Shown: positions 1-64,000 of the stretch, piece by piece
Numbering within the stretch: position 1 is the stretch's first letter
Layout of the letters: each line of letters opens with the position of its first letter
Source: an uncultured Kordiimonas sp.
Lineage (GTDB): Bacteria > Pseudomonadota > Alphaproteobacteria > Sphingomonadales > Kordiimonadaceae
Direction of reading: 5' to 3'
NCBI GenBank assembly: GCA_947503575.1
Contig: CANNDZ010000001.1
Span: 1,612,001-1,676,000 of the forward strand
DNA length: 64,000 nt
Position numbers and translations under genes: made by a program
Notes under the pieces: model-generated
The model's database searches: none
What the model was told of the DNA's origin: nothing
The model's input: the letters and a program-made list of their open reading frames with translations, nothing else

Positions 1-66
1 GCGAGTAAGGACGACGGCGACCTGGGAAACAACAATGTACAGGCAAGCAATCAAAGCGATACCTAG
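1..66 (+). CDS. C-terminal tail of an unidentified upstream gene (partial)
   Basis: Frame 1 is open from the first base to a TAG at 64-66 and gives a 21-residue hydrophilic tail rich in Asn, Asp, Gln and Ser. It ends nine bases before the ATP12 start, so it is probably the end of a co-transcribed gene whose body lies outside the window. In related bacteria this slot is often a HAD phosphatase or a pseudouridine synthase, but nothing in the visible tail allows a call. Confidence 0.4.
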   Translation, partial: ASKDDGDLGNNNVQASNQSDT

Positions 67-75
67 GGGGCTGGC

Positions 76-771
76 TTGAAGAAATTCTATAACGAGGTCG
101 CGGTTGAGCCGCGTGCTGGCGGTTTTGCGGTTACGCTGGATGGCAGGCCCATCAAAACACCCAGCAAAGCGAACCTGATTGCACCCAGTGAGAGACTGGC
201 GCAGGTCGTAGCAGATGAATGGAGTGCGCAAGGCGACGACGTGGACCCGTCAACTATGCCGATGACGCGGCTGGTGAATACAGCACTGGACCGGGTGGCC
301 CCTCGTGCAGAGGACGTGGTTGAAGAACTGGTCGCCTATGCCCACACAGACCTGTTGTGTTACCGGGCGTTGGACCAGGACGAGCTGTTGGCGCAGCAGG
401 ATAACGTGTGGCAACCCTATCTGGAATGGCTGGCAAATACCGTTGGTGTTGAACTTCAAACAACAAACGGCGTGCTGCCGCTGACGCAAAGCGAGGCAGC
501 GATCACTACTCTTCGGCGGGAGGTTGCCATGATGGATGGTTTTTCACTGACCGCTTTTCATGCCTTTGTGTCAGGTTTTGGCTCGATAGTGCTCGCGTTT
601 GCCCTGGTGCGAGGTTTTGCCGACTTCGAGGCGTGCTGGGCTGCAAGCCTTCTGGAAGAAACCCACCAGGAAGCTTTATGGGGCCTGGACGGTGAGGTTG
701 AAGACAAGCGTGCCCGGCTGAAAGCCGAGTTGTTGGCCTCCTTTGATTTATGGCATTTCGCCCGCGCCTAA
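76..771 (+). CDS. ATP12 family F1-ATPase assembly chaperone
   Basis: The 231-residue product matches the ATP12 family, a chaperone which in mitochondria binds the F1 alpha subunit before hexamer assembly. The N-terminal half has the family pattern KxFYxxVxV, a GRPIKTP core (residues 23-29) and a DEW motif, followed by the conserved MPMTRLVNTALDRV block near residues 61-74; the C-terminal half is helical with the conserved ALWG segment. The start is TTG at 76, supported by an AGGGGG ribosome site at 65-70. It probably acts in the cytoplasm on the ATP synthase. Its gene follows an unidentified upstream gene closely and is separated from pccB by about 110 bases. ATP12 is largely an alphaproteobacterial/mitochondrial family, which supports the taxonomic reading. 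Confidence 0.9.
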   Translation: MKKFYNEVAVEPRAGGFAVTLDGRPIKTPSKANLIAPSERLAQVVADEWSAQGDDVDPSTMPMTRLVNTALDRVAPRAEDVVEELVAYAHTDLLCYRALDQDELLAQQDNVWQPYLEWLANTVGVELQTTNGVLPLTQSEAAITTLRREVAMMDGFSLTAFHAFVSGFGSIVLAFALVRGFADFEACWAASLLEETHQEALWGLDGEVEDKRARLKAELLASFDLWHFARA

Positions 772-882
772 AATACTCGAAAACCACCCTAAAGTACTGG
801 AAAACCGGGCTAACAGCAGATATGTAGGGGCAGGGGTAAAGCGTTGGCTTTTCGCCCCGTGTAATTGGGTTGGGGTTATCAC

Positions 883-2415
883 ATGAAGCATATTCTTGAA
901 AAACTGGAAGACAAGCGTAGCCAGGCGCGTCTTGGTGGCGGTGAAAAACGTATCGAAGCGCAGCATGCGCGCGGCAAACTAACCGCACGCGAACGCATTG
1001 ACCTGCTGCTGGATGATGCCAGTTTTGAAGAATATGACATGTTTGTTGAGCACCGCTGCGCTGACTTTGGCATGGAAGAGCAGAAGTTTGCCGGCGACGG
1101 TGTTGTCACAGGGTCTGGCACCATAAATGGTCGTCTGGTGTATGTTTACAGTCAGGATTTTACTGTTTTTGGCGGATCACTGTCTGAAACACACGCTCAG
1201 AAAATCCTGAAGATCATGGATATGGCCATGAAAGTGGGTGCGCCGGTTATAGGTCTGAACGACAGTGGCGGTGCCCGCATTCAGGAAGGGGTTGCTGCCC
1301 TTGGTGGTTACGCTGACGTGTTCCAGAAAAACGTTCTGGCTTCGGGCGTTGTCCCACAAATATCGATGATCATGGGGCCGTGCGCTGGTGGTGCGGTCTA
1401 CAGCCCGGCAATGACCGATTTTATTTTCATGGTGGAAGACAGCAGCTATATGTTTGTCACCGGTCCTGACGTGGTGAAAACTGTTACAAATGAGGTGGTT
1501 ACTCAGGAAGAACTGGGCGGAGCCAGCACCCACACCACCAAATCAGGCGTTGCCGACAAATCCTTCGCTAATGATGTGGAAGCATTGGCGCAGATGCGTC
1601 GCTTTTTTGACTTTCTACCGCTTAATAACCGGGAAAAAGCCCCGACGCGCCCGACCTTTGACAAAATTGACCGCGTTGAAAACTCGCTTGATACCATCAT
1701 TCCATCTAACCCCAACAAACCATACGATATGCATGAAGTGATCAATAAAATCGTCGATGAAGGCGACTTTTTTGAACTGCAGCCCAAACATGCAGGCAAT
1801 ATCCTGATTGGCCTTGCCCGTATGGATGGTGAAACTGTGGGTATTGTGGCCAACCAGCCCATGGTGTTGGCGGGGTGCCTGGATATTGACAGCAGTAAAA
1901 AAGCCGCCCGGTTTGTGCGTTTTTGCGATTGTTTCAATATTCCAATCATTACGCTCGTGGATGTCCCCGGCTTCTTGCCCGGTACGGCGCAGGAATATGG
2001 CGGTATCATCAAGCATGGCGCAAAACTGTTGTTTGCATACGGTGAAGCCACGGTCCCTAAAATCACGGTTATTACCCGCAAGGCATATGGTGGTGCGTAT
2101 GACGTGATGGCATCCAAGCATTTGCGCGGCGACCTGAACTACGCTTGGCCTACAGCTGAAATTGCGGTGATGGGTGCCAAGGGAGCGGTGGAAATTCTGT
2201 ACCGCAAGGAAAAAGATGATGCCGAGAAAATTGCCGCCCGAACCAAAGACTATGAAGATTTGTTCGCCAACCCGTTTGTGGCCGCCCAGCGAGGGTTCAT
2301 CGACGATGTGATCATGCCGCACAACACGCGGGCCCGCATCATTAAGGGCCTGAAGAAGTTGGCGAACAAAGACCTGGAAAACCCCTGGAAGAAGCACGAT
2401 AACATCCCGCTTTGA
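883..2415 (+). CDS. pccB: Propionyl-CoA carboxylase beta subunit (carboxyltransferase)
   Basis: This 510-residue protein is the carboxyltransferase half of a biotin-dependent acyl-CoA carboxylase. It moves carboxybiotin carbon to propionyl-CoA, giving methylmalonyl-CoA. Visible signatures are the N-terminal [12 protein letters not shown] block, the oxyanion segment [11 protein letters not shown], the [13 protein letters not shown] loop, and the second-domain segments [20 protein letters not shown] (biotin/CoA region) and [12 protein letters not shown]. Length and sequence are typical of PccB. I chose ATG 883 rather than an in-frame TTG at 865 because the homologous N terminus begins MKHILEKLE and a GGGG stretch precedes it. 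The biotin-carrying alpha subunit (pccA) lies 1.2 kb downstream on the same strand, separated by three small membrane-protein genes. Confidence 0.95.
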
Positions 2416-2425
2416 GGTTCAACCC

Positions 2426-2644
2426 ATGCGCGCCTTTATCAGAAAACATCAGCGAACCATTGGCCTGTTGCTTATTGCAGGGGCGGTTGTGCTGTTTGCC
2501 GACAAAGCCATTGACCTTGGCGCAGAAGCAGCTCCCATGCTGGCTGAAATTATGATCGGCGTCGTGCTGTTTGCTGTCGGTTATGCCTTTGTTGTGCATC
2601 CCGGTCGCCGATCCCGTAACGATAAACCGTCCGACGATACGTAG
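2426..2644 (+). CDS. Small two-helix membrane protein
   Basis: The 72-residue product has a basic N terminus and two hydrophobic segments (about residues 11-25 and 40-58) separated by an acidic loop, then a charged tail. It begins 10 bases after pccB with a GAGGTT-like ribosome site, so it is very likely co-transcribed. I do not recognise the family. The topology predicts an inner-membrane hairpin. Its place inside the propionyl-CoA carboxylase operon could be conserved in relatives, but the sequence gives no direct functional clue. Confidence 0.6.
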   Translation: MRAFIRKHQRTIGLLLIAGAVVLFADKAIDLGAEAAPMLAEIMIGVVLFAVGYAFVVHPGRRSRNDKPSDDT

Positions 2645-2655
2645 GAGGTACTGGT

Positions 2656-3402
2656 TTGCGTAGGCACATGCTCAAGCATGAAGGGGAGGAGATGCGAGGC
2701 ATCCGGGTGCGCGGCCTTGAGGTCACGCGCCTTGAAGGCCTGACGGACGCCATGATCGGCTTTGCTGTCACACTTCTGATTGTCTCGCTGGAGCCGCCAA
2801 CGTCATACGATCAGCTGATAAAGCTTATGATGAGCTTCCCGGCCTTCGCCATCACCTTCATGTTGATGATGTTCATTTGGTATTGGCATTACAGGTTTTT
2901 CAGGCAGTTTGGTCTCAACTCCGGCAAAGTGATGCTGGTGAATGCAGTGCTGATGTTCATTGTGTTGTTGTTTGTTTTTCCGCTTAAATTCTTTGCGACC
3001 ATTGTTATTGATTACATTGTGCTCGAGCGCTGGTTTGGTTTTGATATGCCGGATCAGTTGGATAGAACCGGCCTGAATTATCCGGTTCTTCATACCATTT
3101 ACGCAACCGGGTTTGCGGCTGTTTTTCTTTGTATTTCATGGCTATATCGGCTGGCGTTGGCTGCGCGCGCCGAGCTGGAGCTGACAGCTTTTGAAACGCT
3201 CAGCACCAGAGTCCACATGAATGTTTATATTCTGATCGCAGCCATACCGCTGTTGACTATACCGCTGGTTTGGTTGCCAACACAGTGGGCTCCCATGATC
3301 GCGGGGATGTCCAACTTTTTCATTTGGCCTGCGACATCCATATACGCCCACATGGTTAAGCCCAAGTTTGACGCGTTAAAAAACGCGTCGGAGCCAGCCT
3401 GA
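2656..3402 (+). CDS. TMEM175/DUF1211-like membrane protein (possible potassium channel)
   Basis: The 248-residue protein is dominated by about six membrane helices. Near the N terminus it carries the pattern RLEGLTDAMIGFAVTLLI (residues 26-43), which resembles the RxxxFSDxxxxxxxTLL signature of the TMEM175/DUF1211 family, a group containing lysosomal and bacterial potassium channels. Bacterial family members usually have one six-helix unit, as here. The match is partial: the usual FSD is LTD, so channel function is an inference. A strong AGGAGG site at 2643-2648 supports the TTG start at 2656. The stop codon overlaps the next gene's ATG by one base. It sits between pccB and pccA. Confidence 0.65.
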   Translation: MRRHMLKHEGEEMRGIRVRGLEVTRLEGLTDAMIGFAVTLLIVSLEPPTSYDQLIKLMMSFPAFAITFMLMMFIWYWHYRFFRQFGLNSGKVMLVNAVLMFIVLLFVFPLKFFATIVIDYIVLERWFGFDMPDQLDRTGLNYPVLHTIYATGFAAVFLCISWLYRLALAARAELELTAFETLSTRVHMNVYILIAAIPLLTIPLVWLPTQWAPMIAGMSNFFIWPATSIYAHMVKPKFDALKNASEPA

Positions 3403-3629
3403 TGGCCCGCCCCCTACCAAAAGACCTGGAAGTGCGCATCGCCGGCGTTGCCAAGCGTTCTGAACTTCGCTCGGTGGCGGTTATGGGCTTTATTGTTGGT
3501 ACGGCGTTTGGCGTCGGTCTGGGGGCTTCTTTTTCATGGGCGGTCGGCGGATCGTTGTTTTTCGTTATTGGTGCTGGCAGTGTTGCCACGCTGTGGTTCT
3601 TCGCCGGTCGACGGCGCAAACAAAAGTAG
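3402..3629 (+). CDS. Small two-helix membrane protein
   Basis: The 75-residue product has a charged N-terminal third and two hydrophobic segments rich in Gly, Ala and Phe (about residues 24-43 and 46-68), ending in a strongly basic RRRKQK tail that should stay in the cytoplasm. The ATG overlaps the stop of the TMEM175-like gene (TGATG), which implies translational coupling. It ends 12 bases before pccA. I do not recognise a family. It may partner the preceding membrane protein, an inference from the overlap only. Confidence 0.6.
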   Translation: MARPLPKDLEVRIAGVAKRSELRSVAVMGFIVGTAFGVGLGASFSWAVGGSLFFVIGAGSVATLWFFAGRRRKQK

Positions 3630-3641
3630 GAGCAAAGGCTC

Positions 3642-5627
3642 GTGTTCAAAAAAATCCTGATTGCCAACCGGGGTGAAATTGCCTGCCGCGTCATCAAAAC
3701 GGCGCGCAAAATGGGCATCAAAACTGTCGCCGTTTATTCAGACGCTGATGCCGACGCGCTGCATGTGGAAATGGCGGACGAGGCGGTTCACATCGGCCCG
3801 CCGCCTGCGACAGAAAGCTACCTGCTGGCTGACACGATTTTAGAGGTCTGCGCGCAAACCGGCGCGGAAGCCATCCATCCGGGGTATGGGTTTTTGTCAG
3901 AGCGCGCGTCGTTTGTCGAAGCCGTGCAAAAGGCAGGTCTTGAATTTATCGGCCCTGATCCAAAGGCCATTGACGCCATGGGCGACAAGATCACATCCAA
4001 AAAACTGGCGGCGGAAGCTGGTGTTTCCACGGTGCCCGGCCATATGGGAATTATCAAGGATGCAAATGAGGCCGCCAAAATCTCCGCCGAAATCGGCTAT
4101 CCAGTGATGTTAAAAGCCTCCGCTGGCGGCGGCGGGAAGGGCATGCGCATTGCCTACAATGACGATGAGGCCCGCGAAGGGTTTGTTTCTGCGCAAAATG
4201 AAGCCAAATCCAGCTTTGCTGATGACCGAGTTTTCATTGAGAAGTTTGTCGAAGAACCCCGCCATATTGAAATTCAGGTGCTGGGCGACAAGCACGGCAA
4301 CGTCATTTACCTGGGCGAACGCGAATGCTCCATCCAGCGCCGCCACCAAAAGGTGGTAGAAGAAGCCCCCAGCCCGTTTCTTGATGAAGCAACGCGGAAA
4401 GCCATGGGTGACCAGGCCGTTGCTCTGTCGAAGGCGGTGGACTACTGCAGCGCTGGCACGGTCGAATTTATCGTCGACAAGCACAAAAATTTCTACTTCC
4501 TTGAAATGAATACCCGCCTGCAGGTGGAACACCCGGTTACAGAATATATTACCGGCATTGATCTGGTAGAACAGATGCTGCGGGTCGCCAACGGCGAAAA
4601 ATTGTCGCTTACTCAAGACGATGTAAAGCTGACCGGCTGGGCGGTTGAAAATCGCGTCTATGCTGAAGACCCGATAAGAGGGTTCCTGCCATCAATCGGA
4701 CGGCTAACGCGTTACATTCCACCTGCGGAAACGGACACAGTGCGCGTTGATACTGGCGTGTATGAAGGCGCCGAAATTTCCATGTTTTATGACCCTATGA
4801 TCGCAAAGCTGGTAACTTATGGTGCCACTCGCGAAGAGGCCATTGCCGCCCAGCGTGGCGCGCTCGATGAATTTTATATTCGCGGTATTGCCCACAATAT
4901 CCCGTTTCTATCGGCCTTGATGGCGCATCCGCGCTTCCAGTCCGGGGACATCACCACCGCTTTTATCGCGGAAGAATATCCAGATGGGTTTGAAGGCGGC
5001 ACGCTTTCCGCGGATGTGCGCAACGCCCTTATCGCGGCGGCCACATTTATCAATGCGGTTGAGCAGTCCCGCGCGACACAAATCGAAGGCCAGATCAACA
5101 CGCCTATCGGGCCACAAGATCGCAAGTGGGCAATAGGTATTGACGATGACACAGTTGTTGCCACCATTATCCCCTTCAAAGACCATGCCGAGGTGTTGTT
5201 TGGTGACACAACCATTGAAATCACCAGCAATTGGGTGCCAGGCCTACCTGTTATGAAGGCAGAAATCGCCGGACGCCCTATAGCGATTGAAGTTGATAAA
5301 AACAGCCTTGGCTGGACCCTGACAACAGACGGTGTCGCCAAACATGTGCGTGTCATGTCCAGCCGTGCAGCTGAACTGCTGGCCCTGATGCCAGAAAAAG
5401 CTGCGCCCGATACATCGAAGTTTCTGCTGTGTCCCATGCCTGGCTTGGTGGTGTCTGTTGCAGTGGCAGAAGGCGACGAAGTAAAGGCGGGCCAATCACT
5501 TGCCGTTGTAGAGGCCATGAAAATGGAAAACATACTGCGCGCTGAAAAAGATGCGGTTGTGAAAAAGATTGCAGCCGCTGCCGGCGACAGCCTTGCTGTT
5601 GATGCGGTCATCATGGAATTTGAATGA
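3642..5627 (+). CDS. pccA: Propionyl-CoA carboxylase alpha subunit (biotin carboxylase + biotin carrier)
   Basis: The 661-residue protein carboxylates its own biotin with ATP and bicarbonate and hands it to PccB. Residues 1-445 form the biotin carboxylase: LIANRGEIACRV start, ATP-grasp glycine loop KASAGGGGKGMR, the EFI and EMNTRLQVEHPVTE metal/active-site segments. A BT linker region follows, and the C-terminal biotinyl domain carries EAMKMEN with the biotinylated lysine at about 627. Length is normal for PccA. The start is GTG 3642 after a GGAGCAAAGG ribosome site. The last four bases overlap argE (ATGA). Methylmalonyl-CoA mutase and epimerase are not in the window. Confidence 0.95.
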   Translation: MFKKILIANRGEIACRVIKTARKMGIKTVAVYSDADADALHVEMADEAVHIGPPPATESYLLADTILEVCAQTGAEAIHPGYGFLSERASFVEAVQKAGLEFIGPDPKAIDAMGDKITSKKLAAEAGVSTVPGHMGIIKDANEAAKISAEIGYPVMLKASAGGGGKGMRIAYNDDEAREGFVSAQNEAKSSFADDRVFIEKFVEEPRHIEIQVLGDKHGNVIYLGERECSIQRRHQKVVEEAPSPFLDEATRKAMGDQAVALSKAVDYCSAGTVEFIVDKHKNFYFLEMNTRLQVEHPVTEYITGIDLVEQMLRVANGEKLSLTQDDVKLTGWAVENRVYAEDPIRGFLPSIGRLTRYIPPAETDTVRVDTGVYEGAEISMFYDPMIAKLVTYGATREEAIAAQRGALDEFYIRGIAHNIPFLSALMAHPRFQSGDITTAFIAEEYPDGFEGGTLSADVRNALIAAATFINAVEQSRATQIEGQINTPIGPQDRKWAIGIDDDTVVATIIPFKDHAEVLFGDTTIEITSNWVPGLPVMKAEIAGRPIAIEVDKNSLGWTLTTDGVAKHVRVMSSRAAELLALMPEKAAPDTSKFLLCPMPGLVVSVAVAEGDEVKAGQSLAVVEAMKMENILRAEKDAVVKKIAAAAGDSLAVDAVIMEFE

Positions 5628-6793
5628 CCGCCGCCCAACCCCTTGAAGCAATCCGTAGCATTCTCAGCGACCTGATTGCGTTTGATACCACGAGCCATAG
5701 GTCAAATATGGCGCTGATTGATTATATCACCGCTTATTTGGCGCGCTACGGCGTGGAAGCGCATGTACTGCAGGCGGACGGTCAACCCAAAGCCAACCTT
5801 GTGGCCACCATTGGCCCTAATGTACCGGGCGGGGTTGTGCTGTCAGGGCACACCGACGTTGTGCCCATTGAAGGGCAGGATTGGACCAAACCCGCATTTT
5901 CCCTGACGGAAGATGCGGGAAAGCTTTATGGCCGCGGCACGTCGGACATGAAGGGGTTTATTGCCGTTGCGCTGGCCCACGTGCCAGCGTTTGTTGGTGC
6001 CACACTGGAAGCCCCAATTCATCTTGCATTTTCGTTTGATGAGGAAGTTGGCTGCAAAGGCGTGCAGGAAATGCTGCCGTTTTTGGCGAGCCATGTTGCC
6101 GCCCCCAGGCTTGTAGTGATTGGAGAGCCCACAAGCATGCAAGTGGCAACGGCCCACAAAGGCCAATATGTTGCCAAAACACGCATCAGTGGCCGCGAGG
6201 CGCACTCCAGCCGTCCGGATGACGGCGTAAACGCGGTGGTGGTGGCGGCGGGTCTTATTCGCCATATTGATGCGATGGCTGCACAGTCGAGAGCGGAGGG
6301 GCCCTTTGACGATGCTTTTGCGCCGCCTCATACCACGTTTAATATTGGGCCTATATCCGGCGGCAGTGCGTTTAATATCATTTCCAACCGCTGCGAATTT
6401 GATTGGGAATTCAGGTTCTTGCCAGAGGAAGACGGTCCCGCCAAAATAAAACAGTATCTGCACTATATAGACACAAGCGTCATACCTGCCATGCGGGCCA
6501 AGTTTCCGGAATGCGATATTACAAATGATGTTTGGGCATATTTGCCACCGTTGAAAGCAGAGCCCGGATCAGACGGCGAGACGTTGGCGATGGCTCTGGC
6601 CCAGAGAAATGCATCAACAGTTGTGGCCTTTGGGACGGAAGCAGGGCATTTTCAGGGGCTTGATTTCCCAACTGTAGTATGTGGGCCCGGTGATATCGCG
6701 CAAGCTCACAAGCCAGACGAATTTATCGAGATAAGCGAGCTCGAGGCATGCTCGCGATTTATGATAAGGGTGCAGGAGGCAATGGCTGCATGA
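5624..6793 (+). CDS. argE: Acetylornithine deacetylase, M20 family
   Basis: The 389-residue protein is an M20 zinc metallohydrolase that releases acetate from N2-acetylornithine in arginine synthesis. Visible zinc and catalytic motifs are SGHTDVVP, LYGRGTSDMKGF, the catalytic EE in DEEVGCKG, IGEPT, and a C-terminal GTEAGHFQ segment; the dimerisation lid lies in between. The alternative family members succinyl-diaminopimelate desuccinylase and other M20 deacylases are possible, but the overall pattern is that of the ArgE type found in alphaproteobacteria. It overlaps both pccA upstream and the acylphosphatase gene downstream by four bases, so the three are translationally coupled. Confidence 0.85.
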   Translation: MTAAQPLEAIRSILSDLIAFDTTSHRSNMALIDYITAYLARYGVEAHVLQADGQPKANLVATIGPNVPGGVVLSGHTDVVPIEGQDWTKPAFSLTEDAGKLYGRGTSDMKGFIAVALAHVPAFVGATLEAPIHLAFSFDEEVGCKGVQEMLPFLASHVAAPRLVVIGEPTSMQVATAHKGQYVAKTRISGREAHSSRPDDGVNAVVVAAGLIRHIDAMAAQSRAEGPFDDAFAPPHTTFNIGPISGGSAFNIISNRCEFDWEFRFLPEEDGPAKIKQYLHYIDTSVIPAMRAKFPECDITNDVWAYLPPLKAEPGSDGETLAMALAQRNASTVVAFGTEAGHFQGLDFPTVVCGPGDIAQAHKPDEFIEISELEACSRFMIRVQEAMAA

Positions 6794-7083
6794 CGAACGC
6801 ACCGGAGTTTAAAGCCGTTCGAGCCCGCATTTTTGGCAAAGTGCAGGGTGTTTGGTACCGGGGCTGGTTGCAGTCGAAGGCGCAGCCATTGGGTATTTAT
6901 GGCTGGGTGCGAAACCGCACTGATGGCACGGTCGAAGCGCTGCTGTGCGGCCCCCCACATGTTGTGGACAGAATGCTAGCGCTGTGTATGCGCGGCCCAG
7001 AGACAGCGCGGGTTGAGCGCATAGAAACCGAGACTGCCAAAGGCATTGCTGCCAACCGATTTGAAGTTAAACCGACTGTTTAA
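6790..7083 (+). CDS. Acylphosphatase
   Basis: The 97-residue protein is a small cytoplasmic acylphosphatase that hydrolyses carboxyl-phosphate bonds. It shows the catalytic loop GKVQGVWYR (with the phosphate-binding arginine), then GIYGWVRNRTDGTVEAL, containing the catalytic asparagine. Family length is 90-100 residues. The ATG at 6790 overlaps the argE stop as ATGA. An earlier in-frame start would overlap argE by more and is less likely. Acetyl phosphate and similar compounds are the expected substrates, though a physiological role for bacterial acylphosphatases is generally unclear. Confidence 0.9.
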   Translation: MTNAPEFKAVRARIFGKVQGVWYRGWLQSKAQPLGIYGWVRNRTDGTVEALLCGPPHVVDRMLALCMRGPETARVERIETETAKGIAANRFEVKPTV

Positions 7084-7239
7084 GTGATCCGTCTTTCGTT
7101 TAGCAACGAATAAGAACAGTACTCGCCGCGCCATCGTGACATTCAGTTTTGTCTAGCCGTGTGGAAAATTAGCCAAGTGTTCCGTGTTTTAAAGGCTTTG
7201 GGTGCACCCAGCAGTTTTGCAGGACGGGAGGCCAGCGCT

Positions 7240-7734
7240 GTGAACACTATAACGATGAGTCCGCTCACAATGAATCAGATGCCGCTTGAGGCGTTGCCCG
7301 ACCTTAAAGCTTTTCGCAGGATCATCACTCTGTATGATCAAAAACGCGCGGGTCGGTTACTACCAACCTGGAAAGACTTTACCTTCACAGAATTTACCGG
7401 ACTGCATTCAAGGCTCGCTCTGTCGCAATGTGAAGCAGGTGATTTTCGCTTCCGTCTTTTTGGTACATCTTTTGTCGAACTGTTTGGCCGTGATCTCACG
7501 GGTGAGTTTTTAACCACCTCCTTGGTTGCTGAGCAGGTAAAGGAAAGCTACCGCCACTTTAAAACCCTGGTTGACGAAAAGATGTGTGGTCGGGCCATTG
7601 GGCGCGTGCCTGCCATTGGACGCGGGTTCATGGACTTTGACGTATTGGACTTACCCCTTGGAGACGAGAGCGGCAACGTAAGCCACTTTTTGCATGTGTG
7701 CGCACCACCAACACATGGCTATAATTCCTGGTAG
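7240..7734 (+). CDS. PAS-domain protein of the alphaproteobacterial single-domain type
   Basis: The 164-residue product contains a single PAS-like fold (PAS_5 type). The core segment FRFRLFGTSFVELFGRDLTG (around residues 77-96 of the chosen frame) is the typical signature, with the preceding LPTWKDF helix. No output domain is visible, so it is probably a small sensor or an adaptor. I chose GTG 7240, which has a good GGGAGG site at 7226-7231; the frame is also open upstream to another GTG at 7159. The gene is monocistronic and converges on the hydrolase gene with one base between the stops. Ligand and partner are unknown. Confidence 0.65.
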   Translation: MNTITMSPLTMNQMPLEALPDLKAFRRIITLYDQKRAGRLLPTWKDFTFTEFTGLHSRLALSQCEAGDFRFRLFGTSFVELFGRDLTGEFLTTSLVAEQVKESYRHFKTLVDEKMCGRAIGRVPAIGRGFMDFDVLDLPLGDESGNVSHFLHVCAPPTHGYNSW

Positions 7735-7735
7735 A

Positions 7736-9109
7736 TTAATCCTTTGTAGCAAACCTGCCGATGCGTTTGTTTTTTTGTCTGTTCAACTCTTTTGCCCATC
7801 CGACCAGGACATCAGCTATTGTAGTATTCCATTGACCGGGAGCGCCTTTAAACGAGGCCTCCATCGAGGGTTGGATTGCATCAAAATGATCTAGCCCAGG
7901 GTGGATATATAGTTCTGCATTAGCGTTGCCCGCCTTCTTCAAGGCATCCATGATCATATGGTTGTCAGCTTCTGACATGATCCAGTCTGAACTGCCCCAC
8001 CGGACACGGACCGGTACAGACAGCGATTGCCAGTTGCCTGCCACGTCAAAGTCCTGAAGCTGATGATAAAACTCGACCGGACGGCCATACATGTGAGCAT
8101 CCTGATGGTAGTTGTAGTCTGCCAGCAGCGGGTATTGGTCAATAACCTCGCGGTAGCTCTTTTTCTGTATCAGCATGCCATAATATAATGGAATGTAGGC
8201 TGTGTTCATCAATTTGTTGACAGTGCTTTCGTCGTTGCCTTCATAGGCCTTTATCCGGCGTTCGATTTCCAGCATGTGCTCAAACCATGTGCGATAGTAG
8301 GTGCCATCTGAAATGACAGCATTCAGGGCGTATTTGTTCGCGAAATAGGGGGCAAGGGCGCTTCCCATGCTGCTGCCGTAAACCAGAATGCGATCGGGGT
8401 CCACGTAGGGCAGACTTTGTAGCTTTTTCAGTGCAGTTTCATAGCCGTTCAGCTCGGTTTGGAAATCGGTTTGGGAACAGTTTCCTTCGCTGTCCCCCAA
8501 GCCAGGCTTCTCGGTGCGCATCATCACCATGCCCGTGTCGGTAACAAGCTGACGCAAGACGCGGATAAAACCTGACGTGCGACCAGGCCAGTATTCAATG
8601 CTGGAACAGCTTAGCCCCTGAAGCACAAAAATTGCGGGTAGTTTTTCAGCACTGGCCGCGGGACGGGTGATAATAACCCGCTGACGAATGCCATAATCGC
8701 TTATAATCTGGTCATAGACTGTATCGATGCCTTCATATGTTTCATGCGGTATGGGGTCAAATACTACATCAATATCAAGTAGTTGATGGTCGCGTCTTAT
8801 GGTCAGCCTGTAGGGGTGGTTGGCGACAAGGGCGTCTGTTAGGTCATCCCAATCTGCGGGTGACAGGATAGCTTTTCCGTCAACACGCAAAAGGCTGTCT
8901 CCGACCCTTAGACCGGCTTCTGCGAGGGTGGCAGTATCAGGTAAGTCAACTAGGCGCATGCCCGCGTCTGTATGAGGTGTGAACCGGGCACCCCACTGCG
9001 CCCTGCGGGCTAGATCGTTTGTCTCCTGCGCGGTGGTATTACCTATTGGGATGAGAGGGCTTGCCAAAACAGCGCATGCCGTTATCAGGTGTTTCATGTT
9101 TGAAATCAT
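7736..9109 (-). CDS. Secreted alpha/beta hydrolase with N-terminal PDZ domain
   Basis: The 457-residue protein starts with a signal peptide (hydrophobic stretch around residues 6-20 ending near TTAQ). A PDZ-like region follows (about residues 30-115, with LRVGDSLLRVDG), then an alpha/beta hydrolase domain with a GSSMG nucleophile elbow near residue 246 and a late Asp/His pair (GLDHFDA). It is probably periplasmic or surface bound and acts as an esterase or peptidase; the substrate cannot be read. A start at ATG 9097 four codons later is equally possible. It is divergent from a membrane LytTR regulator across 114 bases, suggesting regulation by that neighbour. Confidence 0.7.
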   Translation of the reverse strand: MISNMKHLITACAVLASPLIPIGNTTAQETNDLARRAQWGARFTPHTDAGMRLVDLPDTATLAEAGLRVGDSLLRVDGKAILSPADWDDLTDALVANHPYRLTIRRDHQLLDIDVVFDPIPHETYEGIDTVYDQIISDYGIRQRVIITRPAASAEKLPAIFVLQGLSCSSIEYWPGRTSGFIRVLRQLVTDTGMVMMRTEKPGLGDSEGNCSQTDFQTELNGYETALKKLQSLPYVDPDRILVYGSSMGSALAPYFANKYALNAVISDGTYYRTWFEHMLEIERRIKAYEGNDESTVNKLMNTAYIPLYYGMLIQKKSYREVIDQYPLLADYNYHQDAHMYGRPVEFYHQLQDFDVAGNWQSLSVPVRVRWGSSDWIMSEADNHMIMDALKKAGNANAELYIHPGLDHFDAIQPSMEASFKGAPGQWNTTIADVLVGWAKELNRQKNKRIGRFATKD

Positions 9110-9142
9110 TGTGTTGGTATCCCATGCTATATGAAGACTTGG

Positions 9143-9155
9143 CCCCCAGTGGGGG
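9143..9155. promoter_or_regulatory. Perfect GC palindrome in a divergent promoter region
   Basis: A 13-base perfect palindrome (five C, A, central G, T, five G) lies in the 114-base gap between the hydrolase and LytTR genes. It has no T-tract on either side, so it does not look like a terminator. It may be an operator or a 5' UTR hairpin. Confidence 0.3.
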
Positions 9156-9223
9156 AGACGTCATAGTCTGGGAAGATACGGGGGTTTTACAGGGCACTTT
9201 ATGCGAAACAGGCTGTTTTTTAT

Positions 9224-10036
9224 ATGAATGACGGGAATGGCAATGTGGCGGATTTATCGCCCGACGGCGTGCGCAGCAGTTTTTATCTGTTTGGGTCCCG
9301 TGTAATGACACATGTTACTTTTTGGGTTGGTTATTATGTGCTGTTCAGCCTGATTTGGGCTCAGCCAGAGCAAGGATTTCTGGCGTCCTTTTTTCTGGAA
9401 TTTGTGTTGTTGCCGCCCAGAATACTGGCGGTTTATGCGACAATCTATTTTTTGATGCCGACATATTTGTTGCGGCGCGATTTTCTGCGATTTTTCATTG
9501 GATATGCAGTTTTGATCGTTGTCGCTGCCATTATCCAGCGTTTGTCTGGGTATTTCTTTTATGAAACCCTGTTTTTAGGGCGTGACGGCAGCTTGATAAC
9601 GCTCTCTGGCGTTGTGCGCAGCATTGTACTGGTCAATACCACGGTGATCAGTGTGTCTGCGGCCAAACTATTGCAGCATTACTTCGTGGCTGTTGTTGCG
9701 GGTGAGGCGACCGATACGCCTCAACAGGTTGCGGTGCGTGCAGACCGGCGCACGCATATGATTGATCCTGATGATATTTTGTATATCGAAGGTATGGGCA
9801 ACTATGTCACCTATATCCTGAAAGATGGTACCAAGCTGGTGGTCTATGGGTCCATCAAGTCAGCGATCAGTACTTTACCAGAGCAGTTTTTCAGGTTGCA
9901 TCGGTCTTATATCCTTAACCGGCGACATTTGCAGTCATTCAACGCTGAAAATGTGATTGTTGGCGGGCATAGCCTGCCACGCGGCAAGGATGTGCCTGAT
10001 GCCCTGTTACTGGGAGACGAGACGGTGACCGCCTGA
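9224..10036 (+). CDS. Membrane-anchored LytTR-family transcription regulator
   Basis: The 270-residue protein has an N-terminal integral membrane region with four predicted helices (about residues 27-45, 50-75, 85-108 and 120-145) and a C-terminal LytTR DNA-binding domain (about 168-265). The LytTR signature is clear: IDPDDILYIEGMGNYVTYIL, then FFRLHRSYILNRRHLQSF. There is no receiver domain, so signal input must come through the membrane part, as in other membrane-LytTR regulators. It is divergent from the PDZ-hydrolase gene and may control it and itself. Ligand unknown. Confidence 0.85.
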   Translation: MNDGNGNVADLSPDGVRSSFYLFGSRVMTHVTFWVGYYVLFSLIWAQPEQGFLASFFLEFVLLPPRILAVYATIYFLMPTYLLRRDFLRFFIGYAVLIVVAAIIQRLSGYFFYETLFLGRDGSLITLSGVVRSIVLVNTTVISVSAAKLLQHYFVAVVAGEATDTPQQVAVRADRRTHMIDPDDILYIEGMGNYVTYILKDGTKLVVYGSIKSAISTLPEQFFRLHRSYILNRRHLQSFNAENVIVGGHSLPRGKDVPDALLLGDETVTA

Positions 10037-10039
10037 CCG

Positions 10040-10798
10040 CTATAGCTGGAATACCGGGTGTGTTTCCTCCAGGGGGCGTTGGGCAAGACCTGGTGCGTCA
10101 GGCGCGGGCTCAACCTCAAGCGCCATCCGGCGAGGCGTAAGGCCAAACACCTCGTCAAACACCTGTTTCAGCACCACATCCAGGTCATCCATTGTGACGG
10201 GCAAACCAAGGTCTGCAAAGCTGGTAACGCCGTGTTCGGCAATGCCGCATGGTACAATTCCCTGAAAGTGGCTGAGATCAGGCTCCAGATTGATGGCGAT
10301 ACCATGGTAGGTAACCCATTGGCGCACCCGCACGCCGATGGCAGCGATTTTTTCTTCGCGCCCATCTGCGCGGGTAACCCACACACCGACACGGCCATAT
10401 CGGCGTTCTGCACGAATGCCAAAGGCGGCCAAAGACCCGATAATCACTTCTTCCAAACTGAAAACAAACTGGCGGACATCCTTACCGCGTTTTTTCAGGT
10501 CTAGCAGAAAGTACCCGACCCGCTGACCGGGCCCATGATAGGTGTATTCGCCGCCGCGCCCGGCATCGTAAACCGGAAAGCGATCAGGATCGACAAGGTC
10601 TTCGATTTTGGCACTGGTGCCTGCGGTATAAAGCGGCGGGTGCTCCAACAGCCAAACAAGTTCCGGTGCTTCGCCCGCGCGAATTGCTCGCACTCTTTCT
10701 TCCATTTCCGCAAGGGCGGATTGGTAGTCGACAAGTGCGTCACTGATGCGCCACTCAAGAGGGGGCGAAACATCATTTTTTGGAGCTTTTTCTGCCAT
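10040..10798 (-). CDS. lipB: Octanoyl-[acyl-carrier-protein]:protein N-octanoyltransferase
   Basis: The 252-residue enzyme moves octanoyl from ACP to lipoyl domains, the first step of de novo lipoate synthesis. Signatures are [11 protein letters not shown] (residues around 82-92), the catalytic lysine in [11 protein letters not shown] and the catalytic cysteine in GIVPCGI, followed by GVTSFADLG. It is about 25-35 residues longer than E. coli LipB, mostly from an N-terminal extension that is common in alphaproteobacteria. The gene converges on the LytTR gene (three-base gap) and is divergent from the fliN-like gene. lipA is not in the window. Confidence 0.95.
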
Positions 10799-10896
10799 TT
10801 TTGCCGCTTTTTATTCCCTTTTGTGGCGGTTTACTCTCTTTTTAGAGCGTCGCCAAGACCGAAATCGCTGAAAATCGCCTGCAGGCGCCGCTATGG

Positions 10897-10912
10897 TTAA
10901 CGAAAAAATAAC
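10897..10912 (+). promoter_or_regulatory. CtrA-like box upstream of the fliN-like gene
   Basis: The sequence TTAA, seven bases, ATAAC matches the CtrA consensus TTAA-N7-TTAAC with one mismatch. It lies 51 bases before the fliN-like start, a reasonable place for a site overlapping the -35 region. In alphaproteobacteria CtrA activates many flagellar genes. The identification is by eye, and a chance match is possible. Confidence 0.4.
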
Positions 10913-10963
10913 GATGTCGTGCCATGGTAGACTTGAATTTAGCCTCGGTGTAGAGATGGTCGC

Positions 10964-11206
10964 ATGAATGTAGATGCAGTCGGCAGAGTTACAGTTGAAA
11001 TCACCGTCGTCCTTGGACGTACGCAAATGCCGGTGCGCCAGCTCTTGAAAATGGGGCGCGGCGCGGTGATTGATCTTGATGCCAAACATGAAGACGAATG
11101 TTGGATTTACGCCAACGGCGAACTGGTGGCGCGCGGTGAAATCATGATTGTTGGTGAAAAGATCGGTGTGTCGATTACCCGCATGATGAGCCAGCTTCAG
11201 GTTTAA
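10964..11206 (+). CDS. fliN: FliN-like flagellar motor switch protein (SpoA domain)
   Basis: The 80-residue product is essentially one SpoA/FliN C-terminal domain. It shows VTVEITVVLGRTQMPVRQLL followed by a GRGAVIDLD turn, and ends with GEKIGVSITRM, where FliN proteins usually have VRITEI. Such short FliN proteins form part of the C-ring switch together with FliM and FliG. No other flagellar gene lies in the window, so it is an orphan. A CtrA-like box lies upstream. It could alternatively be a short type III secretion C-ring protein, but the sequence is closer to FliN. Confidence 0.85.
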   Translation: MNVDAVGRVTVEITVVLGRTQMPVRQLLKMGRGAVIDLDAKHEDECWIYANGELVARGEIMIVGEKIGVSITRMMSQLQV

Positions 11207-11279
11207 CCACCTGCACCCCAAGTTTCCCAAATTTAGTCTTGCAGCCCATCCGCTTAGCTGATACGAAGTCGCCGGTTCT

Positions 11280-11368
11280 GCGGTCGTGGCGGAATTGGTA
11301 GACGCGCAGCGTTGAGGTCGCTGTGGCTTTAATTAGCCGTGGAAGTTCGAGTCTTCTCGACCGCACCA
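11280..11368 (+). tRNA. tRNA-Leu (anticodon GAG)
   Basis: The acceptor stem GCGGTCG (11280-11286) pairs with CGACCGC (11358-11364), followed by discriminator A and an encoded CCA (11366-11368). The anticodon stem CAGCG/CGCTG encloses the loop TTGAGGT with GAG at 11314-11316, which reads CUC/CUU leucine codons. A long variable arm (GTGGCTTTAATTAGCCGT region) and the GTTCGAGTC T-loop are visible, as expected for a class II tRNA. Confidence 0.95.
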
Positions 11369-11390
11369 AACTCTTTTGAGTTTAACAAAA

Positions 11391-11420
11391 AGGCAATCGT
11401 TTCAAACGGTTGCCTTTTTT
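11391..11420 (+). terminator. Rho-independent terminator of tRNA-Leu
   Basis: An 11-base-pair stem with one T.G wobble (11391-11401 with 11405-11415) and a three-base loop is followed by a run of six T. It lies 23 bases after the tRNA CCA end. Confidence 0.9.
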
Positions 11421-11534
11421 GTATTGTGCCAGGAAAACTCGCCCGCGACCCCGCATCCGATTGTGCATAAACCCTCTTACTCCCGTGGTGATTATCCTCT
11501 ATATAGTTACTGGGGAAACTAAATGAGGGTATCC

Positions 11535-11954
11535 ATGTCTGCTATTGTACATCTAGCCATTCCAGCTGGCGATCTTGAAACAACTGTGAAGTTTTATACT
11601 GAAGTCTTCGGTTGCACCCTCGGAAACAGCGAAGCAGGGCGCTGGGTTGATGTTAATTTTTGGGGCAATGAGCTGACACTTCACCAAAGTGAAGAACAGC
11701 TTCCCAATGTGCGTCACGATGTTGATATGGGTGCGGTGCTGGTCCCTCATTTCGGTGTCCACCTGACTCAGGAAGATTTTGATGCCCTCAAAGACCGTAT
11801 CGCGGCAGCGGGGCTAAGCTATATTGATGAGCCCTATCGTCGTTTTGCGGGCGATAAATATGAGCAAGAAACCTTTTTTATCGCTGACCCGAACAACAAT
11901 ATCCTTGAGATCAAGACAATGAAAAACCCAGAGGTTTTGTTCCCCGCCCTTTGA
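11535..11954 (+). CDS. VOC (glyoxalase/dioxygenase) superfamily protein
   Basis: The 139-residue protein has the VOC fold pattern: HLAIPAGDLETTVKFYTEVFG at the start and a closing segment FFIADPNNNILEIK that carries the usual metal glutamate. A first metal histidine is in HLAIP and another candidate is FGVHLT. It resembles single-domain VOC proteins of unknown substrate rather than canonical GloA. I prefer ATG 11535, which has a GAGGG site five bases upstream, over ATG 11523. It follows the tRNA terminator, and converges on dgoA. Confidence 0.8.
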   Translation: MSAIVHLAIPAGDLETTVKFYTEVFGCTLGNSEAGRWVDVNFWGNELTLHQSEEQLPNVRHDVDMGAVLVPHFGVHLTQEDFDALKDRIAAAGLSYIDEPYRRFAGDKYEQETFFIADPNNNILEIKTMKNPEVLFPAL

Positions 11955-12002
11955 TCGTGTTGGCGGACTGTGCTTTGTCTTCGTTGGTCTGTTAGCCGCT
12001 GC

Positions 12003-12626
12003 CTAATTGTATAAGTCGCGCACAGTTTTTACGTAGTTTTGCGCAATTAATGCAACCTCGCTTGCGGTCATGCCCGGCTTATAAAGGTTGCTGCCCAGGC
12101 CAAAGCCGTCCGCCCCGGCATCCTTAAATGACTGCAGGGTGTTTAGGTCAACGCCGCCAACGGCAAACACGGGCACACCCGGCGGGAGAACCGCTTTAAG
12201 CGCCCCCATGGTACTCACGCCGGCTGCACCTGCCGGGAACAGTTTTAGTGCATCAGCCCCCGCCTCAATGGCGGCGAAAGCCTCCGTTGCTGTTGCAAAG
12301 CCGGGAGCCGACAAAAGCCCTAATTCCTTGGTGCGCCGGATCACATCGGTATTGGTATTGGGGGAGACAATCAGCGTGCCGCCTGCTGCTGCAACGTCTT
12401 CTGCATCCTTTGGTGTTAATACGGTGCCAGCACCAATCGTGGCTTCGCCGCCAAAGGCATCTTGAAGCATGCCAATAGATTGAAGCGGCGACGGGGAATT
12501 CAGCGGAACTTCAATGGTTGTTATACCAGCATCCAGTATCGCTTGCCCAATTCCAATGACTTCTGTTGGTGTAACCCCCCGCAGGATGGAGATCAGGCGC
12601 GAATTCGCTAATGCATTTTCTGTCAT
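12003..12626 (-). CDS. dgoA: 2-dehydro-3-deoxy-6-phosphogalactonate aldolase
   Basis: The 207-residue class I aldolase splits KDPGal into pyruvate and glyceraldehyde-3-phosphate, the last step of De Ley-Doudoroff galactose breakdown. Features: LISILRGVTP, the catalytic-Glu segment TIEVPLNSP typical of the galacto-specific branch, IGAGTVLTP, the Schiff-base lysine in LKLFPA, and the C-terminal GLGSNLYKPGMT block that matches E. coli DgoA closely. KDPG aldolase (Eda) is the alternative, but this C terminus and the neighbours favour DgoA. An AGGGA ribosome site precedes the ATG. It is divergent from glpD, with a palindrome between them. Confidence 0.9.
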   Translation of the reverse strand: MTENALANSRLISILRGVTPTEVIGIGQAILDAGITTIEVPLNSPSPLQSIGMLQDAFGGEATIGAGTVLTPKDAEDVAAAGGTLIVSPNTNTDVIRRTKELGLLSAPGFATATEAFAAIEAGADALKLFPAGAAGVSTMGALKAVLPPGVPVFAVGGVDLNTLQSFKDAGADGFGLGSNLYKPGMTASEVALIAQNYVKTVRDLYN

Positions 12627-12691
12627 CTATATTTCCCTGTATGCTCTCGTTATCGGTGCAGAAATTAGCGAAGGTTTCACCCTGTCATAAT

Positions 12692-12707
12692 TATCATATA
12701 AATGATA
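12692..12707. promoter_or_regulatory. Candidate island operator, site 1 (dgoA/glpD)
   Basis: A perfect inverted repeat TATCAT-ATAA-ATGATA lies in the 148-base region between the divergent dgoA and glpD starts. Near-copies occur in the other two divergent promoter regions of the galactoside island (around 17758 and 21789). The repeated placement suggests binding by one regulator, perhaps the FadR-type protein encoded at 20073-20786. This is inference. Confidence 0.5.
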
Positions 12708-12774
12708 GTTAGGCATCAGTACAGGTGGCTATACGGTCTTGGTCACAGCAACTGGTTATATGCGAAAGAAGCAA

Positions 12775-14286
12775 ATGCGCCAAACCACAGACATGTTCAT
12801 TATCGGCGGTGGCATCAACGGTGTTGGTGTCGCGCGCGATGCCGCCGGACGCGGGCTAAGTGTAACGCTGGTCGAGCAGGGGGACCTTGCCGGGGCTACG
12901 TCTTCAGCAAGTTCAAAGTTGGTTCATGGCGGTTTGCGCTATCTTGAAAATTATGAATTCGGGTTGGTGCGAGAGTCGTTAATGGAACGAGAGAGGCTTT
13001 GGAAAATTGCCCCTAACATCATCACACCGCTGCGGTTTGTCTTACCGCACCATAAGGGCTTGCGCCCTGCCTTTATCCTGCGTCTGGGTCTGTTCCTGTA
13101 TGACCATATTGGTGGACGCAAGCTGCTACCCCCCACAAAGCGGTTAAACTTGCGCAAACATGCCGTGGGCGAAGGCCTGGCGGATAAGTTTGGGGTTGGG
13201 TTTGAATATTCTGACTGTTGGGTCGATGATGCAAGGCTGGTGGTATTGAATGCCATGGGCGCGCAGGAATTGGGCGCTGATATCCTAACCCGCCATACTT
13301 TTCTGAATGCCAGACGTGAGAGCGGAAAATGGCTGGTTTCCGTTAAATCAGATGCGGGCGATATCCAAGAAATTACGGCTTCCATCCTTGTAAATGCTGC
13401 GGGCCCTTGGGTTGATAAAACCCTGGCGGGCTGCGATGGAAGGCAGCAAAACAAGGGGTCAGTGCGCCTTGTGAAGGGCAGCCACATCGTTGTACCAAAA
13501 TTGTTTGATCATGACCGGGCCTACACATTTCAGAACGCAGATGGCCGTGTGGTTTTCGCGATCCCTTACGAGCAGGATTACACGTTGGTCGGAACAACGG
13601 ATACGCCTTTTGAAGGTGATCCCTACAGTGCGACCGCAGATGATGCCGAAGTTGAGTATTTATGCACGGCCGTGTCGGAGTATTTTGCACAGCCCATCAC
13701 ATCCGATCAGGTGGCTTGGCATTATTCAGGCGTGCGCCCCTTATATGATGATGGTGCGGAAAGCGCCTCCAAAGCAACACGGGACTATGTTCTGGACTTG
13801 GATGCGCCGAATAGCGATGCGCCGATACTAAGTATTTATGGTGGTAAAGTAACCACATACCGCCGTCTGGCGGAAGAAGTTCTGGAGAAACTAGAGCCCT
13901 ATGCAGCCTTTGATAAAGGACCCTGGACAGACGGCGCGCCACTACCGGGTGGTGACCTGCCGGGCCGGGAAAAGCCGGGCGAGGCGCTAACCGATTTTAT
14001 CGCCCACGTGATATCTGCCTATCCGTGGCTGGATACACTGCTCGCAACAAGGCTGGCATGCGCATACGGCACGCGGGTGCATGTCCTGTTAGATGGTGTG
14101 CAGTCGCTTGCAGACATGGGGCGTGACTTTGGCGCGGGATTGTTTGAACGCGAAGTCAGGTACCTGCAAGAACATGAATGGGCGCGCACGGCAGAGGATA
14201 TCCTGTGGCGGCGCACCAAACGCGGTTTGCATATGACCGCTGCTGAGCGGGACGCCTTTGCGAATTGGCTCGGTCAAGCGGGTTAA
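12775..14286 (+). CDS. glpD: FAD-dependent glycerol-3-phosphate dehydrogenase
   Basis: The 503-residue flavoprotein oxidises sn-glycerol-3-phosphate to dihydroxyacetone phosphate and feeds electrons to quinone at the inner membrane. It shows the FAD-binding FIIGGGINGVGVARDAAGRG, the SSKLVHGGLRYLE segment, LVNAAGPWVD and the C-terminal GGKVTTYRRLAEEVLE block, with the family's usual length. I chose ATG 12775 because GlpD homologues begin a few residues before the nucleotide-binding strand; in-frame ATGs at 12739 and 12760 exist. The gene lies inside a galactoside island and shares a divergent promoter with dgoA, which is unexpected for plain galactose use. No glpK, glpF or glpR is visible. Confidence 0.93.
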   Translation: MRQTTDMFIIGGGINGVGVARDAAGRGLSVTLVEQGDLAGATSSASSKLVHGGLRYLENYEFGLVRESLMERERLWKIAPNIITPLRFVLPHHKGLRPAFILRLGLFLYDHIGGRKLLPPTKRLNLRKHAVGEGLADKFGVGFEYSDCWVDDARLVVLNAMGAQELGADILTRHTFLNARRESGKWLVSVKSDAGDIQEITASILVNAAGPWVDKTLAGCDGRQQNKGSVRLVKGSHIVVPKLFDHDRAYTFQNADGRVVFAIPYEQDYTLVGTTDTPFEGDPYSATADDAEVEYLCTAVSEYFAQPITSDQVAWHYSGVRPLYDDGAESASKATRDYVLDLDAPNSDAPILSIYGGKVTTYRRLAEEVLEKLEPYAAFDKGPWTDGAPLPGGDLPGREKPGEALTDFIAHVISAYPWLDTLLATRLACAYGTRVHVLLDGVQSLADMGRDFGAGLFEREVRYLQEHEWARTAEDILWRRTKRGLHMTAAERDAFANWLGQAG

Positions 14287-14291
14287 TTACC

Positions 14292-15722
14292 TTAAACCTG
14301 CGGCTTTAAGCCGATGTAAGCTGCCCGTCTGCCAAACACAACCGAGTTCACGACAAGAGCGGTTATCACGCAGAAAATCAGCGTCACAAACATCAAATGG
14401 ATATAATGCAAGGGCGCCCATGTGAAGGTGAACAAGCCGTATAATGCGGTACCGGAGACAACAGCAATAATCATGGCGCGAGGGTCAACACCCTTAAACA
14501 TCAGACCAACAAGGAAAGTGGACAATATAGGCATGCTGAGCAAGCCATAGAGTTCTTGCACGGTATTGATGATGCTGTCAGCTTGTTGGTACATCGGCAC
14601 CAGCGCCAGCGCCAGCCCAACAAACACGACCGTCACCCAGCCACTCAGTTTTTTGACATCGGGTGTGTCGTTGAAATATTTTTCGTGGATATCCATGACA
14701 TAGAGCGCGGTTGACGAGTTGAGGATACTGTTAAAGCTGGTTAGCACCGCAGCCGCAATTGCGGCGGCAAACGCACCCGAAAGCCACACCGGTAATACAT
14801 CACTGACAATCCGGCCATAGGCGGCATCGCCAATATCGCCGTAAAGCTTGTAGGATACGATACCGGGCAGCACGATCATGGGTGGCACGATCAAAAGCCG
14901 GATGCCTGCTGCGGCAAACACGCCTTTTTGTGCTTCTTTGAGGGTGGGTGACGCCATGGCGCGCTGGGTAATGGTTTGGTTGGTGCTCCAGTAAAAAACC
15001 TGGATAAACAACATACCTGTCAGCAAGGTATGCCAGGGGATCGGGCTGTCATTTGCGCCGATCAGGGTTAGGCGTTCTGTCGGCACGCCGGTGAAATCAA
15101 AGTCAATGGCTTGAAGCGCCAGAAATACTACCAGCATACCCAGGCCCAATAGCAGAACGCCGCTGTAGGTGTCAGATACTGCGACAGCGCGCAGGCCGCC
15201 AAATACAGCGTAGCCAGCACCGATAATGGCAAACAGCGACGCCAACACCATGATGGAAACATCAATTCCGAACATGGATTGCATAAAGAGCGACCCGCCA
15301 TACAACATCGCTGGCAAAAAGATGAAGATGTTACCCAGCAGAAACATGACTGACACGGTCGCCCGGATATGGTGGTCGTTGTATCGCTTTTCCAACAGCT
15401 CGGTCGTTGTGGTGCAGTTGTTGCGGTAATAAACCGGCAAAAACACCTTCGCGAGGATGAAAAGCCCGGCGACAGCGGCAAATTCCCACCAAGCCAGCAA
15501 GGCCATCTGGTTGCCATTCATGCCGACCAATTGGTCAGTACTAAGGTTGGTCAGGGTTATCGACCCCGCGACAAAAACCCATGACAGGCCACCACCGGCC
15601 AGAAAATAGTCTTTGTTTGAGTCAGCGCTGGCGCGCGTGCCGCGACATTTCAGATAGGTTGCCAGGGCAATAAGGGCGGTGAAACCAAGAAAAACAACAA
15701 CTTGAAGCGTTTGCAATTCCAT
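14292..15722 (-). CDS. Sodium/solute symporter, SSS family (likely galactoside importer)
   Basis: The 476-residue protein has about 13 hydrophobic helices and SSS-family features: the DYFLAGGGLSWVFVAGS segment in TM1, LAWWEFAAV, and FYWSTNQTITQRAMAS, which matches the (W/Y)xxxxQxxxQR signature of the SGLT-like branch. It therefore probably couples sodium to uptake of a sugar or galactoside across the inner membrane. It is downstream of the GH42 gene by 21 bases in one operon, and converges on glpD with a five-base gap. Both hydrolases next to it lack signal peptides, so this transporter most likely brings intact small galactosides into the cell. Confidence 0.85.
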   Translation of the reverse strand: MELQTLQVVVFLGFTALIALATYLKCRGTRASADSNKDYFLAGGGLSWVFVAGSITLTNLSTDQLVGMNGNQMALLAWWEFAAVAGLFILAKVFLPVYYRNNCTTTTELLEKRYNDHHIRATVSVMFLLGNIFIFLPAMLYGGSLFMQSMFGIDVSIMVLASLFAIIGAGYAVFGGLRAVAVSDTYSGVLLLGLGMLVVFLALQAIDFDFTGVPTERLTLIGANDSPIPWHTLLTGMLFIQVFYWSTNQTITQRAMASPTLKEAQKGVFAAAGIRLLIVPPMIVLPGIVSYKLYGDIGDAAYGRIVSDVLPVWLSGAFAAAIAAAVLTSFNSILNSSTALYVMDIHEKYFNDTPDVKKLSGWVTVVFVGLALALVPMYQQADSIINTVQELYGLLSMPILSTFLVGLMFKGVDPRAMIIAVVSGTALYGLFTFTWAPLHYIHLMFVTLIFCVITALVVNSVVFGRRAAYIGLKPQV

Positions 15723-15743
15723 GTTTGATCCTTCCGGTGTGCC

Positions 15744-17717
15744 TTATTGCCCGCTAGCGGCGATACGCCAAACGCAGATGTCTCTGGCATTTACTTTTTG
15801 AGTGCCCATCACAAACTCTGTATCGGCAGGAAGAGGGACCTTTTGCGGTTGATCCGCATAGTTGAACACAAACCCATACTTACCGCGCCGAACAATACGC
15901 ATGTCATCCGGCAGTGTCATGGTGGTAATCCCGATGTTGCCGCATATCCTTTTAAAAAAGTCCTGCAAAAAGGCATCACTGGTCAGCGTACCGATATAGG
16001 TGATGCTGTCTTGGCTCGCGATCGCGGGTTCACCGCCCGCATATGATACAATGGCTTTGGTCTCGGGGCCAATTGCCAGTTCCTCGCACCAGGACATGAC
16101 CTCGTATTCGTTTGCGCCCCACATAAGCGGTTCCGCGCAATCCGGGCGCAGGGTTTCGACCGACAAAATTTTAATATCGATCAGATCTTGCAGCAGGCCG
16201 GGTGCAAGTGTTTCGGGGATGCTGAAGTCATGCGTTTTGGACCCACTGCGTGGACCAAAAACAAAGTGTGCCCTGGATGCCTTGCAGCGCACGATAAAGT
16301 CAGCATCTATAATAGGCAGGCAAGGCGCGATAACCAGGTTGTAGTCGTCAAAGTCAGCGTCTTTGCTAATGAAATCCACATCCAGCCCAAGCCTGCGCAG
16401 CGCTGAATAGTAGGCAAACTCAACCTTTGTGAACTTATACCCTGCGCCCTGTTGTTCGATGTCAGAGACCCACAAAGCCTGCACGTCGGTGATGATCGCA
16501 ACTGCAGCGGGGGCTTTGGGCTCGTTTGTAATTTCCAGCGCGTCTAATTCATGCCGAACCTGTTCAACTTCCGCCCAGGCGGTAGCGGGGCTGTTGTCAC
16601 GGCGTTTTAGGCCTGCGTGCATTTGTTCCTGGGCAAAAGGCACCTGCCGCCAGCGGAAGTAGCTGACGCAGTCTGCACCGTGGGCAAAAGCTTCCAACGA
16701 CCAGAACCGCACCATGCCGGGGGCTGGGCGTGGGTTATGGGGTGCCCAGTTCACGGGGCCCGGCTGTTGCTCCATAACCCAGTAAGGGCCGCCTGCGAAA
16801 CTGCGGGTGGTGTCATGATAAAAGCTGGCGAAGTCAGGGTGGCCGGTACGCATGTAGCGGCGCATCACGTCTGGTTGGGCATCGGCGAATGCCATGTCAG
16901 ACCGACCCAGTGGGTAATTGTCATACGACGCGATATCGAGGTCTTGTCCGATGGCATAGGGATCAGTGTACAGGTCTTCTTTCGGGATAAAATTGTGCGT
17001 GATCCATTTGCCTGGTGCATGACGCCTGATCACTTTCACCATTTCTGTGTGAAAGTGTTTCACCATGTCGGATGCATAACGCCGAAACGCAAGTTGATGT
17101 GCGGGGCTGGTTTCGGTGACAGCACCAAAGGGCAATTCTATTGCGTCGAACGAGGTATATTCCATTGACCAGAATATGGTGCCCCAGGCGGTATTCAGTG
17201 CGTCGATGGAGCCGTATTCATTTGCGCACCATTGCTGGAAACCGCGCCGTGCATTGTCAGACCCGCTCAGGGCCGTGTCATGACAGCATAGTTCATTATC
17301 CGTTTGCCACCCGACAATAGCATCGTGGGTGCCGTAGCGTTTTGCCAAAACCTCTGAAATGCGCAAAGCTTCCTGCAAATAAACACCGCTTGAAAAGTCA
17401 TAATGACGGCGGGAGCCAAACCCCTTTGTAATGCCGGTTTCCGGATCAGCAGGCAGAATGTCAGGATGTTCATCGATCAACCATTTTGGGGGGGTTGCGG
17501 TCGGCGTGCCAAAAACAATTTTAAGCCCGGCTTCTGCAAGTATTTCAATGCTGTTGTCCAGCCATGCGAACTGGAACTGATTACGGCTGGGTTCAATGCG
17601 GGACCAGGCAAATTCGCCGATACGCACATAATCTAGGCCCAGCGCGCGCATTTCTGCCGCATCCTGCCGCCACATATGCTCCGGCCAGTGCTCTGGATAA
17701 TAGCAGACGCCCAGCAT
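15744..17717 (-). CDS. Beta-galactosidase, GH42
   Basis: The 657-residue enzyme hydrolyses terminal beta-galactosides by a retaining mechanism. The N terminus GVCYYPEHWPEHMWRQD is diagnostic for GH42. The acid/base Glu is at about residue 142 (TDNELCCHD) and the nucleophile Glu at about 316 (YWVMEQQPG). The trimerisation domain and a short C-terminal beta domain follow. Length fits the family (650-700). There is no signal peptide, so it acts in the cytoplasm. It is the first gene of the GH42-symporter operon and is divergent from the GH36 gene. GH42 enzymes often take short galacto-oligosaccharides rather than lactose. Confidence 0.93.
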   Translation of the reverse strand: MLGVCYYPEHWPEHMWRQDAAEMRALGLDYVRIGEFAWSRIEPSRNQFQFAWLDNSIEILAEAGLKIVFGTPTATPPKWLIDEHPDILPADPETGITKGFGSRRHYDFSSGVYLQEALRISEVLAKRYGTHDAIVGWQTDNELCCHDTALSGSDNARRGFQQWCANEYGSIDALNTAWGTIFWSMEYTSFDAIELPFGAVTETSPAHQLAFRRYASDMVKHFHTEMVKVIRRHAPGKWITHNFIPKEDLYTDPYAIGQDLDIASYDNYPLGRSDMAFADAQPDVMRRYMRTGHPDFASFYHDTTRSFAGGPYWVMEQQPGPVNWAPHNPRPAPGMVRFWSLEAFAHGADCVSYFRWRQVPFAQEQMHAGLKRRDNSPATAWAEVEQVRHELDALEITNEPKAPAAVAIITDVQALWVSDIEQQGAGYKFTKVEFAYYSALRRLGLDVDFISKDADFDDYNLVIAPCLPIIDADFIVRCKASRAHFVFGPRSGSKTHDFSIPETLAPGLLQDLIDIKILSVETLRPDCAEPLMWGANEYEVMSWCEELAIGPETKAIVSYAGGEPAIASQDSITYIGTLTSDAFLQDFFKRICGNIGITTMTLPDDMRIVRRGKYGFVFNYADQPQKVPLPADTEFVMGTQKVNARDICVWRIAASGQ

Positions 17718-17757
17718 AGTTTCCCCTGTGGCTAAACGGCGCTTACGGGCCGCTAAA

Positions 17758-17775
17758 TATATTATTTATATGACT
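17758..17775. promoter_or_regulatory. Candidate island operator, site 2 (GH42/GH36)
   Basis: On the minus strand this reads AGTCATATAAATAATA, which matches site 1 (TATCATATAAATGATA) at 13 of 15 core positions. It lies 41-58 bases upstream of the GH42 start in the 213-base gap between the two glycosidase genes, a plausible operator position. Confidence 0.45.
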
Positions 17776-17828
17776 ATTGTCTCCCGATGCTAAGCTAGTA
17801 TCATGCCTTGCGCTGGTCAACTAGAGCC

Positions 17829-17846
17829 GTACAAATTATGTTGTAC
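17829..17846. promoter_or_regulatory. Inverted repeat GTACAA-N6-TTGTAC
   Basis: A perfect six-base inverted repeat with a six-base spacer lies about 85 bases upstream of the GH36 start. I do not find it in the other two divergent regions of the island. It may serve a second regulator. Confidence 0.35.
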
Positions 17847-17930
17847 CAAACGGTAATGGGTTGGTCAGTGATTTGAAACCGCTGACCCTATGACCGCGAT
17901 GCAATAACAAGCGCAAAGGATCGAACGCAT

Positions 17931-20054
17931 ATGGCCCCTTCCGCGCAATCTATCATTTCATTTACCGGCGTAGCGTCCTGTTTTGTAGCGCGATTGCGCA
18001 CTGATGGCTTGGTTGTGACCTATTGGGGGCCCAGGTTGGATGAGATAGAGCCTGAAGTGATTGATTCTCTTGGCCGCCGAACCCCTGCAATTGGAACGCC
18101 TTCTGTTGAAGTGCCAACAGCCATGTGCCCGACGATTGCATCTGGGTTTATTGGTTCACCCGGGATTGAACTGCACAAGGACGGCGGCGCGTGGGATTTT
18201 CACCCCGATGAGAGCGAATGCCTGGAGGTAAACGAGGCAGAGGCAACATTTAGGTTTACTGACACCCGGCACGGCCTTGTTTTGATGGCAGAGTTGCTAT
18301 GGTGCGCTGAAACTGACGTTTTAAAAGTGCGGCATAGCGTTGAAAATGGAGCGGACGGGATAGTGACGCTGAATGCATGTGCGTCAGCTACGCTGCCTGT
18401 GCCCGCTTCAGCCAACATGATCAGCCGTTTTGGAGGGCGTTGGGCACTGGAATTCCAACAATCAACCTTCGCGCTGGAAGCGGGGGCGTTTGTACAGGAA
18501 AATCGGCGTGGCCGGACCTCCCATGCCAGCTTTCCAGCACTTTTGCTGCATTCTGCGACAACGACCGAAAGCCAGGGCGTCGTTTACGGCTTTCACCTTG
18601 GTTGGAGTGGTAACCACATAATGCGGGTTGAACGTCTGAACGATGGGCGCGCCTACGCCCAATTGGGCGACCGTCTATTGCCCGGCGAAATACGGCTGGC
18701 TAAGGGGGAGCGATACCAGACACCATGGCTGTATGCAGCTTTTTCCGGCAGTGGTTTTAGCAGCCTATCGCAGTCTTTCCATCGTTTCGCTTGGGAACAC
18801 GTGCTTCGGCCATCGACGCGACAAAAACCGCGGCCTGTTCACTACAACACCTGGGAAGCGATTTATTTTGATCATGACCAAGGCAAGCTGATCGAACTCG
18901 CTAGCCGGGCAGCGGCGCTGGGCGTGGAGAGGTTTGTTTTGGATGATGGCTGGTTTCTGGGGCGGCGGCATGATGCGGCCGGACTTGGTGACTGGTATGT
19001 TGACCCGCAGGTGTACCCCCAGGGCCTGACGCCGCTTATTGATCATGTCCTTGCGCTGGGCATGGACTTTGGCTTATGGGTTGAGCCGGAAATGGTAAAC
19101 CCTGATAGTGATTTATACCGCGCGCATCCGGACTGGGTATTGTCGGCTGAGGGTATTGAGCAAATACCGTCGCGCAATCAATTGGTGCTGGACCTGACAC
19201 GGGATGAAGTTTGGGCTTATGTGTTTGAGCGGCTGGATGACCTGTTGGCACATCATGCGATCAGCTACCTCAAATGGGATATGAACCGCGATATTCACCA
19301 TACGGGCAGCGGCGGCGCAGCATGCGCTCATGCGCAAACGCGCGCTGTCTATAGCTTGATGGACGCCGTGCGAGCGAAGCACCCCCATGTTGAGATTGAA
19401 AGCTGTTCATCGGGTGGTGCACGCGCAGATTTTGGGGCTTTGTCGCATACCGACCGGGTATGGACATCCGACAGTAATGATGCGCTGGACAGGCAGGCAA
19501 TCCAACGGGGTGCATCTTTCTTTCTGCCAAGCGATGTGATGGGAGCGCATGTGGGGCCACGTGTCTGCCATATCACAGAGCGCGAATTGCCGATGTCGCT
19601 CAGGGCAGCGACGGCGCTATTTGGTCATATGGGCCTTGAAATGGACCTGACCGAGCTGACCGAGGAGGAAGCTGAAACCCTGAAAGTGGCCATTGCGCTC
19701 CATAAACGCCACCGTGCACTCATCCATGGCGGCAATCTTGTTCGGTTGGATGGCCCGGCATACAGCAACAGCTTAGGTATTGTTTCAGAGGATGGCAGCG
19801 CTGCGCTCTTCTCCTACGCTCAAACCGGAACCCGGCAAGACACAACGCCGACAGTATTAACAGTCAAAGGGTTGGACCCTGGCGCAAAGTATTTTTTGGA
19901 TATCGTTTGGCCGACAAGTGATGAGCTTGTCGATTTGAGCGCACTGGGGCAGTTGAAAGGGCAGGCAATAAGCGGGCAAGCGCTGATGCAGCTGGGGCTG
20001 CAGTTGCCGCCAATGATGCCGCACGCCGCAGTGATCTTGCACTTGCAGGCGTAA
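17931..20054 (+). CDS. Alpha-galactosidase, GH36
   Basis: The 707-residue enzyme removes terminal alpha-galactosyl groups. An N-terminal beta-sandwich (about residues 1-300) precedes a (beta/alpha)8 barrel. Family motifs are RPVHYNTWEAIYFD, FVLDDGWF, GLWVEPEMVN, the nucleophile in YLKWDMNRD (Asp 450), ESCSSGGARAD and the acid/base in WTSDSNDALDR (Asp 514). The C-terminal beta domain completes the usual length. No signal peptide is visible, so it acts in the cytoplasm on imported substrate. It is divergent from the GH42 gene and is followed by the convergent regulator gene. Raffinose-type sugars, melibiose and alpha-galactosyl-glycerols are all possible substrates. Confidence 0.94.
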   Translation: MAPSAQSIISFTGVASCFVARLRTDGLVVTYWGPRLDEIEPEVIDSLGRRTPAIGTPSVEVPTAMCPTIASGFIGSPGIELHKDGGAWDFHPDESECLEVNEAEATFRFTDTRHGLVLMAELLWCAETDVLKVRHSVENGADGIVTLNACASATLPVPASANMISRFGGRWALEFQQSTFALEAGAFVQENRRGRTSHASFPALLLHSATTTESQGVVYGFHLGWSGNHIMRVERLNDGRAYAQLGDRLLPGEIRLAKGERYQTPWLYAAFSGSGFSSLSQSFHRFAWEHVLRPSTRQKPRPVHYNTWEAIYFDHDQGKLIELASRAAALGVERFVLDDGWFLGRRHDAAGLGDWYVDPQVYPQGLTPLIDHVLALGMDFGLWVEPEMVNPDSDLYRAHPDWVLSAEGIEQIPSRNQLVLDLTRDEVWAYVFERLDDLLAHHAISYLKWDMNRDIHHTGSGGAACAHAQTRAVYSLMDAVRAKHPHVEIESCSSGGARADFGALSHTDRVWTSDSNDALDRQAIQRGASFFLPSDVMGAHVGPRVCHITERELPMSLRAATALFGHMGLEMDLTELTEEEAETLKVAIALHKRHRALIHGGNLVRLDGPAYSNSLGIVSEDGSAALFSYAQTGTRQDTTPTVLTVKGLDPGAKYFLDIVWPTSDELVDLSALGQLKGQAISGQALMQLGLQLPPMMPHAAVILHLQA

Positions 20055-20072
20055 CACCCGAAAGCAAGACCA

Positions 20073-20786
20073 TCATTCGCCGCTGGCTTCCGCTTTGGCA
20101 CGTTGTATCAGCTCGTAGGCTTCTTCAATCAAGGTTTTGCTTTTTGCCTCGGCTGCGTCTGCATCACCTTGATGGATGGCCTGATAAATAGCCGTATGAT
20201 CTGCCACGCTTGCGAGCGCGACGCCCTTATACTGGTTGGTCAGGCGGATACTGATGCGCAGCGCAGTTTCAACAAGGTCGCGCAACTGCATAAAAAAGCG
20301 ATTGTTGCTGGCTTCCAGGATCGCAACATGGAACGCAATATCTGACGACAACGCATCATCTTCGCCGCGCTCGGCGGCGCGCATATGCTCCAGCGCGTTG
20401 GCGATGGCTGCTTTTTGGTCCTTGGTTGCGCGCAATGCGGCAAAGGCCGCTGCTTTGGGCTCAATCGCGGCGCGGACCTCGGTAAAATCCGCCAGCAAGT
20501 CGATGGAAAACTTGCGATCGAGCAGCCAACGCAAGACGTCAGGGTCCATCAGGTTCCAGAATTCTTCCGGTTGGACCCATGTGCCCTGGCGTGGGCGAGC
20601 GCGCAAAAGTCCTTTGGATGTTAGCATTTTCACCGCTTCTCTAAGCACGCTGCGACTCACGCCAAACTGATCACATAAATCAGCCTCTATGGGGAAGGGG
20701 TTATCCTTATTGTATTGGCCACGGACGATGGCTTGCCCCAGATCGTTGACGATTTGTTGTGTCAGACTTTGTGATGCAACTACCAT
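20073..20786 (-). CDS. GntR-family regulator, FadR subfamily (FCD domain)
   Basis: The 237-residue protein has an N-terminal winged helix-turn-helix (DQFGVSRSVLREAVKMLTSK, about residues 38-57, then the wing GLLRARPRQGTWV) and an all-helical FCD ligand domain with the metal-site pattern DIAFHVAILEAS and later DHTAIYQAI. Such regulators of sugar-acid pathways usually bind an intermediate such as galactonate or KDGal, like DgoR of E. coli. It starts one base after the SMP-30 gene stop, so the two are co-transcribed. It is the natural candidate to bind the palindromes of the island, but that link is inferred. Confidence 0.9.
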   Translation of the reverse strand: MVVASQSLTQQIVNDLGQAIVRGQYNKDNPFPIEADLCDQFGVSRSVLREAVKMLTSKGLLRARPRQGTWVQPEEFWNLMDPDVLRWLLDRKFSIDLLADFTEVRAAIEPKAAAFAALRATKDQKAAIANALEHMRAAERGEDDALSSDIAFHVAILEASNNRFFMQLRDLVETALRISIRLTNQYKGVALASVADHTAIYQAIHQGDADAAEAKSKTLIEEAYELIQRAKAEASGE

Positions 20787-20787
20787 T

Positions 20788-21702
20788 TCACTGATCTTGC
20801 TTCAGGGCAGGCAGGACACCTGCATAGGTGTTTTCGGGCAGGCCCTGGGCATTAGTTTCAAAGATGAAAACATTCCCAGCACCAGGTTGGGTCAATCGTT
20901 CATCTGCACCAAGGCCGTCGCACGCCGATGAGACATAAAGCCAGTTCAGGTCCTCCCCACCAAAGGCAACGCATGTAGGTTGGCTGACAGGAACGTCAAC
21001 GCTACCAATCACGTTGCCATTGGGCGCATACACCAGAATTTTACCAAGACCCCATTGGGCGCTCCAAACGTTGCCATCGGCATCAACCGCGGCACCATCA
21101 GGCACACCGCCTTTTGGCGAGCGTGCAAACACACGCTTGCCAGACGCCAGACCTGTATCAACATTGAAATCATAGGCATAAATGCTGCCTGTGGGCGAAT
21201 CAGCAAAATACATGCGATCACCAGACGGGCTCCAGCATAAGCCGTTGGAGATTGTCACGTTCGTTTCCTGCACACTGATGGTCTGTTTTGTATCGAGGCA
21301 AAACAACCGCCCAGTAAGGGGTACATTGTCGGTCGGGTTTTCCATCATGGTCCCAGACCAAAACCGCCCGTTACGATCAATGCGGCCATCGTTAAATCGG
21401 CCTTCTCCATCCAGGAACGTCGGGCGGTGCAACCATGTCAGTGCGCCGGTTGTCAGGTTAAATGTGGCAAAACCAGTGGCGAAGGCGGCTAATATGGTGT
21501 CTTTTTGAGACGTAAATGCAAACGAACCCAACGGTTCGGGCATATCCAGAATGTCCAGGCTGCCAGTATGCGGGTCATAATGATACAGCTTGCTGGATAG
21601 AATATCCGTCCACCATAGTGTTTGGTCAGAATGTCGCCACTGAATGCCTTCACCCAACAGGTTTGCAACAGATAATTCACCGATCTGTTTCGCGTGTATC
21701 AC
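20788..21702 (-). CDS. SMP-30/gluconolaconase-family lactonase (probable galactonolactonase)
   Basis: The 304-residue six-bladed beta-propeller opens the sugar lactone made by the neighbouring dehydrogenase. Metal-binding positions are in LGEGIQWR (Glu), TISNGLCWSP (Asn) and an Asp in YFADSPTGSIYAYD. VPDGAAVDADGNVW is another family landmark. I chose GTG 21702 because homologues begin close to this point; an in-frame ATG at 21822 would add 40 residues with no family counterpart and would run into the palindrome region. It is the first gene of an operon with the GntR regulator and is divergent from the SDR gene. Substrate is assigned from context. Confidence 0.85.
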   Translation of the reverse strand: MIHAKQIGELSVANLLGEGIQWRHSDQTLWWTDILSSKLYHYDPHTGSLDILDMPEPLGSFAFTSQKDTILAAFATGFATFNLTTGALTWLHRPTFLDGEGRFNDGRIDRNGRFWSGTMMENPTDNVPLTGRLFCLDTKQTISVQETNVTISNGLCWSPSGDRMYFADSPTGSIYAYDFNVDTGLASGKRVFARSPKGGVPDGAAVDADGNVWSAQWGLGKILVYAPNGNVIGSVDVPVSQPTCVAFGGEDLNWLYVSSACDGLGADERLTQPGAGNVFIFETNAQGLPENTYAGVLPALKQDQ

Positions 21703-21788
21703 TGAAATACCATGCCTTGAATTGCGTGTTTCACGTCCTGGTATTGGGCTACTAACTGTCTGCCTATCAGGACCTTGTTGATTATTAT

Positions 21789-21802
21789 TATGATATATAT
21801 GA
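21789..21802. promoter_or_regulatory. Candidate island operator, site 3 (lactonase/dehydrogenase)
   Basis: On the minus strand this reads TCATATATATCATA, which matches the site 1 core TCATATAAATGATA at 12 of 14 positions. It lies in the 192-base gap between the divergent lactonase and dehydrogenase genes, 93 bases before the dehydrogenase start. The right half-site ATGAT is intact and the left one is imperfect. Confidence 0.42.
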
Positions 21803-21894
21803 TTAAATGACCTAAACAGCAATTATCTGGCACCCTGCTTAAGGCCGAATGGGTGATAATGGTTGTTGCAGGCGTTTCAATTCCGGGGTTTTGA

Positions 21895-22656
21895 ATGACA
21901 TATCCATCATATGCTGACCTGTCTGGTAAAACTGTGTTTGTTACCGGTGGTGGGTCTGGTATCGGGGCAGCCTTTGTTGCCGCTTTTGCTGCACAAGGGG
22001 CGAATGTTGCCTTTGTCTCTTTATCAGAAGAACCGGCGCATGCGGTATGTGACGGCGTAGAGCAAAATACCGGAATGCGGCCTTTATTTGTTCCCTGCGA
22101 TGTACGCGATGGTGAGGCAGTGAATGCTGCAATTCAGCAAGCGCGGGAAACTTATGGCCCAGTCTCTGTACTTATTAACAATGCCGCGCGGGATGATCGC
22201 CATACCATTGACGATTATAGCGTTGAAGCGTGGGACAATTCTCTTGCGACGAATTTGCGTCCACATTTTTTTACCGTACAGTCCTGTCTTGATGATTTAA
22301 AAGCGACACGCGGCAGCATAATCAACCTTGGTTCCAACTCAGCGATTCTTGGGCTTGCGGGCTATGCGTCTTACGTCACAGCGAAAGCGGGTATCGTTGG
22401 CCTGACCAAGGCGTTGGCCCGTGAATTGGGGCCGGACGGTGTTCGTGCAAATGTCCTGGTGCCGGGTTGGGTATTGACGGAACGTCAAAAAACACTGTGG
22501 GCCACGCCAGAAACGATTGAGCAGTGTTTGCATGAACAATCCCTGAAACGGACGATTTCTGAAGAAGATATTGCTAATGCTGCGCTGTTTCTGGCATCGG
22601 ACGCATCAGCCATGATGACAGGTCAGTCATTAATTGTTGATGGTGGGCGCGTTTAG
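21895..22656 (+). CDS. SDR-family dehydrogenase, probable galactose 1-dehydrogenase
   Basis: The 253-residue classical short-chain dehydrogenase has the cofactor loop TGGGSGIGAAF (residues 17-27), LINNAARDD, the catalytic serine in NLGSNSAIL and the YASYVTAKAG active-site Tyr/Lys pair. The C terminus DGGRV is typical. With lactonase, DgoK and DgoA next door the simplest role is NAD(P)-dependent oxidation of galactose to galactonolactone. Specificity for fucose or arabinose, which share stereochemistry with galactose, cannot be excluded. Its last base overlaps the first base of dgoK. Confidence 0.85.
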   Translation: MTYPSYADLSGKTVFVTGGGSGIGAAFVAAFAAQGANVAFVSLSEEPAHAVCDGVEQNTGMRPLFVPCDVRDGEAVNAAIQQARETYGPVSVLINNAARDDRHTIDDYSVEAWDNSLATNLRPHFFTVQSCLDDLKATRGSIINLGSNSAILGLAGYASYVTAKAGIVGLTKALARELGPDGVRANVLVPGWVLTERQKTLWATPETIEQCLHEQSLKRTISEEDIANAALFLASDASAMMTGQSLIVDGGRV

Positions 22657-23558
22657 TGCCGGGGAGCCATCAGATTGTTGTTGATTGGGGGTCCAGCTCG
22701 TTTCGGGCGTTCCTATTGGGCCAAAATTTCGAGGTGCTGGAAACAGCACGGTCGGATGATGGTGTCATAAGCTTGCAAGGCCGGTGTTTTTACTCCGTAT
22801 TGATGGACCACTGCGATCGGTGGATCAAGCACTATGGCAAAATGCCTATCGTTTTGGGTGGTACAATCGGCAGCCGCAATGGGTGGCGGCAGACGCCGTA
22901 TTTGCCATGCCCGGCATCAACGTATGACATAAAGCAGCACATGCTTTCTGTGGATAACGAATCCGACCTTGATATCCGCATTTTACCGGGGGTCCAGGCC
23001 CAAAACGCATATGGAAACCGCGATGTTATGCGCGGTGAAGAAGTGCAGATATTTGGTGCCTTAGATATAATAGGTGCCGAAAATGCGGCAGTCTGCTTGC
23101 CCGGCACTCATAGCAAATGGTGCAGCGCCGCACAGGGTAAGATCACATCAATAACCACTTATCTTACCGGCGAGTTGTTTGCAGTGTTGCGTGATCACAG
23201 CTCGGTTGGTTTGGTGATGCTAGGTGCGGAGTTCGACGAGCAGAGTTTCTGCTGTGGTCTGGATGCGGCAGCCTTAGCTGAGCCTGTTCTGCAGCAACTA
23301 TTCGCTGTACGGGCTGCATCACTTGTTGATCAGCCTCTTGCTGCGGACAACGCCAGTTATGTGTCCGGGCTCCTGATCGGGCATGAGGTAAACTCAATCG
23401 CGCAAATAGGGGCCGTTGATAGCCCTTTGATTGTGGTTGGTAGCGACACGCTTAATGCTCGATACCAGTTGGCTTTTTCGCGGCGTCAGGTTGAAACGAC
23501 TGTTGTACCGGCAGACGCTGCTTTTCTGCGCGGAATGCAGTTAATTTTGTCCTCTTAA
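22656..23558 (+). CDS. dgoK: 2-dehydro-3-deoxygalactonokinase
   Basis: The 300-residue kinase phosphorylates KDGal to KDPGal, the substrate of DgoA. It carries the ASKHA-fold phosphate loop VDWGSSSFRAFLL near the N terminus, GTIGSRNGWRQTPY, and GTHSKW, all typical of DgoK. Length matches the family (about 290-300). The start is GTG 22656, overlapping the dehydrogenase stop by one base, so translation is coupled. It closes the island; the next gene, mgtE, is 132 bases away and unrelated. Confidence 0.92.
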   Translation: MPGSHQIVVDWGSSSFRAFLLGQNFEVLETARSDDGVISLQGRCFYSVLMDHCDRWIKHYGKMPIVLGGTIGSRNGWRQTPYLPCPASTYDIKQHMLSVDNESDLDIRILPGVQAQNAYGNRDVMRGEEVQIFGALDIIGAENAAVCLPGTHSKWCSAAQGKITSITTYLTGELFAVLRDHSSVGLVMLGAEFDEQSFCCGLDAAALAEPVLQQLFAVRAASLVDQPLAADNASYVSGLLIGHEVNSIAQIGAVDSPLIVVGSDTLNARYQLAFSRRQVETTVVPADAAFLRGMQLILSS

Positions 23559-23690
23559 GGCAGGGCGACGCTCGTTAACGTCATCAAAAGGCTTAAAATG
23601 CAACCTGCGGGGTAGCATCCTGGTGATGTTTCTTTTATCTAGGGGTAGGAACACGCCGCAAAGGCTTGTGCCGGCATAAGGGAACGCTGC

Positions 23691-25154
23691 GTGACCGAAC
23701 CAGATCAACATAAAGATGAATACCGCGACCCTGAAGCCGTTGGGGCGGACGTAGACGCAGCAGTAATTGACGGGGTGGTTGATGACCTGCGGGATGTACC
23801 CCAAACGGACGTGCACCTGAGCAGACCGTTCATTGATGGACTGCAGGAAGCCATGAAGTTGGAAGACCGTGATGAGGTTCTTTCGATGTTCGAAGAACTT
23901 CATGCCGCGGATGTTGCAGACATTCTGGAGGTTTTGCCATCTGTCAAACGGGTCCGGTTGATCGAATTTTTGGGCGACAAGATTGATCCTGATGTTCTAA
24001 CCGAGGTTGAAGGTGAGGCACAGGAAGAGCTGTATGAGCATCTTCCCAACGAACAAATTGCTGACGCGGTAACAGAACTGGAAACCGATGACGCGGTTTA
24101 TGTTATCGAAGAGCTAGAAGCATCTGACCGGGAAGAAGTGCTGCAGGCACTAGCCAGCGATGACCGGGCTGCGATTGAAGAAAACCTCAGTTACCCGGAG
24201 GATTCTGCAGGTCGATTGATGCAACGCGACCTCGTTGCGCTTCCTGAATTCTGGACGGTTGGTCAAGCGATCGATTTCCTGCGGTCAGATAACAATTCTA
24301 TCCCTAAGGATTTCTACGACGTCTTTATTGTCGACCCGTCGCATCACCCGGTTGGCACACTGCCTGTTTCGCGGCTGATGCGCAGCCAGCGGGGTATAAC
24401 CATCGCGGATATTATGAAAGTTGACCCCTACCTGATTGATGCTACCACGGATCAAGAGGAAGCGGCCTACCAGTTTACCAAATACCATCTGATTTCCTCT
24501 GGTGTGGTAGACGGCAATGGTCGGCTTGTTGGTGTGATAACGGTTGATGATGTTGTCGATGTTATTGAAGAAGAAGCAGGCGAGGATATCTTGGCGCTTG
24601 CCGGTGTTGGTGAAGAATCTGGTCTGAATGAAAATTTCCTGGAAATTACTCGCAGCCGGTTTGCCTGGCTGGTGATCAACCTGGGAACTGCGATTTTGGC
24701 ATCAACGGTTATTGGGTATTTTGATGCAACCATTGAGCAAATGGTCGCGCTTGCCGTTCTGATGCCGATTGTTGCATCCATGGGCGGCAATGCAGGCACT
24801 CAAACCATGACCGTTGCCGTGCGGGCGATTGCCACCAAGGAACTGAGTTCCACCAACGCCTTTCGTGTAACCATGCGGGAGTTAACGGCGGCGAGCCTGA
24901 ACGGGGTTGCTTTGGCGCTGGTTTCGGCGTTGGTTGCTTATCTGTGGTTTGGTGGGGCCACATTGGCGATCATCTTTGGTGTCGCTATGGTTGTTAATAT
25001 TTTTGTTGCTGGATTTTCTGGCATGGCTGTCCCGATGGTTCTGCACAAACTTGACATTGACCCTGCGATTGCTTCCAGCGTTTTTGTGACCACGATCACA
25101 GATGTGGTGGGCTTTTTCGCATTTTTGGGAATGGCGGCCTTCATCCTTTTATAG
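23691..25154 (+). CDS. mgtE: Magnesium transporter MgtE
   Basis: The 487-residue protein is a magnesium-gated channel of the inner membrane. It has an acidic N-terminal extension, the superhelical MgtE_N domain (about residues 60-165), two CBS domains (about 170-290, with VGVITVDDVVDVIEEE) and five transmembrane helices (about 315-487) with the pore signature PIVASMGGNAGTQT. Start is GTG 23691, with an AAGGGA site. The first roughly 45 residues are richer in acidic residues than usual. A response-regulator gene follows after eight bases and is probably co-transcribed. No magnesium riboswitch is apparent upstream. Confidence 0.95.
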   Translation: MTEPDQHKDEYRDPEAVGADVDAAVIDGVVDDLRDVPQTDVHLSRPFIDGLQEAMKLEDRDEVLSMFEELHAADVADILEVLPSVKRVRLIEFLGDKIDPDVLTEVEGEAQEELYEHLPNEQIADAVTELETDDAVYVIEELEASDREEVLQALASDDRAAIEENLSYPEDSAGRLMQRDLVALPEFWTVGQAIDFLRSDNNSIPKDFYDVFIVDPSHHPVGTLPVSRLMRSQRGITIADIMKVDPYLIDATTDQEEAAYQFTKYHLISSGVVDGNGRLVGVITVDDVVDVIEEEAGEDILALAGVGEESGLNENFLEITRSRFAWLVINLGTAILASTVIGYFDATIEQMVALAVLMPIVASMGGNAGTQTMTVAVRAIATKELSSTNAFRVTMRELTAASLNGVALALVSALVAYLWFGGATLAIIFGVAMVVNIFVAGFSGMAVPMVLHKLDIDPAIASSVFVTTITDVVGFFAFLGMAAFILL

Positions 25155-25162
25155 GCAATATC

Positions 25163-25966
25163 ATGCGCACTGGGCCGATACTGTTGGTGGACGATGAACC
25201 TGTTGTAGTGCAGGTCCATGCTGCTGCCGTTAAGCAATTCGGGTTTGAGACAATCATTGCGGAAAATGCCGAAGAAGCCCTGAGCTATGTTCGGTCCTAT
25301 CGACCTTCTATGGTTATCAGTGATGTTCAAATGCCGGGTGATGGCGGTTTTGACCTTATTGTCGGGATCGAGAGGGCAGGGTTAAAGTCCATGCCGGTCA
25401 TTTTTCTAACTGGATATAATGATATTGATATCATCCGGGGCGGTCTGAAAGCAGGCGGAGATGATTTTATCATCAAGGGTGGTTCCATTGAACGCCTACG
25501 CAACAGGATTGCCTTCTGGATGGCTGGTGGTTTCAGTGAATTGCCAACAGATGTACGCCGTAGGGCACTTGTCGAGGCCAATGCTGAGGTGGGTGACGAG
25601 ATTGACAATGTGGAAAAGCATCTTGAACTTAGCTTGAGCACGATGGAGCAAATAGAAGAGCGCATGCGCGCTGAAATTGAGCCTTTGCCATCGACGTATG
25701 GCCAGCGGTTGATTGAGCGGGTTTGCTTCCTTGGTCGTTTGTCAAAAGTTGCGCTTGAGGAAAGCCGTGGGTTTGGCGACCTAGTACGGTTTCCTGACTA
25801 TATTATTCAAGTCAATAAGGCGTTAAATTTACCCTGGAGCGGCGAAATATGGCCGCTTTTGCAGCGATTTGATGATTGGGCATGCGATACGCGTTTTGTT
25901 TTGGCCGGGGTTGAGCCTTTAAAACAGTTTTTTGAATATGACTGGTACGTGCAAGGTTTGGAATAA
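25163..25966 (+). CDS. Response regulator with unrecognised C-terminal domain
   Basis: The 267-residue protein has an intact receiver domain (residues 5-122): acidic pair in LLVDDEP, phospho-acceptor Asp in MVISDVQMPG, Thr in IFLTGYND and Lys in FIIKGGS. A charged helical stretch, probably coiled coil (about 140-170), links to a roughly 95-residue C-terminal region rich in aromatic residues that I cannot assign to a known output family. It follows mgtE by eight bases. No histidine kinase lies nearby. It might act by protein-protein contact rather than on DNA. Confidence 0.75.
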   Translation: MRTGPILLVDDEPVVVQVHAAAVKQFGFETIIAENAEEALSYVRSYRPSMVISDVQMPGDGGFDLIVGIERAGLKSMPVIFLTGYNDIDIIRGGLKAGGDDFIIKGGSIERLRNRIAFWMAGGFSELPTDVRRRALVEANAEVGDEIDNVEKHLELSLSTMEQIEERMRAEIEPLPSTYGQRLIERVCFLGRLSKVALEESRGFGDLVRFPDYIIQVNKALNLPWSGEIWPLLQRFDDWACDTRFVLAGVEPLKQFFEYDWYVQGLE

Positions 25967-26011
25967 ACCGTTTGTTCGGTACAGGCCGAAAAAATAAAAG
26001 AGGATACAGTG

Positions 26012-27622
26012 ATGAGGCACTTCATGAAATCAATGGTGACTGCAGCGATACTAATGGCTGCACCGCTATCCGTTGGTGCGGTGGATGAACCCGTTGATTT
26101 GGATATCGTTAATCGTATTCGGGATGAAGGCTTCAATAATTCCGAAGTTATGGATGTGCTTAGGCATCTGACGGATCGTATTGGCCCGCGCCTTACGGGC
26201 ACGCCTGCCATGCTGGAGGCCAACAATTGGACAAAAGCTAAACTGACGGAATGGGGTCTTGCGGATGCAAGGCTTGAAGGGTTTGAATTTGGCACTGGTT
26301 GGACTGGCGACAAAATTCAGGTTTTCATGACCGAGCCACGCCGGACCCAGCTATATGCGTTGCCGTTGTCGTGGCATCCGGGCACAGACGGAGTTCTGGA
26401 AGGCGAGGTTATCCACGCACCGATGCGATCCAAAAATGACTTCAAAAAATGGAAAGGTAAGCTGGACGGCAAAATTGTGTTTGTTAGCAACGTGCCCAAC
26501 CAAAAACCACCAGCCGATGACGTTTTCATCCGGCGTGACGCTGAAAGCCTGGAAGAAACAGAAACCTTTGATGTACCTGATGGCGATGATGACCAACGAG
26601 CATTTGATGGCTGGGTGCGCTACAAAAGCTTTTTTTATGAGTTGGAACAGTTTCTGGCCGAGCAAGGTGCGATTGCGCTTGTGCGGCGGTCGCCCAGAAA
26701 ATCCATGCTGATTGAGGCCAGTTCTTACCAGTATAAAGTTGGTTTGAACGCAAAAATACCGGGTATTGGGCTGTCTTACGAGCATTATGCCCGCGCTGTA
26801 CGCCTAATGGAGGAGGGCGAAACAGTGCGCATGAGCCTTGATGTGGACGCAACATTTTATACGGATGATACCAAAAGCTATTCCACGCTCGCGGACATTC
26901 CCGGCAAAGGCCGCAGCCCGGGTATTGTGATGGCGGGGGCGCATCTGGATAGCTGGTATGTTGGTGACGGTGCCGCCGATAATGGTGCAGGTGTTGCCGT
27001 AGTTATGGAAGCTGTCCGAATTTTAAAAGCCATCGGTGTTGAGCCCAAAAGTACCATCCGCGTTGGCCTGTGGGGCGGTGAAGAACAGGGGTATTACGGC
27101 TCCCAGCAATATGTGCTGGATCATTTGGTCAGTCGGCCCGAAAATACCGATGAGAAACTCAAGTACATGAGCAGTTATGAGCGTTTTTACAAACAGTTTC
27201 CTATGACGCTGAAACCCGAGTTTGCGCGCTTTTCTGCTTATTTCAATCTGGATAACGGATCAGGCAAAATTCGAGGTGTCTATGCCGAGCGCAACGCTGC
27301 GGTTGTGCCTATTTTCAAGGCGTGGCTGGAACCATTCCATGATTTAGGCGCTGAAACTGTAACGCTTAACACCACCGGCGGTACCGACCATGAAGTGTTT
27401 GATGATGTCGGGTTGCCTGGCTTCCAGTTCATCCAGGATCCACTGGATTATAGTACCCGGCTCCATCACAGCCAGGTTGATACCTATGGCAATACGTATG
27501 AAGAAGACCTAAAGCAAGCTTCGGTCATTATGGCAAGTTTTCTGTATCATGCCGCAATGCGGGACGAGAACTTGCCGCGCAAGCCACTGCCGACAGGGTC
27601 TCTTACTGTGGCCAACGACTAA
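26012..27622 (+). CDS. Secreted M28 family zinc peptidase
   Basis: The 536-residue protein starts with a signal peptide (hydrophobic core around residues 8-20, ending near VGAV). The catalytic domain shows the M28 two-zinc pattern: AHLDSWYVGDGAADNGAG, the catalytic glutamates in WGGEEQGYYGS, and the late zinc histidine in TGGTDHEVF. A PA-type insert (about residues 105-240) lies before it. It is probably a periplasmic or exported aminopeptidase. ATG 26012 has AAGAGGA seven bases upstream; a GTG just before is less well spaced. It converges on panC with a 19-base gap. Confidence 0.88.
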   Translation: MRHFMKSMVTAAILMAAPLSVGAVDEPVDLDIVNRIRDEGFNNSEVMDVLRHLTDRIGPRLTGTPAMLEANNWTKAKLTEWGLADARLEGFEFGTGWTGDKIQVFMTEPRRTQLYALPLSWHPGTDGVLEGEVIHAPMRSKNDFKKWKGKLDGKIVFVSNVPNQKPPADDVFIRRDAESLEETETFDVPDGDDDQRAFDGWVRYKSFFYELEQFLAEQGAIALVRRSPRKSMLIEASSYQYKVGLNAKIPGIGLSYEHYARAVRLMEEGETVRMSLDVDATFYTDDTKSYSTLADIPGKGRSPGIVMAGAHLDSWYVGDGAADNGAGVAVVMEAVRILKAIGVEPKSTIRVGLWGGEEQGYYGSQQYVLDHLVSRPENTDEKLKYMSSYERFYKQFPMTLKPEFARFSAYFNLDNGSGKIRGVYAERNAAVVPIFKAWLEPFHDLGAETVTLNTTGGTDHEVFDDVGLPGFQFIQDPLDYSTRLHHSQVDTYGNTYEEDLKQASVIMASFLYHAAMRDENLPRKPLPTGSLTVAND

Positions 27623-27641
27623 ATCGGCTTGATTGGGGTGC

Positions 27642-28499
27642 TTACGGCGCCTCAATCGCCATATTGTCGAGCAGTCGGACAGCTCCCAATCGGGCGACCG
27701 CTAGCACGCGCGCGGGTGCGCTCAGTGTGGTCAGCGGTTGCAATGTGGCTGAGTTGACAACATTCACATAGTCCACTGCGTCGAAGCCTGCAGCCAGGAG
27801 GGACTGGGATGCATGTTTTTCTGCGTCAGCAATTGGCGAGCCTGACTTCACATCGTCAACGAGCTTGGATAAAACCACATTAAGCTGGCCGGCTGTCTGT
27901 CGCTCGTGGGCGCTAAGGTATACATTTCTTGAAGAAGCGGCCAATCCGTCCATTTCCCGAACAATCGGCGCCCCCATAATGGTTGTCGGTATCGCCAAGT
28001 CTTTTACAAATTGCCGGATAACCGCCAATTGCTGATAGTCTTTTTCACCAAAAACGGCGATATCTGGCAAACATTGCATCAACAGTTTGCTAACAACGGT
28101 TGCAACCCCGTCAAAATGACCCAGTCTGTGTGCGCCTTCAAATCGCTCTGAAAAGTCAGCAACACTTACTTTTGTGGAGTCGCCTTCCGGGTACATTTCC
28201 TGCGCTGTCGGGGCGTACACAAGGGATGCCGCAGTCGGTGCCAGCTTGTTTAGGTCATCTTTTTCGTCGCGCGGGTACGCGTCAAAGTCTTCGCCTTCAC
28301 CAAACTGTGTCGGGTTCACGAAGATTGATACAATAATCATATCTGCGTGGGCTGATATAGCATCCACAAGGGACAGGTGCCCATGATGCAAGGCCCCCAT
28401 TGTCGGAACGAGGCCTACACGCTTGCCAGCATGTCGAGCCTCTGCAACCCGCGCCCTCAAGTCTGAGATGGTCCTGACGACATCAGGCTGTTTGTCCAC
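27642..28499 (-). CDS. panC: Pantothenate synthetase
   Basis: The 285-residue enzyme joins pantoate and beta-alanine with ATP in coenzyme A synthesis. The two class-defining motifs are PTMGALHHGHLSL and the KMSKS-like region; FVNPTQFGEGEDFDAYPR and FGEKDYQQLAVIRQFV are also present. Length is normal. The start is GTG 28499, one base after the stop of the upstream Bax-like gene, so the two are co-transcribed. panB is not in the window. Confidence 0.95.
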   Translation of the reverse strand: MDKQPDVVRTISDLRARVAEARHAGKRVGLVPTMGALHHGHLSLVDAISAHADMIIVSIFVNPTQFGEGEDFDAYPRDEKDDLNKLAPTAASLVYAPTAQEMYPEGDSTKVSVADFSERFEGAHRLGHFDGVATVVSKLLMQCLPDIAVFGEKDYQQLAVIRQFVKDLAIPTTIMGAPIVREMDGLAASSRNVYLSAHERQTAGQLNVVLSKLVDDVKSGSPIADAEKHASQSLLAAGFDAVDYVNVVNSATLQPLTTLSAPARVLAVARLGAVRLLDNMAIEAP

Positions 28500-28500
28500 G

Positions 28501-29445
28501 TTACCGACTTTCTTCCATGTCAGTCATCAACTGCGCATTATCCAGGCCGTCCAGGTCATTGAAATTGATAATTGAAATAATATCACCGACGTAATCAGCC
28601 CCGCGTTCTGAATAATCTATCAATGCCGGTGCAAGGGCAGTGCCGGTCACCATTAGGTTGTGGTCTCGAAGTTCGGCGCGTCGGTCGCGCAAATCACGGT
28701 AACTTTTGTGCCTGTTCAGGTTCACCATATAGCTTCGCACGCTTTCCAAAAGATACTCGAAGCTTTTGATCCGGTGGGTTTTTCCCTCATCCCGGGATCG
28801 CGGTAAAATGCCTTCTTCTTCATTCCACGTCCATTCACCAAACAGGGCATTGCCTTCCTGCGCGAAGTAGCTTGTGCCCCAACCAGATTCCATCGCAGCC
28901 TGAGCAAGAGCGAGAGAGGGCGGAATTATATCCACACGGAACAAAAGCGTATCAAGCTCATCCAAAGTGGCTGGCGAGGACAGTTTTACGCGATGTTTTT
29001 TCGCGATATCTTCAAGCCAACGCCTTTGTCGTTTGCCGGCGGCACCTTCACGCTCGACCCGGTCGCGAATAGTCAATAGTCTGCCGCGGTCTGCAATAAT
29101 CAGTTCGTTGGCCCGTAAGATAATTGGCAGCATTGCAGAAACAAATTGCTGCTTCCTTTTTTTTGCGTCCGCGACATTGGGCAGTGTTTCAGGCAACCGT
29201 GCCAGGAAGGTACGAGGCACCGCATCGACACTTTTCATATCTTCTTCCAGCAGGCGTGCCAGCCTCTCTGTTAGTTCTGTCTCACCTGATGGTGGATACT
29301 GGTGAGACAAATAATTGGGTTTGTCGTCAACAAAGGCATCATCTCGGGATGCACTGAGCAAATGCCGCGCAATACCGATGGGCACTACGGCAAGCAATGC
29401 CAGCAGCAACAGAAAACCTGCATATTTTCTGACTTGGTCGCGCAC
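28501..29445 (-). CDS. Bax-like membrane-anchored glucosaminidase-domain protein
   Basis: The 314-residue protein has an N-terminal membrane anchor (about residues 9-28) and a periplasmic glucosaminidase/lysozyme-like domain (about 160-300). The catalytic-Glu segment is IPPSLALAQAAMESGWGTS, followed by FAQEGNALFGEWTW, the standard Bax pattern, and Tyr-rich late helices. It probably cleaves peptidoglycan glycan strands. GTG 29445 is the start; panC follows directly. It is divergent from mipZ, across a 228-base region. Confidence 0.82.
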   Translation of the reverse strand: MRDQVRKYAGFLLLLALLAVVPIGIARHLLSASRDDAFVDDKPNYLSHQYPPSGETELTERLARLLEEDMKSVDAVPRTFLARLPETLPNVADAKKRKQQFVSAMLPIILRANELIIADRGRLLTIRDRVEREGAAGKRQRRWLEDIAKKHRVKLSSPATLDELDTLLFRVDIIPPSLALAQAAMESGWGTSYFAQEGNALFGEWTWNEEEGILPRSRDEGKTHRIKSFEYLLESVRSYMVNLNRHKSYRDLRDRRAELRDHNLMVTGTALAPALIDYSERGADYVGDIISIINFNDLDGLDNAQLMTDMEESR

Positions 29446-29577
29446 GTGTCTGTGTCTTTCCTGCCTGTCTTAAGCTCTATCCAGCATCGCCTCTTTTTGA
29501 GGCTTGTTTATTGGCCAATTCTGGGCCACGCGTCCGTATCGTTTAATCTGGCCTGTACATCTATATATCTGACTATA

Positions 29578-29629
29578 GTTTGCAAGTGCAATGCAGTAAG
29601 AAAACGATTGCAGATTGTTCCTTGCAAAC
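29578..29629. promoter_or_regulatory. Inverted repeat in the mipZ promoter region
   Basis: The nine-base element GTTTGCAAG (29578-29586) is repeated in inverted form as CTTGCAAAC (29621-29629), with a 34-base spacer that also contains related TTGCA/TGCAA steps. It lies 45-96 bases upstream of mipZ in the gap shared with the divergent Bax-like gene. It may be a paired operator; no terminator features are seen. Confidence 0.35.
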
Positions 29630-29673
29630 CTTGGGGTATGCTTGGCAAACTCTGTTTGTTGTCAGCTGAAGTT

Positions 29674-30549
29674 ATGGAGTTCATGGTGCCAGACAGCGAA
29701 ATTGGTTCAAAAAATGGTATACCAGATCGACCCTATTTGATCGTTTTGGGCAACGAAAAGGGCGGGTCGGGTAAATCCACCACTGCAATGCATATTGTGG
29801 TGTCCTTATTAGCGGAAGGCTACAAAGTCGGCACAATTGACCTGGATGCGCGTCAAAAAAGCCTGACACGGTATATCGAAAACCGGCGCCGGTATTGCGA
29901 GGCAAATGGACTGTCTTTACCCATGCCGACAGAACTTGTTGTACCCAAATCTGAGCTGAGAACAGCAGATGCTGCAGAAGCAGATGAAAAAAGTCGGTTC
30001 GAGCAAGCATATGGTGCACTTGCGGGGCAGGTGGATGTTGTTGTGATAGATTGCCCAGGAAGCGACACCTATCTGTCACGGTTGGCGCATACAGCGGCTG
30101 ATACGCTGGTAACGCCAGTGAATGACAGCTTTGTTGACCTTGATCTTTTGGCGCACATTGACCCCGATACCCACGCTGTAAAAGGACCAAGCCTCTATGC
30201 TGAGATGGTCTGGAAGGCGCGCCAGCGGCGCGCGCTGGCGGACGGTGGCTCTATCGACTGGGTAGTGCTTAGGAACCGTGTCAGCACCTTACACGCAAAA
30301 AACAAGGAACGGGTAGAGGCGGTTTTGTCAGAACTGAACAAACGCATTGGCGTGCGTTATATTTCCGGGCTGGGGGAACGCGTTATATACCGCGAATTGT
30401 TCTTGCGTGGCTTAACCCTTATCGACTTGAAGGCCGAAGGCGGTCTGGACGGGCAAGGCCTGTCAATGTCGCACGTTGCAGCTCGACAGGAATTGCGGGC
30501 GCTGGTGAAAGCTCTCGATCTGCCGTTTCGTATGGCCAAGGTGTCATAA
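29674..30549 (+). CDS. mipZ: MipZ, division-plane positioning ParA-type ATPase
   Basis: The 291-residue P-loop ATPase belongs to MipZ, which in Caulobacter forms a bipolar gradient through ParB and the nucleoid and blocks FtsZ assembly near the poles. It has the deviant Walker A loop VLGNEKGGSGKSTTAMH, IDLDARQKSLTRYIENRR (typical MipZ), VVIDCPGSDTYLS and the catalytic segment PVNDSFVDLDLL. The frame is open far upstream, but that stretch overlaps the Bax gene; starts at ATG 29674 or 29683 fit homologues. The J-domain gene begins immediately at the stop. MipZ restricts the host to alphaproteobacteria. Confidence 0.93.
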   Translation: MEFMVPDSEIGSKNGIPDRPYLIVLGNEKGGSGKSTTAMHIVVSLLAEGYKVGTIDLDARQKSLTRYIENRRRYCEANGLSLPMPTELVVPKSELRTADAAEADEKSRFEQAYGALAGQVDVVVIDCPGSDTYLSRLAHTAADTLVTPVNDSFVDLDLLAHIDPDTHAVKGPSLYAEMVWKARQRRALADGGSIDWVVLRNRVSTLHAKNKERVEAVLSELNKRIGVRYISGLGERVIYRELFLRGLTLIDLKAEGGLDGQGLSMSHVAARQELRALVKALDLPFRMAKVS

Positions 30550-31023
30550 ATGGTAGTTTATTTACTCGCAGGTATTTTTCTCGCCGGGCTATTGCTTTTG
30601 TTGCTGAAGTGGTGGGCAGATGCCGACGTAAAGTCTGCAAAAACTAGCCTTATGTGGATGATCATAGGCGTTTGTCTGGTTTTGGCATTGGTGTTGTTGG
30701 CAACCGGCAAAGCCCTGCTTGCGATTGTGCCAGCAGGCTATGCCGTTCTTCGCATGGTTGGCCCAATGATTGCCAAACAACTTCTGGGGCGCGCTGATTT
30801 TGGCCGTTTTGGGGGCGGAACGTCCGGGCGGGGGAAAACGGCTGCTTCAGAAACCATGAGCAAGCAGGAAGCCCTTGAGGTTTTAGGCTTGCAGGAGCCG
30901 GTGTCTGATCAGGATGTTAACGAAGCCTACCGTCGCCTTATGGCACAGATGCACCCTGATAAGGGTGGGTCGGACTGGATGGCGGCAAAACTTAATGCGG
31001 CCCGCCGCACACTTTTGGATTGA
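30550..31023 (+). CDS. Membrane J-domain protein, Tim14/Pam18-like
   Basis: The 157-residue protein has two or three hydrophobic helices (about residues 3-20, 33-52 and 55-72), a Gly/Ser-rich linker and a C-terminal J domain (about 100-157) with HPD at 135-137. The segment HPDKGGSDWMAAKLNAA is strikingly like mitochondrial Tim14/Pam18, and the topology (membrane N terminus, J domain at the C terminus) is the same. It should stimulate DnaK at the inner membrane. ATG follows the mipZ stop with no gap, so the two are co-transcribed. Confidence 0.85.
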   Translation: MVVYLLAGIFLAGLLLLLLKWWADADVKSAKTSLMWMIIGVCLVLALVLLATGKALLAIVPAGYAVLRMVGPMIAKQLLGRADFGRFGGGTSGRGKTAASETMSKQEALEVLGLQEPVSDQDVNEAYRRLMAQMHPDKGGSDWMAAKLNAARRTLLD

Positions 31024-31153
31024 GATTTGGCTGCACGGCAAGGGCGTCCGGTCACTTAACAATGCTCCGTTGGTATTCTGGCTTGACCTGTCGTTTTACC
31101 GCTGACACGGTAACACCCGATTTTATACACTAACCAAGGGTGCGAATGTTCAA

Positions 31154-32533
31154 ATGACCAAGCATGTTTTCCACAGTACAGTTCTCCGTGAATATGATGT
31201 TCGTGGCATTGTTGGCGAAACAATTGACGAAGCCGATGCCCGCGCACTGGGCAAAGCCATCGGCACCACTGTAAAGCGCAGCGGGGGACGTCGCATCTGT
31301 GTTGGTTATGATGGCAGGTTGTCGTCTCCCAGCTTGTCAGAAGCGTTGGTAGAAGGCGTCCTCAGCACTGGCATCGATGTCGATAACGTCGGGTTGGGGC
31401 CAACGCCCATGCTGTATTATTCAGTGTTTGAGCTAGATTCTGATGGTGGCGTCATGATCACCGGCTCCCACAATCCGCCAGATTATAATGGTTTCAAAAT
31501 CATGCTGGGCAAAAAGCCTTGTTTTGGCAAAGCAATTCGGGCGTTGGGGGCGCTTGCACGGGACGCTGATTTTGAAAAAGGCCAGGGGAAACTGGTTCGA
31601 ATAGACATTTTTGATCGGTATCTGGACAGGCTTATGCGCGATGTAGATTTCGGTGATTTCAAGGTAGTATGGGATCCAGCGAACGGCGCGGCAGGCGATG
31701 TGGTTACTGCGCTCGTTAAGCGCCTTCCGGGCACCCATATTGTTATTAACGGTGAGATTGATGGCACGTTCCCAAATCATCATGCCGACCCAACGGTTGA
31801 GGCCAATCTTGAGCAATTGAAAGATGCTGTTGCCCAGCACAAGGCAGACATAGGTTTGTCATTTGATGGCGATGGTGATCGCATTGGTGCGGTTGATAGC
31901 AAAGGCCGCGTAATCTGGGGGGACCAGATGCTGGCAGTCATGGCGGGGGACCTTTTGAAGACACTTCCTGGCGCACCAATCATTGCCGACGTGAAGGCCA
32001 GTCAGGTATTGTTTGATCGCATCAAAGAATTGGGTGGTGAGCCGATTATGTGGAAAACCGGTCATTCACTGATCAAGGAAAAGATGGCTGAGCTGGGTGC
32101 CCCGCTTGCGGGCGAAATGTCAGGTCATATTTTTTACAAACATAATTTTTATGGCCATGACGATGCTGTTTATGCCGGTATTCGGTTTTTGAATGCGGTG
32201 ACCACGCAAGGTGGTGACTTGTCAGCGCTTAAGGACGGGCTACCAGCGGCCCTGAATACGCCCGAACTGCGATTCGAATGTGATGAAGTGCGCAAATTTG
32301 AGGTGGTTGAAGAGGTGAAGGCTCGTTTACAGGCAGCAAATGCCAACATGTCTACGATTGATGGTGTCCGTGTTCTAACCGACGATGGATGGTGGCTTCT
32401 GCGGGCCTCCAATACACAAGCGGTCTTGGTGGCGCGCTGCGAGTCGTCAACAGCGGAGGGTTTGGAGCGTCTTAAACAGGCACTTGTTGAAGCTTTGGGC
32501 CAGTCTGGCGTCGCGGCACCAAGCGATCTTTAG
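31154..32533 (+). CDS. Phosphomannomutase/phosphoglucomutase
   Basis: The 459-residue alpha-D-phosphohexomutase interconverts hexose 6- and 1-phosphates (AlgC/PgmG type). It shows [14 protein letters not shown] at the start, the phosphoserine loop [18 protein letters not shown], the metal loop [12 protein letters not shown], sugar-binding GEMSGHIFY and the C-terminal phosphate site [15 protein letters not shown]. Length is typical. It would supply precursors for exopolysaccharide or lipopolysaccharide. It is preceded by a 130-base gap and is the only member of its pathway in the window. Confidence 0.92.
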
Positions 32534-32676
32534 GTCCAGCATTCCTGCATGTGGCAGCGCGACACACCCAATTTTGCCCGAAACATGATAGAATAAACGA
32601 TGTTTTTGATGATTTTGCCCTTTTAGTTGGCGAGATACCTATTACATTGGTGACTGTAACCCGTCTCGGAGAAGGT

Positions 32677-33006
32677 ATGTCCGTTAAGAAGGAAGACGAC
32701 GAAGGTGGCGGCACCGGTACCGGCATTCTGACACGTCCAGATACCAAAACCAAAAAACCATCGATGTATAAAGTCCTGCTCCTCAATGATGACTTTACAC
32801 CGATGGAATTTGTTGTTCACATTTTGCAGCGGTTTTTCCGCATGACAATGGAACAGGCAACCGAAGTGATGCTGCATGTGCACCAAAAAGGTGTCGGCGT
32901 GTGCGGTGTGTTCACTTATGAAGTCGCTGAGACCAAGGTCAATCAGGTGCTGTCATTTGCCAAGCAGCATGAACATCCGCTGCAATGCACGCTTGAAAAA
33001 GAATAG
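32677..33006 (+). CDS. clpS: ATP-dependent Clp protease adaptor ClpS
   Basis: The 109-residue adaptor delivers N-degron substrates to ClpAP. The core starts at [21 protein letters not shown], which contains the N-degron pocket residues, and continues with [15 protein letters not shown]. The first 28 residues are a flexible acidic/Gly-rich arm that is needed for delivery in studied ClpS proteins. Start ATG 32677 has a GGAGAAGG site; the open frame upstream has no homologous content. clpA follows at 33122. Confidence 0.94.
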
Positions 33007-33121
33007 GCCTCAGGCGGCTTTTTTGGCAATTTGCCAAGTGTCAAAACATGGTGGCGGCAATAAGTTTTGGGCAATGAGCCATATGCTGATGAGCCAGATA
33101 TCGATGAAAAGGACAGATTAG

Positions 33122-35521
33122 GTGCCAAGTTTTTCCCCCCATCTTGAAGAGACCCTGCACCGCGCTCTCGGTGAAGCTAACAGCCGCAGCCACGAATATG
33201 CAACGCTTGAGCATCTGCTTCTGTCACTCCTTGATGATCCCGATGCTGTCGCGGTCCTGAAGGCCTGCGATGTTGATGTTGAAGTATTGCGCGCCGAGGT
33301 GACAGAGTACCTGGATACTGAAATGGAAGGCCTGGCAGTCCAGGCTGAGGGGGTTGAAGCCACGCCAACTGCTGGATTTCAGCGCGTTGTGCAGCGCGCG
33401 CTCCTCCATGTTCAGTCCTCGGGCAGAGAAGAAATGACGGGCGCAAACCTTCTGGTTGCGCTGTTTTCTGAACGGGAAAGCCATGCGGTGTATTTTCTAC
33501 AAAGCCAAGACATGACCCGTCTGGATGCCGTGAGCTATATTTCCCACGGCATCGCTAAAGTGCCAGAGCTTGGTGAGAACCGCACCGTCAAAGGTGCAGA
33601 GAATGAGTCAGCAGAATCAGAGGGTCCAGCTGCCGGTGCGACGCCGGAAGGCGATAAAAACAGTGCGCTCAAGAATTACTGTGTCGACTTGAACGAAAAA
33701 GCCAAAGCCGGAAAGATTGACCCACTCATTGGTCGCGCTGCCGAATTGGAACGCGCTGTCCAAATTTTATGCCGCCGGTCCAAAAATAATCCACTGCTGG
33801 TAGGTGACCCGGGTGTTGGTAAAACCGCGATAGCAGAAGGTTTGGCCCGGCGGATCACGGAAGGTGATGTGCCGGATGTATTGATGCAATCGACCATCTA
33901 TTCGCTTGATATGGGGGCCCTGTTGGCAGGTACCCGTTATCGCGGCGATTTTGAAGAGCGCTTGAAAGCTGTTGTTAATGAACTGGAAGCGATAGAGGGC
34001 GCGGTGCTATTTATCGATGAAATCCATACTGTTATCGGTGCGGGCGCTACCTCCGGTGGTGCTATGGATGCATCCAACCTGTTAAAGCCTGCGCTGGCCT
34101 CAGGAACCATTCGTTGTATGGGTTCAACCACTTATAAGGAATTCCGCAGTCACTTTGAGAAGGACCGCGCCTTGTTGCGCCGGTTCCAAAAAATTGATGT
34201 GAATGAACCAACTGTTGATGACACAGTAAAAATTCTCAGGGGCTTGAAGCCATACTTTGAAGAGCACCACAAAGTGCGTTACACTCTGGATGCGATCAAA
34301 ACAGCCGTTGAATTGTCAGACCGTTATATTTCCGACCGGAAACTGCCGGACAAGGCCATAGATGTCATTGACGAAACCGGTGCCGCGCAGATGTTGTTGC
34401 CTGCGTCAAAACGCAAAAAAACTATCAGCGTGAAGGACGTGGAAGCGGTAGTTGCCAAGATCGCCCGCATCCCGCCGAAAACGGTTACCCGCGACGAGGG
34501 CAGGGTCATGTTTACGCTTGAAGATGATCTGAAGCGTGTTGTGTTTGGCCAAACGGCAGCCATTGAAGCACTGACAGCCTCTATCAAGCTATCGCGTGCT
34601 GGCTTGCGGCAACCAAACAAACCCATTGGCTCATATCTGTTCGCCGGGCCTACAGGTGTTGGTAAAACCGAAGTGGCGCGGCAATTATCGCACCTTTTAG
34701 GCGTTGAATTGCACCGGTTTGATATGTCTGAGTATATGGAAAGGCACTCTATCTCTCGGCTGATTGGTGCGCCGCCCGGTTATGTTGGGTTTGATCAGGG
34801 TGGTCTTCTGACGGACGCGGTGGATCAACATCCTCACTGTGTGTTGTTGCTGGATGAAATTGAAAAAGCGCACCCAGACCTGTTTAACGTGCTGTTGCAG
34901 GTTATGGATAACGGTACGCTAACCGACCATAACGGTAAAAAAATTGATTTCCGCAATGTCATCCTGATCATGACCACGAATGCAGGCGCGAAGGAACTCT
35001 CGAAAGCGGCTGTCGGGTTTGGCCGGGACACTAATGACGGTGCAAGCGACGAAGCCATCAAGCAGATGTTCAGCCCTGAGTTCCGGAACCGGCTCGACTC
35101 AACCATTAACTTCAACTTCCTGCCGCCCGAAGTGGTGGCCAAAGTTGTCGAGAAATTCGTGTTGCAACTGGAACTGCAACTTGCTGACCGTGGTGTTGAA
35201 ATCACGCTGGAAGAAGACGCCAAAGCCTGGCTTGCTGAAAAAGGTTATGACCGACATTATGGTGCGCGGCCGCTGGAACGGGTTATCCAGGAGCACATCA
35301 AAAAACCACTGGCGGATGAGCTGCTGTTTGGCAAGCTTGCCAAGGGCGGCGAGGTTGTGGTCAAACTGAAGGACGGCGAAATGGCGTTTGAAGTGACGCC
35401 GCACGCCCCGAAAGCAACGCCAAAGAAGGCTGCCAAAAAGTCAGCAAAGACATCTGCGGCAAAGGTACCGCGCTCTGGTGGTAAAGGCCCGAAGAAAAAG
35501 CCAGAAGTTCCGGCTAAGTAA
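33122..35521 (+). CDS. clpA: ATP-dependent Clp protease ATP-binding subunit ClpA
   Basis: The 799-residue AAA+ unfoldase has the Clp N domain (residues 1-145), D1 with GDPGVGKTA and FIDEIHTVIGAG, and D2 with GPTGVGKTE, LLDEIEKAHPD and FRNRLD. The ClpP-docking loop is VGF in KAAVGFGRD, in the place of E. coli IGL. After the normal end, about residue 758, it carries a roughly 40-residue extension rich in Lys, Ala and Pro that most ClpA proteins lack. The start is GTG 33122. It is 116 bases after clpS and overlaps no gene; a GNAT gene follows after six bases. Confidence 0.95.
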   Translation: MPSFSPHLEETLHRALGEANSRSHEYATLEHLLLSLLDDPDAVAVLKACDVDVEVLRAEVTEYLDTEMEGLAVQAEGVEATPTAGFQRVVQRALLHVQSSGREEMTGANLLVALFSERESHAVYFLQSQDMTRLDAVSYISHGIAKVPELGENRTVKGAENESAESEGPAAGATPEGDKNSALKNYCVDLNEKAKAGKIDPLIGRAAELERAVQILCRRSKNNPLLVGDPGVGKTAIAEGLARRITEGDVPDVLMQSTIYSLDMGALLAGTRYRGDFEERLKAVVNELEAIEGAVLFIDEIHTVIGAGATSGGAMDASNLLKPALASGTIRCMGSTTYKEFRSHFEKDRALLRRFQKIDVNEPTVDDTVKILRGLKPYFEEHHKVRYTLDAIKTAVELSDRYISDRKLPDKAIDVIDETGAAQMLLPASKRKKTISVKDVEAVVAKIARIPPKTVTRDEGRVMFTLEDDLKRVVFGQTAAIEALTASIKLSRAGLRQPNKPIGSYLFAGPTGVGKTEVARQLSHLLGVELHRFDMSEYMERHSISRLIGAPPGYVGFDQGGLLTDAVDQHPHCVLLLDEIEKAHPDLFNVLLQVMDNGTLTDHNGKKIDFRNVILIMTTNAGAKELSKAAVGFGRDTNDGASDEAIKQMFSPEFRNRLDSTINFNFLPPEVVAKVVEKFVLQLELQLADRGVEITLEEDAKAWLAEKGYDRHYGARPLERVIQEHIKKPLADELLFGKLAKGGEVVVKLKDGEMAFEVTPHAPKATPKKAAKKSAKTSAAKVPRSGGKGPKKKPEVPAK

Positions 35522-35527
35522 GGGCTT

Positions 35528-36073
35528 ATGCTACAAACTGAACGCTTGAAACTGCGACAATGGGCTCCGGATGATCTGGAGCCTTTTGCCCGTATGAACG
35601 CCGATGCAGACGTAATGCGTTATTTTGAGCGCCCCCAGACTTTGGATGAAAGCCAGGCTTTAATTGCGCGGCAAAAAGAACATATCACCCAAAAAGGCTA
35701 TGGCTTGTGGGCGGCGGAGCGTATAGCAGACAATAGATTTATTGGATTTATTGGGTTGGCTGATGTGTCTTCTGACCTGCCCTTTGCTGCTGCCATAGAA
35801 ATAGGATGGCGGCTGGACAAATCTGTTTGGGGACAGGGCCTTGCGCCGGAAGGCGCCAGAGCATGTCTTGCATTTGCGTTTTCGGCACTCAGCCTGGGCG
35901 AAGTTGTGTCCTTTACCGCCGTGACCAACCAGCCCTCGGTTCGGGTGATGGAAAAAATTGGTATGCGCCGCGACCATTCAGGTGATTTTGATCATCCCCG
36001 CGTAGGTGTTCAGTCACCTGTGCGGCCTCATGTTTTATACCGCATTCAGGTGAGCGACCTAATTGGCGGCTAG
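35528..36073 (+). CDS. GNAT acetyltransferase, RimJ/RimL-like
   Basis: The 181-residue protein begins LQTERLKLRQWAPDDLEPFA, the usual start of RimJ/RimL-type GNAT proteins. It continues with a GWRLDKSVWGQGLAPEGARACL acetyl-CoA binding segment and NQPSVRVMEKIGM, the last being the common family landmark. The substrate cannot be deduced; protein N termini or small amines are both possible. It starts six bases after clpA and may be read through from it. Its stop abuts the stop of the convergent DUF482 gene (TAGCTA). Confidence 0.85.
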   Translation: MLQTERLKLRQWAPDDLEPFARMNADADVMRYFERPQTLDESQALIARQKEHITQKGYGLWAAERIADNRFIGFIGLADVSSDLPFAAAIEIGWRLDKSVWGQGLAPEGARACLAFAFSALSLGEVVSFTAVTNQPSVRVMEKIGMRRDHSGDFDHPRVGVQSPVRPHVLYRIQVSDLIGG

Positions 36074-37252
36074 CTATTGTTTTTTGAATGGCGTTCGCTC
36101 CGAGAGATAGTCTATTTCTGCTGCAACGCCTTTGCGTTCCTGCTCAAGAAATCGGGCAACCGCATCCCGAAATGCCGGATCAGCAATATAATGTGCGCTA
36201 TTCGTTTGCACGGGAACATAGCCGCGCGCCAGCTTGTGGGTGCCTTGGGCGCCTGCTTCAACTGTTTGCAGACCTGTCTTGATAGCGAAGTCGATGGCTT
36301 GGTAATAACATGCTTCGAAATGCAGGCAGGGATGATCTTCATCGCAGCCCCATTGCCGACCAAACAGTGTTTCAGCCCCGATAAAATTTAGCGCGCCCGC
36401 GATGTTGCGGCCATCCCGCTCACACAGCACAAGGGCAATTTTGTCGGCCATTGATTGGCCTATTTCGCTGAAGAAGCTTCGTGTGAGATAGGGTTGTCCC
36501 CATTTGCGCGCGCCTGTGTCGATATAGAACCGGAAAAAATCGTCCCAATACCGCTCTTTGATATCCTTGCCGGTTACGATACGCACGTCTATATCGCTCC
36601 CCGCAACGATACGACGTTCTTTGCGGATTTGTTTACGTTTCCTTGATGACAGAACGGCCAGGAAATCCTCGAACGATCCGTATCCATCATTTTGCCAGTG
36701 AAATTGCTGATCATGCCGCACCAGGAAACCGCATGTTTCTGCTGCTGCGGTTTCTTCATCAGGCATAAATGTCATGTGCGCCGAAGAACACCCCAGTTTG
36801 TCGGTAATCTTTTGCAATCCGTCTAAAAGGGCAGCTCGCAGCAAGGTTTTTTGGTCAGGCAATGCGTTGGCGTTGACCAAAAGCCGCGGTCCGGTTGCTG
36901 GTGTGAAAGGAATACTGCACTGCAGCTTAGGATAATAACGCCCGCCCGCTCGCTCATAAGCATCGGCCCATCCATGGTCAAAAACATATTCACCGTATGA
37001 ATGATTTTTTACGTAAAGTGGCATGCAAGCTAGTATTTCGCTGCCCGTACCATCTGGCATGTTATCGGCCTGAATAACCATATGGTATGGCACCCAGCCT
37101 GTTTGGTCACCGACACTGCCAGACCTTTCCAGTGCAGACAAAAAGGCATAAGACACAAAAGGATTGGTATCGCCAGCGCACGCATCCCACTTTGCCGCGT
37201 CAATATCCTTTAAAGACTGCAAAAACGTAATCGTCAGCGGCTTTTGCTGCAC
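36074..37252 (-). CDS. DUF482/FemAB-like GNAT-fold protein
   Basis: The 392-residue protein matches the DUF482 (peptidoglycan biosynthesis/recognition-like, PF04339) family: NPFVSYAFLSALE near the N terminus, YVFDHGWADAYERAGGRYYPKLQ, RKRKQIRKERR, and the C-terminal EACYYQAIDFAI and GAQGTHKLARGYVP. The fold is a double GNAT as in FemX-type transferases; no function is firmly known. The start is GTG 37252. It is last in a co-directional set with RidA and GDPD genes (gaps of 3 and 43 bases). Confidence 0.8.
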   Translation of the reverse strand: MQQKPLTITFLQSLKDIDAAKWDACAGDTNPFVSYAFLSALERSGSVGDQTGWVPYHMVIQADNMPDGTGSEILACMPLYVKNHSYGEYVFDHGWADAYERAGGRYYPKLQCSIPFTPATGPRLLVNANALPDQKTLLRAALLDGLQKITDKLGCSSAHMTFMPDEETAAAETCGFLVRHDQQFHWQNDGYGSFEDFLAVLSSRKRKQIRKERRIVAGSDIDVRIVTGKDIKERYWDDFFRFYIDTGARKWGQPYLTRSFFSEIGQSMADKIALVLCERDGRNIAGALNFIGAETLFGRQWGCDEDHPCLHFEACYYQAIDFAIKTGLQTVEAGAQGTHKLARGYVPVQTNSAHYIADPAFRDAVARFLEQERKGVAAEIDYLSERTPFKKQ

Positions 37253-37295
37253 GCGCCACTCCCGCTAAAGAACTCAATGTTCAAATGGAAAAATT

Positions 37296-38057
37296 TTACA
37301 TGTCGCCAACGACAGCAGGCCGTTCAAATATTAAGGCATCGGCGTGTTGGCGGCCAATCTGTTCCATTTCATTATCTTTTACGGTCCAGGTCAGCAACGG
37401 TTTACCCGACTTTCGCCAGCGCGCGGCCAAAGAGTTGGGTAACAAATTAATATCGCAGGCGAGAAAATCTGGTCTTGTGCGTTTCAGCCAGAAACTCAGA
37501 CTGGCTCTATTACGCCAGCTCAAAAGAAACTCCCGGCCTACAACAAGACCGCGCGCATACTTTGGCATGTAACGCTTGAACCAAACAAGCACTCGCGGGT
37601 CAAAGCTCATGACAGCCACGGGCCCGCCGTAGCCCTCAAAACAATGGCGCACCCCGGCGCAAACCAACTGCACATCGGTTTCTTTTGATGATTTGATCTC
37701 AACAAAAACTGGTTGTCGTTCATCGACGGCTTCCAGCACATCGGGCAGACTGGGTGCTGGCGCACCGGATTGGCCAACCATGTGTCGCTGAATTTGGGCA
37801 AAACCAAGTTTGTGGACGGCACCTTTACCGTCTGTCATTCGGTCAAGTGTATCATCATGAAAAACAACAATAATACCGTCTACTGTGGCGCGAACGTCAA
37901 TTTCAACGCCAAAACCTGCCTCTATCGCGGCTTCAACGGCGGGAAGGGTATTTTCTTCGGCTACCGTGCCTGATTTGTGAAGGCCACGATGCGCAAGGTC
38001 CTGGGTGGTCAGCCACGGGAAACTCCGTGGTCCGGTTTGCTTGTCTATCTGACCCAT
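37296..38057 (-). CDS. Glycerophosphodiester phosphodiesterase family protein
   Basis: The 253-residue protein has the GDPD pattern: LAHRGLHKSGTVAEENTLPA (catalytic His/Arg and metal Glu), GFGVEIDVRATVDGIIVVFHD (metal Glu/Asp and second catalytic His), and VFVEIKSS. It would release glycerol-3-phosphate from glycerophosphodiesters. It lacks a signal peptide, so it is cytoplasmic. RidA ends three bases upstream, and DUF482 follows. Together with glpD and plsY the window holds three glycerol-3-phosphate genes, but this one is 14 kb or more from the others. Confidence 0.88.
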   Translation of the reverse strand: MGQIDKQTGPRSFPWLTTQDLAHRGLHKSGTVAEENTLPAVEAAIEAGFGVEIDVRATVDGIIVVFHDDTLDRMTDGKGAVHKLGFAQIQRHMVGQSGAPAPSLPDVLEAVDERQPVFVEIKSSKETDVQLVCAGVRHCFEGYGGPVAVMSFDPRVLVWFKRYMPKYARGLVVGREFLLSWRNRASLSFWLKRTRPDFLACDINLLPNSLAARWRKSGKPLLTWTVKDNEMEQIGRQHADALIFERPAVVGDM

Positions 38058-38060
38058 GGG

Positions 38061-38522
38061 TTAATCAATCTCGACCAAGGCATCGATTTCAACAGGCACA
38101 CCCAGTGGTAGCCCATTAACGCCCACAGCTGAGCGACTATGCCGTCCCTTGTCGCCAAAAACGTCCACCATCAGGTCGCTTGCGGCATTAATTACCTTTG
38201 GTTGGTCACCAAATCCATTGATGCCGTTTACAAATCCACCCAGCTTCACGATCCGTTTTACGCGGCTCAAGTCGCCGCCACAGGCAGCTTTCATCTGTGC
38301 GATCAGATTGATTGCGCAAAGATGCGCGGCTGTACAGGCGTCTTCCAGGCTAACCGTATCACCCACCGTCCCCAGAAAGGCGGGTTTGCCACTTTTCATC
38401 GGGATTTGACCAGAAATACTTATTAGGTTGCCTATTTGCACAAACGGCACATAGTTCGCCACAGGAGTAGCCGGTTCAGGTAACGCAATTCCAAGTTCGG
38501 ACAAGCGGTCTTCGATACTCAT
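38061..38522 (-). CDS. RidA family protein (YjgF/UK114), YjgH-like branch
   Basis: The 153-residue protein resembles the longer RidA-family branch that starts SIEDRLSELGIALPEP. Features are PFVQIGNLISISGQIP, ACTAAHLCAINLIAQMK and the C-terminal RSAVGVNGLPLGVPVEIDAL. The canonical arginine that binds the imine substrate appears to be in HSRSAVG. True RidA proteins are about 128 residues, so this belongs to a subgroup of uncertain activity. The GDPD gene follows after three bases. Confidence 0.85.
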   Translation of the reverse strand: MSIEDRLSELGIALPEPATPVANYVPFVQIGNLISISGQIPMKSGKPAFLGTVGDTVSLEDACTAAHLCAINLIAQMKAACGGDLSRVKRIVKLGGFVNGINGFGDQPKVINAASDLMVDVFGDKGRHSRSAVGVNGLPLGVPVEIDALVEID

Positions 38523-38586
38523 TAATTCGCCTCAATAGAATGCCCCCACAAATGAAATCAAACGCTAAAAACGCCTGTTGAGCAAC

Positions 38587-38609
38587 AAAAAAGAGGCCGA
38601 GGCCTCTTT
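38587..38609 (-). terminator. Rho-independent terminator of the GGDEF gene
   Basis: On the minus strand a nine-base-pair stem (AAAGAGGCC/GGCCTCTTT) with a two-base loop is followed by a T-run. It ends the GGDEF gene 27 bases after its stop. Confidence 0.85.
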
Positions 38610-38635
38610 CTGGTAGCGTTTTGTGTGCAATGCTA

Positions 38636-39340
38636 TCACGCCGTGTGAGCAAGGCCTCTGTGGCGCGCTTCCTTGTTTTGGTACATGCATTTATCAGCAT
38701 TTTCAAACACATCTGCCGGGTCGCTTTTACCATCAAATGCTGTACACCCAACCGAGCAATGCACTTCTATCTCACTGCCGGCATATTTAACCAGGCTGCC
38801 GTTGATTTCTGCCTGCAAACGCTTGATGCGCTTGCGGCCCTGTTCCGGGTCACAGCGTGTCAGCACGACCGCAAATTCGTCGCCTGCTATCCTTGCGACT
38901 GTATCGGTAGGCCGAACCAGAGACTTAAGCTTTTTGGCGACAAAACGCAGGACAGCATCGCCAGCCATGTGACCATGTATATCGTTGATTTCCTTAAAGG
39001 AATCCAGGTCTATAAAACCAAGTGTGCCAGTTTCGCGGTGGCGCGCAGATGCCGCCAGAACCTGACCAAGGGCAAGCCTCAAGCCGCGCCGGTTAGGAAT
39101 GCCGGTTAACTCGTCAGTGACAGACAGTTGCTCAAGAAAAGAAATGCGTTCCTGCTGTTCTGACATGCGCTGCTCCGCTGAAGCGGCATAGCTTAGGACT
39201 TCTGTAATCAGTTGCCAGCCCGTGCTGTCAAACTTTAGCTCAGCATCAGCTGCAGTGCGCATGAGTTTGCTTGCCAGATTACTGACATAGGGATTTATGT
39301 CTGCTCGGTTGCTTGTGGCATTTACTGCTTGTTCTATCAT
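38636..39340 (-). CDS. Diguanylate cyclase-like GGDEF protein (AGDEF variant)
   Basis: The 234-residue cytoplasmic protein has a helical N-terminal region (about residues 1-75) and a GGDEF domain (about 75-230). Landmarks are TDELTGIPNRRG, GFIDLDSFKEINDIHGHMAGD and RIAGDEFAVVL: the signature has Ala in the first position, a change that retains activity in some studied cyclases. RPTD five residues before it fits the RxxD inhibitory site. The signal input region is not recognised. The gene stands alone, followed by its own terminator. Confidence 0.88.
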   Translation of the reverse strand: MIEQAVNATSNRADINPYVSNLASKLMRTAADAELKFDSTGWQLITEVLSYAASAEQRMSEQQERISFLEQLSVTDELTGIPNRRGLRLALGQVLAASARHRETGTLGFIDLDSFKEINDIHGHMAGDAVLRFVAKKLKSLVRPTDTVARIAGDEFAVVLTRCDPEQGRKRIKRLQAEINGSLVKYAGSEIEVHCSVGCTAFDGKSDPADVFENADKCMYQNKEARHRGLAHTA

Positions 39341-39467
39341 TTCAGCCTCCGGTTGGTTTGACTGTGTCTAAGCAACTGGCGTGCCACGTGGAATTAGCGA
39401 TGAGCGCCCAAATGTGGCCGGATACGTTGATCGGCAAACTATGCCGGTCGGCAAATAAATAAGGCAG

Positions 39468-40817
39468 TTATTGCCGCCTGCCTGTTGGATTTGGCGCGGG
39501 GCGCATTGACCGCCCCTTTTTAATGGTCGATCCACCAAATCTGCCGCGCAGGCTGTCCATGGCTCTTTCTACTTGCGCGCGTTTGGTCCGTGTTGGCTCC
39601 ACAAGATCAGGCTGATCTGCTTCGGTCACAGGCCGAAAGTGGCTAACGCCAATACCAATCAGGCGGTACGGTGTGCCATCTACAAGCGGCTTCAGCAGGT
39701 CGCTTCCCACTTCGAATAGTGTCTCAGCCAATTGGGTGGGGCTATCTAGCGTTCGGGACCGCGTAATAATGCGATGCATGCTGGTTTTTAATTTTAGTGT
39801 GACTGTCAAGCCGGCCATTTCTTTGCGTTTCAAGTCTGCGGCAACCGTTTCTGATAAGGACCACAGCCTGTCCTCCAATGAGGGTAAGTCAGCGAGGTCT
39901 TTGTTCAGCGTGCGCTCGCTTGATACACTTTTGGCTTTTGAGTTGGGACTGACATGGCGTGTATCAATGCCGCGCGATAACCGAAAAAGCCGCTGGCCGA
40001 TTTCGCCGTAGCGGCGAATAAGGGTGGCCTCTTCCATATCCTGCAATTGACCAATCACGGTAAGGCCGTCTTTTTTCAGGCGCTGAGCCGATTTTGCCCC
40101 GATGCCATATATTCGTGTAATCGGTAGCTTTGCCAGAATATCAAGTTTGTCGGCTTCGCCAATAACAATGAACCCGCGGGGTTTGTCCATGTCCGACGCT
40201 AATTTGGCCAGAAATTTATTGGGTGCAAGACCAACAGAAACGGTGACCCCGATGTCTTGTTCAATTTCACCTGCCAGACGCGCCAGCAGGGCGGCAGGGG
40301 CCATGCCATGCAGTCGTTGCGTTCCCGTGAGGTCCAGAAAGGCTTCATCAATCGAGAGGGGCTGTACTGACGGTGTTATCGATCTGAATTTTTCCCGGAT
40401 TTGCAGGCCCACATCCCGGTAAACTGTCATGCGTGGGCGAATAATCACGGCATCGGGGCAAAGTTTTTTCGCCTTAAACATTGGCATGGCAGACCGCACA
40501 CCGTTCATCCGGGCGATATAGCAAGCCGTCGATACAACCCCCCGGTGTTCACCGCCAATAATCACCGGCTTGCTTGCCAATTCAGGGTTATCCCGTTTTT
40601 CAACGGAGGCATAAAAGGCGTCACAATCAATATGGGCAATATTAAGTTGCGCCAGCTCTGGGTGCGCGACAATTCTGTTGCGCCCGCAATTCGGGCAAAC
40701 AATGTCTCGTGCCACTTGCGGGGCTTCAAACTGGTGCAGGCAGGAACGACAAACGGCTGATAAGGCCTGACTATCAGTTGGTTTCCGTTGGTCGATAGGG
40801 GGAGAAGACTTGTCCAT
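39468..40817 (-). CDS. dinB: DNA polymerase IV with N-terminal zinc ribbon
   Basis: The 449-residue Y-family translesion polymerase begins with a CRSC...CPNC zinc ribbon (residues about 23-45). Then come the polymerase motifs HIDCDAFYASVEKRDNP, SIDEAFLDLTGTQRLHG, the fingers/thumb region and the little finger domain (about 290-400). The last 40 residues are basic and lack an obvious QxxLxF beta-clamp motif at the extreme C terminus. The zinc-ribbon form is common in alphaproteobacterial DinB. The HAD gene ends four bases upstream. I see no clear LexA box before it, since it is not first in its transcript. Confidence 0.92.
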   Translation of the reverse strand: MDKSSPPIDQRKPTDSQALSAVCRSCLHQFEAPQVARDIVCPNCGRNRIVAHPELAQLNIAHIDCDAFYASVEKRDNPELASKPVIIGGEHRGVVSTACYIARMNGVRSAMPMFKAKKLCPDAVIIRPRMTVYRDVGLQIREKFRSITPSVQPLSIDEAFLDLTGTQRLHGMAPAALLARLAGEIEQDIGVTVSVGLAPNKFLAKLASDMDKPRGFIVIGEADKLDILAKLPITRIYGIGAKSAQRLKKDGLTVIGQLQDMEEATLIRRYGEIGQRLFRLSRGIDTRHVSPNSKAKSVSSERTLNKDLADLPSLEDRLWSLSETVAADLKRKEMAGLTVTLKLKTSMHRIITRSRTLDSPTQLAETLFEVGSDLLKPLVDGTPYRLIGIGVSHFRPVTEADQPDLVEPTRTKRAQVERAMDSLRGRFGGSTIKKGRSMRPAPNPTGRRQ

Positions 40818-40821
40818 TGGC

Positions 40822-41460
40822 TTATAGGGTCAGGCCTGTCAGGTGATCTTCCAGTTCTTGCCACTTGTCGATTCGCACATGTGCGTGGTCTGCCTTTCCA
40901 ATCAGTGCGGCAAGTCGCTGATCAGCGATAAAATGAACGCGATGTACGTCTGGTGCATGTTTGGCGACAGAGGCATGCTGCGGCGGCAGATCATCAACAA
41001 AAATACCTTGGGCCGCTGCTGCCGTATGCAATTGGTGCATTGCCGGTCCTTTTTCGCCTGCGTTCGATATAACCGGATAGGTGAACCCCAGCTCTTTTAG
41101 GGCTGCTTCCCGTCTATCACGGCAATGATGCGGCACGTTTGTCAAAATGGCGACTTGGTACCTACTGGACAGGTTAGCAAGCGCATCTGCTGCGCCGGGT
41201 ACCGCTGGCACAGTATCGACGCATGCATCAAAGAAGCCGCCAATCAGCTTTTTGACCTCCTTAGGAGAGGCCGGTTTGTTTGTTTGGCTGTTGTATATGT
41301 TGCCCGACAACTGAAAACTGGTCAGGCGCAGGGTGTAGCCTTCACCAGTAAAATAATGTTCCAGATGTTCAACAAACTTCAGAAGAACCTCATCTGCATC
41401 GACGATGAGTAAAGGTCGCTTTGGTTTCAGGTCTTGTAGCACCTGTTCCAGATTTGACAT
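40822..41460 (-). CDS. HAD-like hydrolase
   Basis: The 212-residue protein has a HAD-type motif I in LLIVDADEVLLKF, motif II in VAILTNVP (the Thr), and an acidic motif IV in GIFVDDLPPQH. The substrate-cap region is inserted between motifs I and II. No specific phosphatase family is recognised. I prefer ATG 41460 over GTG 41469, which overlaps the upstream DUF3572 stop at 41463. It lies between DUF3572 and dinB and the three are probably one operon. Confidence 0.7.
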   Translation of the reverse strand: MSNLEQVLQDLKPKRPLLIVDADEVLLKFVEHLEHYFTGEGYTLRLTSFQLSGNIYNSQTNKPASPKEVKKLIGGFFDACVDTVPAVPGAADALANLSSRYQVAILTNVPHHCRDRREAALKELGFTYPVISNAGEKGPAMHQLHTAAAAQGIFVDDLPPQHASVAKHAPDVHRVHFIADQRLAALIGKADHAHVRIDKWQELEDHLTGLTL

Positions 41461-41462
41461 CG

Positions 41463-41765
41463 CTACCACTCCTGTCCCGCACCGCCGCCGAGGTCGCGCC
41501 AGGCGGTAACAAGCGTCTCTGGTGCCAATTGCTGAGCCTTAGCAGCGTCAATCAGGTCAGGCTCATGACTGATCAAAAACTCCAGAACACTGGCCAGCGT
41601 GGTTGGCTCCGAGAGACTGTCCCGTAAGCTTTCAACATCCAGGCCGGTCAAGGCCAGAAAGCGTTCTCTCAGGGTATCATCTTCCATAATGAAGCCAAAA
41701 GCCTTGAGCGCAATCACGTCGCTGGTTTCAGTATGCATCTGTAATCCATAATTTTGGGCAGTCAT
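41463..41765 (-). CDS. DUF3572 family protein
   Basis: The 100-residue protein fits DUF3572, a small all-helical alphaproteobacterial family. The pattern VIALKAFGFIMEDDTLRERF, FLALTGLDVESLR and a C-terminal helical block ending in LGGGAGQEW are characteristic. Function is unknown. The frame is open to 41828, but ATG 41765 fits family length. It is upstream of the HAD and dinB genes and divergent from divK. In many alphaproteobacteria this gene stands next to divK, as here. Confidence 0.82.
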   Translation of the reverse strand: MTAQNYGLQMHTETSDVIALKAFGFIMEDDTLRERFLALTGLDVESLRDSLSEPTTLASVLEFLISHEPDLIDAAKAQQLAPETLVTAWRDLGGGAGQEW

Positions 41766-41948
41766 GCGGCATAAATGCCGCAAACTCCTTATTAATGCTA
41801 TCATCCATGCTAAATGAATACGTCTCAACTGTTTGTTAGGGAAATTTTGATTTAGTCGTTGTCGAGGCTTGTTTTTTTTGCGAAAGAACGCCTATTATTT
41901 GCGGTCGCTTGGGTGAAGTGTCCGGGCGAGCAGGAACTGTGGGGCCAC

Positions 41949-42314
41949 ATGAGCAAAAAGATTCTGATTGTCGAAGACAATGAACTGAACATGAAATTGT
42001 TCTGTGATTTGTTAGAAGCGCACAATTATGAAACCATCCAAACACGGGATGGTATGGCAGCGCTTGATTTGGCGCGCATTCATGAACCTGATCTTATACT
42101 GATGGATATTCAGTTGCCTGAAGTCTCGGGACTTGAAGTTACTAAGTGGCTCAAGGAAGATGAGGACCTGCAGAAAATACCGGTTATCGCCGTGACGGCT
42201 TTTGCCATGAAGGGCGATGAAGAGAAAATTCGTGAAGGGGGCTGTGAAGCCTATATTGCGAAGCCGATTTCAGTTCGGCATTTTCTGGATACTGTCAAAC
42301 AATTTGCGGGATAG
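41949..42314 (+). CDS. divK: Single-domain response regulator DivK
   Basis: The 121-residue receiver is DivK, the essential cell-cycle regulator controlled by DivJ and PleC. It has [15 protein letters not shown] at the start, phospho-acceptor in [13 protein letters not shown] (Asp 53), [13 protein letters not shown] and the conserved lysine in YIAKPIS. There is no output domain. The open frame upstream of 41949 has no receiver homology. It is directly followed by pleD (six-base gap), the same pair as in Caulobacter. It connects to CckA-ChpT-CtrA through DivL in that organism. Confidence 0.96.
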
Positions 42315-42320
42315 CCCTTA

Positions 42321-43691
42321 ATGACAGCGCGCGTGCTGGTCGTGGATGATGTTCCCCCAAACGTCAAACTGCTAGAGGCCAAACTAACCAGCGAGTATTT
42401 CGACGTGCTTACGGCCTTCAGTGGCCCTGAGGCGCTAGAGGTAATTGCGCGCGAACATCCTGATATTGTTTTGCTGGATGTTATGATGCCCGGCATGGAT
42501 GGCTTTGAAGTGTGTCGACGCATCAAGGCGGACCCAGTCACTGCTCATATACCTGTGGTCATGGTGACAGCGCTGGACCAACCATCGGACCGGGTAACCG
42601 GGCTAGAGGCGGGTGCCGATGATTTTCTCACAAAACCAGTTCAAGACTTGGCGTTGTTTGCGCGTGTGCGTTCGCTTGTGCGACTGAAAGTCATGATGGA
42701 CGAGTTGCGCAACCGTAAAACAACCGGGTCATCGCTTGGGTGGGACGAAGAAGACACCGTTACCTACGACAATACGGCACCGACGGACGGTGCGATATTG
42801 ATTGTAGACGAGCAGGAACTGGTGGTTGAACGCATTGCCAAGGCTTTGGACGGTGTGGGTGAACTGTCTTTCGTGCCGGGTGGGGAAGATGCTGCTGACC
42901 GGGCGCGTGAGAAAAATTATGACTTGATCATCGTATCGCTCACCATGCGGGACACTGACGGATTGCGTGTTTGTTCCAAATTGCGATCTTTCGAAGAAAC
43001 CCGACATGTGCCGATTTTAGTGATGGTCGATGACGGTAACACCAAGCTGTTGGTTCGCGCGCTTGAAATGGGTGTTAACGATTATGTGGTCCGTCCCGTT
43101 GACAAGCTGGAATTTCTCGCCCGCGTAAAAACACAGCTTAAGCGCAAGCGGTTTGCGGACAAGCTGTGGGAAAACTTTCATCTGTCCATGCAGCTTGCGA
43201 CAACCGACGCTGTCACCGGCCTGTACAACCGTCATTATTTGACCAGTCATATGGATACACGGATGGAAGCCGCGCAAAAGCAGGGCAAAGACCTGTCTAT
43301 TCTGATGATGGACATTGATCACTTCAAAGCAGTGAACGACACCTATGGTCATGCCGTCGGTGACAAAGTGCTGAAAGAGTTTGCAACCCGGATTGGGCGC
43401 AATATCAGGGGGGTTGACTTGGCCGCGCGGTATGGTGGCGAAGAATTTGTCGTGATGATGCCTGAAACACCGGCGGATTGGGCCTTAATGATTGGCAACC
43501 GGTTGCGCGAAGAGATTGCAAACAAGTCATTTGATTTTGGCCTACCCGAGGGTGAAATTGCCATCACAGTATCTATTGGGGTGGCAACCAGTACGCAGGG
43601 TCAAACGCCAGGACAGTTGCTGGAAGAAGCGGATAAAGCGCTGTATGAGGCGAAAGCCAGTGGCCGGAACAAAGTTGTTGTCGCGGCTTAA
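42321..43691 (+). CDS. pleD: PleD diguanylate cyclase (REC-pseudoREC-GGDEF)
   Basis: The 456-residue protein makes cyclic di-GMP after phosphorylation. REC1 (residues about 1-120) has the phospho-acceptor in VLLDVMMPGMDG. REC2 (about 150-270) has Ser in LIIVSLTMRDTDG where the Asp would be, making it the adaptor domain known from Caulobacter PleD. The GGDEF domain (about 285-450) has RYGGEEFVVMM and an intact RxxD inhibitory site (RGVD) just before it. Length and order match PleD. It follows divK and is probably co-transcribed. Confidence 0.96.
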   Translation: MTARVLVVDDVPPNVKLLEAKLTSEYFDVLTAFSGPEALEVIAREHPDIVLLDVMMPGMDGFEVCRRIKADPVTAHIPVVMVTALDQPSDRVTGLEAGADDFLTKPVQDLALFARVRSLVRLKVMMDELRNRKTTGSSLGWDEEDTVTYDNTAPTDGAILIVDEQELVVERIAKALDGVGELSFVPGGEDAADRAREKNYDLIIVSLTMRDTDGLRVCSKLRSFEETRHVPILVMVDDGNTKLLVRALEMGVNDYVVRPVDKLEFLARVKTQLKRKRFADKLWENFHLSMQLATTDAVTGLYNRHYLTSHMDTRMEAAQKQGKDLSILMMDIDHFKAVNDTYGHAVGDKVLKEFATRIGRNIRGVDLAARYGGEEFVVMMPETPADWALMIGNRLREEIANKSFDFGLPEGEIAITVSIGVATSTQGQTPGQLLEEADKALYEAKASGRNKVVVAA

Positions 43692-43725
43692 GCATTCTTG
43701 CGCAACAAAGCTTGCTTCAAGGGCA

Positions 43726-43760
43726 ATAAAAAACGCCGCAGCCAATTAGGTGCGACGTTT
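43726..43760 (-). terminator. Probable terminator of rpmG
   Basis: An imperfect hairpin (stem AAACG/CGTTT, with an inner GC stem and five-base loop) is followed on the minus strand by a T-run, 26 bases after the rpmG stop. It may also end pleD transcription on the plus strand, where the tail is GTTTTC. Confidence 0.65.
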
Positions 43761-43785
43761 TCAGATCATTGCTGAAATACCCAGA

Positions 43786-43953
43786 TTATTTAATCTTGGC
43801 TTCCTTAAACTCTACGTGCTTGCGGACAACCGGGTCATACTTGCGCTTGACCATTTTCTCGGTCAAAGTCCGCGGATTCTTTTTGGTCACGTAGTAGTAG
43901 CCGGTATCCGCTGTGCTCACCAGCTTGATCTTGATGCTGGACGGCTTTGCCAT
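43786..43953 (-). CDS. rpmG: 50S ribosomal protein L33
   Basis: The minus strand encodes a 55-residue protein beginning [18 protein letters not shown], then [12 protein letters not shown], then [21 protein letters not shown]. This is the zinc-free (C-minus) L33, whose usual length is 55. A GGAG site lies seven bases before the ATG. The product is a small basic component of the large ribosomal subunit near the E site. A larger open frame on the opposite strand covers it and should not be called. In related genomes rpmG also lies between rnr and pleD. Confidence 0.96.
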
Positions 43954-44170
43954 CTTTTTACTCCAAGAAAACAGTTATCCCGACCGCACTGTGCGGCCAC
44001 GTTGAGCGCGCAAAATACCCATCAATCCGGTGAAGTCAAGCGGAGTCTGGAAAAATGCCAAGATTTTCACTTTTTTGACCATATTTCCGGTTTTGCTAAC
44101 AAACACGTAACTATTTGTATGGCATCACAGTTTCAAGACATTTGCATAGGTACCAGGAGTTTTGAGCGCC

Positions 44171-44926
44171 ATGATGCAACAGGACATAATGGAAGAGCTG
44201 CGCACAGAAGCGATCGACTCTGTAGAAGACCGCTTGCGAAGCCTGCATGAGGTCGTACAGGATTATACCAATGGCTATGTCAAAGCGGGCGACGCGTTGG
44301 CTGCTGTTCGGTTAGAAGCGCATTCGCTCAAAAGCGTCGCAGCTTCCTTTGAAATGAAAGCACTTAAGGCTATGTGCCACCGTTTTGAAGATTATTTCTT
44401 CAATGTAAAAGAGCTTACGCCGGAAATCTGTAAGGACATCCTGTTTTATGCGGACCGGATGGCAGAATGCCTGGATGGTTTTGTGCAGGGCAACGAGCTT
44501 GATGTATCGGACCTGGTGAGGAAACTACCCAATAAGGCGGGCTTTGAAGTGTCCGAGGTTACTGTCGCCGACATTGAGGTTATGCTTGTTATGGCACCGG
44601 GTACGGCAACCAAAATCGTGACGCGTGAGCTTCTTGAATGCGGCTATCGGATGGTTAACGTGGCAACAACCATGGATGCGTTTCAGCTAATCCCTGTTAT
44701 GAAACCAGACGCCGTTATCATATCCCGAGTGATGCCCGAATTGTCAGGTATTGACCTTGCCTGTGCGCTGAAGGCCATGCCTGCGACCCGCGATATGCCG
44801 GTTGCCTTACTCGCAACTGAAAGCGGGTCACTGAAAGACTTGCCCGAAAGCGTTCCTGTGTTGCGGAAAGGCGCGAATTTTGGTGATGACGTTGCGGATG
44901 TATTTATGAAGTTGGGTATTCTATAG
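44171..44926 (+). CDS. Hpt-like domain fused to a degenerate receiver
   Basis: The 251-residue product (from ATG 44171; a TTG at 44162 is too close to the AGGAG site) has a helical N-terminal half with the Hpt motif EAHSLKSVAASFEM, giving a candidate phosphohistidine at residue 51. The C-terminal half (about 135-251) follows receiver fold order, but the phospho-acceptor region reads AVIISRVMPELSG, with Ser where Asp should be. The acidic pair at the start is also gone (VMLVMAPGTA). It therefore looks like a phosphotransfer protein with a pseudo-receiver. It is near divK-pleD, and converges on rnr. Partner unknown. Confidence 0.7.
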   Translation: MMQQDIMEELRTEAIDSVEDRLRSLHEVVQDYTNGYVKAGDALAAVRLEAHSLKSVAASFEMKALKAMCHRFEDYFFNVKELTPEICKDILFYADRMAECLDGFVQGNELDVSDLVRKLPNKAGFEVSEVTVADIEVMLVMAPGTATKIVTRELLECGYRMVNVATTMDAFQLIPVMKPDAVIISRVMPELSGIDLACALKAMPATRDMPVALLATESGSLKDLPESVPVLRKGANFGDDVADVFMKLGIL

Positions 44927-44930
44927 CTGC

Positions 44931-47183
44931 TTATTTTCTGCGGCTGCGGTGTTTGCTGGGCCTGCGCGCTTGTCCGCGCTTTTTCATAAACTTCCTGTCT
45001 TTGTTATTAGGGCCAACATCTTCCCCTATCAGTTCCAGTTTAAGGCCGCCGGTAAACCGGTTGGCTTCAGAAAGGCGAACATCGACCTTGTCACCCAACT
45101 TAAAGGTTTGGCCGGTTCTTTCACCGATAAGCGCATGATGCGCTTCATCGTGATAGTAATAGTCTTTGCCGATCTCTGAAATTGGGATTAGGCCATCACC
45201 TCCAGAGGGCTCAAGCGCGACAAACAAGCCGAACCTGGTTACCCCTGTGATACGCCCGATAAACTCATCACCAACATGATCCGCCAGATACGACGCCATG
45301 TATCGATCGGTCGAGTCTCGTTCTGCAGCCATCGCACGCCGCTCGGTATTAGAAATCTGCTCACCAATTTCTGCCAGTTCCTCGATTTCAAGGTCGGTTA
45401 GACCATCCTTGCCCAAACCAAGCGCGCGCACCAGGCCACGGTGTACCAAAAGGTCAGAGTACCGTCTGATTGGGGAGGTGAAATGAGCGTACTTTGGCAG
45501 TGCAAGGCCAAAATGCCCACGGTTTTCCGGGGAATAGTAAGCCTGTGTCTGCGACCGCAGAACAACTTCATTCACCAAATGTTCGTGCGATGTGCCGCGC
45601 ACTTTCTTCAGTATTCCATTGAACAGCCGGGGCATAATCACCGCGCCTTTACTCAGGCTAAGGTCAAGGGTGGTCAGAAACTCACGCAGGCTTTCGAGTT
45701 TGTCCATCGGAGGTTCTTCATGCACCCGATACATGGTGGGTGTGCGTTTTTTTTCCAGCTCCTCAGCCGCAGCGACATTGGCCGCGATCATGAACTCTTC
45801 GACGATACGATGAGCATCAAACCGCTCTCTAAGGCTGATCCCGCGAACATGGCCATTGTCATCAAGTTCGATCTTGCGTTCTGGCAGGTCCAGGTCTAAC
45901 GGTTCCCGCTTTGACCGCGCCTCCATTAATGCTTTGAAGGCCCCATGCAGGGGCTTTAGGACGCCCTCCAGTAACGGCTCTGTTTCAGCGTCTGGTGTGC
46001 CATCCAGTGCAGCTTGAACCCGTGCATAGGTTATGTTGCCATGGCTATTCATGAGCCCGCGCACGAACTTATGGCGAATTTTGGTGCCACTTTGGTCAAA
46101 CCACATATGCACGGCCATGCAGGCGCGGTCTTCCCCCGGTTTCAGGCTACAAAGACCGGCGGACAGGGCTTCCGGCAGCATCGGCACAACCCGATCCGGG
46201 AAATAGCAGCTATTGCCGCGCTTTATGGCTTCACGGTCCAGCAAACTGTCGGGTTGAACATAGTGAGCTACGTCGGCAATGGCCACAAGCGCATGCCAGC
46301 CTCCCGGGTTTTTGGGGTCGGTGTCTGGTTCTGCCCAGATGGCGTCATCGTGATCGCGCGCATCAACTGGGTCGATGGTTATAAGCGGAATAGCCCGCAG
46401 ATCATCGCGCTCACCTAAGACAACAGGTTTGGCTGCATCTGCCTCTTGCAATACTTTTTCTGGAAATTCGTTGGGTATGTCATGGGCGTGGATGGCAATC
46501 ATACTGATTGATTTGGCGCTGCTGACGTTGCCCAGCCGCTCCCGAATACGGGCACGTTTTGGTCCCATATCTCGGCGGCGGCGCATGACCGGTTCCGCGG
46601 TAACCAGTTCACCGTCAACCGCCCCGCGCACATCGTCCCGGTCCACCCAATATTCATCGCGGTTTTTCTTATCAATCGGGTGAATGCGCCCCCCATTTTC
46701 ACCACCATGATAAACTCCCAAAATACTGCGCGGTGAAGACTTGAGCAGTTTCAAAACTTGCGCGCGGTATGTAGGTGGGCTGTCTTTAATTGGGATCAAC
46801 CGAACAAGGGCGCGATCTCCGGGGCCAAGGGCAGGGCCTTTTTTTCGTTTATCTTCTGTCAGATATATGGTCGGAAGATCTTCTTTTCTGTCCCATTTGA
46901 CAGGCCTCACCAACGCGTCGCCGTGTTTGTCCAGGCCTGCAAACTCTACAACCTGCACCGTGGGTAACCTGTCTGCAGGTCTTAGTGCCCGTCCTGCATC
47001 TTGTGCGATCAAACCATCATTGGTCATTTCGCGCAGCAATTTTTTCAGTTGCACCTTGTCGGGGCCCTTAATCTGGAACGCCCGCGCAACCTCGCGCTTT
47101 GTGATTTTGCGACCGCCTTCTTTCAGAAAAGCCAAAATATCGTCGCTGGTAGGGAAATGATCCGTCTTGTTTGAGCCTGACAA
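44931..47183 (-). CDS. rnr: Ribonuclease R
   Basis: The 750-residue 3'-5' exoribonuclease degrades structured RNA. It has an N-terminal winged helix (about residues 1-80), cold-shock domains, the RNB catalytic domain starting at ITIDPVDARDHDDAIWAEPD (metal-binding Asp residues), TSPIRRYSDLLVHRGL, and an S1 domain (about 645-725) followed by a basic Arg/Lys tail. Length fits RNase R rather than RNase II. The likely start is TTG 47183, with no strong ribosome site, so the first residues are uncertain. It follows topA by 36 bases. Confidence 0.94.
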   Translation of the reverse strand: MSGSNKTDHFPTSDDILAFLKEGGRKITKREVARAFQIKGPDKVQLKKLLREMTNDGLIAQDAGRALRPADRLPTVQVVEFAGLDKHGDALVRPVKWDRKEDLPTIYLTEDKRKKGPALGPGDRALVRLIPIKDSPPTYRAQVLKLLKSSPRSILGVYHGGENGGRIHPIDKKNRDEYWVDRDDVRGAVDGELVTAEPVMRRRRDMGPKRARIRERLGNVSSAKSISMIAIHAHDIPNEFPEKVLQEADAAKPVVLGERDDLRAIPLITIDPVDARDHDDAIWAEPDTDPKNPGGWHALVAIADVAHYVQPDSLLDREAIKRGNSCYFPDRVVPMLPEALSAGLCSLKPGEDRACMAVHMWFDQSGTKIRHKFVRGLMNSHGNITYARVQAALDGTPDAETEPLLEGVLKPLHGAFKALMEARSKREPLDLDLPERKIELDDNGHVRGISLRERFDAHRIVEEFMIAANVAAAEELEKKRTPTMYRVHEEPPMDKLESLREFLTTLDLSLSKGAVIMPRLFNGILKKVRGTSHEHLVNEVVLRSQTQAYYSPENRGHFGLALPKYAHFTSPIRRYSDLLVHRGLVRALGLGKDGLTDLEIEELAEIGEQISNTERRAMAAERDSTDRYMASYLADHVGDEFIGRITGVTRFGLFVALEPSGGDGLIPISEIGKDYYYHDEAHHALIGERTGQTFKLGDKVDVRLSEANRFTGGLKLELIGEDVGPNNKDRKFMKKRGQARRPSKHRSRRK

Positions 47184-47219
47184 GGCCTGTCCATTCTGTT
47201 TTGTAAGGGGTGTCGAGCC

Positions 47220-49751
47220 TTAGGAAGCTTTCTTGCGCCGCGTTGTTTTCTTTTTTGAGGCCTTGGCCGCAAGCCATTCAACGGCTTGCTCCATAGTGAC
47301 CGACTCTGGTTCCGTCCCTTTAGGCAAAGTTGCGTTGGTGCGGTTGTGGTTTACATATGGGCCATACCGACCATCCAGAACCCGCACTGCATTGCCATCA
47401 TCAGGGTGCTCGCCCAGTTCTTTTAATACAGTTTTCGCCCCGCCTTTTTTGGCGGCGGCATCAGCAATTGCTGCAACGGCGCGGTTGATGCCAACCGAGA
47501 ACACTTCCTCGGTGGAGGCAAGTTTTCCATACACGCCGTCATGAGCGACATACGGACCATAACGGCCAATTGCTGCCATTATTGGCTTCCCGGTCTCAGG
47601 GTGCATGCCAACCTCGCGGGGCAGGGCAAGCAGTTGTAGTGCTTTCTCCAGATCAACATCGCTTACTTCAATGTCTTTCGGGATCGTCGCCCGCTTGGGT
47701 TTTTCGCCCTTTTTGGCCTCACCAAGTTGAATATACATACCAAAACGACCAGATTTGATAGCAACGTCTTCACCGGTTTCGGGGTCAGAGCCTAATACAC
47801 CGGTTCCGTCATTTTCCTCGTCGTTTTCGTTGTCGGCTTTTTGCCCAAACGGACGGGTGTAGCTGCATTCCGGGTAATTGGAACATCCTACAAAGGCACC
47901 ATACCGGCTGGTTTTAAGGCCCAGGCGGCCGTCTTCACATTTAGGGCATTTTCTCGGGTTTTTACCGTCTTCTGCGCGCTCGAACATCATCGGTTCAAGA
48001 AATTCATCCAGCGCGTCAATTACGACCGCATTACGAACACCCAAAATCTCTTCGGTTTTTGGTTTGAACTCTGTCCAAAAATCACGAAGCAGGGCTTTCC
48101 AGTCTTCCTTACCTGTAGACACGTGGTCCAGGCGGTCTTCCAGGTTTGCCGTAAAATCAAATTGTACGTAACGCTCGAAAAACTTTGTCAGAAAGGCTGT
48201 AACCAAGCGGCCCTTGTCTTCCGGAATAAAGCGGTTTCTGTCCATCCGGACATAATTGCGGTCCCTCAGAACGGTCAAAATCGAGGCATAGGTTGATGGA
48301 CGCCCGATCCCTAATTCTTCCATACGTTTCACTAGGCTGGCTTCGGTGAAGCGCGGCGGTGCCTCTGTGAAGTGCTGGCGTGGGGTCACACCACGCAGCG
48401 TAACAGTTTCGCCCTCGGTGACGTTCGGCAGGAGTTTCTCGGTCTCATCGTCTTCGTCGTCTTTACCTTCCTGGTATACAGACAAAAAGCCGTCGAATTG
48501 CACAATCGTGCCGGTCGACCGCAACTCAGCTGATTTGTCCGCATTGAAAAGTGTAATCGTCGTGCGTTCCAACTGGGCACTTTCCATCTGGCTGGCTATG
48601 GTTCTGCGCCAGATAAGTTCGTACAGCTTCAGTTCGTCTGCATCCAGCGCGTGCGCAACATCCGTTGGGCGACGCATCGGATCGGTCGGACGGATTGCTT
48701 CGTGTGCTTCCTGGGCGTTTTTCGCTTTGGTTTTATAGATACGCGGCGAAGCTGGCAGGAAACGGTCGCCGTATCGGTCTGTAATCAGGTTCCGCGCGGC
48801 ATTCAGAGCTTCCTGCGCAATACCAACACCATCTGTCCGCATATATGTAATCAGGCCGGTAACTTCGCCTTCCAGCGTTTTACCTTCATACAGGCTTTGT
48901 GCCACCCGCATGGTGCGGTTTGCCGCAAATCCCAGCTTTCGGGCTGCTTCTTGCTGCAGCGTTGATGTTGTGAAAGGTGGCTGTGGATGCCGTTTGGCGG
49001 GCTTGCGCTCCACCGATGAAACAGTGATGGGATCGTTACGAACCAGCGCAACCGCTGCTTTGGCTGCTGCTTCGTCCTTTATATCATGCTTGCCAACCTT
49101 TTTGCCTTCCAGGGCAAACAATCGCGCATTGAAATCTTTCCCCGTAGTTGCGCCCAAGGCTGCTTCTACTGACCAGTACTCCAGCGGGATAAAAGCTTCA
49201 ATTTCTGCCTCGCGGTCACAAACCAGCCGCAGGGCAACAGACTGCACACGTCCTGCGGACCGGGCACCCGGCAGCTTACGCCACAGCACCGGCGACAGTG
49301 TAAAGCCAACCAGATAGTCAAGGGCACGCCGCGCCAGATAAGCCTCTACCAGCTCATCATCTAGGTCGCGCGGCTCTGCCATCGCCTTTAAAATTGCAGA
49401 TTTGGTGATTTCATTGAAAACGACACGCTTTATATCAACATCTTTCAGTGCTTTTTTCTTTTTGAGCACTTCAAGAACATGCCAGCTGATGGCTTCGCCT
49501 TCGCGGTCGGGGTCAGTTGCCAGATACAGTCTGTCAGAGCCTTTGACGGCATTGGCAATCTCTGTCAGGCGCTTGCTGGAGTCGCGATCAACGGACCATG
49601 CCATCTCAAAATCATTGTCCGGTAGCACCGATCCATCTTTCGATGGCAGATCCCGAACGTGACCAAAGCTGGCTAAGACTTTGTAATCTTTACCAAGATA
49701 CTTGTTGATAGTTTTCGCCTTTGAGGGCGACTCCACAATAACAACGTTCAT
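47220..49751 (-). CDS. topA: DNA topoisomerase I
   Basis: The 843-residue type IA enzyme relaxes negative supercoils. It has the Toprim start NVVIVESPSKAKTINKYLG, TDPDREGEAISWH, the active-site tyrosine in LITYMRTDGVGI, and FTEASLVKRMEELGIGRPST. The C-terminal region has one four-Cys zinc ribbon (CPKCEDG...CSNYPEC, around residues 610-640), three repeat modules of the type GRYGPYV/GRFGMYI and a Lys/Arg tail. That arrangement is standard for alphaproteobacterial TopA. It lies between dprA and rnr in the leftward run. Confidence 0.96.
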   Translation of the reverse strand: MNVVIVESPSKAKTINKYLGKDYKVLASFGHVRDLPSKDGSVLPDNDFEMAWSVDRDSSKRLTEIANAVKGSDRLYLATDPDREGEAISWHVLEVLKKKKALKDVDIKRVVFNEITKSAILKAMAEPRDLDDELVEAYLARRALDYLVGFTLSPVLWRKLPGARSAGRVQSVALRLVCDREAEIEAFIPLEYWSVEAALGATTGKDFNARLFALEGKKVGKHDIKDEAAAKAAVALVRNDPITVSSVERKPAKRHPQPPFTTSTLQQEAARKLGFAANRTMRVAQSLYEGKTLEGEVTGLITYMRTDGVGIAQEALNAARNLITDRYGDRFLPASPRIYKTKAKNAQEAHEAIRPTDPMRRPTDVAHALDADELKLYELIWRRTIASQMESAQLERTTITLFNADKSAELRSTGTIVQFDGFLSVYQEGKDDEDDETEKLLPNVTEGETVTLRGVTPRQHFTEAPPRFTEASLVKRMEELGIGRPSTYASILTVLRDRNYVRMDRNRFIPEDKGRLVTAFLTKFFERYVQFDFTANLEDRLDHVSTGKEDWKALLRDFWTEFKPKTEEILGVRNAVVIDALDEFLEPMMFERAEDGKNPRKCPKCEDGRLGLKTSRYGAFVGCSNYPECSYTRPFGQKADNENDEENDGTGVLGSDPETGEDVAIKSGRFGMYIQLGEAKKGEKPKRATIPKDIEVSDVDLEKALQLLALPREVGMHPETGKPIMAAIGRYGPYVAHDGVYGKLASTEEVFSVGINRAVAAIADAAAKKGGAKTVLKELGEHPDDGNAVRVLDGRYGPYVNHNRTNATLPKGTEPESVTMEQAVEWLAAKASKKKTTRRKKAS

Positions 49752-49865
49752 AAGTTTCGGTGTCTCCGCGAAGTGTATTGACCTGATCTCAGGGCAAAAA
49801 TTGTCACTTTATATCGTTCTCACCTAGAGCCAAGCGCCAGCCAATGCAATGGGCTTGTGTAATTT

Positions 49866-50963
49866 TCATTCAATTCTACTGAACCGCGCGCCTGCATGCC
49901 GGGCGACTTTGCCGTCCAGTTCCAGCAATTGCAGTTCTGCCAAAACAGCATCGGTTTTGGTGCCTGACAGACTAACAATTTCATCAATATGGATTGGACT
50001 TGGGCTTAATAGTGTCAAGAGGTCAGCCTTTTTCGACTTTAACTCAGGCTTGCTTACTTTTTGCTGGGGTGGGCGTGCAGGGCTTGCAACTTTCGGTGAT
50101 GCGACAAATGTTGGCGCATTATTGTTTTGTGGCAGTTCTGCCAAAATATCTTCTGCAGTGCGCACCAGTACAGCACCGTCTTTGATCAACTGGTTGGCAC
50201 CTGCGGAGCGAGGGTCTAGCGGTGAGCCGGGCACTGCAAACAATTCCCGCCCCTGGTCTGCCGCAAAACGGGCCGTAATCAGTGATCCGGACTTCATAGC
50301 GGCTTCGACAACCAGAGTGCCATCAGAAAGCCCGGAGATAATTCTATTGCGGCGTGGGAAGTGACGCGCCAGCGGTTTAACGGCTGTCGGCATTTCACTG
50401 ACCAGCAGCCCCGTGTCTGCAATTGCATCATACAGCCGGGTGTTTTCTTCCGGGTAAATCACATCTGCACCGCCAGCAAGGCACGCAATCGTGCCTGTCG
50501 CTACAGATGCTGCGTGCGCTGCGGTATCAATACCGCGGGCCAGCCCGGAAACTATTGTTACACCGGCGGTACCAAGGTCTGTCGCCAGTTTATTGGTCAG
50601 TTTCAGGCCTGCACCGCTGGCGTTGCGTGCGCCAACAATGGCACATAAGCGTCCCTGAAAAAGGGATGGGTCGCCGCGCCAGTACAAAAGAGGCGGCGCA
50701 TCCGGGATTGAGGCCAGGCTGTAAGGGTATTCAGCGGACCCGTGCAGGAGAATTTGCAAACCAGCCTGCCTGGCGGCCGTCAACTCCCGGTCGGCTTGGA
50801 GTTTGGTGCAGACTTTTTTGGCGTTGGGTCCGTCAAGCAGGGCATCCAGCGCGTCGGTGGCTGTGCCATAGTCCTGAATAAGTTTGTGAAATGTAACCGG
50901 GCCAACGGACCGGCTGCGGGCTAACCGAATATGGTTGATGATGTGCTGGTCAGAAACTGACAT
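49866..50963 (-). CDS. dprA: DNA processing protein DprA
   Basis: The 365-residue protein loads RecA on incoming single-stranded DNA during transformation. The N-terminal helical (SAM-like) part is followed by the Rossmann-like DprA core (about residues 75-285) with AIVGARNASGAGLK, VSGLARGIDTAAHAA, FPRRNRIISGLSDGTLVVEA and SGSLITARFA. The C-terminal winged helix (about 300-365) follows a Lys/Pro-rich linker. ATG 50963 overlaps the plsY stop by one base (TGATG); a TTG one codon earlier is less likely. It forms one operon with plsY. Confidence 0.94.
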   Translation of the reverse strand: MSVSDQHIINHIRLARSRSVGPVTFHKLIQDYGTATDALDALLDGPNAKKVCTKLQADRELTAARQAGLQILLHGSAEYPYSLASIPDAPPLLYWRGDPSLFQGRLCAIVGARNASGAGLKLTNKLATDLGTAGVTIVSGLARGIDTAAHAASVATGTIACLAGGADVIYPEENTRLYDAIADTGLLVSEMPTAVKPLARHFPRRNRIISGLSDGTLVVEAAMKSGSLITARFAADQGRELFAVPGSPLDPRSAGANQLIKDGAVLVRTAEDILAELPQNNNAPTFVASPKVASPARPPQQKVSKPELKSKKADLLTLLSPSPIHIDEIVSLSGTKTDAVLAELQLLELDGKVARHAGARFSRIE

Positions 50964-51571
50964 CAATCCGATTTCGCCTTACTGCCGATACGAGGCTCTG
51001 TGCCATCCATAATGCGACCAATATTTTCGCGGTGTCGTATGAAAATCATCACGGTCATGCCGGCTAAAAACATCCAGTCGTTTCCTCCGGACAGGAAGTA
51101 GCTTGCTATGGGTGCAGCAACCGACGCCGACAGCCCGGCAAGGGATGACATGCGAAATATGACGGCTACGGCCAGCCATGTTGCGCTTGCCACTAAACCC
51201 ACCATCGGGGAGACAGCTAATAGTGTTCCAAAAAAGGTAGCAACCCCTTTGCCACCACTGAACCGAAGGTAGACGGGAAAGCAATGCCCGATAAAAGCGG
51301 CAAGGCCCGCAGCCGCCGCAATATCTGGCCGGTTTAGCAAATAACTGGTTATCAATACCGCGATGGCGCCTTTACCAGCATCCAGAAGAAGCGTCGCGAT
51401 GGCCAGCTCCTTGCGCCCCGTGCGCAATACGTTGGTGGCACCAATGTTGCCGGATCCGATCTCCCTGATATCACCGAGGCCCGCAAGGCGCGTGATCACA
51501 AGGCCAAAAGGCACAGCCCCTAGCAAATAGCTAAACAGCAGCACCAAAATAGTGAAATATGCCTCTTGCAT
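50963..51571 (-). CDS. plsY: Glycerol-3-phosphate acyltransferase PlsY
   Basis: The 202-residue inner-membrane enzyme transfers acyl from acyl phosphate to glycerol-3-phosphate, the first step of phospholipid synthesis. Seven hydrophobic helices and the three family motifs are visible: GSGNIGATNVLRTG, FSGGKGVATFFG and the late RHRENIGRI segment. Length is standard. The gene starts four bases after the pyrC stop and overlaps dprA. plsX is not in the window. Confidence 0.95.
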   Translation of the reverse strand: MQEAYFTILVLLFSYLLGAVPFGLVITRLAGLGDIREIGSGNIGATNVLRTGRKELAIATLLLDAGKGAIAVLITSYLLNRPDIAAAAGLAAFIGHCFPVYLRFSGGKGVATFFGTLLAVSPMVGLVASATWLAVAVIFRMSSLAGLSASVAAPIASYFLSGGNDWMFLAGMTVMIFIRHRENIGRIMDGTEPRIGSKAKSD

Positions 51572-51574
51572 GCT

Positions 51575-52816
51575 TTAGCCCTGCTCAAAAACGGCTACAC
51601 CGTCCGCTATCGTTTTCCACACCTGGCCTTGCACCGGAAGGGTGTCAAACGGGGTATTTTTTGCGGCAGAAAGTAATTTTTCTTCGGAAATACGCCATGG
51701 TTTATTGGGATCAAAAATCACGAAGTCTGCAAAAGAACCGGGTGACAGATTGCCAGTTGGCAGGCCCAGCAATGTTGCGGGCGTCGTCGTCAGTGCCTTC
51801 AACAGCGTCATAAGATCAAGCTGCCCCCGATGCACCGGTGCCAGTGCCAGTGCCAGCATTGTCTCAAAGCCAACGACCCCAAACGCAGCCTGCGCAAAAG
51901 GCAGACGCTTAACATCTTGGCTTTTGGGCATGTGGTCGCTGACAAGCGTGTCAATGGTTCCATCAGCCAGGCCTTCAATCAAGGCCACTCGATCATCTTC
52001 TGATCGAAACGGCGGACTGACTTTTGCAAAAGTGCGGTATCCCTCAAGCGCATTGTCATTTAGGTGCAGATAATGTGCCGCCGTGGAGCAGGATACTTTT
52101 GCCCCACGCGCCTTCGCGGTTCTTACAGCCTCCACCCCGATCCGGGATGATACCAATGCAAAATGAAGCCGTGCACCCGTCAATTCCGCCAAACGAGTGT
52201 CCCGGTCTATCTGAATGGCTTCAGCCATCGCAGGTATGCCGGGCAAGCCTAGTCGCGTGGCTGTTTCGCCTTCGTGGGCAATTGCATCTGCGGATAATTC
52301 TGCGTTTTGCGGAAACTGAACAACCAGCGCATTAAAATGGCTGGCATATTCCAGAAGGCGTCGCATCACTTTTGCATCCGCTACTGCTTGCGTACAGTCG
52401 GTGAAGGCAATCGCGCCAGATGCTTGCATTTGACCTATTTCGGCAATCTGTTCGCCGCGCATGCCTTGTGTGGCTGCCCCCATGGGGTACACGCTGACCA
52501 CCTGACTATCGACAGAACGATGGCGAATACGTTCCACCGTGGCGTCATTGTCAATAACGCTTGTCTGATTCGGTTGCAGGATGATCGTGGTAATGCCGCC
52601 TGCCAGGGCAGATTGTGGGTCTACCGCATGGGCGCGCATGTCAATAAAACCGGGGCATAGTACACGGCCGCCACAGTCGATGGTGGCGTCAGCACTAGTG
52701 GTATCCACATCCTTGCCCATGGCTTCGATGATGTTACCGTTTACCAACAGCGTACCGGTCCCATCAAAGTCGGTTGCCGGGTCCATCAGCCGGGCATTTA
52801 CGAAAGCAGTTTTCAT
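51575..52816 (-). CDS. pyrC: Dihydroorotase-like protein, probably inactive partner of PyrB
   Basis: The 413-residue protein is a class I dihydroorotase homologue, but the metal site looks destroyed. The usual HxH reads DMRAH (Arg 61, His 63), the bridging-Asp segment reads FTDCTQ (Cys 141), the zinc histidine of the HxEDP region is Gln 167, and that of the HVST region is Leu 221. Only the late Asp (SDHMP) survives, and its partner His is gone. Such proteins are known beside pyrB (PyrC' of Pseudomonas), where they are needed for aspartate transcarbamoylase assembly. It overlaps pyrB by four bases. An active dihydroorotase must be encoded elsewhere. Confidence 0.88.
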
Positions 52817-53817
52817 GACCGCTCCCCGTTGCGCAGGTCGCGTGTCAGGACATCAATGCATGCCATACGCACGGCGACGCCCATTTCCACTTGCTCTTCA
52901 ATTGCAGACCTGTCCAGGTCATCCGCAACATCTGATGCGATCTCAACACCTCGGTTCATGGGGCCAGGGTGCATAACCAGTACATCGTCTTTCGCAACCT
53001 TCAGTTTTTCGCGTGTTAGGCCCCAAAAATGATAATATTCTCGCAAGGATGGCAGGAAAGCCCCCTGCATGCGTTCGTTTTGTAGCCGCAGCATCATAAC
53101 AACATCGGCCCCTTCAAGGCCTTGTTCCATGTGGTGAAACACCTCTACGCCAAGGCGGTCAATGTCTGCCGGTAGCAAGGTAGGCGGGGCCACCAAGCGC
53201 ACACGCGCGCCCATGGCATTCAATAGGTAGATATTGGACCGAGCCACACGGCTGTGTGCGACATCGCCTGAAATCACAATGGTCTGGCCATGGATGCTGC
53301 CTTTGCGTCGCCGGATGGTCAGTGCATCAAGTAAGGCTTGTGTCGGGTGTTCCGCCCGCCCATCGCCAGCATTAATGACAGCACAGTCCATTTTCTCGGA
53401 CAACAGCTTTACTGCCCCGCTGTCGGCGTGGCGCATCACCAGAACATCGGGATGCATGGCATTCAGCGTTGCTGCCGTGTCCAGCAGGGTTTCGCCTTTT
53501 TTAATGGATGATGTGCCCGTGGACATGGAAATTGTATCAAGGCCCAGCCGTTTGCCCGCGATCTCGAAACTCATCAGGGTACGTGTCGAGTTTTCAAAAA
53601 ACAGGTTTATTTGTGTGAGGCCACGACATGTTTCTGTCGATTTTACTGCCTGTCGATTAAGGTCGACATACCCATCCGCTACATCCAGCAGGTGCTTGAT
53701 CGCGGTCGGGTCCAGCCCCCAGATGCCCAGTAAGTGTTTGTGCGGAAAAAGCTTTCCCGATGGCGGAGCGACGTCCGCGCGCGGATATGAAGACTGATCG
53801 GTCGAGTTCATGCTCAT
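52813..53817 (-). CDS. pyrB: Aspartate carbamoyltransferase catalytic subunit
   Basis: The 334-residue enzyme condenses carbamoyl phosphate and aspartate in pyrimidine synthesis. It has the carbamoyl phosphate loop [40 protein letters not shown] and, near the C terminus, [11 protein letters not shown]. Length is normal for the class with a PyrC-like partner, which has a slightly longer N terminus. The start codon is ATG 53817; no pyrI-like gene follows. The stop overlaps the degenerate pyrC, so the two products are translated together, as expected for subunits of one complex. ruvX lies 79 bases upstream. Confidence 0.96.
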
Positions 53818-53896
53818 TAATGCCGCCTTATAGGCACAAATACTTGGTCCCGCAAGCGAGTTATGTCAGCCTGAAGGGTGGTTGAGGCGCCGCGCA

Positions 53897-54355
53897 TCAA
53901 AGAGCGTGCAACGCCCCCTGCAAAATATAAGCGGCTGCCATCTTGTCGACCAGCTCTTTGCGGCGGGCTCTGCTGCGGTCTGCTTCAATCAAGGTGCGTT
54001 CAACCGCAGATGTTGATAGACGCTCATCCCACAGTGCTTGTGGCAGGTCGATTTTTTCACCCAGATTATTGGAAAACGCCCGTGTGGACTGGCAGCGCGG
54101 TCCTTCGCTGCCATCCATATTTATGGGCCACCCCAGCACAAAACCGCCAACATTCTGGCGGTTAACAATGTCTTGCAGGCGCGCGGCATCGTTTTTGAAT
54201 TTTGTGCGTTTGATGGTTTCCATCGGCGTTGCCACCGTCAGAGTTGTGTCTGACAGGGCAAGGCCGATGGTCTTGCTGCCGATATCCAACCCCAGCAACC
54301 GCTCCCCTTTATTCAGGCGGGCTTTTAAGTCCTTAATCGGTAACACCTCAGCCAT
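53897..54355 (-). CDS. ruvX: Putative pre-16S rRNA nuclease YqgF/RuvX
   Basis: The 152-residue RNase H-fold protein has LLGLDIGSKTIGLALSD with the first catalytic Asp, GGFVLGWPINMDGSEGPRC, and a final acidic site near LWDERLSTSAVERTLIE. It processes the 5' end of 16S rRNA in E. coli and was earlier proposed as a Holliday junction resolvase. Its ATG overlaps the stop of the DUF3089 gene by one base. pyrB follows. The ruvX-pyrB order next to gatCAB is a common alphaproteobacterial arrangement. Confidence 0.93.
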   Translation of the reverse strand: MAEVLPIKDLKARLNKGERLLGLDIGSKTIGLALSDTTLTVATPMETIKRTKFKNDAARLQDIVNRQNVGGFVLGWPINMDGSEGPRCQSTRAFSNNLGEKIDLPQALWDERLSTSAVERTLIEADRSRARRKELVDKMAAAYILQGALHAL

Positions 54356-55497
54356 CAGGGGTGGTCAGCCTTCCATGCTGCTACCCGCGCGGCGGCATTT
54401 TGGCGGATGTTGCCGTAGAACATGTGATAATCATACACATGATAGTTTTCACCGGCCATTTTGAATTCCTGCCATACGTCACCTGGGTTTTCGCTTAAAA
54501 TCAGAAACCCGTTTTGGTCACAAGTGGCACCAGTGAACGATTTTTCTGGCTCGCCCAGCGCTGCGTCATCATCAACAGGCTCTTGCGCGCCGATGTTGGC
54601 ATCTGCCGTGGCTGTGCCGTCAATGGTCCAGGTAAGGGGGTTTGTGCACAGCATTGTTGTGCCTGCTCGGGGGATGCCCGCCAGGCTTGTCGTAGCCTCA
54701 AAATACCCTTCTAAACCTTGCGTGTCGCCGTCCGGGCCAAAGGTCTGGTAGGAGACTACACACTGAGTGTCTGTGGCGGTTTCACAGGCGTCAATACCAG
54801 TCATGGGTGCAAGGTCTGCCTCCATGCTAACTGGCCAGCCGATGATGTAGGTTGCGATCATTCTGTCCGCTAGCGGTGTTCCTGCCAACCGTTGCTGCAA
54901 TAGGGCCAGCAGGTGCAGCGATCCCTGGCTGTGCCCTGCCAGAATAAAGGGCCGTCCGTCGTTGCGCGCCGCGATGAACTGATCAAAGGCGTTCAACACG
55001 TCTGTGTAAGCATAAATCAGCGCTTTCAGGCCGTCGCCTTCCTGATCAAAGAAAGCACCAAACGTTGCTTGCCGGTAGCGCGGTGCATAGATATTGCCAG
55101 CAAGGTTATAGGCGCTCGCCTGCAGTTTCAGGACACGTTTTTCAACTCGCAGGTTAGCATCTTCATCGTTCAGTGGCGCATTCCAGGTGTCCGAATTCAA
55201 ATAGGTGGTCGGGTGAACGAAAAACACATCCACGTCTGGCATAGCCATCGTGCGCACCTCGCCAGCCGGGCTTGCGTTTGCAAAACTCTCTTTCCCGGGC
55301 AGGGCAGCCCAGTTTGCATCATCGCTATAATCAAGCGGCTGGTCGCTGATAGCGCTGAAAGGTTCAGACGGTGTAAACGCGATGCGCAATGCGCGTGCAG
55401 GGTCCGCCTGAATCCATAAAAATCCGCCAATTACCAGTATGATCGCTACTGCCACGACCCACAAAAAAATTGCTGCTGGTTTTGCTCGCTGTGCCAT
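54355..55497 (-). CDS. DUF3089 family alpha/beta-hydrolase-like protein
   Basis: The 380-residue protein has one N-terminal membrane anchor (about residues 10-28) and a large periplasmic region matching DUF3089: VDVFFVHPTTYL, APRYRQATFGAF, a GHSQGSLHLLALLQQR nucleophile elbow (Ser near residue 200) and a C-terminal YHVYDYHMFYGN segment. The GHSQG motif indicates a serine hydrolase, perhaps a lipase or esterase. Substrate is unknown. It is flanked by ruvX (one-base overlap) and a GNAT gene (eight-base gap). Confidence 0.85.
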   Translation of the reverse strand: MAQRAKPAAIFLWVVAVAIILVIGGFLWIQADPARALRIAFTPSEPFSAISDQPLDYSDDANWAALPGKESFANASPAGEVRTMAMPDVDVFFVHPTTYLNSDTWNAPLNDEDANLRVEKRVLKLQASAYNLAGNIYAPRYRQATFGAFFDQEGDGLKALIYAYTDVLNAFDQFIAARNDGRPFILAGHSQGSLHLLALLQQRLAGTPLADRMIATYIIGWPVSMEADLAPMTGIDACETATDTQCVVSYQTFGPDGDTQGLEGYFEATTSLAGIPRAGTTMLCTNPLTWTIDGTATADANIGAQEPVDDDAALGEPEKSFTGATCDQNGFLILSENPGDVWQEFKMAGENYHVYDYHMFYGNIRQNAAARVAAWKADHP

Positions 55498-55505
55498 GTT
55501 CGTCC

Positions 55506-56051
55506 TTACTCTTGTTTTTCAACGTCTGATGAATTTGGCCAATATGCCATCATAATATCATCGACGAAACGGTTTTTGTCATGTTGAATCGCTTTGGCCC
55601 GCCGCCCCTCGGTTTCAAATCCGTGCCGGGAATAAAGACGGCGTGCAGCCGCGTTGGTTGCGTGTACATGCAATTCAACTTTTTGAATATGCGGATTGTC
55701 CTGCGACCACTTTAAAAAATCTTTCAACAAGGCTGATCCGATGCCGCGCTTGCGCCAGTCAGGGTGAACTGACATCGCCAATGTTGTAACGTGTTGGACG
55801 CGGGTGCGGCGGTCGGTCCAGTTTTCAACCAGCCCGACTATTTGCTCATCGCCTTCGGCAACAAGACAGGTTTCATAAGGATTGGCAATTTTGCCAGCGA
55901 TCCAGAAACGCTGCTTCAAAATACCTGTTTTGAACTCGTTTGGCTTTGTGATCAGGTGATCACTGGTTTGATAAATCAGCTTGTTGTAGCGCCTGATGTT
56001 GCCAGCATCGCTGACTTTGGCTTCGCGTATGATGTAATTTGCGGCTTTCAT
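55506..56051 (-). CDS. GNAT family N-acetyltransferase
   Basis: The 181-residue protein has the GNAT core: YIIREAKVSDAGNIRRYN at the start, LAMSVHPDWRKRGIGSALLKDF (acetyl-CoA loop RKRGIG), VELHVHATNAAARRLYSRHGF and a final RFVDDIMMAYW. It resembles RimI-type or phosphinothricin-acetyltransferase-like enzymes. Substrate is unknown. It is first in the leftward run and divergent from gatC, across about 106 bases. Confidence 0.88.
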   Translation of the reverse strand: MKAANYIIREAKVSDAGNIRRYNKLIYQTSDHLITKPNEFKTGILKQRFWIAGKIANPYETCLVAEGDEQIVGLVENWTDRRTRVQHVTTLAMSVHPDWRKRGIGSALLKDFLKWSQDNPHIQKVELHVHATNAAARRLYSRHGFETEGRRAKAIQHDKNRFVDDIMMAYWPNSSDVEKQE

Positions 56052-56157
56052 AGCGATTCCCTGCTTGCGGCGGCGCGTTACTGGCGCTAAGTTCCGCGCT
56101 GATTTCAGCAGAATTTTGGGCCTTGCCCAACACTATTCATGCCTAGTGGGAAATATC

Positions 56158-56448
56158 ATGTCCAATATCGATAAGGCAACGGTTGCCAAGATCGCGCGTC
56201 TGGCGCGGATAAAAATTGAGGATCAGAAGCTGGAGCCATTAGCAGGCGAGCTTAATAATATCCTTGGGTGGGTTGAGCAGCTTTCCGAGGTGAATACCGA
56301 CAATATCGAGCCCATGTCCAGTGTGGTGGACGCCAAACTGCGGTGGCGCGAAGATGTGGTGAGCGACGGCGACAAAGCGGACAGCGTGTTGAAAAACGCG
56401 CCAAATGCTGAGTACGGCTTTTTTGCTGTACCAAAAGTGATCGAGTAG
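56158..56448 (+). CDS. gatC: Asp-tRNA(Asn)/Glu-tRNA(Gln) amidotransferase subunit C
   Basis: The 96-residue protein stabilises GatA on GatB in the amidotransferase complex. It has KIARLARIKIEDQKLEPLAG, LNNILGWVEQL, VNTDNIEPM, WREDVV and the end AEYGFFAVPKVIE. Family length is about 95. ATG 56158 is chosen; the open frame upstream lacks homologous content. It begins the gatCAB operon, which allows Gln-tRNA(Gln) to be made from Glu-tRNA(Gln) and is typical of alphaproteobacteria without GlnRS. Confidence 0.95.
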   Translation: MSNIDKATVAKIARLARIKIEDQKLEPLAGELNNILGWVEQLSEVNTDNIEPMSSVVDAKLRWREDVVSDGDKADSVLKNAPNAEYGFFAVPKVIE

Positions 56449-56457
56449 GGCAGGCCA

Positions 56458-57939
56458 ATGAGTGATTTAACCAAACTAAAAATTGCTGAAGCGCGGGACT
56501 TGTTGGCTAAGGGTGAGTTGACTGCCCGTGAGCTGACCGAAGCCCATATCGCCGCGGTAGAAGCAGCAGACACACTGAATGCTTACATTGAAAAAACGCC
56601 AGAAATTGCGCTGAAGCAAGCAGATGCAGCGGATGCGCGCATCAAAGCAGGTGACGCCGCCAGCATGACGGGCATCCCGGTGGGTATTAAAGACCTGTTT
56701 GCAACCAAAGGCGTGCATACACAGGCCTGTTCGCACATTCTGGATGGCTTCAAACCAGAGTACGAAAGCACTGTTACTCAAAACCTGTGGGATGACGGGG
56801 CCGTCATGCTTGGCAAGTTGAATATGGACGAGTTTGCCATGGGTTCCTCTAACGAAACCAGCTACTATGGCCCGGTTAAAAACCCGTGGCGCGCCGAAGG
56901 CAGTAATGCGGACTTCGTTCCCGGTGGCTCGTCTGGTGGCTCGGTTGCTTCAGTGGCCGGTTATGCGGCGATGGGTGCAACCGCGTCTGACACTGGTGGC
57001 TCTATCCGTCAACCCGCTGCCTTTACAGGCACATTTGGCATAAAGCCCACTTATGGTCGCTGCAGCCGCTACGGCATGGTGGCGTTTGCCAGTTCCCTGG
57101 ATCAGGCGGGCACCATTACCCGCGATGTTCGGGACGGTGCAATTATGCTGGAAAGCATTGCGGGCTTTGACCCCAAGGACAGCACATCGGTTGACATACC
57201 TGTGCCGAATTTTGAAGCAGCACTAACTGGTGATATTCGCGGCATGAAAATTGGTATTCCTCAAGAATACCATCTCGCTGGTATGCCGGGCGAGATTGAA
57301 GCGCTGTGGCATCAGGGTATTGAATGGGTTAAAGCAGCGGGCGCTGAGGTTGTGGACATTAACCTGCCACACACGAAATACGCACTGCCCACATATTATA
57401 TCGTCGCACCAGCGGAGGCTTCCTCCAATCTCGCGCGCTACGACGGGGTGCGCTACGGCCTTCGGGAAGCGCCGGAAAATGGTGCCTTGGATGAAATGTA
57501 TGAGACCACCCGGGCAGAAGGCTTCGGTGACGAGGTCAAACGCCGTATCATGATAGGCACCTACGTGCTGTCAGCAGGGTATTATGATGCCTATTACCTG
57601 AAAGCCCAAAAAGTACGGCAATTGATCGCGGACGATTTCAAACGTGCGTTTGAAAAAGTGGATGCGATCCTGACGCCCACGGCACCGAGTGCTGCGTTTG
57701 CTTTTGGTGAAAAGTCAGATGACCCGCTTGCCATGTATCTAAACGATGTCTTTACCGTGCCAGCTTCGCTTGCCGGGTTGCCGGGGTCCAGTATCCCAGC
57801 TGGCCTCAGTGCAAACGGGTTGCCACTTGGGCTGCAGGTTTTGGGCAAGGCGTGGGACGAAGAGACCGTTCTGCGTGTGTCTGGCGTGATTGAAGAAGCG
57901 GCGGTTTTCACAAGCCAGCCAGAATTGTGGTGGAGGTAA
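56458..57939 (+). CDS. gatA: Amidotransferase subunit A (glutaminase)
   Basis: The 493-residue amidase-signature enzyme releases ammonia from glutamine. The catalytic Lys lies in [10 protein letters not shown]. The Ser-cisSer pair lies in [19 protein letters not shown] and [31 protein letters not shown] and the C-terminal [10 protein letters not shown] blocks are typical. Length is normal. It starts nine bases after gatC, and gatB follows after four bases. Confidence 0.96.
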
Positions 57940-57943
57940 GGTC

Positions 57944-59431
57944 ATGAGTAGCTATCGTATTCAGGGCGCTACCGGCGACTGGGAAGTGGTTATTGGGCTT
58001 GAGGTCCATGCCCAGGTTATTTCCAATGCAAAACTGTTTTCTGGCGCCTCAACAGAGTTTGGCGCTGAGCCCAATGCACAGGTGTCTTTGGTGGATGCTG
58101 CCATGCCGGGCATGTTGCCAACCATCAACGGCGAATGTGTACGCCAGGCAGTGCGCACCGGCTTGGCTCTGGGCGCGCAGATCAACAAATTTTCCGTATT
58201 TGATCGCAAAAACTATTTTTATGCCGACTTGCCGCAAGGCTATCAGATCAGTCAGTTCAAGCACCCGGTCGTGGGTGAGGGTACGGTTACGCTTGATCTG
58301 GAAGGCGGTGTTTCGAAGGGTGTCGGCGTTGAGCGCATTCATCTGGAACAGGATGCTGGCAAATCCATGCATGATCAGCATCCGCAGTTTACCTATGTGG
58401 ACCTGAACCGGTCTGGCGTTGCCCTGATGGAAATTGTCTCCATGCCGGATATGCGCAGTCCCGATGAGGCGGGGGCATACCTGACAAAACTACGCACAAT
58501 TCTGCGCTACATCGGCACCTGTGACGGTAACATGGAGCAAGGCAGCATGCGCGCGGACGTAAATGTGTCGGTTCGTAAACCGGGGGACCCGCTTGGTACC
58601 CGCTGCGAGATCAAAAACGTCAACTCCATCCGCTTTGTCCGTCAGGCGATCGAAGTAGAGGCACGCCGTCAGGTCGATATCATCGAAGCGGGTGGCACCA
58701 TTGATCAGGAAACGCGGCTGTTCGACCCTAACAAGGGTGAAACGCGATCGATGCGGTCCAAAGAAGAAGCGCACGACTATCGGTATTTCCCGGACCCTGA
58801 CTTGCTGCCACTAGAGTTTGACGACGCCTTTATTGAGGCTGCACGTGAAAGCCTGCCGGAATTGCCGGACGAGAAAAAAGCCCGCTTTATGGAAGCTTTG
58901 GGCCTGAATGATTATAACGCCAGTGTTTTGGTGGCAGAAAAAGAGTCGTCTGAGTTTTTTGAAACGCTGGTTGAGGCTCTTGCCAAAGCCACCAAAAAAG
59001 ACGCGGCCCATATTGCGCTTAAGGCATCTAACTGGCTTACGGGTGATTTGTTTGGTGCCTTGAACAAAGCGGGCAAAACAATTGCTACCTCGCCTGTTTC
59101 TGCAGAGCAGGGGGCGGAGCTTCTGGCATTGGTGGAAGATGGCACGATTTCTGGCCGTATTGCCAAGGACGTGTTTGAAGTCATGTTTGAAACCGGTAAG
59201 GGTGCAGGTTCCATTGTTGAAGAAAAAGGCCTGAAACAGGTTTCGGACACGGGTGCCATTGAAGCCATCATTGACGAAGTGATTGCCGCGAACCCTGGCC
59301 AGCTCGAACAATACCGTGCCGGTAAAGACAAATTGCTGGGGTTCTTCGTTGGCCAAGTTATGAAAGCAACGCAGGGTAAAGCTAACCCAGGCGTGGTGAA
59401 CAGCTTGCTCAAGCCAAAGCTGGATGGCTAG
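57944..59431 (+). CDS. gatB: Amidotransferase subunit B (kinase/transamidase)
   Basis: The 495-residue subunit phosphorylates mischarged Glu or Asp on tRNA and uses ammonia from GatA to amidate it. The N-terminal GatB core has [32 protein letters not shown]-like segments, DVNVSVR and [18 protein letters not shown]; the C-terminal helical YqeY-like tail (about 345-495) binds tRNA. ATG 57944 has a GGAGG site nine bases before and lies four bases after the gatA stop. A terminator follows at 59461. Confidence 0.96.
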
Positions 59432-59460
59432 GCCAGCCCTTAGGGGGTAGCAGACGATAA

Positions 59461-59486
59461 AAAGCCCGCCATTGGTGGGCTTTTTT
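59461..59486 (+). terminator. Rho-independent terminator of gatCAB
   Basis: A ten-base-pair stem with one wobble (59461-59470 with 59474-59483), loop ATT and six T, 29 bases after the gatB stop. The remaining gap to 59660 holds only a weak 18-codon reading frame (59595-59651) just before the next ribosome site. Confidence 0.92.
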
Positions 59487-59660
59487 GCTGTTCATGCTCT
59501 CATGTGGGTGTGTAGGGGCCATAATTTCGCCATGACCATGACCCAACGTCTAACCTGTGTTATGGTTTGAGAACATAGACACAATGCGTAGATTATGAAG
59601 GGGGTTCATGTTGCGTTCAGTTGCCACTGGTATGCTGACGTTACACAGTAGGAGAGTATC

Positions 59661-61112
59661 ATGCTGAAAAGGTCACTGCTTATTTTGGCGGCGACAGCCA
59701 TTCTTCTTCCCCCAGGTGTTAATGGCGCCAAAGCATACAGCAGTTTGGAAAACCGAGAACGCGCAACATCACAGCGCGCCTCATCGCGTGAACAAGCAGA
59801 CAAACCCCAGTCAAGGCAACGGGCGCGTCAAAGATCACAATCCCGTCGAGGTCAATCCCAGCGCGCCCGATCTCAGAGCGCCCAATCCCAGCGCAGTCAG
59901 TCTCGTGCGCAAGCGGCGCCAACGCAAAGAGCGACGGAACGTGTGCGCAGCCAAGGGCATTCCCGGCGCGTTACCCCGCCATCCCGTGCCCAGGTGCAAC
60001 AAAACTTTCAGGCCCAGCAAAACTTTGATGCAACGCGCAGACAGCAAGGCACCGTGCAACAAACTCGGGTGCGTGAGGTTTCAGAACAACAAGCCGCGCG
60101 AGATTCGCGTAGTGTACGCCAGGCGACACGTCAAACAACGCGTCAAACTGCGCGGCAGCAAACGCGCAGCACAACACGCGCGGTTCGCCAAGCCGGTCGT
60201 CAGCAAAACCTTACAGCCGCTCGCGGGCGCACAGACAGTTCGCTGCGCACAGTCCGGCGCGGTTCAACTCGCTATGATTACAATGATGCTGCCCGTTACA
60301 ACGCTTTCCGTGCGCGCGGGGATGCTCGCAACGCAAGGATAGACCGTTACCGGGATCGCGGTGGCAACCGATACCGTGACACCCACCGGCGTGCTGACCC
60401 GCACCAGCCGCGTGTTAGGCGCAATTTTGGCCGCAACTTTGGTTTTGGCTTTGGTTGGGACCCTTTCTTCTCGCCGTTCAGAAACAATGTGTTCTTTGGC
60501 TTCGGTGGGTTTTATTCAGGCCCGCGCCTGGGTTGGGGATTTGGCCTTTATGATCCCATCTGGCCGTATTGGGGTGGTTTTTATAACACTTATAATTATC
60601 ACGCTTATTTTGGGCATTGGCCGTTTAGTCGTGGGTTTTATCACCGCCGTGCCAATTGGGCGTGGGCGCATCCGCACAACCATTATCACTACGGGGACTA
60701 TTGCCCCGGCTTCCATGCCGATGATGGCCATCACTTTGGACATGCAGACTATAGGCATTCAGGGGGTGGGAGCGCTGCCGGGACGTTGTTAGGGGCCGTT
60801 GTGGGCGGCATTATCGGTGCCGAGATTGATGGTGGTCGTAATAGAACCGCAGGCGCCATTGCCGGTGCTGTTGTCGGCGGTGCGCTGGGTAATGCCGCGA
60901 CACGACCCAGGCAACCTGCTGCCCCAAGTGGTGGTACGTACCAGCCGTATTCATCTGGTGCCCGTTTTGATGAACGGGGTCGTCATGTATACGAAACGCG
61001 GCCTTACGAGCCACCAGAAGAGATACGCACATGCATGCGGTACGAATATGTTGGTGACAACTACCGATGTACCAAGTGGACGGTGGAATACGTCCACAAC
61101 GACACACGCTAG
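59661..61112 (+). CDS. Secreted Arg/Ser/Gln-rich, aromatic-rich glycine-zipper protein
   Basis: The 483-residue product is exceptional in composition. It has a signal peptide (about residues 1-26), then about 210 residues dominated by Arg, Gln, Ser, Thr and Ala with almost no acidic residues, then about 125 residues rich in Phe, Gly, Tyr, Trp, Asn and His (245-370), then a glycine zipper (GTLLGAVVGGIIGAEI and AIAGAVVGGALGNA, about 373-412), and a C-terminal 50 residues with two Cys (RTCMRYEYV, YRCTKW). The zipper suggests insertion in or lining of the outer membrane. No family is recognised for the N-terminal two thirds. An AGGAG site precedes the ATG, and a strong terminator follows. Reading frame and composition argue for a real gene. 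Confidence 0.8.
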   Translation: MLKRSLLILAATAILLPPGVNGAKAYSSLENRERATSQRASSREQADKPQSRQRARQRSQSRRGQSQRARSQSAQSQRSQSRAQAAPTQRATERVRSQGHSRRVTPPSRAQVQQNFQAQQNFDATRRQQGTVQQTRVREVSEQQAARDSRSVRQATRQTTRQTARQQTRSTTRAVRQAGRQQNLTAARGRTDSSLRTVRRGSTRYDYNDAARYNAFRARGDARNARIDRYRDRGGNRYRDTHRRADPHQPRVRRNFGRNFGFGFGWDPFFSPFRNNVFFGFGGFYSGPRLGWGFGLYDPIWPYWGGFYNTYNYHAYFGHWPFSRGFYHRRANWAWAHPHNHYHYGDYCPGFHADDGHHFGHADYRHSGGGSAAGTLLGAVVGGIIGAEIDGGRNRTAGAIAGAVVGGALGNAATRPRQPAAPSGGTYQPYSSGARFDERGRHVYETRPYEPPEEIRTCMRYEYVGDNYRCTKWTVEYVHNDTR

Positions 61113-61133
61113 TCCAGTTATAGAACATGTGCC

Positions 61134-61160
61134 AAAGCCGCCCGACCGGGCGGCTTTTTT
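61134..61160 (+). terminator. Rho-independent terminator of the Arg-rich gene
   Basis: A perfect ten-base-pair stem (AAAGCCGCCC with GGGCGGCTTT), four-base loop and T-run, 21 bases after the stop codon. Confidence 0.95.
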
Positions 61161-61299
61161 ATGGGGTGGGTTGGCTGTGCTTTGGTCAGCCATTCAATAT
61201 GTTGCGTGCCTAAAGCCGGTTGTCAGTCGGTGCGGGCATCAGGCCATTAAGGGCGGTTGCAGTCTGGCTAATTAGCCCATGAAAATACTGTGGTTGACC

Positions 61300-61327
61300 A
61301 AAAAAAGCTCCGCAAAGAGCGAAGCCT
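61300..61327 (-). terminator. Probable terminator of the glycine-zipper lipoprotein gene
   Basis: On the minus strand a seven-base-pair stem (GCTTCGC with GCGGAGC, one wobble) and short loop are followed by a run of seven T, 33 bases after the lipoprotein stop. Confidence 0.75.
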
Positions 61328-61359
61328 GTTTTGTACTGGCAAGTGGGATTGTAAGACAA

Positions 61360-61962
61360 TCAGCCGCCGGATGTTGGTGGTATGTCCTCTTGCGGTGCAG
61401 GCTGTCCGGCGGGGCCTGCAGGTGCGTTTGGCGGTGTCGCGGCACCCGGGGTCGCCGGATAGGACCCGGCACCATAGCGGGGGGCATTGTGATCAAAAAC
61501 AACTCGGCTTTGGCTGCCGCCGAACATAATGACAACGGGAGCGCCTTCAGGCAGGGGACTGGTGTCTTGCTGCACAAGGCTGACCAGTGCGCCGCTTTCG
61601 GTGCGGATCAGATACTCAAACCCTCCTTTTTTGCTGCCTGACTTTTCGATGCTGTTACCGATAAGTCCGCCTAGTAACGCACCGCCGATGGCGCCAATAA
61701 CATTTTCCGCGCCGCGCCCGCGCCCGCTGCCCACGGTAGACCCGGCTGCCGCACCAATACCGGCTCCGGCGACTGTGCCAATGCCGGAATTGCGGCGTTC
61801 AATCTGAACCCAGCGATAACTCTCGATAGTGCCGCGTTCAACCCTGTTCACCTGGCCAACAGCGCGGCTGTCATAGGAGTTTGGCGAATGGTTGGAAGTG
61901 CAGGCCCCAAGCATTAACGCGGCGGGTACTGTCAACATAAGTCCGGTTTTTCTCAACGTCAT
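61360..61962 (-). CDS. Outer-membrane glycine-zipper lipoprotein (SlyB/17 kDa antigen type)
   Basis: The 200-residue protein has a lipoprotein signal with lipobox LMLGAC (Cys 21). The mature part contains RVERGTIESYRWVQIE, then two glycine-zipper helices (GTVAGAGIGAAAGSTVG and GAIGGALLGGLIGNSIE, about residues 60-105), then a beta region YLIRTESGALVSLVQQ and a long Pro/Ala/Gly-rich tail. This is the SlyB/PcP/Rickettsia 17 kDa surface antigen pattern. Its Pro-rich tail of about 45 residues is an addition. The gene converges on the Arg-rich zipper gene. Confidence 0.88.
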   Translation of the reverse strand: MTLRKTGLMLTVPAALMLGACTSNHSPNSYDSRAVGQVNRVERGTIESYRWVQIERRNSGIGTVAGAGIGAAAGSTVGSGRGRGAENVIGAIGGALLGGLIGNSIEKSGSKKGGFEYLIRTESGALVSLVQQDTSPLPEGAPVVIMFGGSQSRVVFDHNAPRYGAGSYPATPGAATPPNAPAGPAGQPAPQEDIPPTSGG

Positions 61963-62305
61963 TTCGCGCTCCTGTCAGCTGGTCACTTTAAGTATCCATT
62001 CACATGATATCGTCTCGCCGAAAAGCGGCGGCAACATGGCCACAATTTGAATTTCTACAGGCATATTGCCTGCAACAGCCTGAATAGGACCTGAATGATC
62101 CTTGGCTATTTTTCTGTTCGCTGAATACGATTCGGCTGGCTTTCACGGGGAAGTCTGATACGCTGAAACAGTTGGTGGTTGAACGGACCGCTAACACATG
62201 TCCGCTTCCGTTTCGCTGGTTGAAACCGGCCTTGCTCAGGGCGCATAGATATTGCGCGGTGATGTGCATATTGCACGAGGGATGAGCAGAGGAAGGGGTC
62301 CCGGA
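61963..62305. other. 343-base non-coding region
   Basis: This stretch lies between the divergent starts of the glycine-zipper lipoprotein and the Sel1-type gene. It must hold both promoters. I see no tRNA, hairpin terminator or palindrome that I trust. An 89-codon minus-strand frame (62000-62269) has no recognisable protein character and is left out. Confidence 0.5.
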
Positions 62306-62587
62306 ATGTTACTATTATCCAATCACTTACTAGAAGTTGAGGAACTTATCAGGTCTGATGGTTCGGAGTCTGCACTTGCTGGTAAACTGTATGAATTAGG
62401 CTTGGACTATGCGACCGGCCATGGCGTTGAGCCTGACCTTATTGAAGCCCACAAATGGCTGAACCTAGCGTCCGTGCGCGGTTATACCGCCGCGGCGATT
62501 GACCGCGACGATGTAGCGTTAGAGCTTAGTAGCGGCGAAATTGGTTGTGCACTGCGCTTGGCCCGCGAATGGGAAGCGACGCATTAG
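62306..62587 (+). CDS. Sel1-repeat-like small protein
   Basis: The 93-residue product carries one Sel1-type repeat, YELGLDYATGHGVEPDLIEA then HKWLNLASVRGYTAAA, followed by a helix ending AREWEA. Short proteins with a single such repeat are common in alphaproteobacteria, and their function is unknown. ATG 62306 has a GGAAGGGG site eight to ten bases upstream; in-frame starts up to 62252 exist. It may take part in protein contacts as other Sel1/TPR-like units do. It stands alone and converges on the metalloprotease gene. Confidence 0.72.
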   Translation: MLLLSNHLLEVEELIRSDGSESALAGKLYELGLDYATGHGVEPDLIEAHKWLNLASVRGYTAAAIDRDDVALELSSGEIGCALRLAREWEATH

Positions 62588-62698
62588 TTCAGGAATTAGA
62601 CCTCTATAACGTTTGGGCGGTGCTAGTTGGTCGCTCAGTAGCTCAACTGCGCGAACTCGAAAATGGTGACCACCAGACGCATCAGCGCACGTCACATC

Positions 62699-64000
62699 TC
62701 AGCTACCGTTTACCTCAAGCGCCTTGTCGATCAGAAAAGCGACATGGTCGCGATGCGCCCGCGTTGCCGCGTTGCCCCGCCACCGTGCCATACTGCTGCG
62801 AATTTGGCGCAGATTTGAAAAGGCATTTGACCGCGCGACGTAATCATACTGCCCCATATTCATTATATTAATCAGGCCCTTAACATACATGATCTGCAGC
62901 ATTTGCCGGTGGCTGTTAACGGCGCTGCGGCTATCGTCCTCAAAAATGGCGGCTGTTACGTCGGCCAAAACCTCGGTGACACTGTAGCCGTTGCCATACA
63001 AGCCGCTGTCAGTCATGCGCTGCATTGTGGTGGGGTGCAAAATATGGTTCAGGATGTCCGCCTGAATGGCGGCAACACGACCATGGAGTTTCGGGTCTTC
63101 TGTGCGGCCACCATGCAGGAAACCACGATGTTGGATCGCCAGATGCTGCAACAATTGCGGGTCAGCCTGAAAAGCGTCAGGGCCAAGGATATGGTCCCGC
63201 AGCAGTTTCATGGCTTGCCTTTGTTTGGCTTCTTCAACCGGGCGGTAAGGCGCGGTTGCGCCGTCTTGGCCCGCGCGCGCGGTGTCAACATAAACGCCGC
63301 CAATGTAGCGGGATGCCACACGGCCCTGCCACATCATGTCTGCCGTCAGGATAAGATAGGCGTTACGCAGTTCCTGATAGCTTCCGCCGTCTTTGGTGAA
63401 TCGGCGTCTTAATTTGCCCATCGCAGCCCGCGCCAGTTTCAGGCGATCTTCTGCAAATTTGACAGCATCATCGCTCATATCAAAGATATTCACCCGTGGG
63501 TCAATACCGCGACCAGGGGCGCGCATGTCATCTGCGTCATTGGCAAAACCCAGACCTTTTTCCGTGGAGCGCGCCAGATGTGCTTCCCGAACCGCAGGGT
63601 CATCCATCGCCGGGTCGTAGCCAAACTGGATGGCCCATGTGTCATACGGGCCTGGTTTTACAGGATAAAAATAAGCCTGGTCTTCACCGGGAGGCGCAAA
63701 GTTAATGGCGGGATAGTCCATCACCGAACCGGAAAGGCCGTCATCCTGCGCACTGGCATCATAGACTGTGTCATAGTCGCGGGCATGTGTGCCCTTCATG
63801 TTGTGATTGAGGCCGAGCGTGTGCCCCACTTCATGCAGGATGAGATAATACAGCGACTCTTCAACCATCCGGTTGGTTAGGTCCGCGCTTTGGTTTGCGA
63901 CCGCTGCCAGTGTTTTACCTAGCATGGTGTTCAGGTGCAGGTGAGCCCCAAGGCTACAACTGTTGCCATGCTTGGACAGACGCTGCATGAAGCTTTCAGC
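62699..64000 (-). CDS. Zinc metalloprotease, DUF4953/DUF5117 type (3' part)
   Basis: The frame is open from the right edge to a stop at 62699, so the N-terminal part lies outside the window. The visible 433 or so residues contain ILHEVGHTLGLNHNMKGTHA, a metzincin-type HExxHxxGxxH zinc site, and GSVMDYPAINFAP, with the methionine of a Met-turn. Segments YDTWAIQFGYDP and LQHRGFLHGG-like helices fit the large secreted zinc-dependent metalloproteases with DUF5117 and DUF4953 domains. Those proteins are usually over 800 residues and periplasmic or outer-membrane associated. No start codon for the true protein can be assigned. Confidence 0.82.
   Translation of the reverse strand, partial: AESFMQRLSKHGNSCSLGAHLHLNTMLGKTLAAVANQSADLTNRMVEESLYYLILHEVGHTLGLNHNMKGTHARDYDTVYDASAQDDGLSGSVMDYPAINFAPPGEDQAYFYPVKPGPYDTWAIQFGYDPAMDDPAVREAHLARSTEKGLGFANDADDMRAPGRGIDPRVNIFDMSDDAVKFAEDRLKLARAAMGKLRRRFTKDGGSYQELRNAYLILTADMMWQGRVASRYIGGVYVDTARAGQDGATAPYRPVEEAKQRQAMKLLRDHILGPDAFQADPQLLQHLAIQHRGFLHGGRTEDPKLHGRVAAIQADILNHILHPTTMQRMTDSGLYGNGYSVTEVLADVTAAIFEDDSRSAVNSHRQMLQIMYVKGLINIMNMGQYDYVARSNAFSNLRQIRSSMARWRGNAATRAHRDHVAFLIDKALEVNGS

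Follow-up and report, generated by a model that had tools for sequence, protein, structure and literature searches.

A Kordiimonas galactoside island with glpD as a candidate galactosyl-glycerol utilisation locus

Gene content of the island

Why should a gene for aerobic glycerol-3-phosphate dehydrogenase lie among galactoside genes? The question is posed by an intact island at positions 12003-23558 of the window, the 64,000-nucleotide stretch of DNA analysed here (G000:C1:1612001-1676000), which belongs to the 3.6 Mb genome of an uncultured Kordiimonas (G000). The island runs dgoA (minus strand), glpD (plus), an SSS-family symporter gene and a GH42 gene (both minus), a GH36 gene (plus), gntR and a lactonase gene (both minus), and an SDR gene with dgoK (both plus). 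Every gene listed in the initial annotation was found in its place with an unbroken reading frame, and glpD (12739..14286, with ATG 12760 or 12775 the likelier start on inspection) does lie between dgoA (12003..12626) and the symporter gene (14292..15722), as had been claimed. Since glpD and dgoA diverge and glpD and the symporter gene converge, glpD has no transcript in common with the sugar genes. Scans for promoters and terminators performed no better than chance.

The glpD product scores 727 bits against an equivalog profile with a cut-off of 360, and aligns over residues 15-511 with E. coli GlpD (2QCU, 9e-147). No other GlpD match occurs in the genome, so this enzyme must serve general glycerol use too. 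Pfam confirmed the families of the two galactosidases, an alpha-galactosidase of GH36 (17931..20054) and a beta-galactosidase of GH42 (15744..17717). The GH36 enzyme aligns with AgaB and AgaA and carries the motifs KWDMNR and SDxxDA in its Melibiase domain, while the GH42 domains align with 1KWG, including TDNE and MEQQPG; we take these motifs to have their usual catalytic roles. On inspection, no N-terminal signal peptide was apparent in either protein, in keeping with the cytosolic location previously proposed for both. The symporter matches Pfam SSS and aligns with the sodium/glucose cotransporter 2XQ2, which we take to be vSGLT. No gene for outer-membrane entry was found in the window's island.

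For galactose itself, the two marks of the De Ley-Doudoroff pathway are present: the dgoA product, a 2-dehydro-3-deoxy-6-phosphogalactonate aldolase, exceeds a curated cut-off (NCBIfam PRK09140, 263 bits against 207; also Pfam Aldolase), and dgoK (22656..23558) encodes a 2-keto-3-deoxy-galactonokinase by Pfam (DGOK, 2e-82). The SDR sugar 1-dehydrogenase (21895..22656) is a candidate galactose dehydrogenase, its best NCBIfam match being D-xylose 1-dehydrogenase at 267 bits, below the cut-off of 400. The SMP-30/gluconolactonase-like sugar lactonase (20788..21822; Pfam SGL, 1.5e-76) has a frame that was over-extended in the mechanical ORF call, with a GTG near 21702 as the likelier start on inspection. 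The aldolase and kinase genes bear out the assignment of De Ley-Doudoroff enzymes to the island, but a galactonate dehydratase, sought in G000 as IlvD/Edd and MR_MLE types, was not found; the search yielded just IlvD, Edd, two DgcA-like racemases and enolase. In other genomes, such a dehydratase is encoded directly after dgoA (G017, G040, G022) or inside the cluster (G070). Compared with De Ley-Doudoroff galactose clusters, the island has the same SDR dehydrogenase, lactonase, DgoK- and DgoA-type genes, but it differs in that its genome has no recognisable galactonate dehydratase, and in that a single set of conserved sites also covers glpD and a pair of cytosolic galactosidases.

Glycerol genes beside one class of GH36

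Of the 20 stretches compared, three came from G000 and 17 were relatives' glpD loci chosen among the best GlpD matches. In eight of the 17, dgoA adjoins glpD; the symporter gene is also present in seven of these, and the run reaches dgoK in five, some stretches ending earlier. The eight include loci from another family (G040) and another genus (G022). The other nine loci hold no island gene except for one 29% symporter match (L042), and one of them belongs to G014 and encodes its second GlpD, the first being encoded in an island. In a GlpD tree, the GlpDs from the islands of Kordiimonas, G040 and G022 group as a single clade of nine (SH-aLRT 95), which excludes those of Kordiimonas without an island and the second G014 copy.

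An order-wide search of 296 genomes of Sphingomonadales, which we take in the GTDB sense, detected GH36 in 82 and the symporter in 75 at the threshold used. Three more genomes (G010, G015, G024) had a symporter match without a GH36 match, giving 85 in all, of which 80 were kept; the five left out (G131, G216, G232, G248, G289) had the weakest GH36 matches, all of the low-scoring class. The 80 were then searched for glpD, glpK and GH42, and the 77 with GH36 entered the linkage count, split into classes of 44 and 33 at a bit-score gap from 603 to 490 (G014, with a GH36 split in two, was assigned to the high class manually). For the class that includes the window's GH36, 35 of 44 genomes have glpD or glpK no more than 15 kb away (28 with glpD, 8 with glpK, G070 with both), spanning 12 of 15 genera, versus 0/33 in the other class at 15 kb and 2/33 at 20 kb; random placement would give about 2% per genome. 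Nine genomes of the window's class are without linkage, some of them perhaps owing to contig breaks. Together with the eight of 17 glpD loci, these counts answer the gene-order comparison called for in the initial annotation: glpD stays with the island across genera and families.

A GH36 tree of 36 of the 77 sequences, chosen with linkage already known, splits 24 versus 12 at 100/100, with linkage to glpD, glpK or glpR in 22/24 versus 0/12. The GH36-GH42-symporter clusters on the other side of this split (for example L070, L071 and L073) have the same enzyme families and symporter family as the island, but differ in their GH36 clade (100/100) and in their neighbourhoods: across the 12 of these loci that entered the tree, the 10-20 kb read contains no glpD, glpK or glpR.

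Arrangements within the linked clade vary widely. The most complete cluster, L058, holds esterase, dgoA, glpK, symporter, GH36, glpD, GH42, dehydratase, SDR, dgoK and gntR genes together. In L054 to L057, the symporter and GH36 genes are divergent, with glpD, galT and galK after GH36; in L066 the order is GH36, glpR, glpD, and in L059 and L067 the symporter gene is followed by glpK. Seven genomes of two genera (g40, g41) have glpK without glpD adjoining GH36 and the symporter gene, and G070 has both glycerol genes. Related clusters also hold a GlpR-type regulator just under its cut-off, adjoining GH36 in L061, L066 and L072. This recurrence of the linkage in differing gene orders, and with two galactose routes, speaks for function rather than a frozen accident.

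Conserved sites and a second locus with glpK

Three short conserved sites mark the island. Site 1, TATCATATAAATGATA (12692..12707), is a palindrome in the dgoA/glpD intergenic region, and its core TCATATAWATNATA recurs between these genes in all nine islands examined (Kordiimonas, G040 and G022), with one mismatch in G014. The conserved-site search also placed Site 2, TCATATAAATAATA (17760..17773, minus strand), between the GH42 and GH36 genes, where the core is present in 7/7 islands holding both (one mismatch in G040), and Site 3, TCATATATATCATA (21789..21802, minus strand), between the lactonase and SDR genes, where it is present in 6/6. In G000, the form TCATATAWATNNTA matches exactly at three places and no others, which are the three island promoters. 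Across eight Kordiimonas genomes it has 23 matches, of which 20 fall in island stretches (including G010:C64 and G015:C23) and three elsewhere, one of these on the island contig of G018, 40 kb off; a reversed control gave four matches. In G040, a one-mismatch site also precedes a TonB receptor gene inserted in the island. In L063 the site is weak, the copies before a TonB receptor gene and in the gap separating GH36 from GH42 each having two mismatches, and L058, L160, L054 and L056 lack it; it is therefore confined to the Kordiimonas/G040/G022 type of island. The GntR-family (FCD) protein encoded at 20073..20786 (Pfam GntR-FCD) is the likely reader of the three sites, and the island is probably a GntR regulon. 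Site 1, flanked by divergent genes, may serve dgoA alone.

The glycerol kinase that was predicted to be encoded elsewhere does have a gene outside the island: the only FGGY kinase match in the genome is a glpK on contig C3. This sole glpK adjoins a gene for an exported-type esterase, whose export is suggested by inspection of the N-terminus. The L058 and L063 clusters likewise encode an alpha/beta-hydrolase of PETase/PAF-acetylhydrolase type (42% identical to each other), and a GYSMG motif is present in 4/4 esterase sequences checked. The esterase resembles solved lipases and esterases only remotely (best PDB E-value 5e-8). A 1038-residue neighbour of the esterase, considered as a TonB receptor, proved to be an RND pump instead.

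Esterase homologues occur in 29 of the 80 genomes; in 18 of these, none of the five genes is linked to them. In Kordiimonas, the esterase gene starts within 2.6 kb of glpK in 7/7 genomes that have it, divergent from a SapC gene. These seven of 19 Kordiimonas are exactly those with the island glpD, and none of the 11 island-less genomes has the esterase (Fisher p 1.6e-4, with G015 counted against and kinship ignored). G015 has no esterase; its glpK contig breaks off 233 bases short of SapC, after which the esterase gene would come. Outside Kordiimonas, the esterase gene lies near GH36 in three clusters (G054, G294, G070), all of which also hold GH42, and no homologue was found in G040 or G022, although both carry island glpDs. 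No conserved site lies between glpK-SapC and the esterase gene in 7/7 Kordiimonas; site matches at the glpK locus stand beside a LysR gene, exact in L154 and with one mismatch in L155, and elsewhere have two mismatches.

Proposed function and its alternatives

We propose, with a probability of about 0.7 judged from sequence, that the island is a catabolic unit for galactosyl-glycerols, which in Kordiimonas would most likely be the mono- and digalactosyl-glycerol head groups of algal and cyanobacterial galactolipids. In this scheme, the exported esterase encoded next to glpK at the second locus would strip the acyl chains from the galactolipid, and the SSS symporter would import the galactosyl-glycerol. 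Cytosolic GH36 would cut off alpha-galactose and GH42 beta-galactose; the galactose would pass through the SDR, the lactonase, a dehydratase, DgoK and DgoA to pyruvate and glyceraldehyde-3-phosphate, and the freed glycerol would become dihydroxyacetone phosphate through GlpK, from the other locus, and GlpD. Gene content, linkage, the conserved sites and the co-occurrence of the esterase are observed; we infer the substrate, the transport specificity, the order of the steps, the control by GntR and the identity of the dehydratase. The initial annotation had proposed galactosyl-glycerol use, and the comparative half of that proposal is upheld by the conservation of glpD, by Site 1 and by the glpK and GlpR genes in related clusters, with the substrate remaining our inference. 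The exported esterase linked to these genes supplies a further argument, from the side of the lipid, that the initial annotation lacked.

A wider possibility, which we hold tentatively and at slightly under even odds, is that bacteria have a dedicated pathway for galactolipid head groups, with an exported galactolipase-like esterase, import of the intact galactosyl-glycerol, alpha- and beta-galactosidases, and galactose and glycerol branches, and that it has spread through Sphingomonadales in modular clusters, where one particular GH36 clade is joined by glpD, glpK or both. Few membrane lipids on Earth are as abundant as galactolipids. A locus tying alpha- and beta-galactosidase to glycerol catabolism would offer a concrete system for the old proposal that galactosidase operons serve galactosyl-glycerols, and would make the use of these compounds predictable in marine genomes from the GH36 clade and its glp neighbours. 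Egel proposed in 1979, as cited in PMC8333865, that galactosyl-glycerols derived from galactolipids are the compounds served by the lac operon. Under this hypothesis, the E. coli lac operon resembles the island in having a cytosolic beta-galactosidase and a sugar symporter that would feed on galactolipid-derived galactosyl-glycerols, but the island pairs alpha- and beta-galactosidase and has a glycerol enzyme genetically linked. No bacterial gene cluster for the use of galactosyl-glycerols or galactolipid head groups appeared among the open-access matches listed.

An alternative substrate is a red-algal alpha-galactosyl-glycerol osmolyte, floridoside or isofloridoside, on which GH36 and GlpD would act; GH42 would then handle a different beta-galactoside that shares the uptake system and the galactose route. 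Many related clusters contain a symporter, GH36, glpD, galT and galK without GH42 or esterase nearby, and as floridoside needs no more than this, such clusters of other genera would suit it. Moreover, a characterised bacterial GH36 forms isofloridoside from galactose and glycerol in the reverse reaction, according to PMC8509150. The Kordiimonas islands point elsewhere: GH42 is present in 8/8 that could be read, yet GH36 is missing from those of G010 and G015, where GH42 is directly followed by gntR, lactonase, SDR and dgoK genes with no GH36 between, and no GH36 match was found elsewhere in these drafts (83% and 90% complete). G010 retains glpD and the esterase. Beta-galactosyl-glycerol is the head group of monogalactosyl lipids, and a unit of esterase, beta-galactosidase and glpD suits it; adding GH36 would admit digalactosyl-glycerol. 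The islands without GH36 thus weaken the floridoside explanation and make a dedicated galactolipid head-group pathway likelier. Floridoside also needs neither GH42 nor esterase, whereas the esterase gene is linked to glpK in Kordiimonas, and the three clusters of other genera with esterase near GH36 also hold GH42. We consider floridoside an unlikely primary substrate of the window's island.

Use of galactosyl-glycerols also has to be weighed against two further explanations. The GH36, GH42 and symporter would fit galactosides in general, so the island could serve melibiose-, raffinose- or lactose-type sugars, with GlpD, together with GpsA, as a redox partner that feeds electrons into the respiratory chain as galactose is oxidised; the other GH36 clade of the order does sit with GH42, a symporter and often galT/galK without glycerol genes in the stretches read. 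Such a role would leave unexplained why glpK and not glpD stands beside GH36 and the symporter gene in the seven g40 and g41 genomes, why G070 has both, and why GlpR-type regulators adjoin GH36, and we regard it as very improbable. That glpD is instead a housekeeping gene, a chance neighbour carried along with a plain galactoside island, would be in line with its being the sole GlpD match in the genome, with its own orientation, and with Site 1 possibly being dgoA's only. Synteny, the trees and the background of named glpD loci make such hitch-hiking improbable: the linkage recurs across 12 of 15 genera in varied arrangements (glpD by dgoA, by the symporter gene or after GH36; glpK after the symporter gene), and G014, G054 and G225 have a second GlpD elsewhere. 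In glp clusters of other Proteobacteria (mostly Alphaproteobacteria), GlpD is accompanied by glpK-like and glpR-like genes as its usual neighbours, whereas the island glpD adjoins galactoside genes and the island has a GntR-FCD regulator in place of GlpR. Of 80 named glpD loci, most of them belonging to other orders, two have a GH36 match nearby, versus 40 with a glpK-like gene and 43 with a glpR-like gene. One of these two loci is from Pontixanthobacter (the same genome as G251); the other, from Shimia biformata (L149), encodes GH36, an IlvD-type dehydratase and an SDR, with genes for an ABC ATPase, a solute-binding protein and an IclR regulator alongside, as well as glpD and glpK.

Galactonate dehydration

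A search of the whole window genome found no galactonate dehydratase; candidates for the remaining De Ley-Doudoroff steps are present there. An IlvD/Edd-type dehydratase gene directly follows dgoA in the relative G017, in G040 from another family and in G022 from another genus, and the non-Kordiimonas cluster of G070 also contains one. In Shimia biformata (stretch L149, 310–12957), genes for GH36, an IlvD-type dehydratase and an SDR adjoin those for an ABC ATPase and a solute-binding protein as well as glpD and glpK, possibly representing an independent galactosyl-glycerol cluster in Rhodobacterales.

Variation in island content

GH36 is absent from the islands of the Kordiimonas relatives G015 (L200, 1–6433) and G010 (L201/L202), where GH42, gntR, lactonase, SDR and dgoK are directly joined in this order. 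The reading frames of both GH36 and GH42 are interrupted in the G014 island (L035, 3008–7335), reflecting either draft error or decay. In stretch L038, a TonB-dependent receptor gene (5699–8647) is inserted between the symporter and glpD, with a one-mismatch copy of the conserved palindromic candidate control site upstream.

Glycerol kinase, esterase and hydrolase genes

A second locus of the window genome (L051, 8034–12915, on contig C3) encodes LysR, GlpK, SapC and a predicted exported esterase, an order kept in seven Kordiimonas genomes, where genes for an RND pump and HlyD accompany it. Close to the island, window 7736–9109 encodes an alpha/beta-hydrolase that looks exported and whose N-terminal part is PDZ-like; the same hydrolase also lies near the island in genome G006, with lipB and a LytTR gene.
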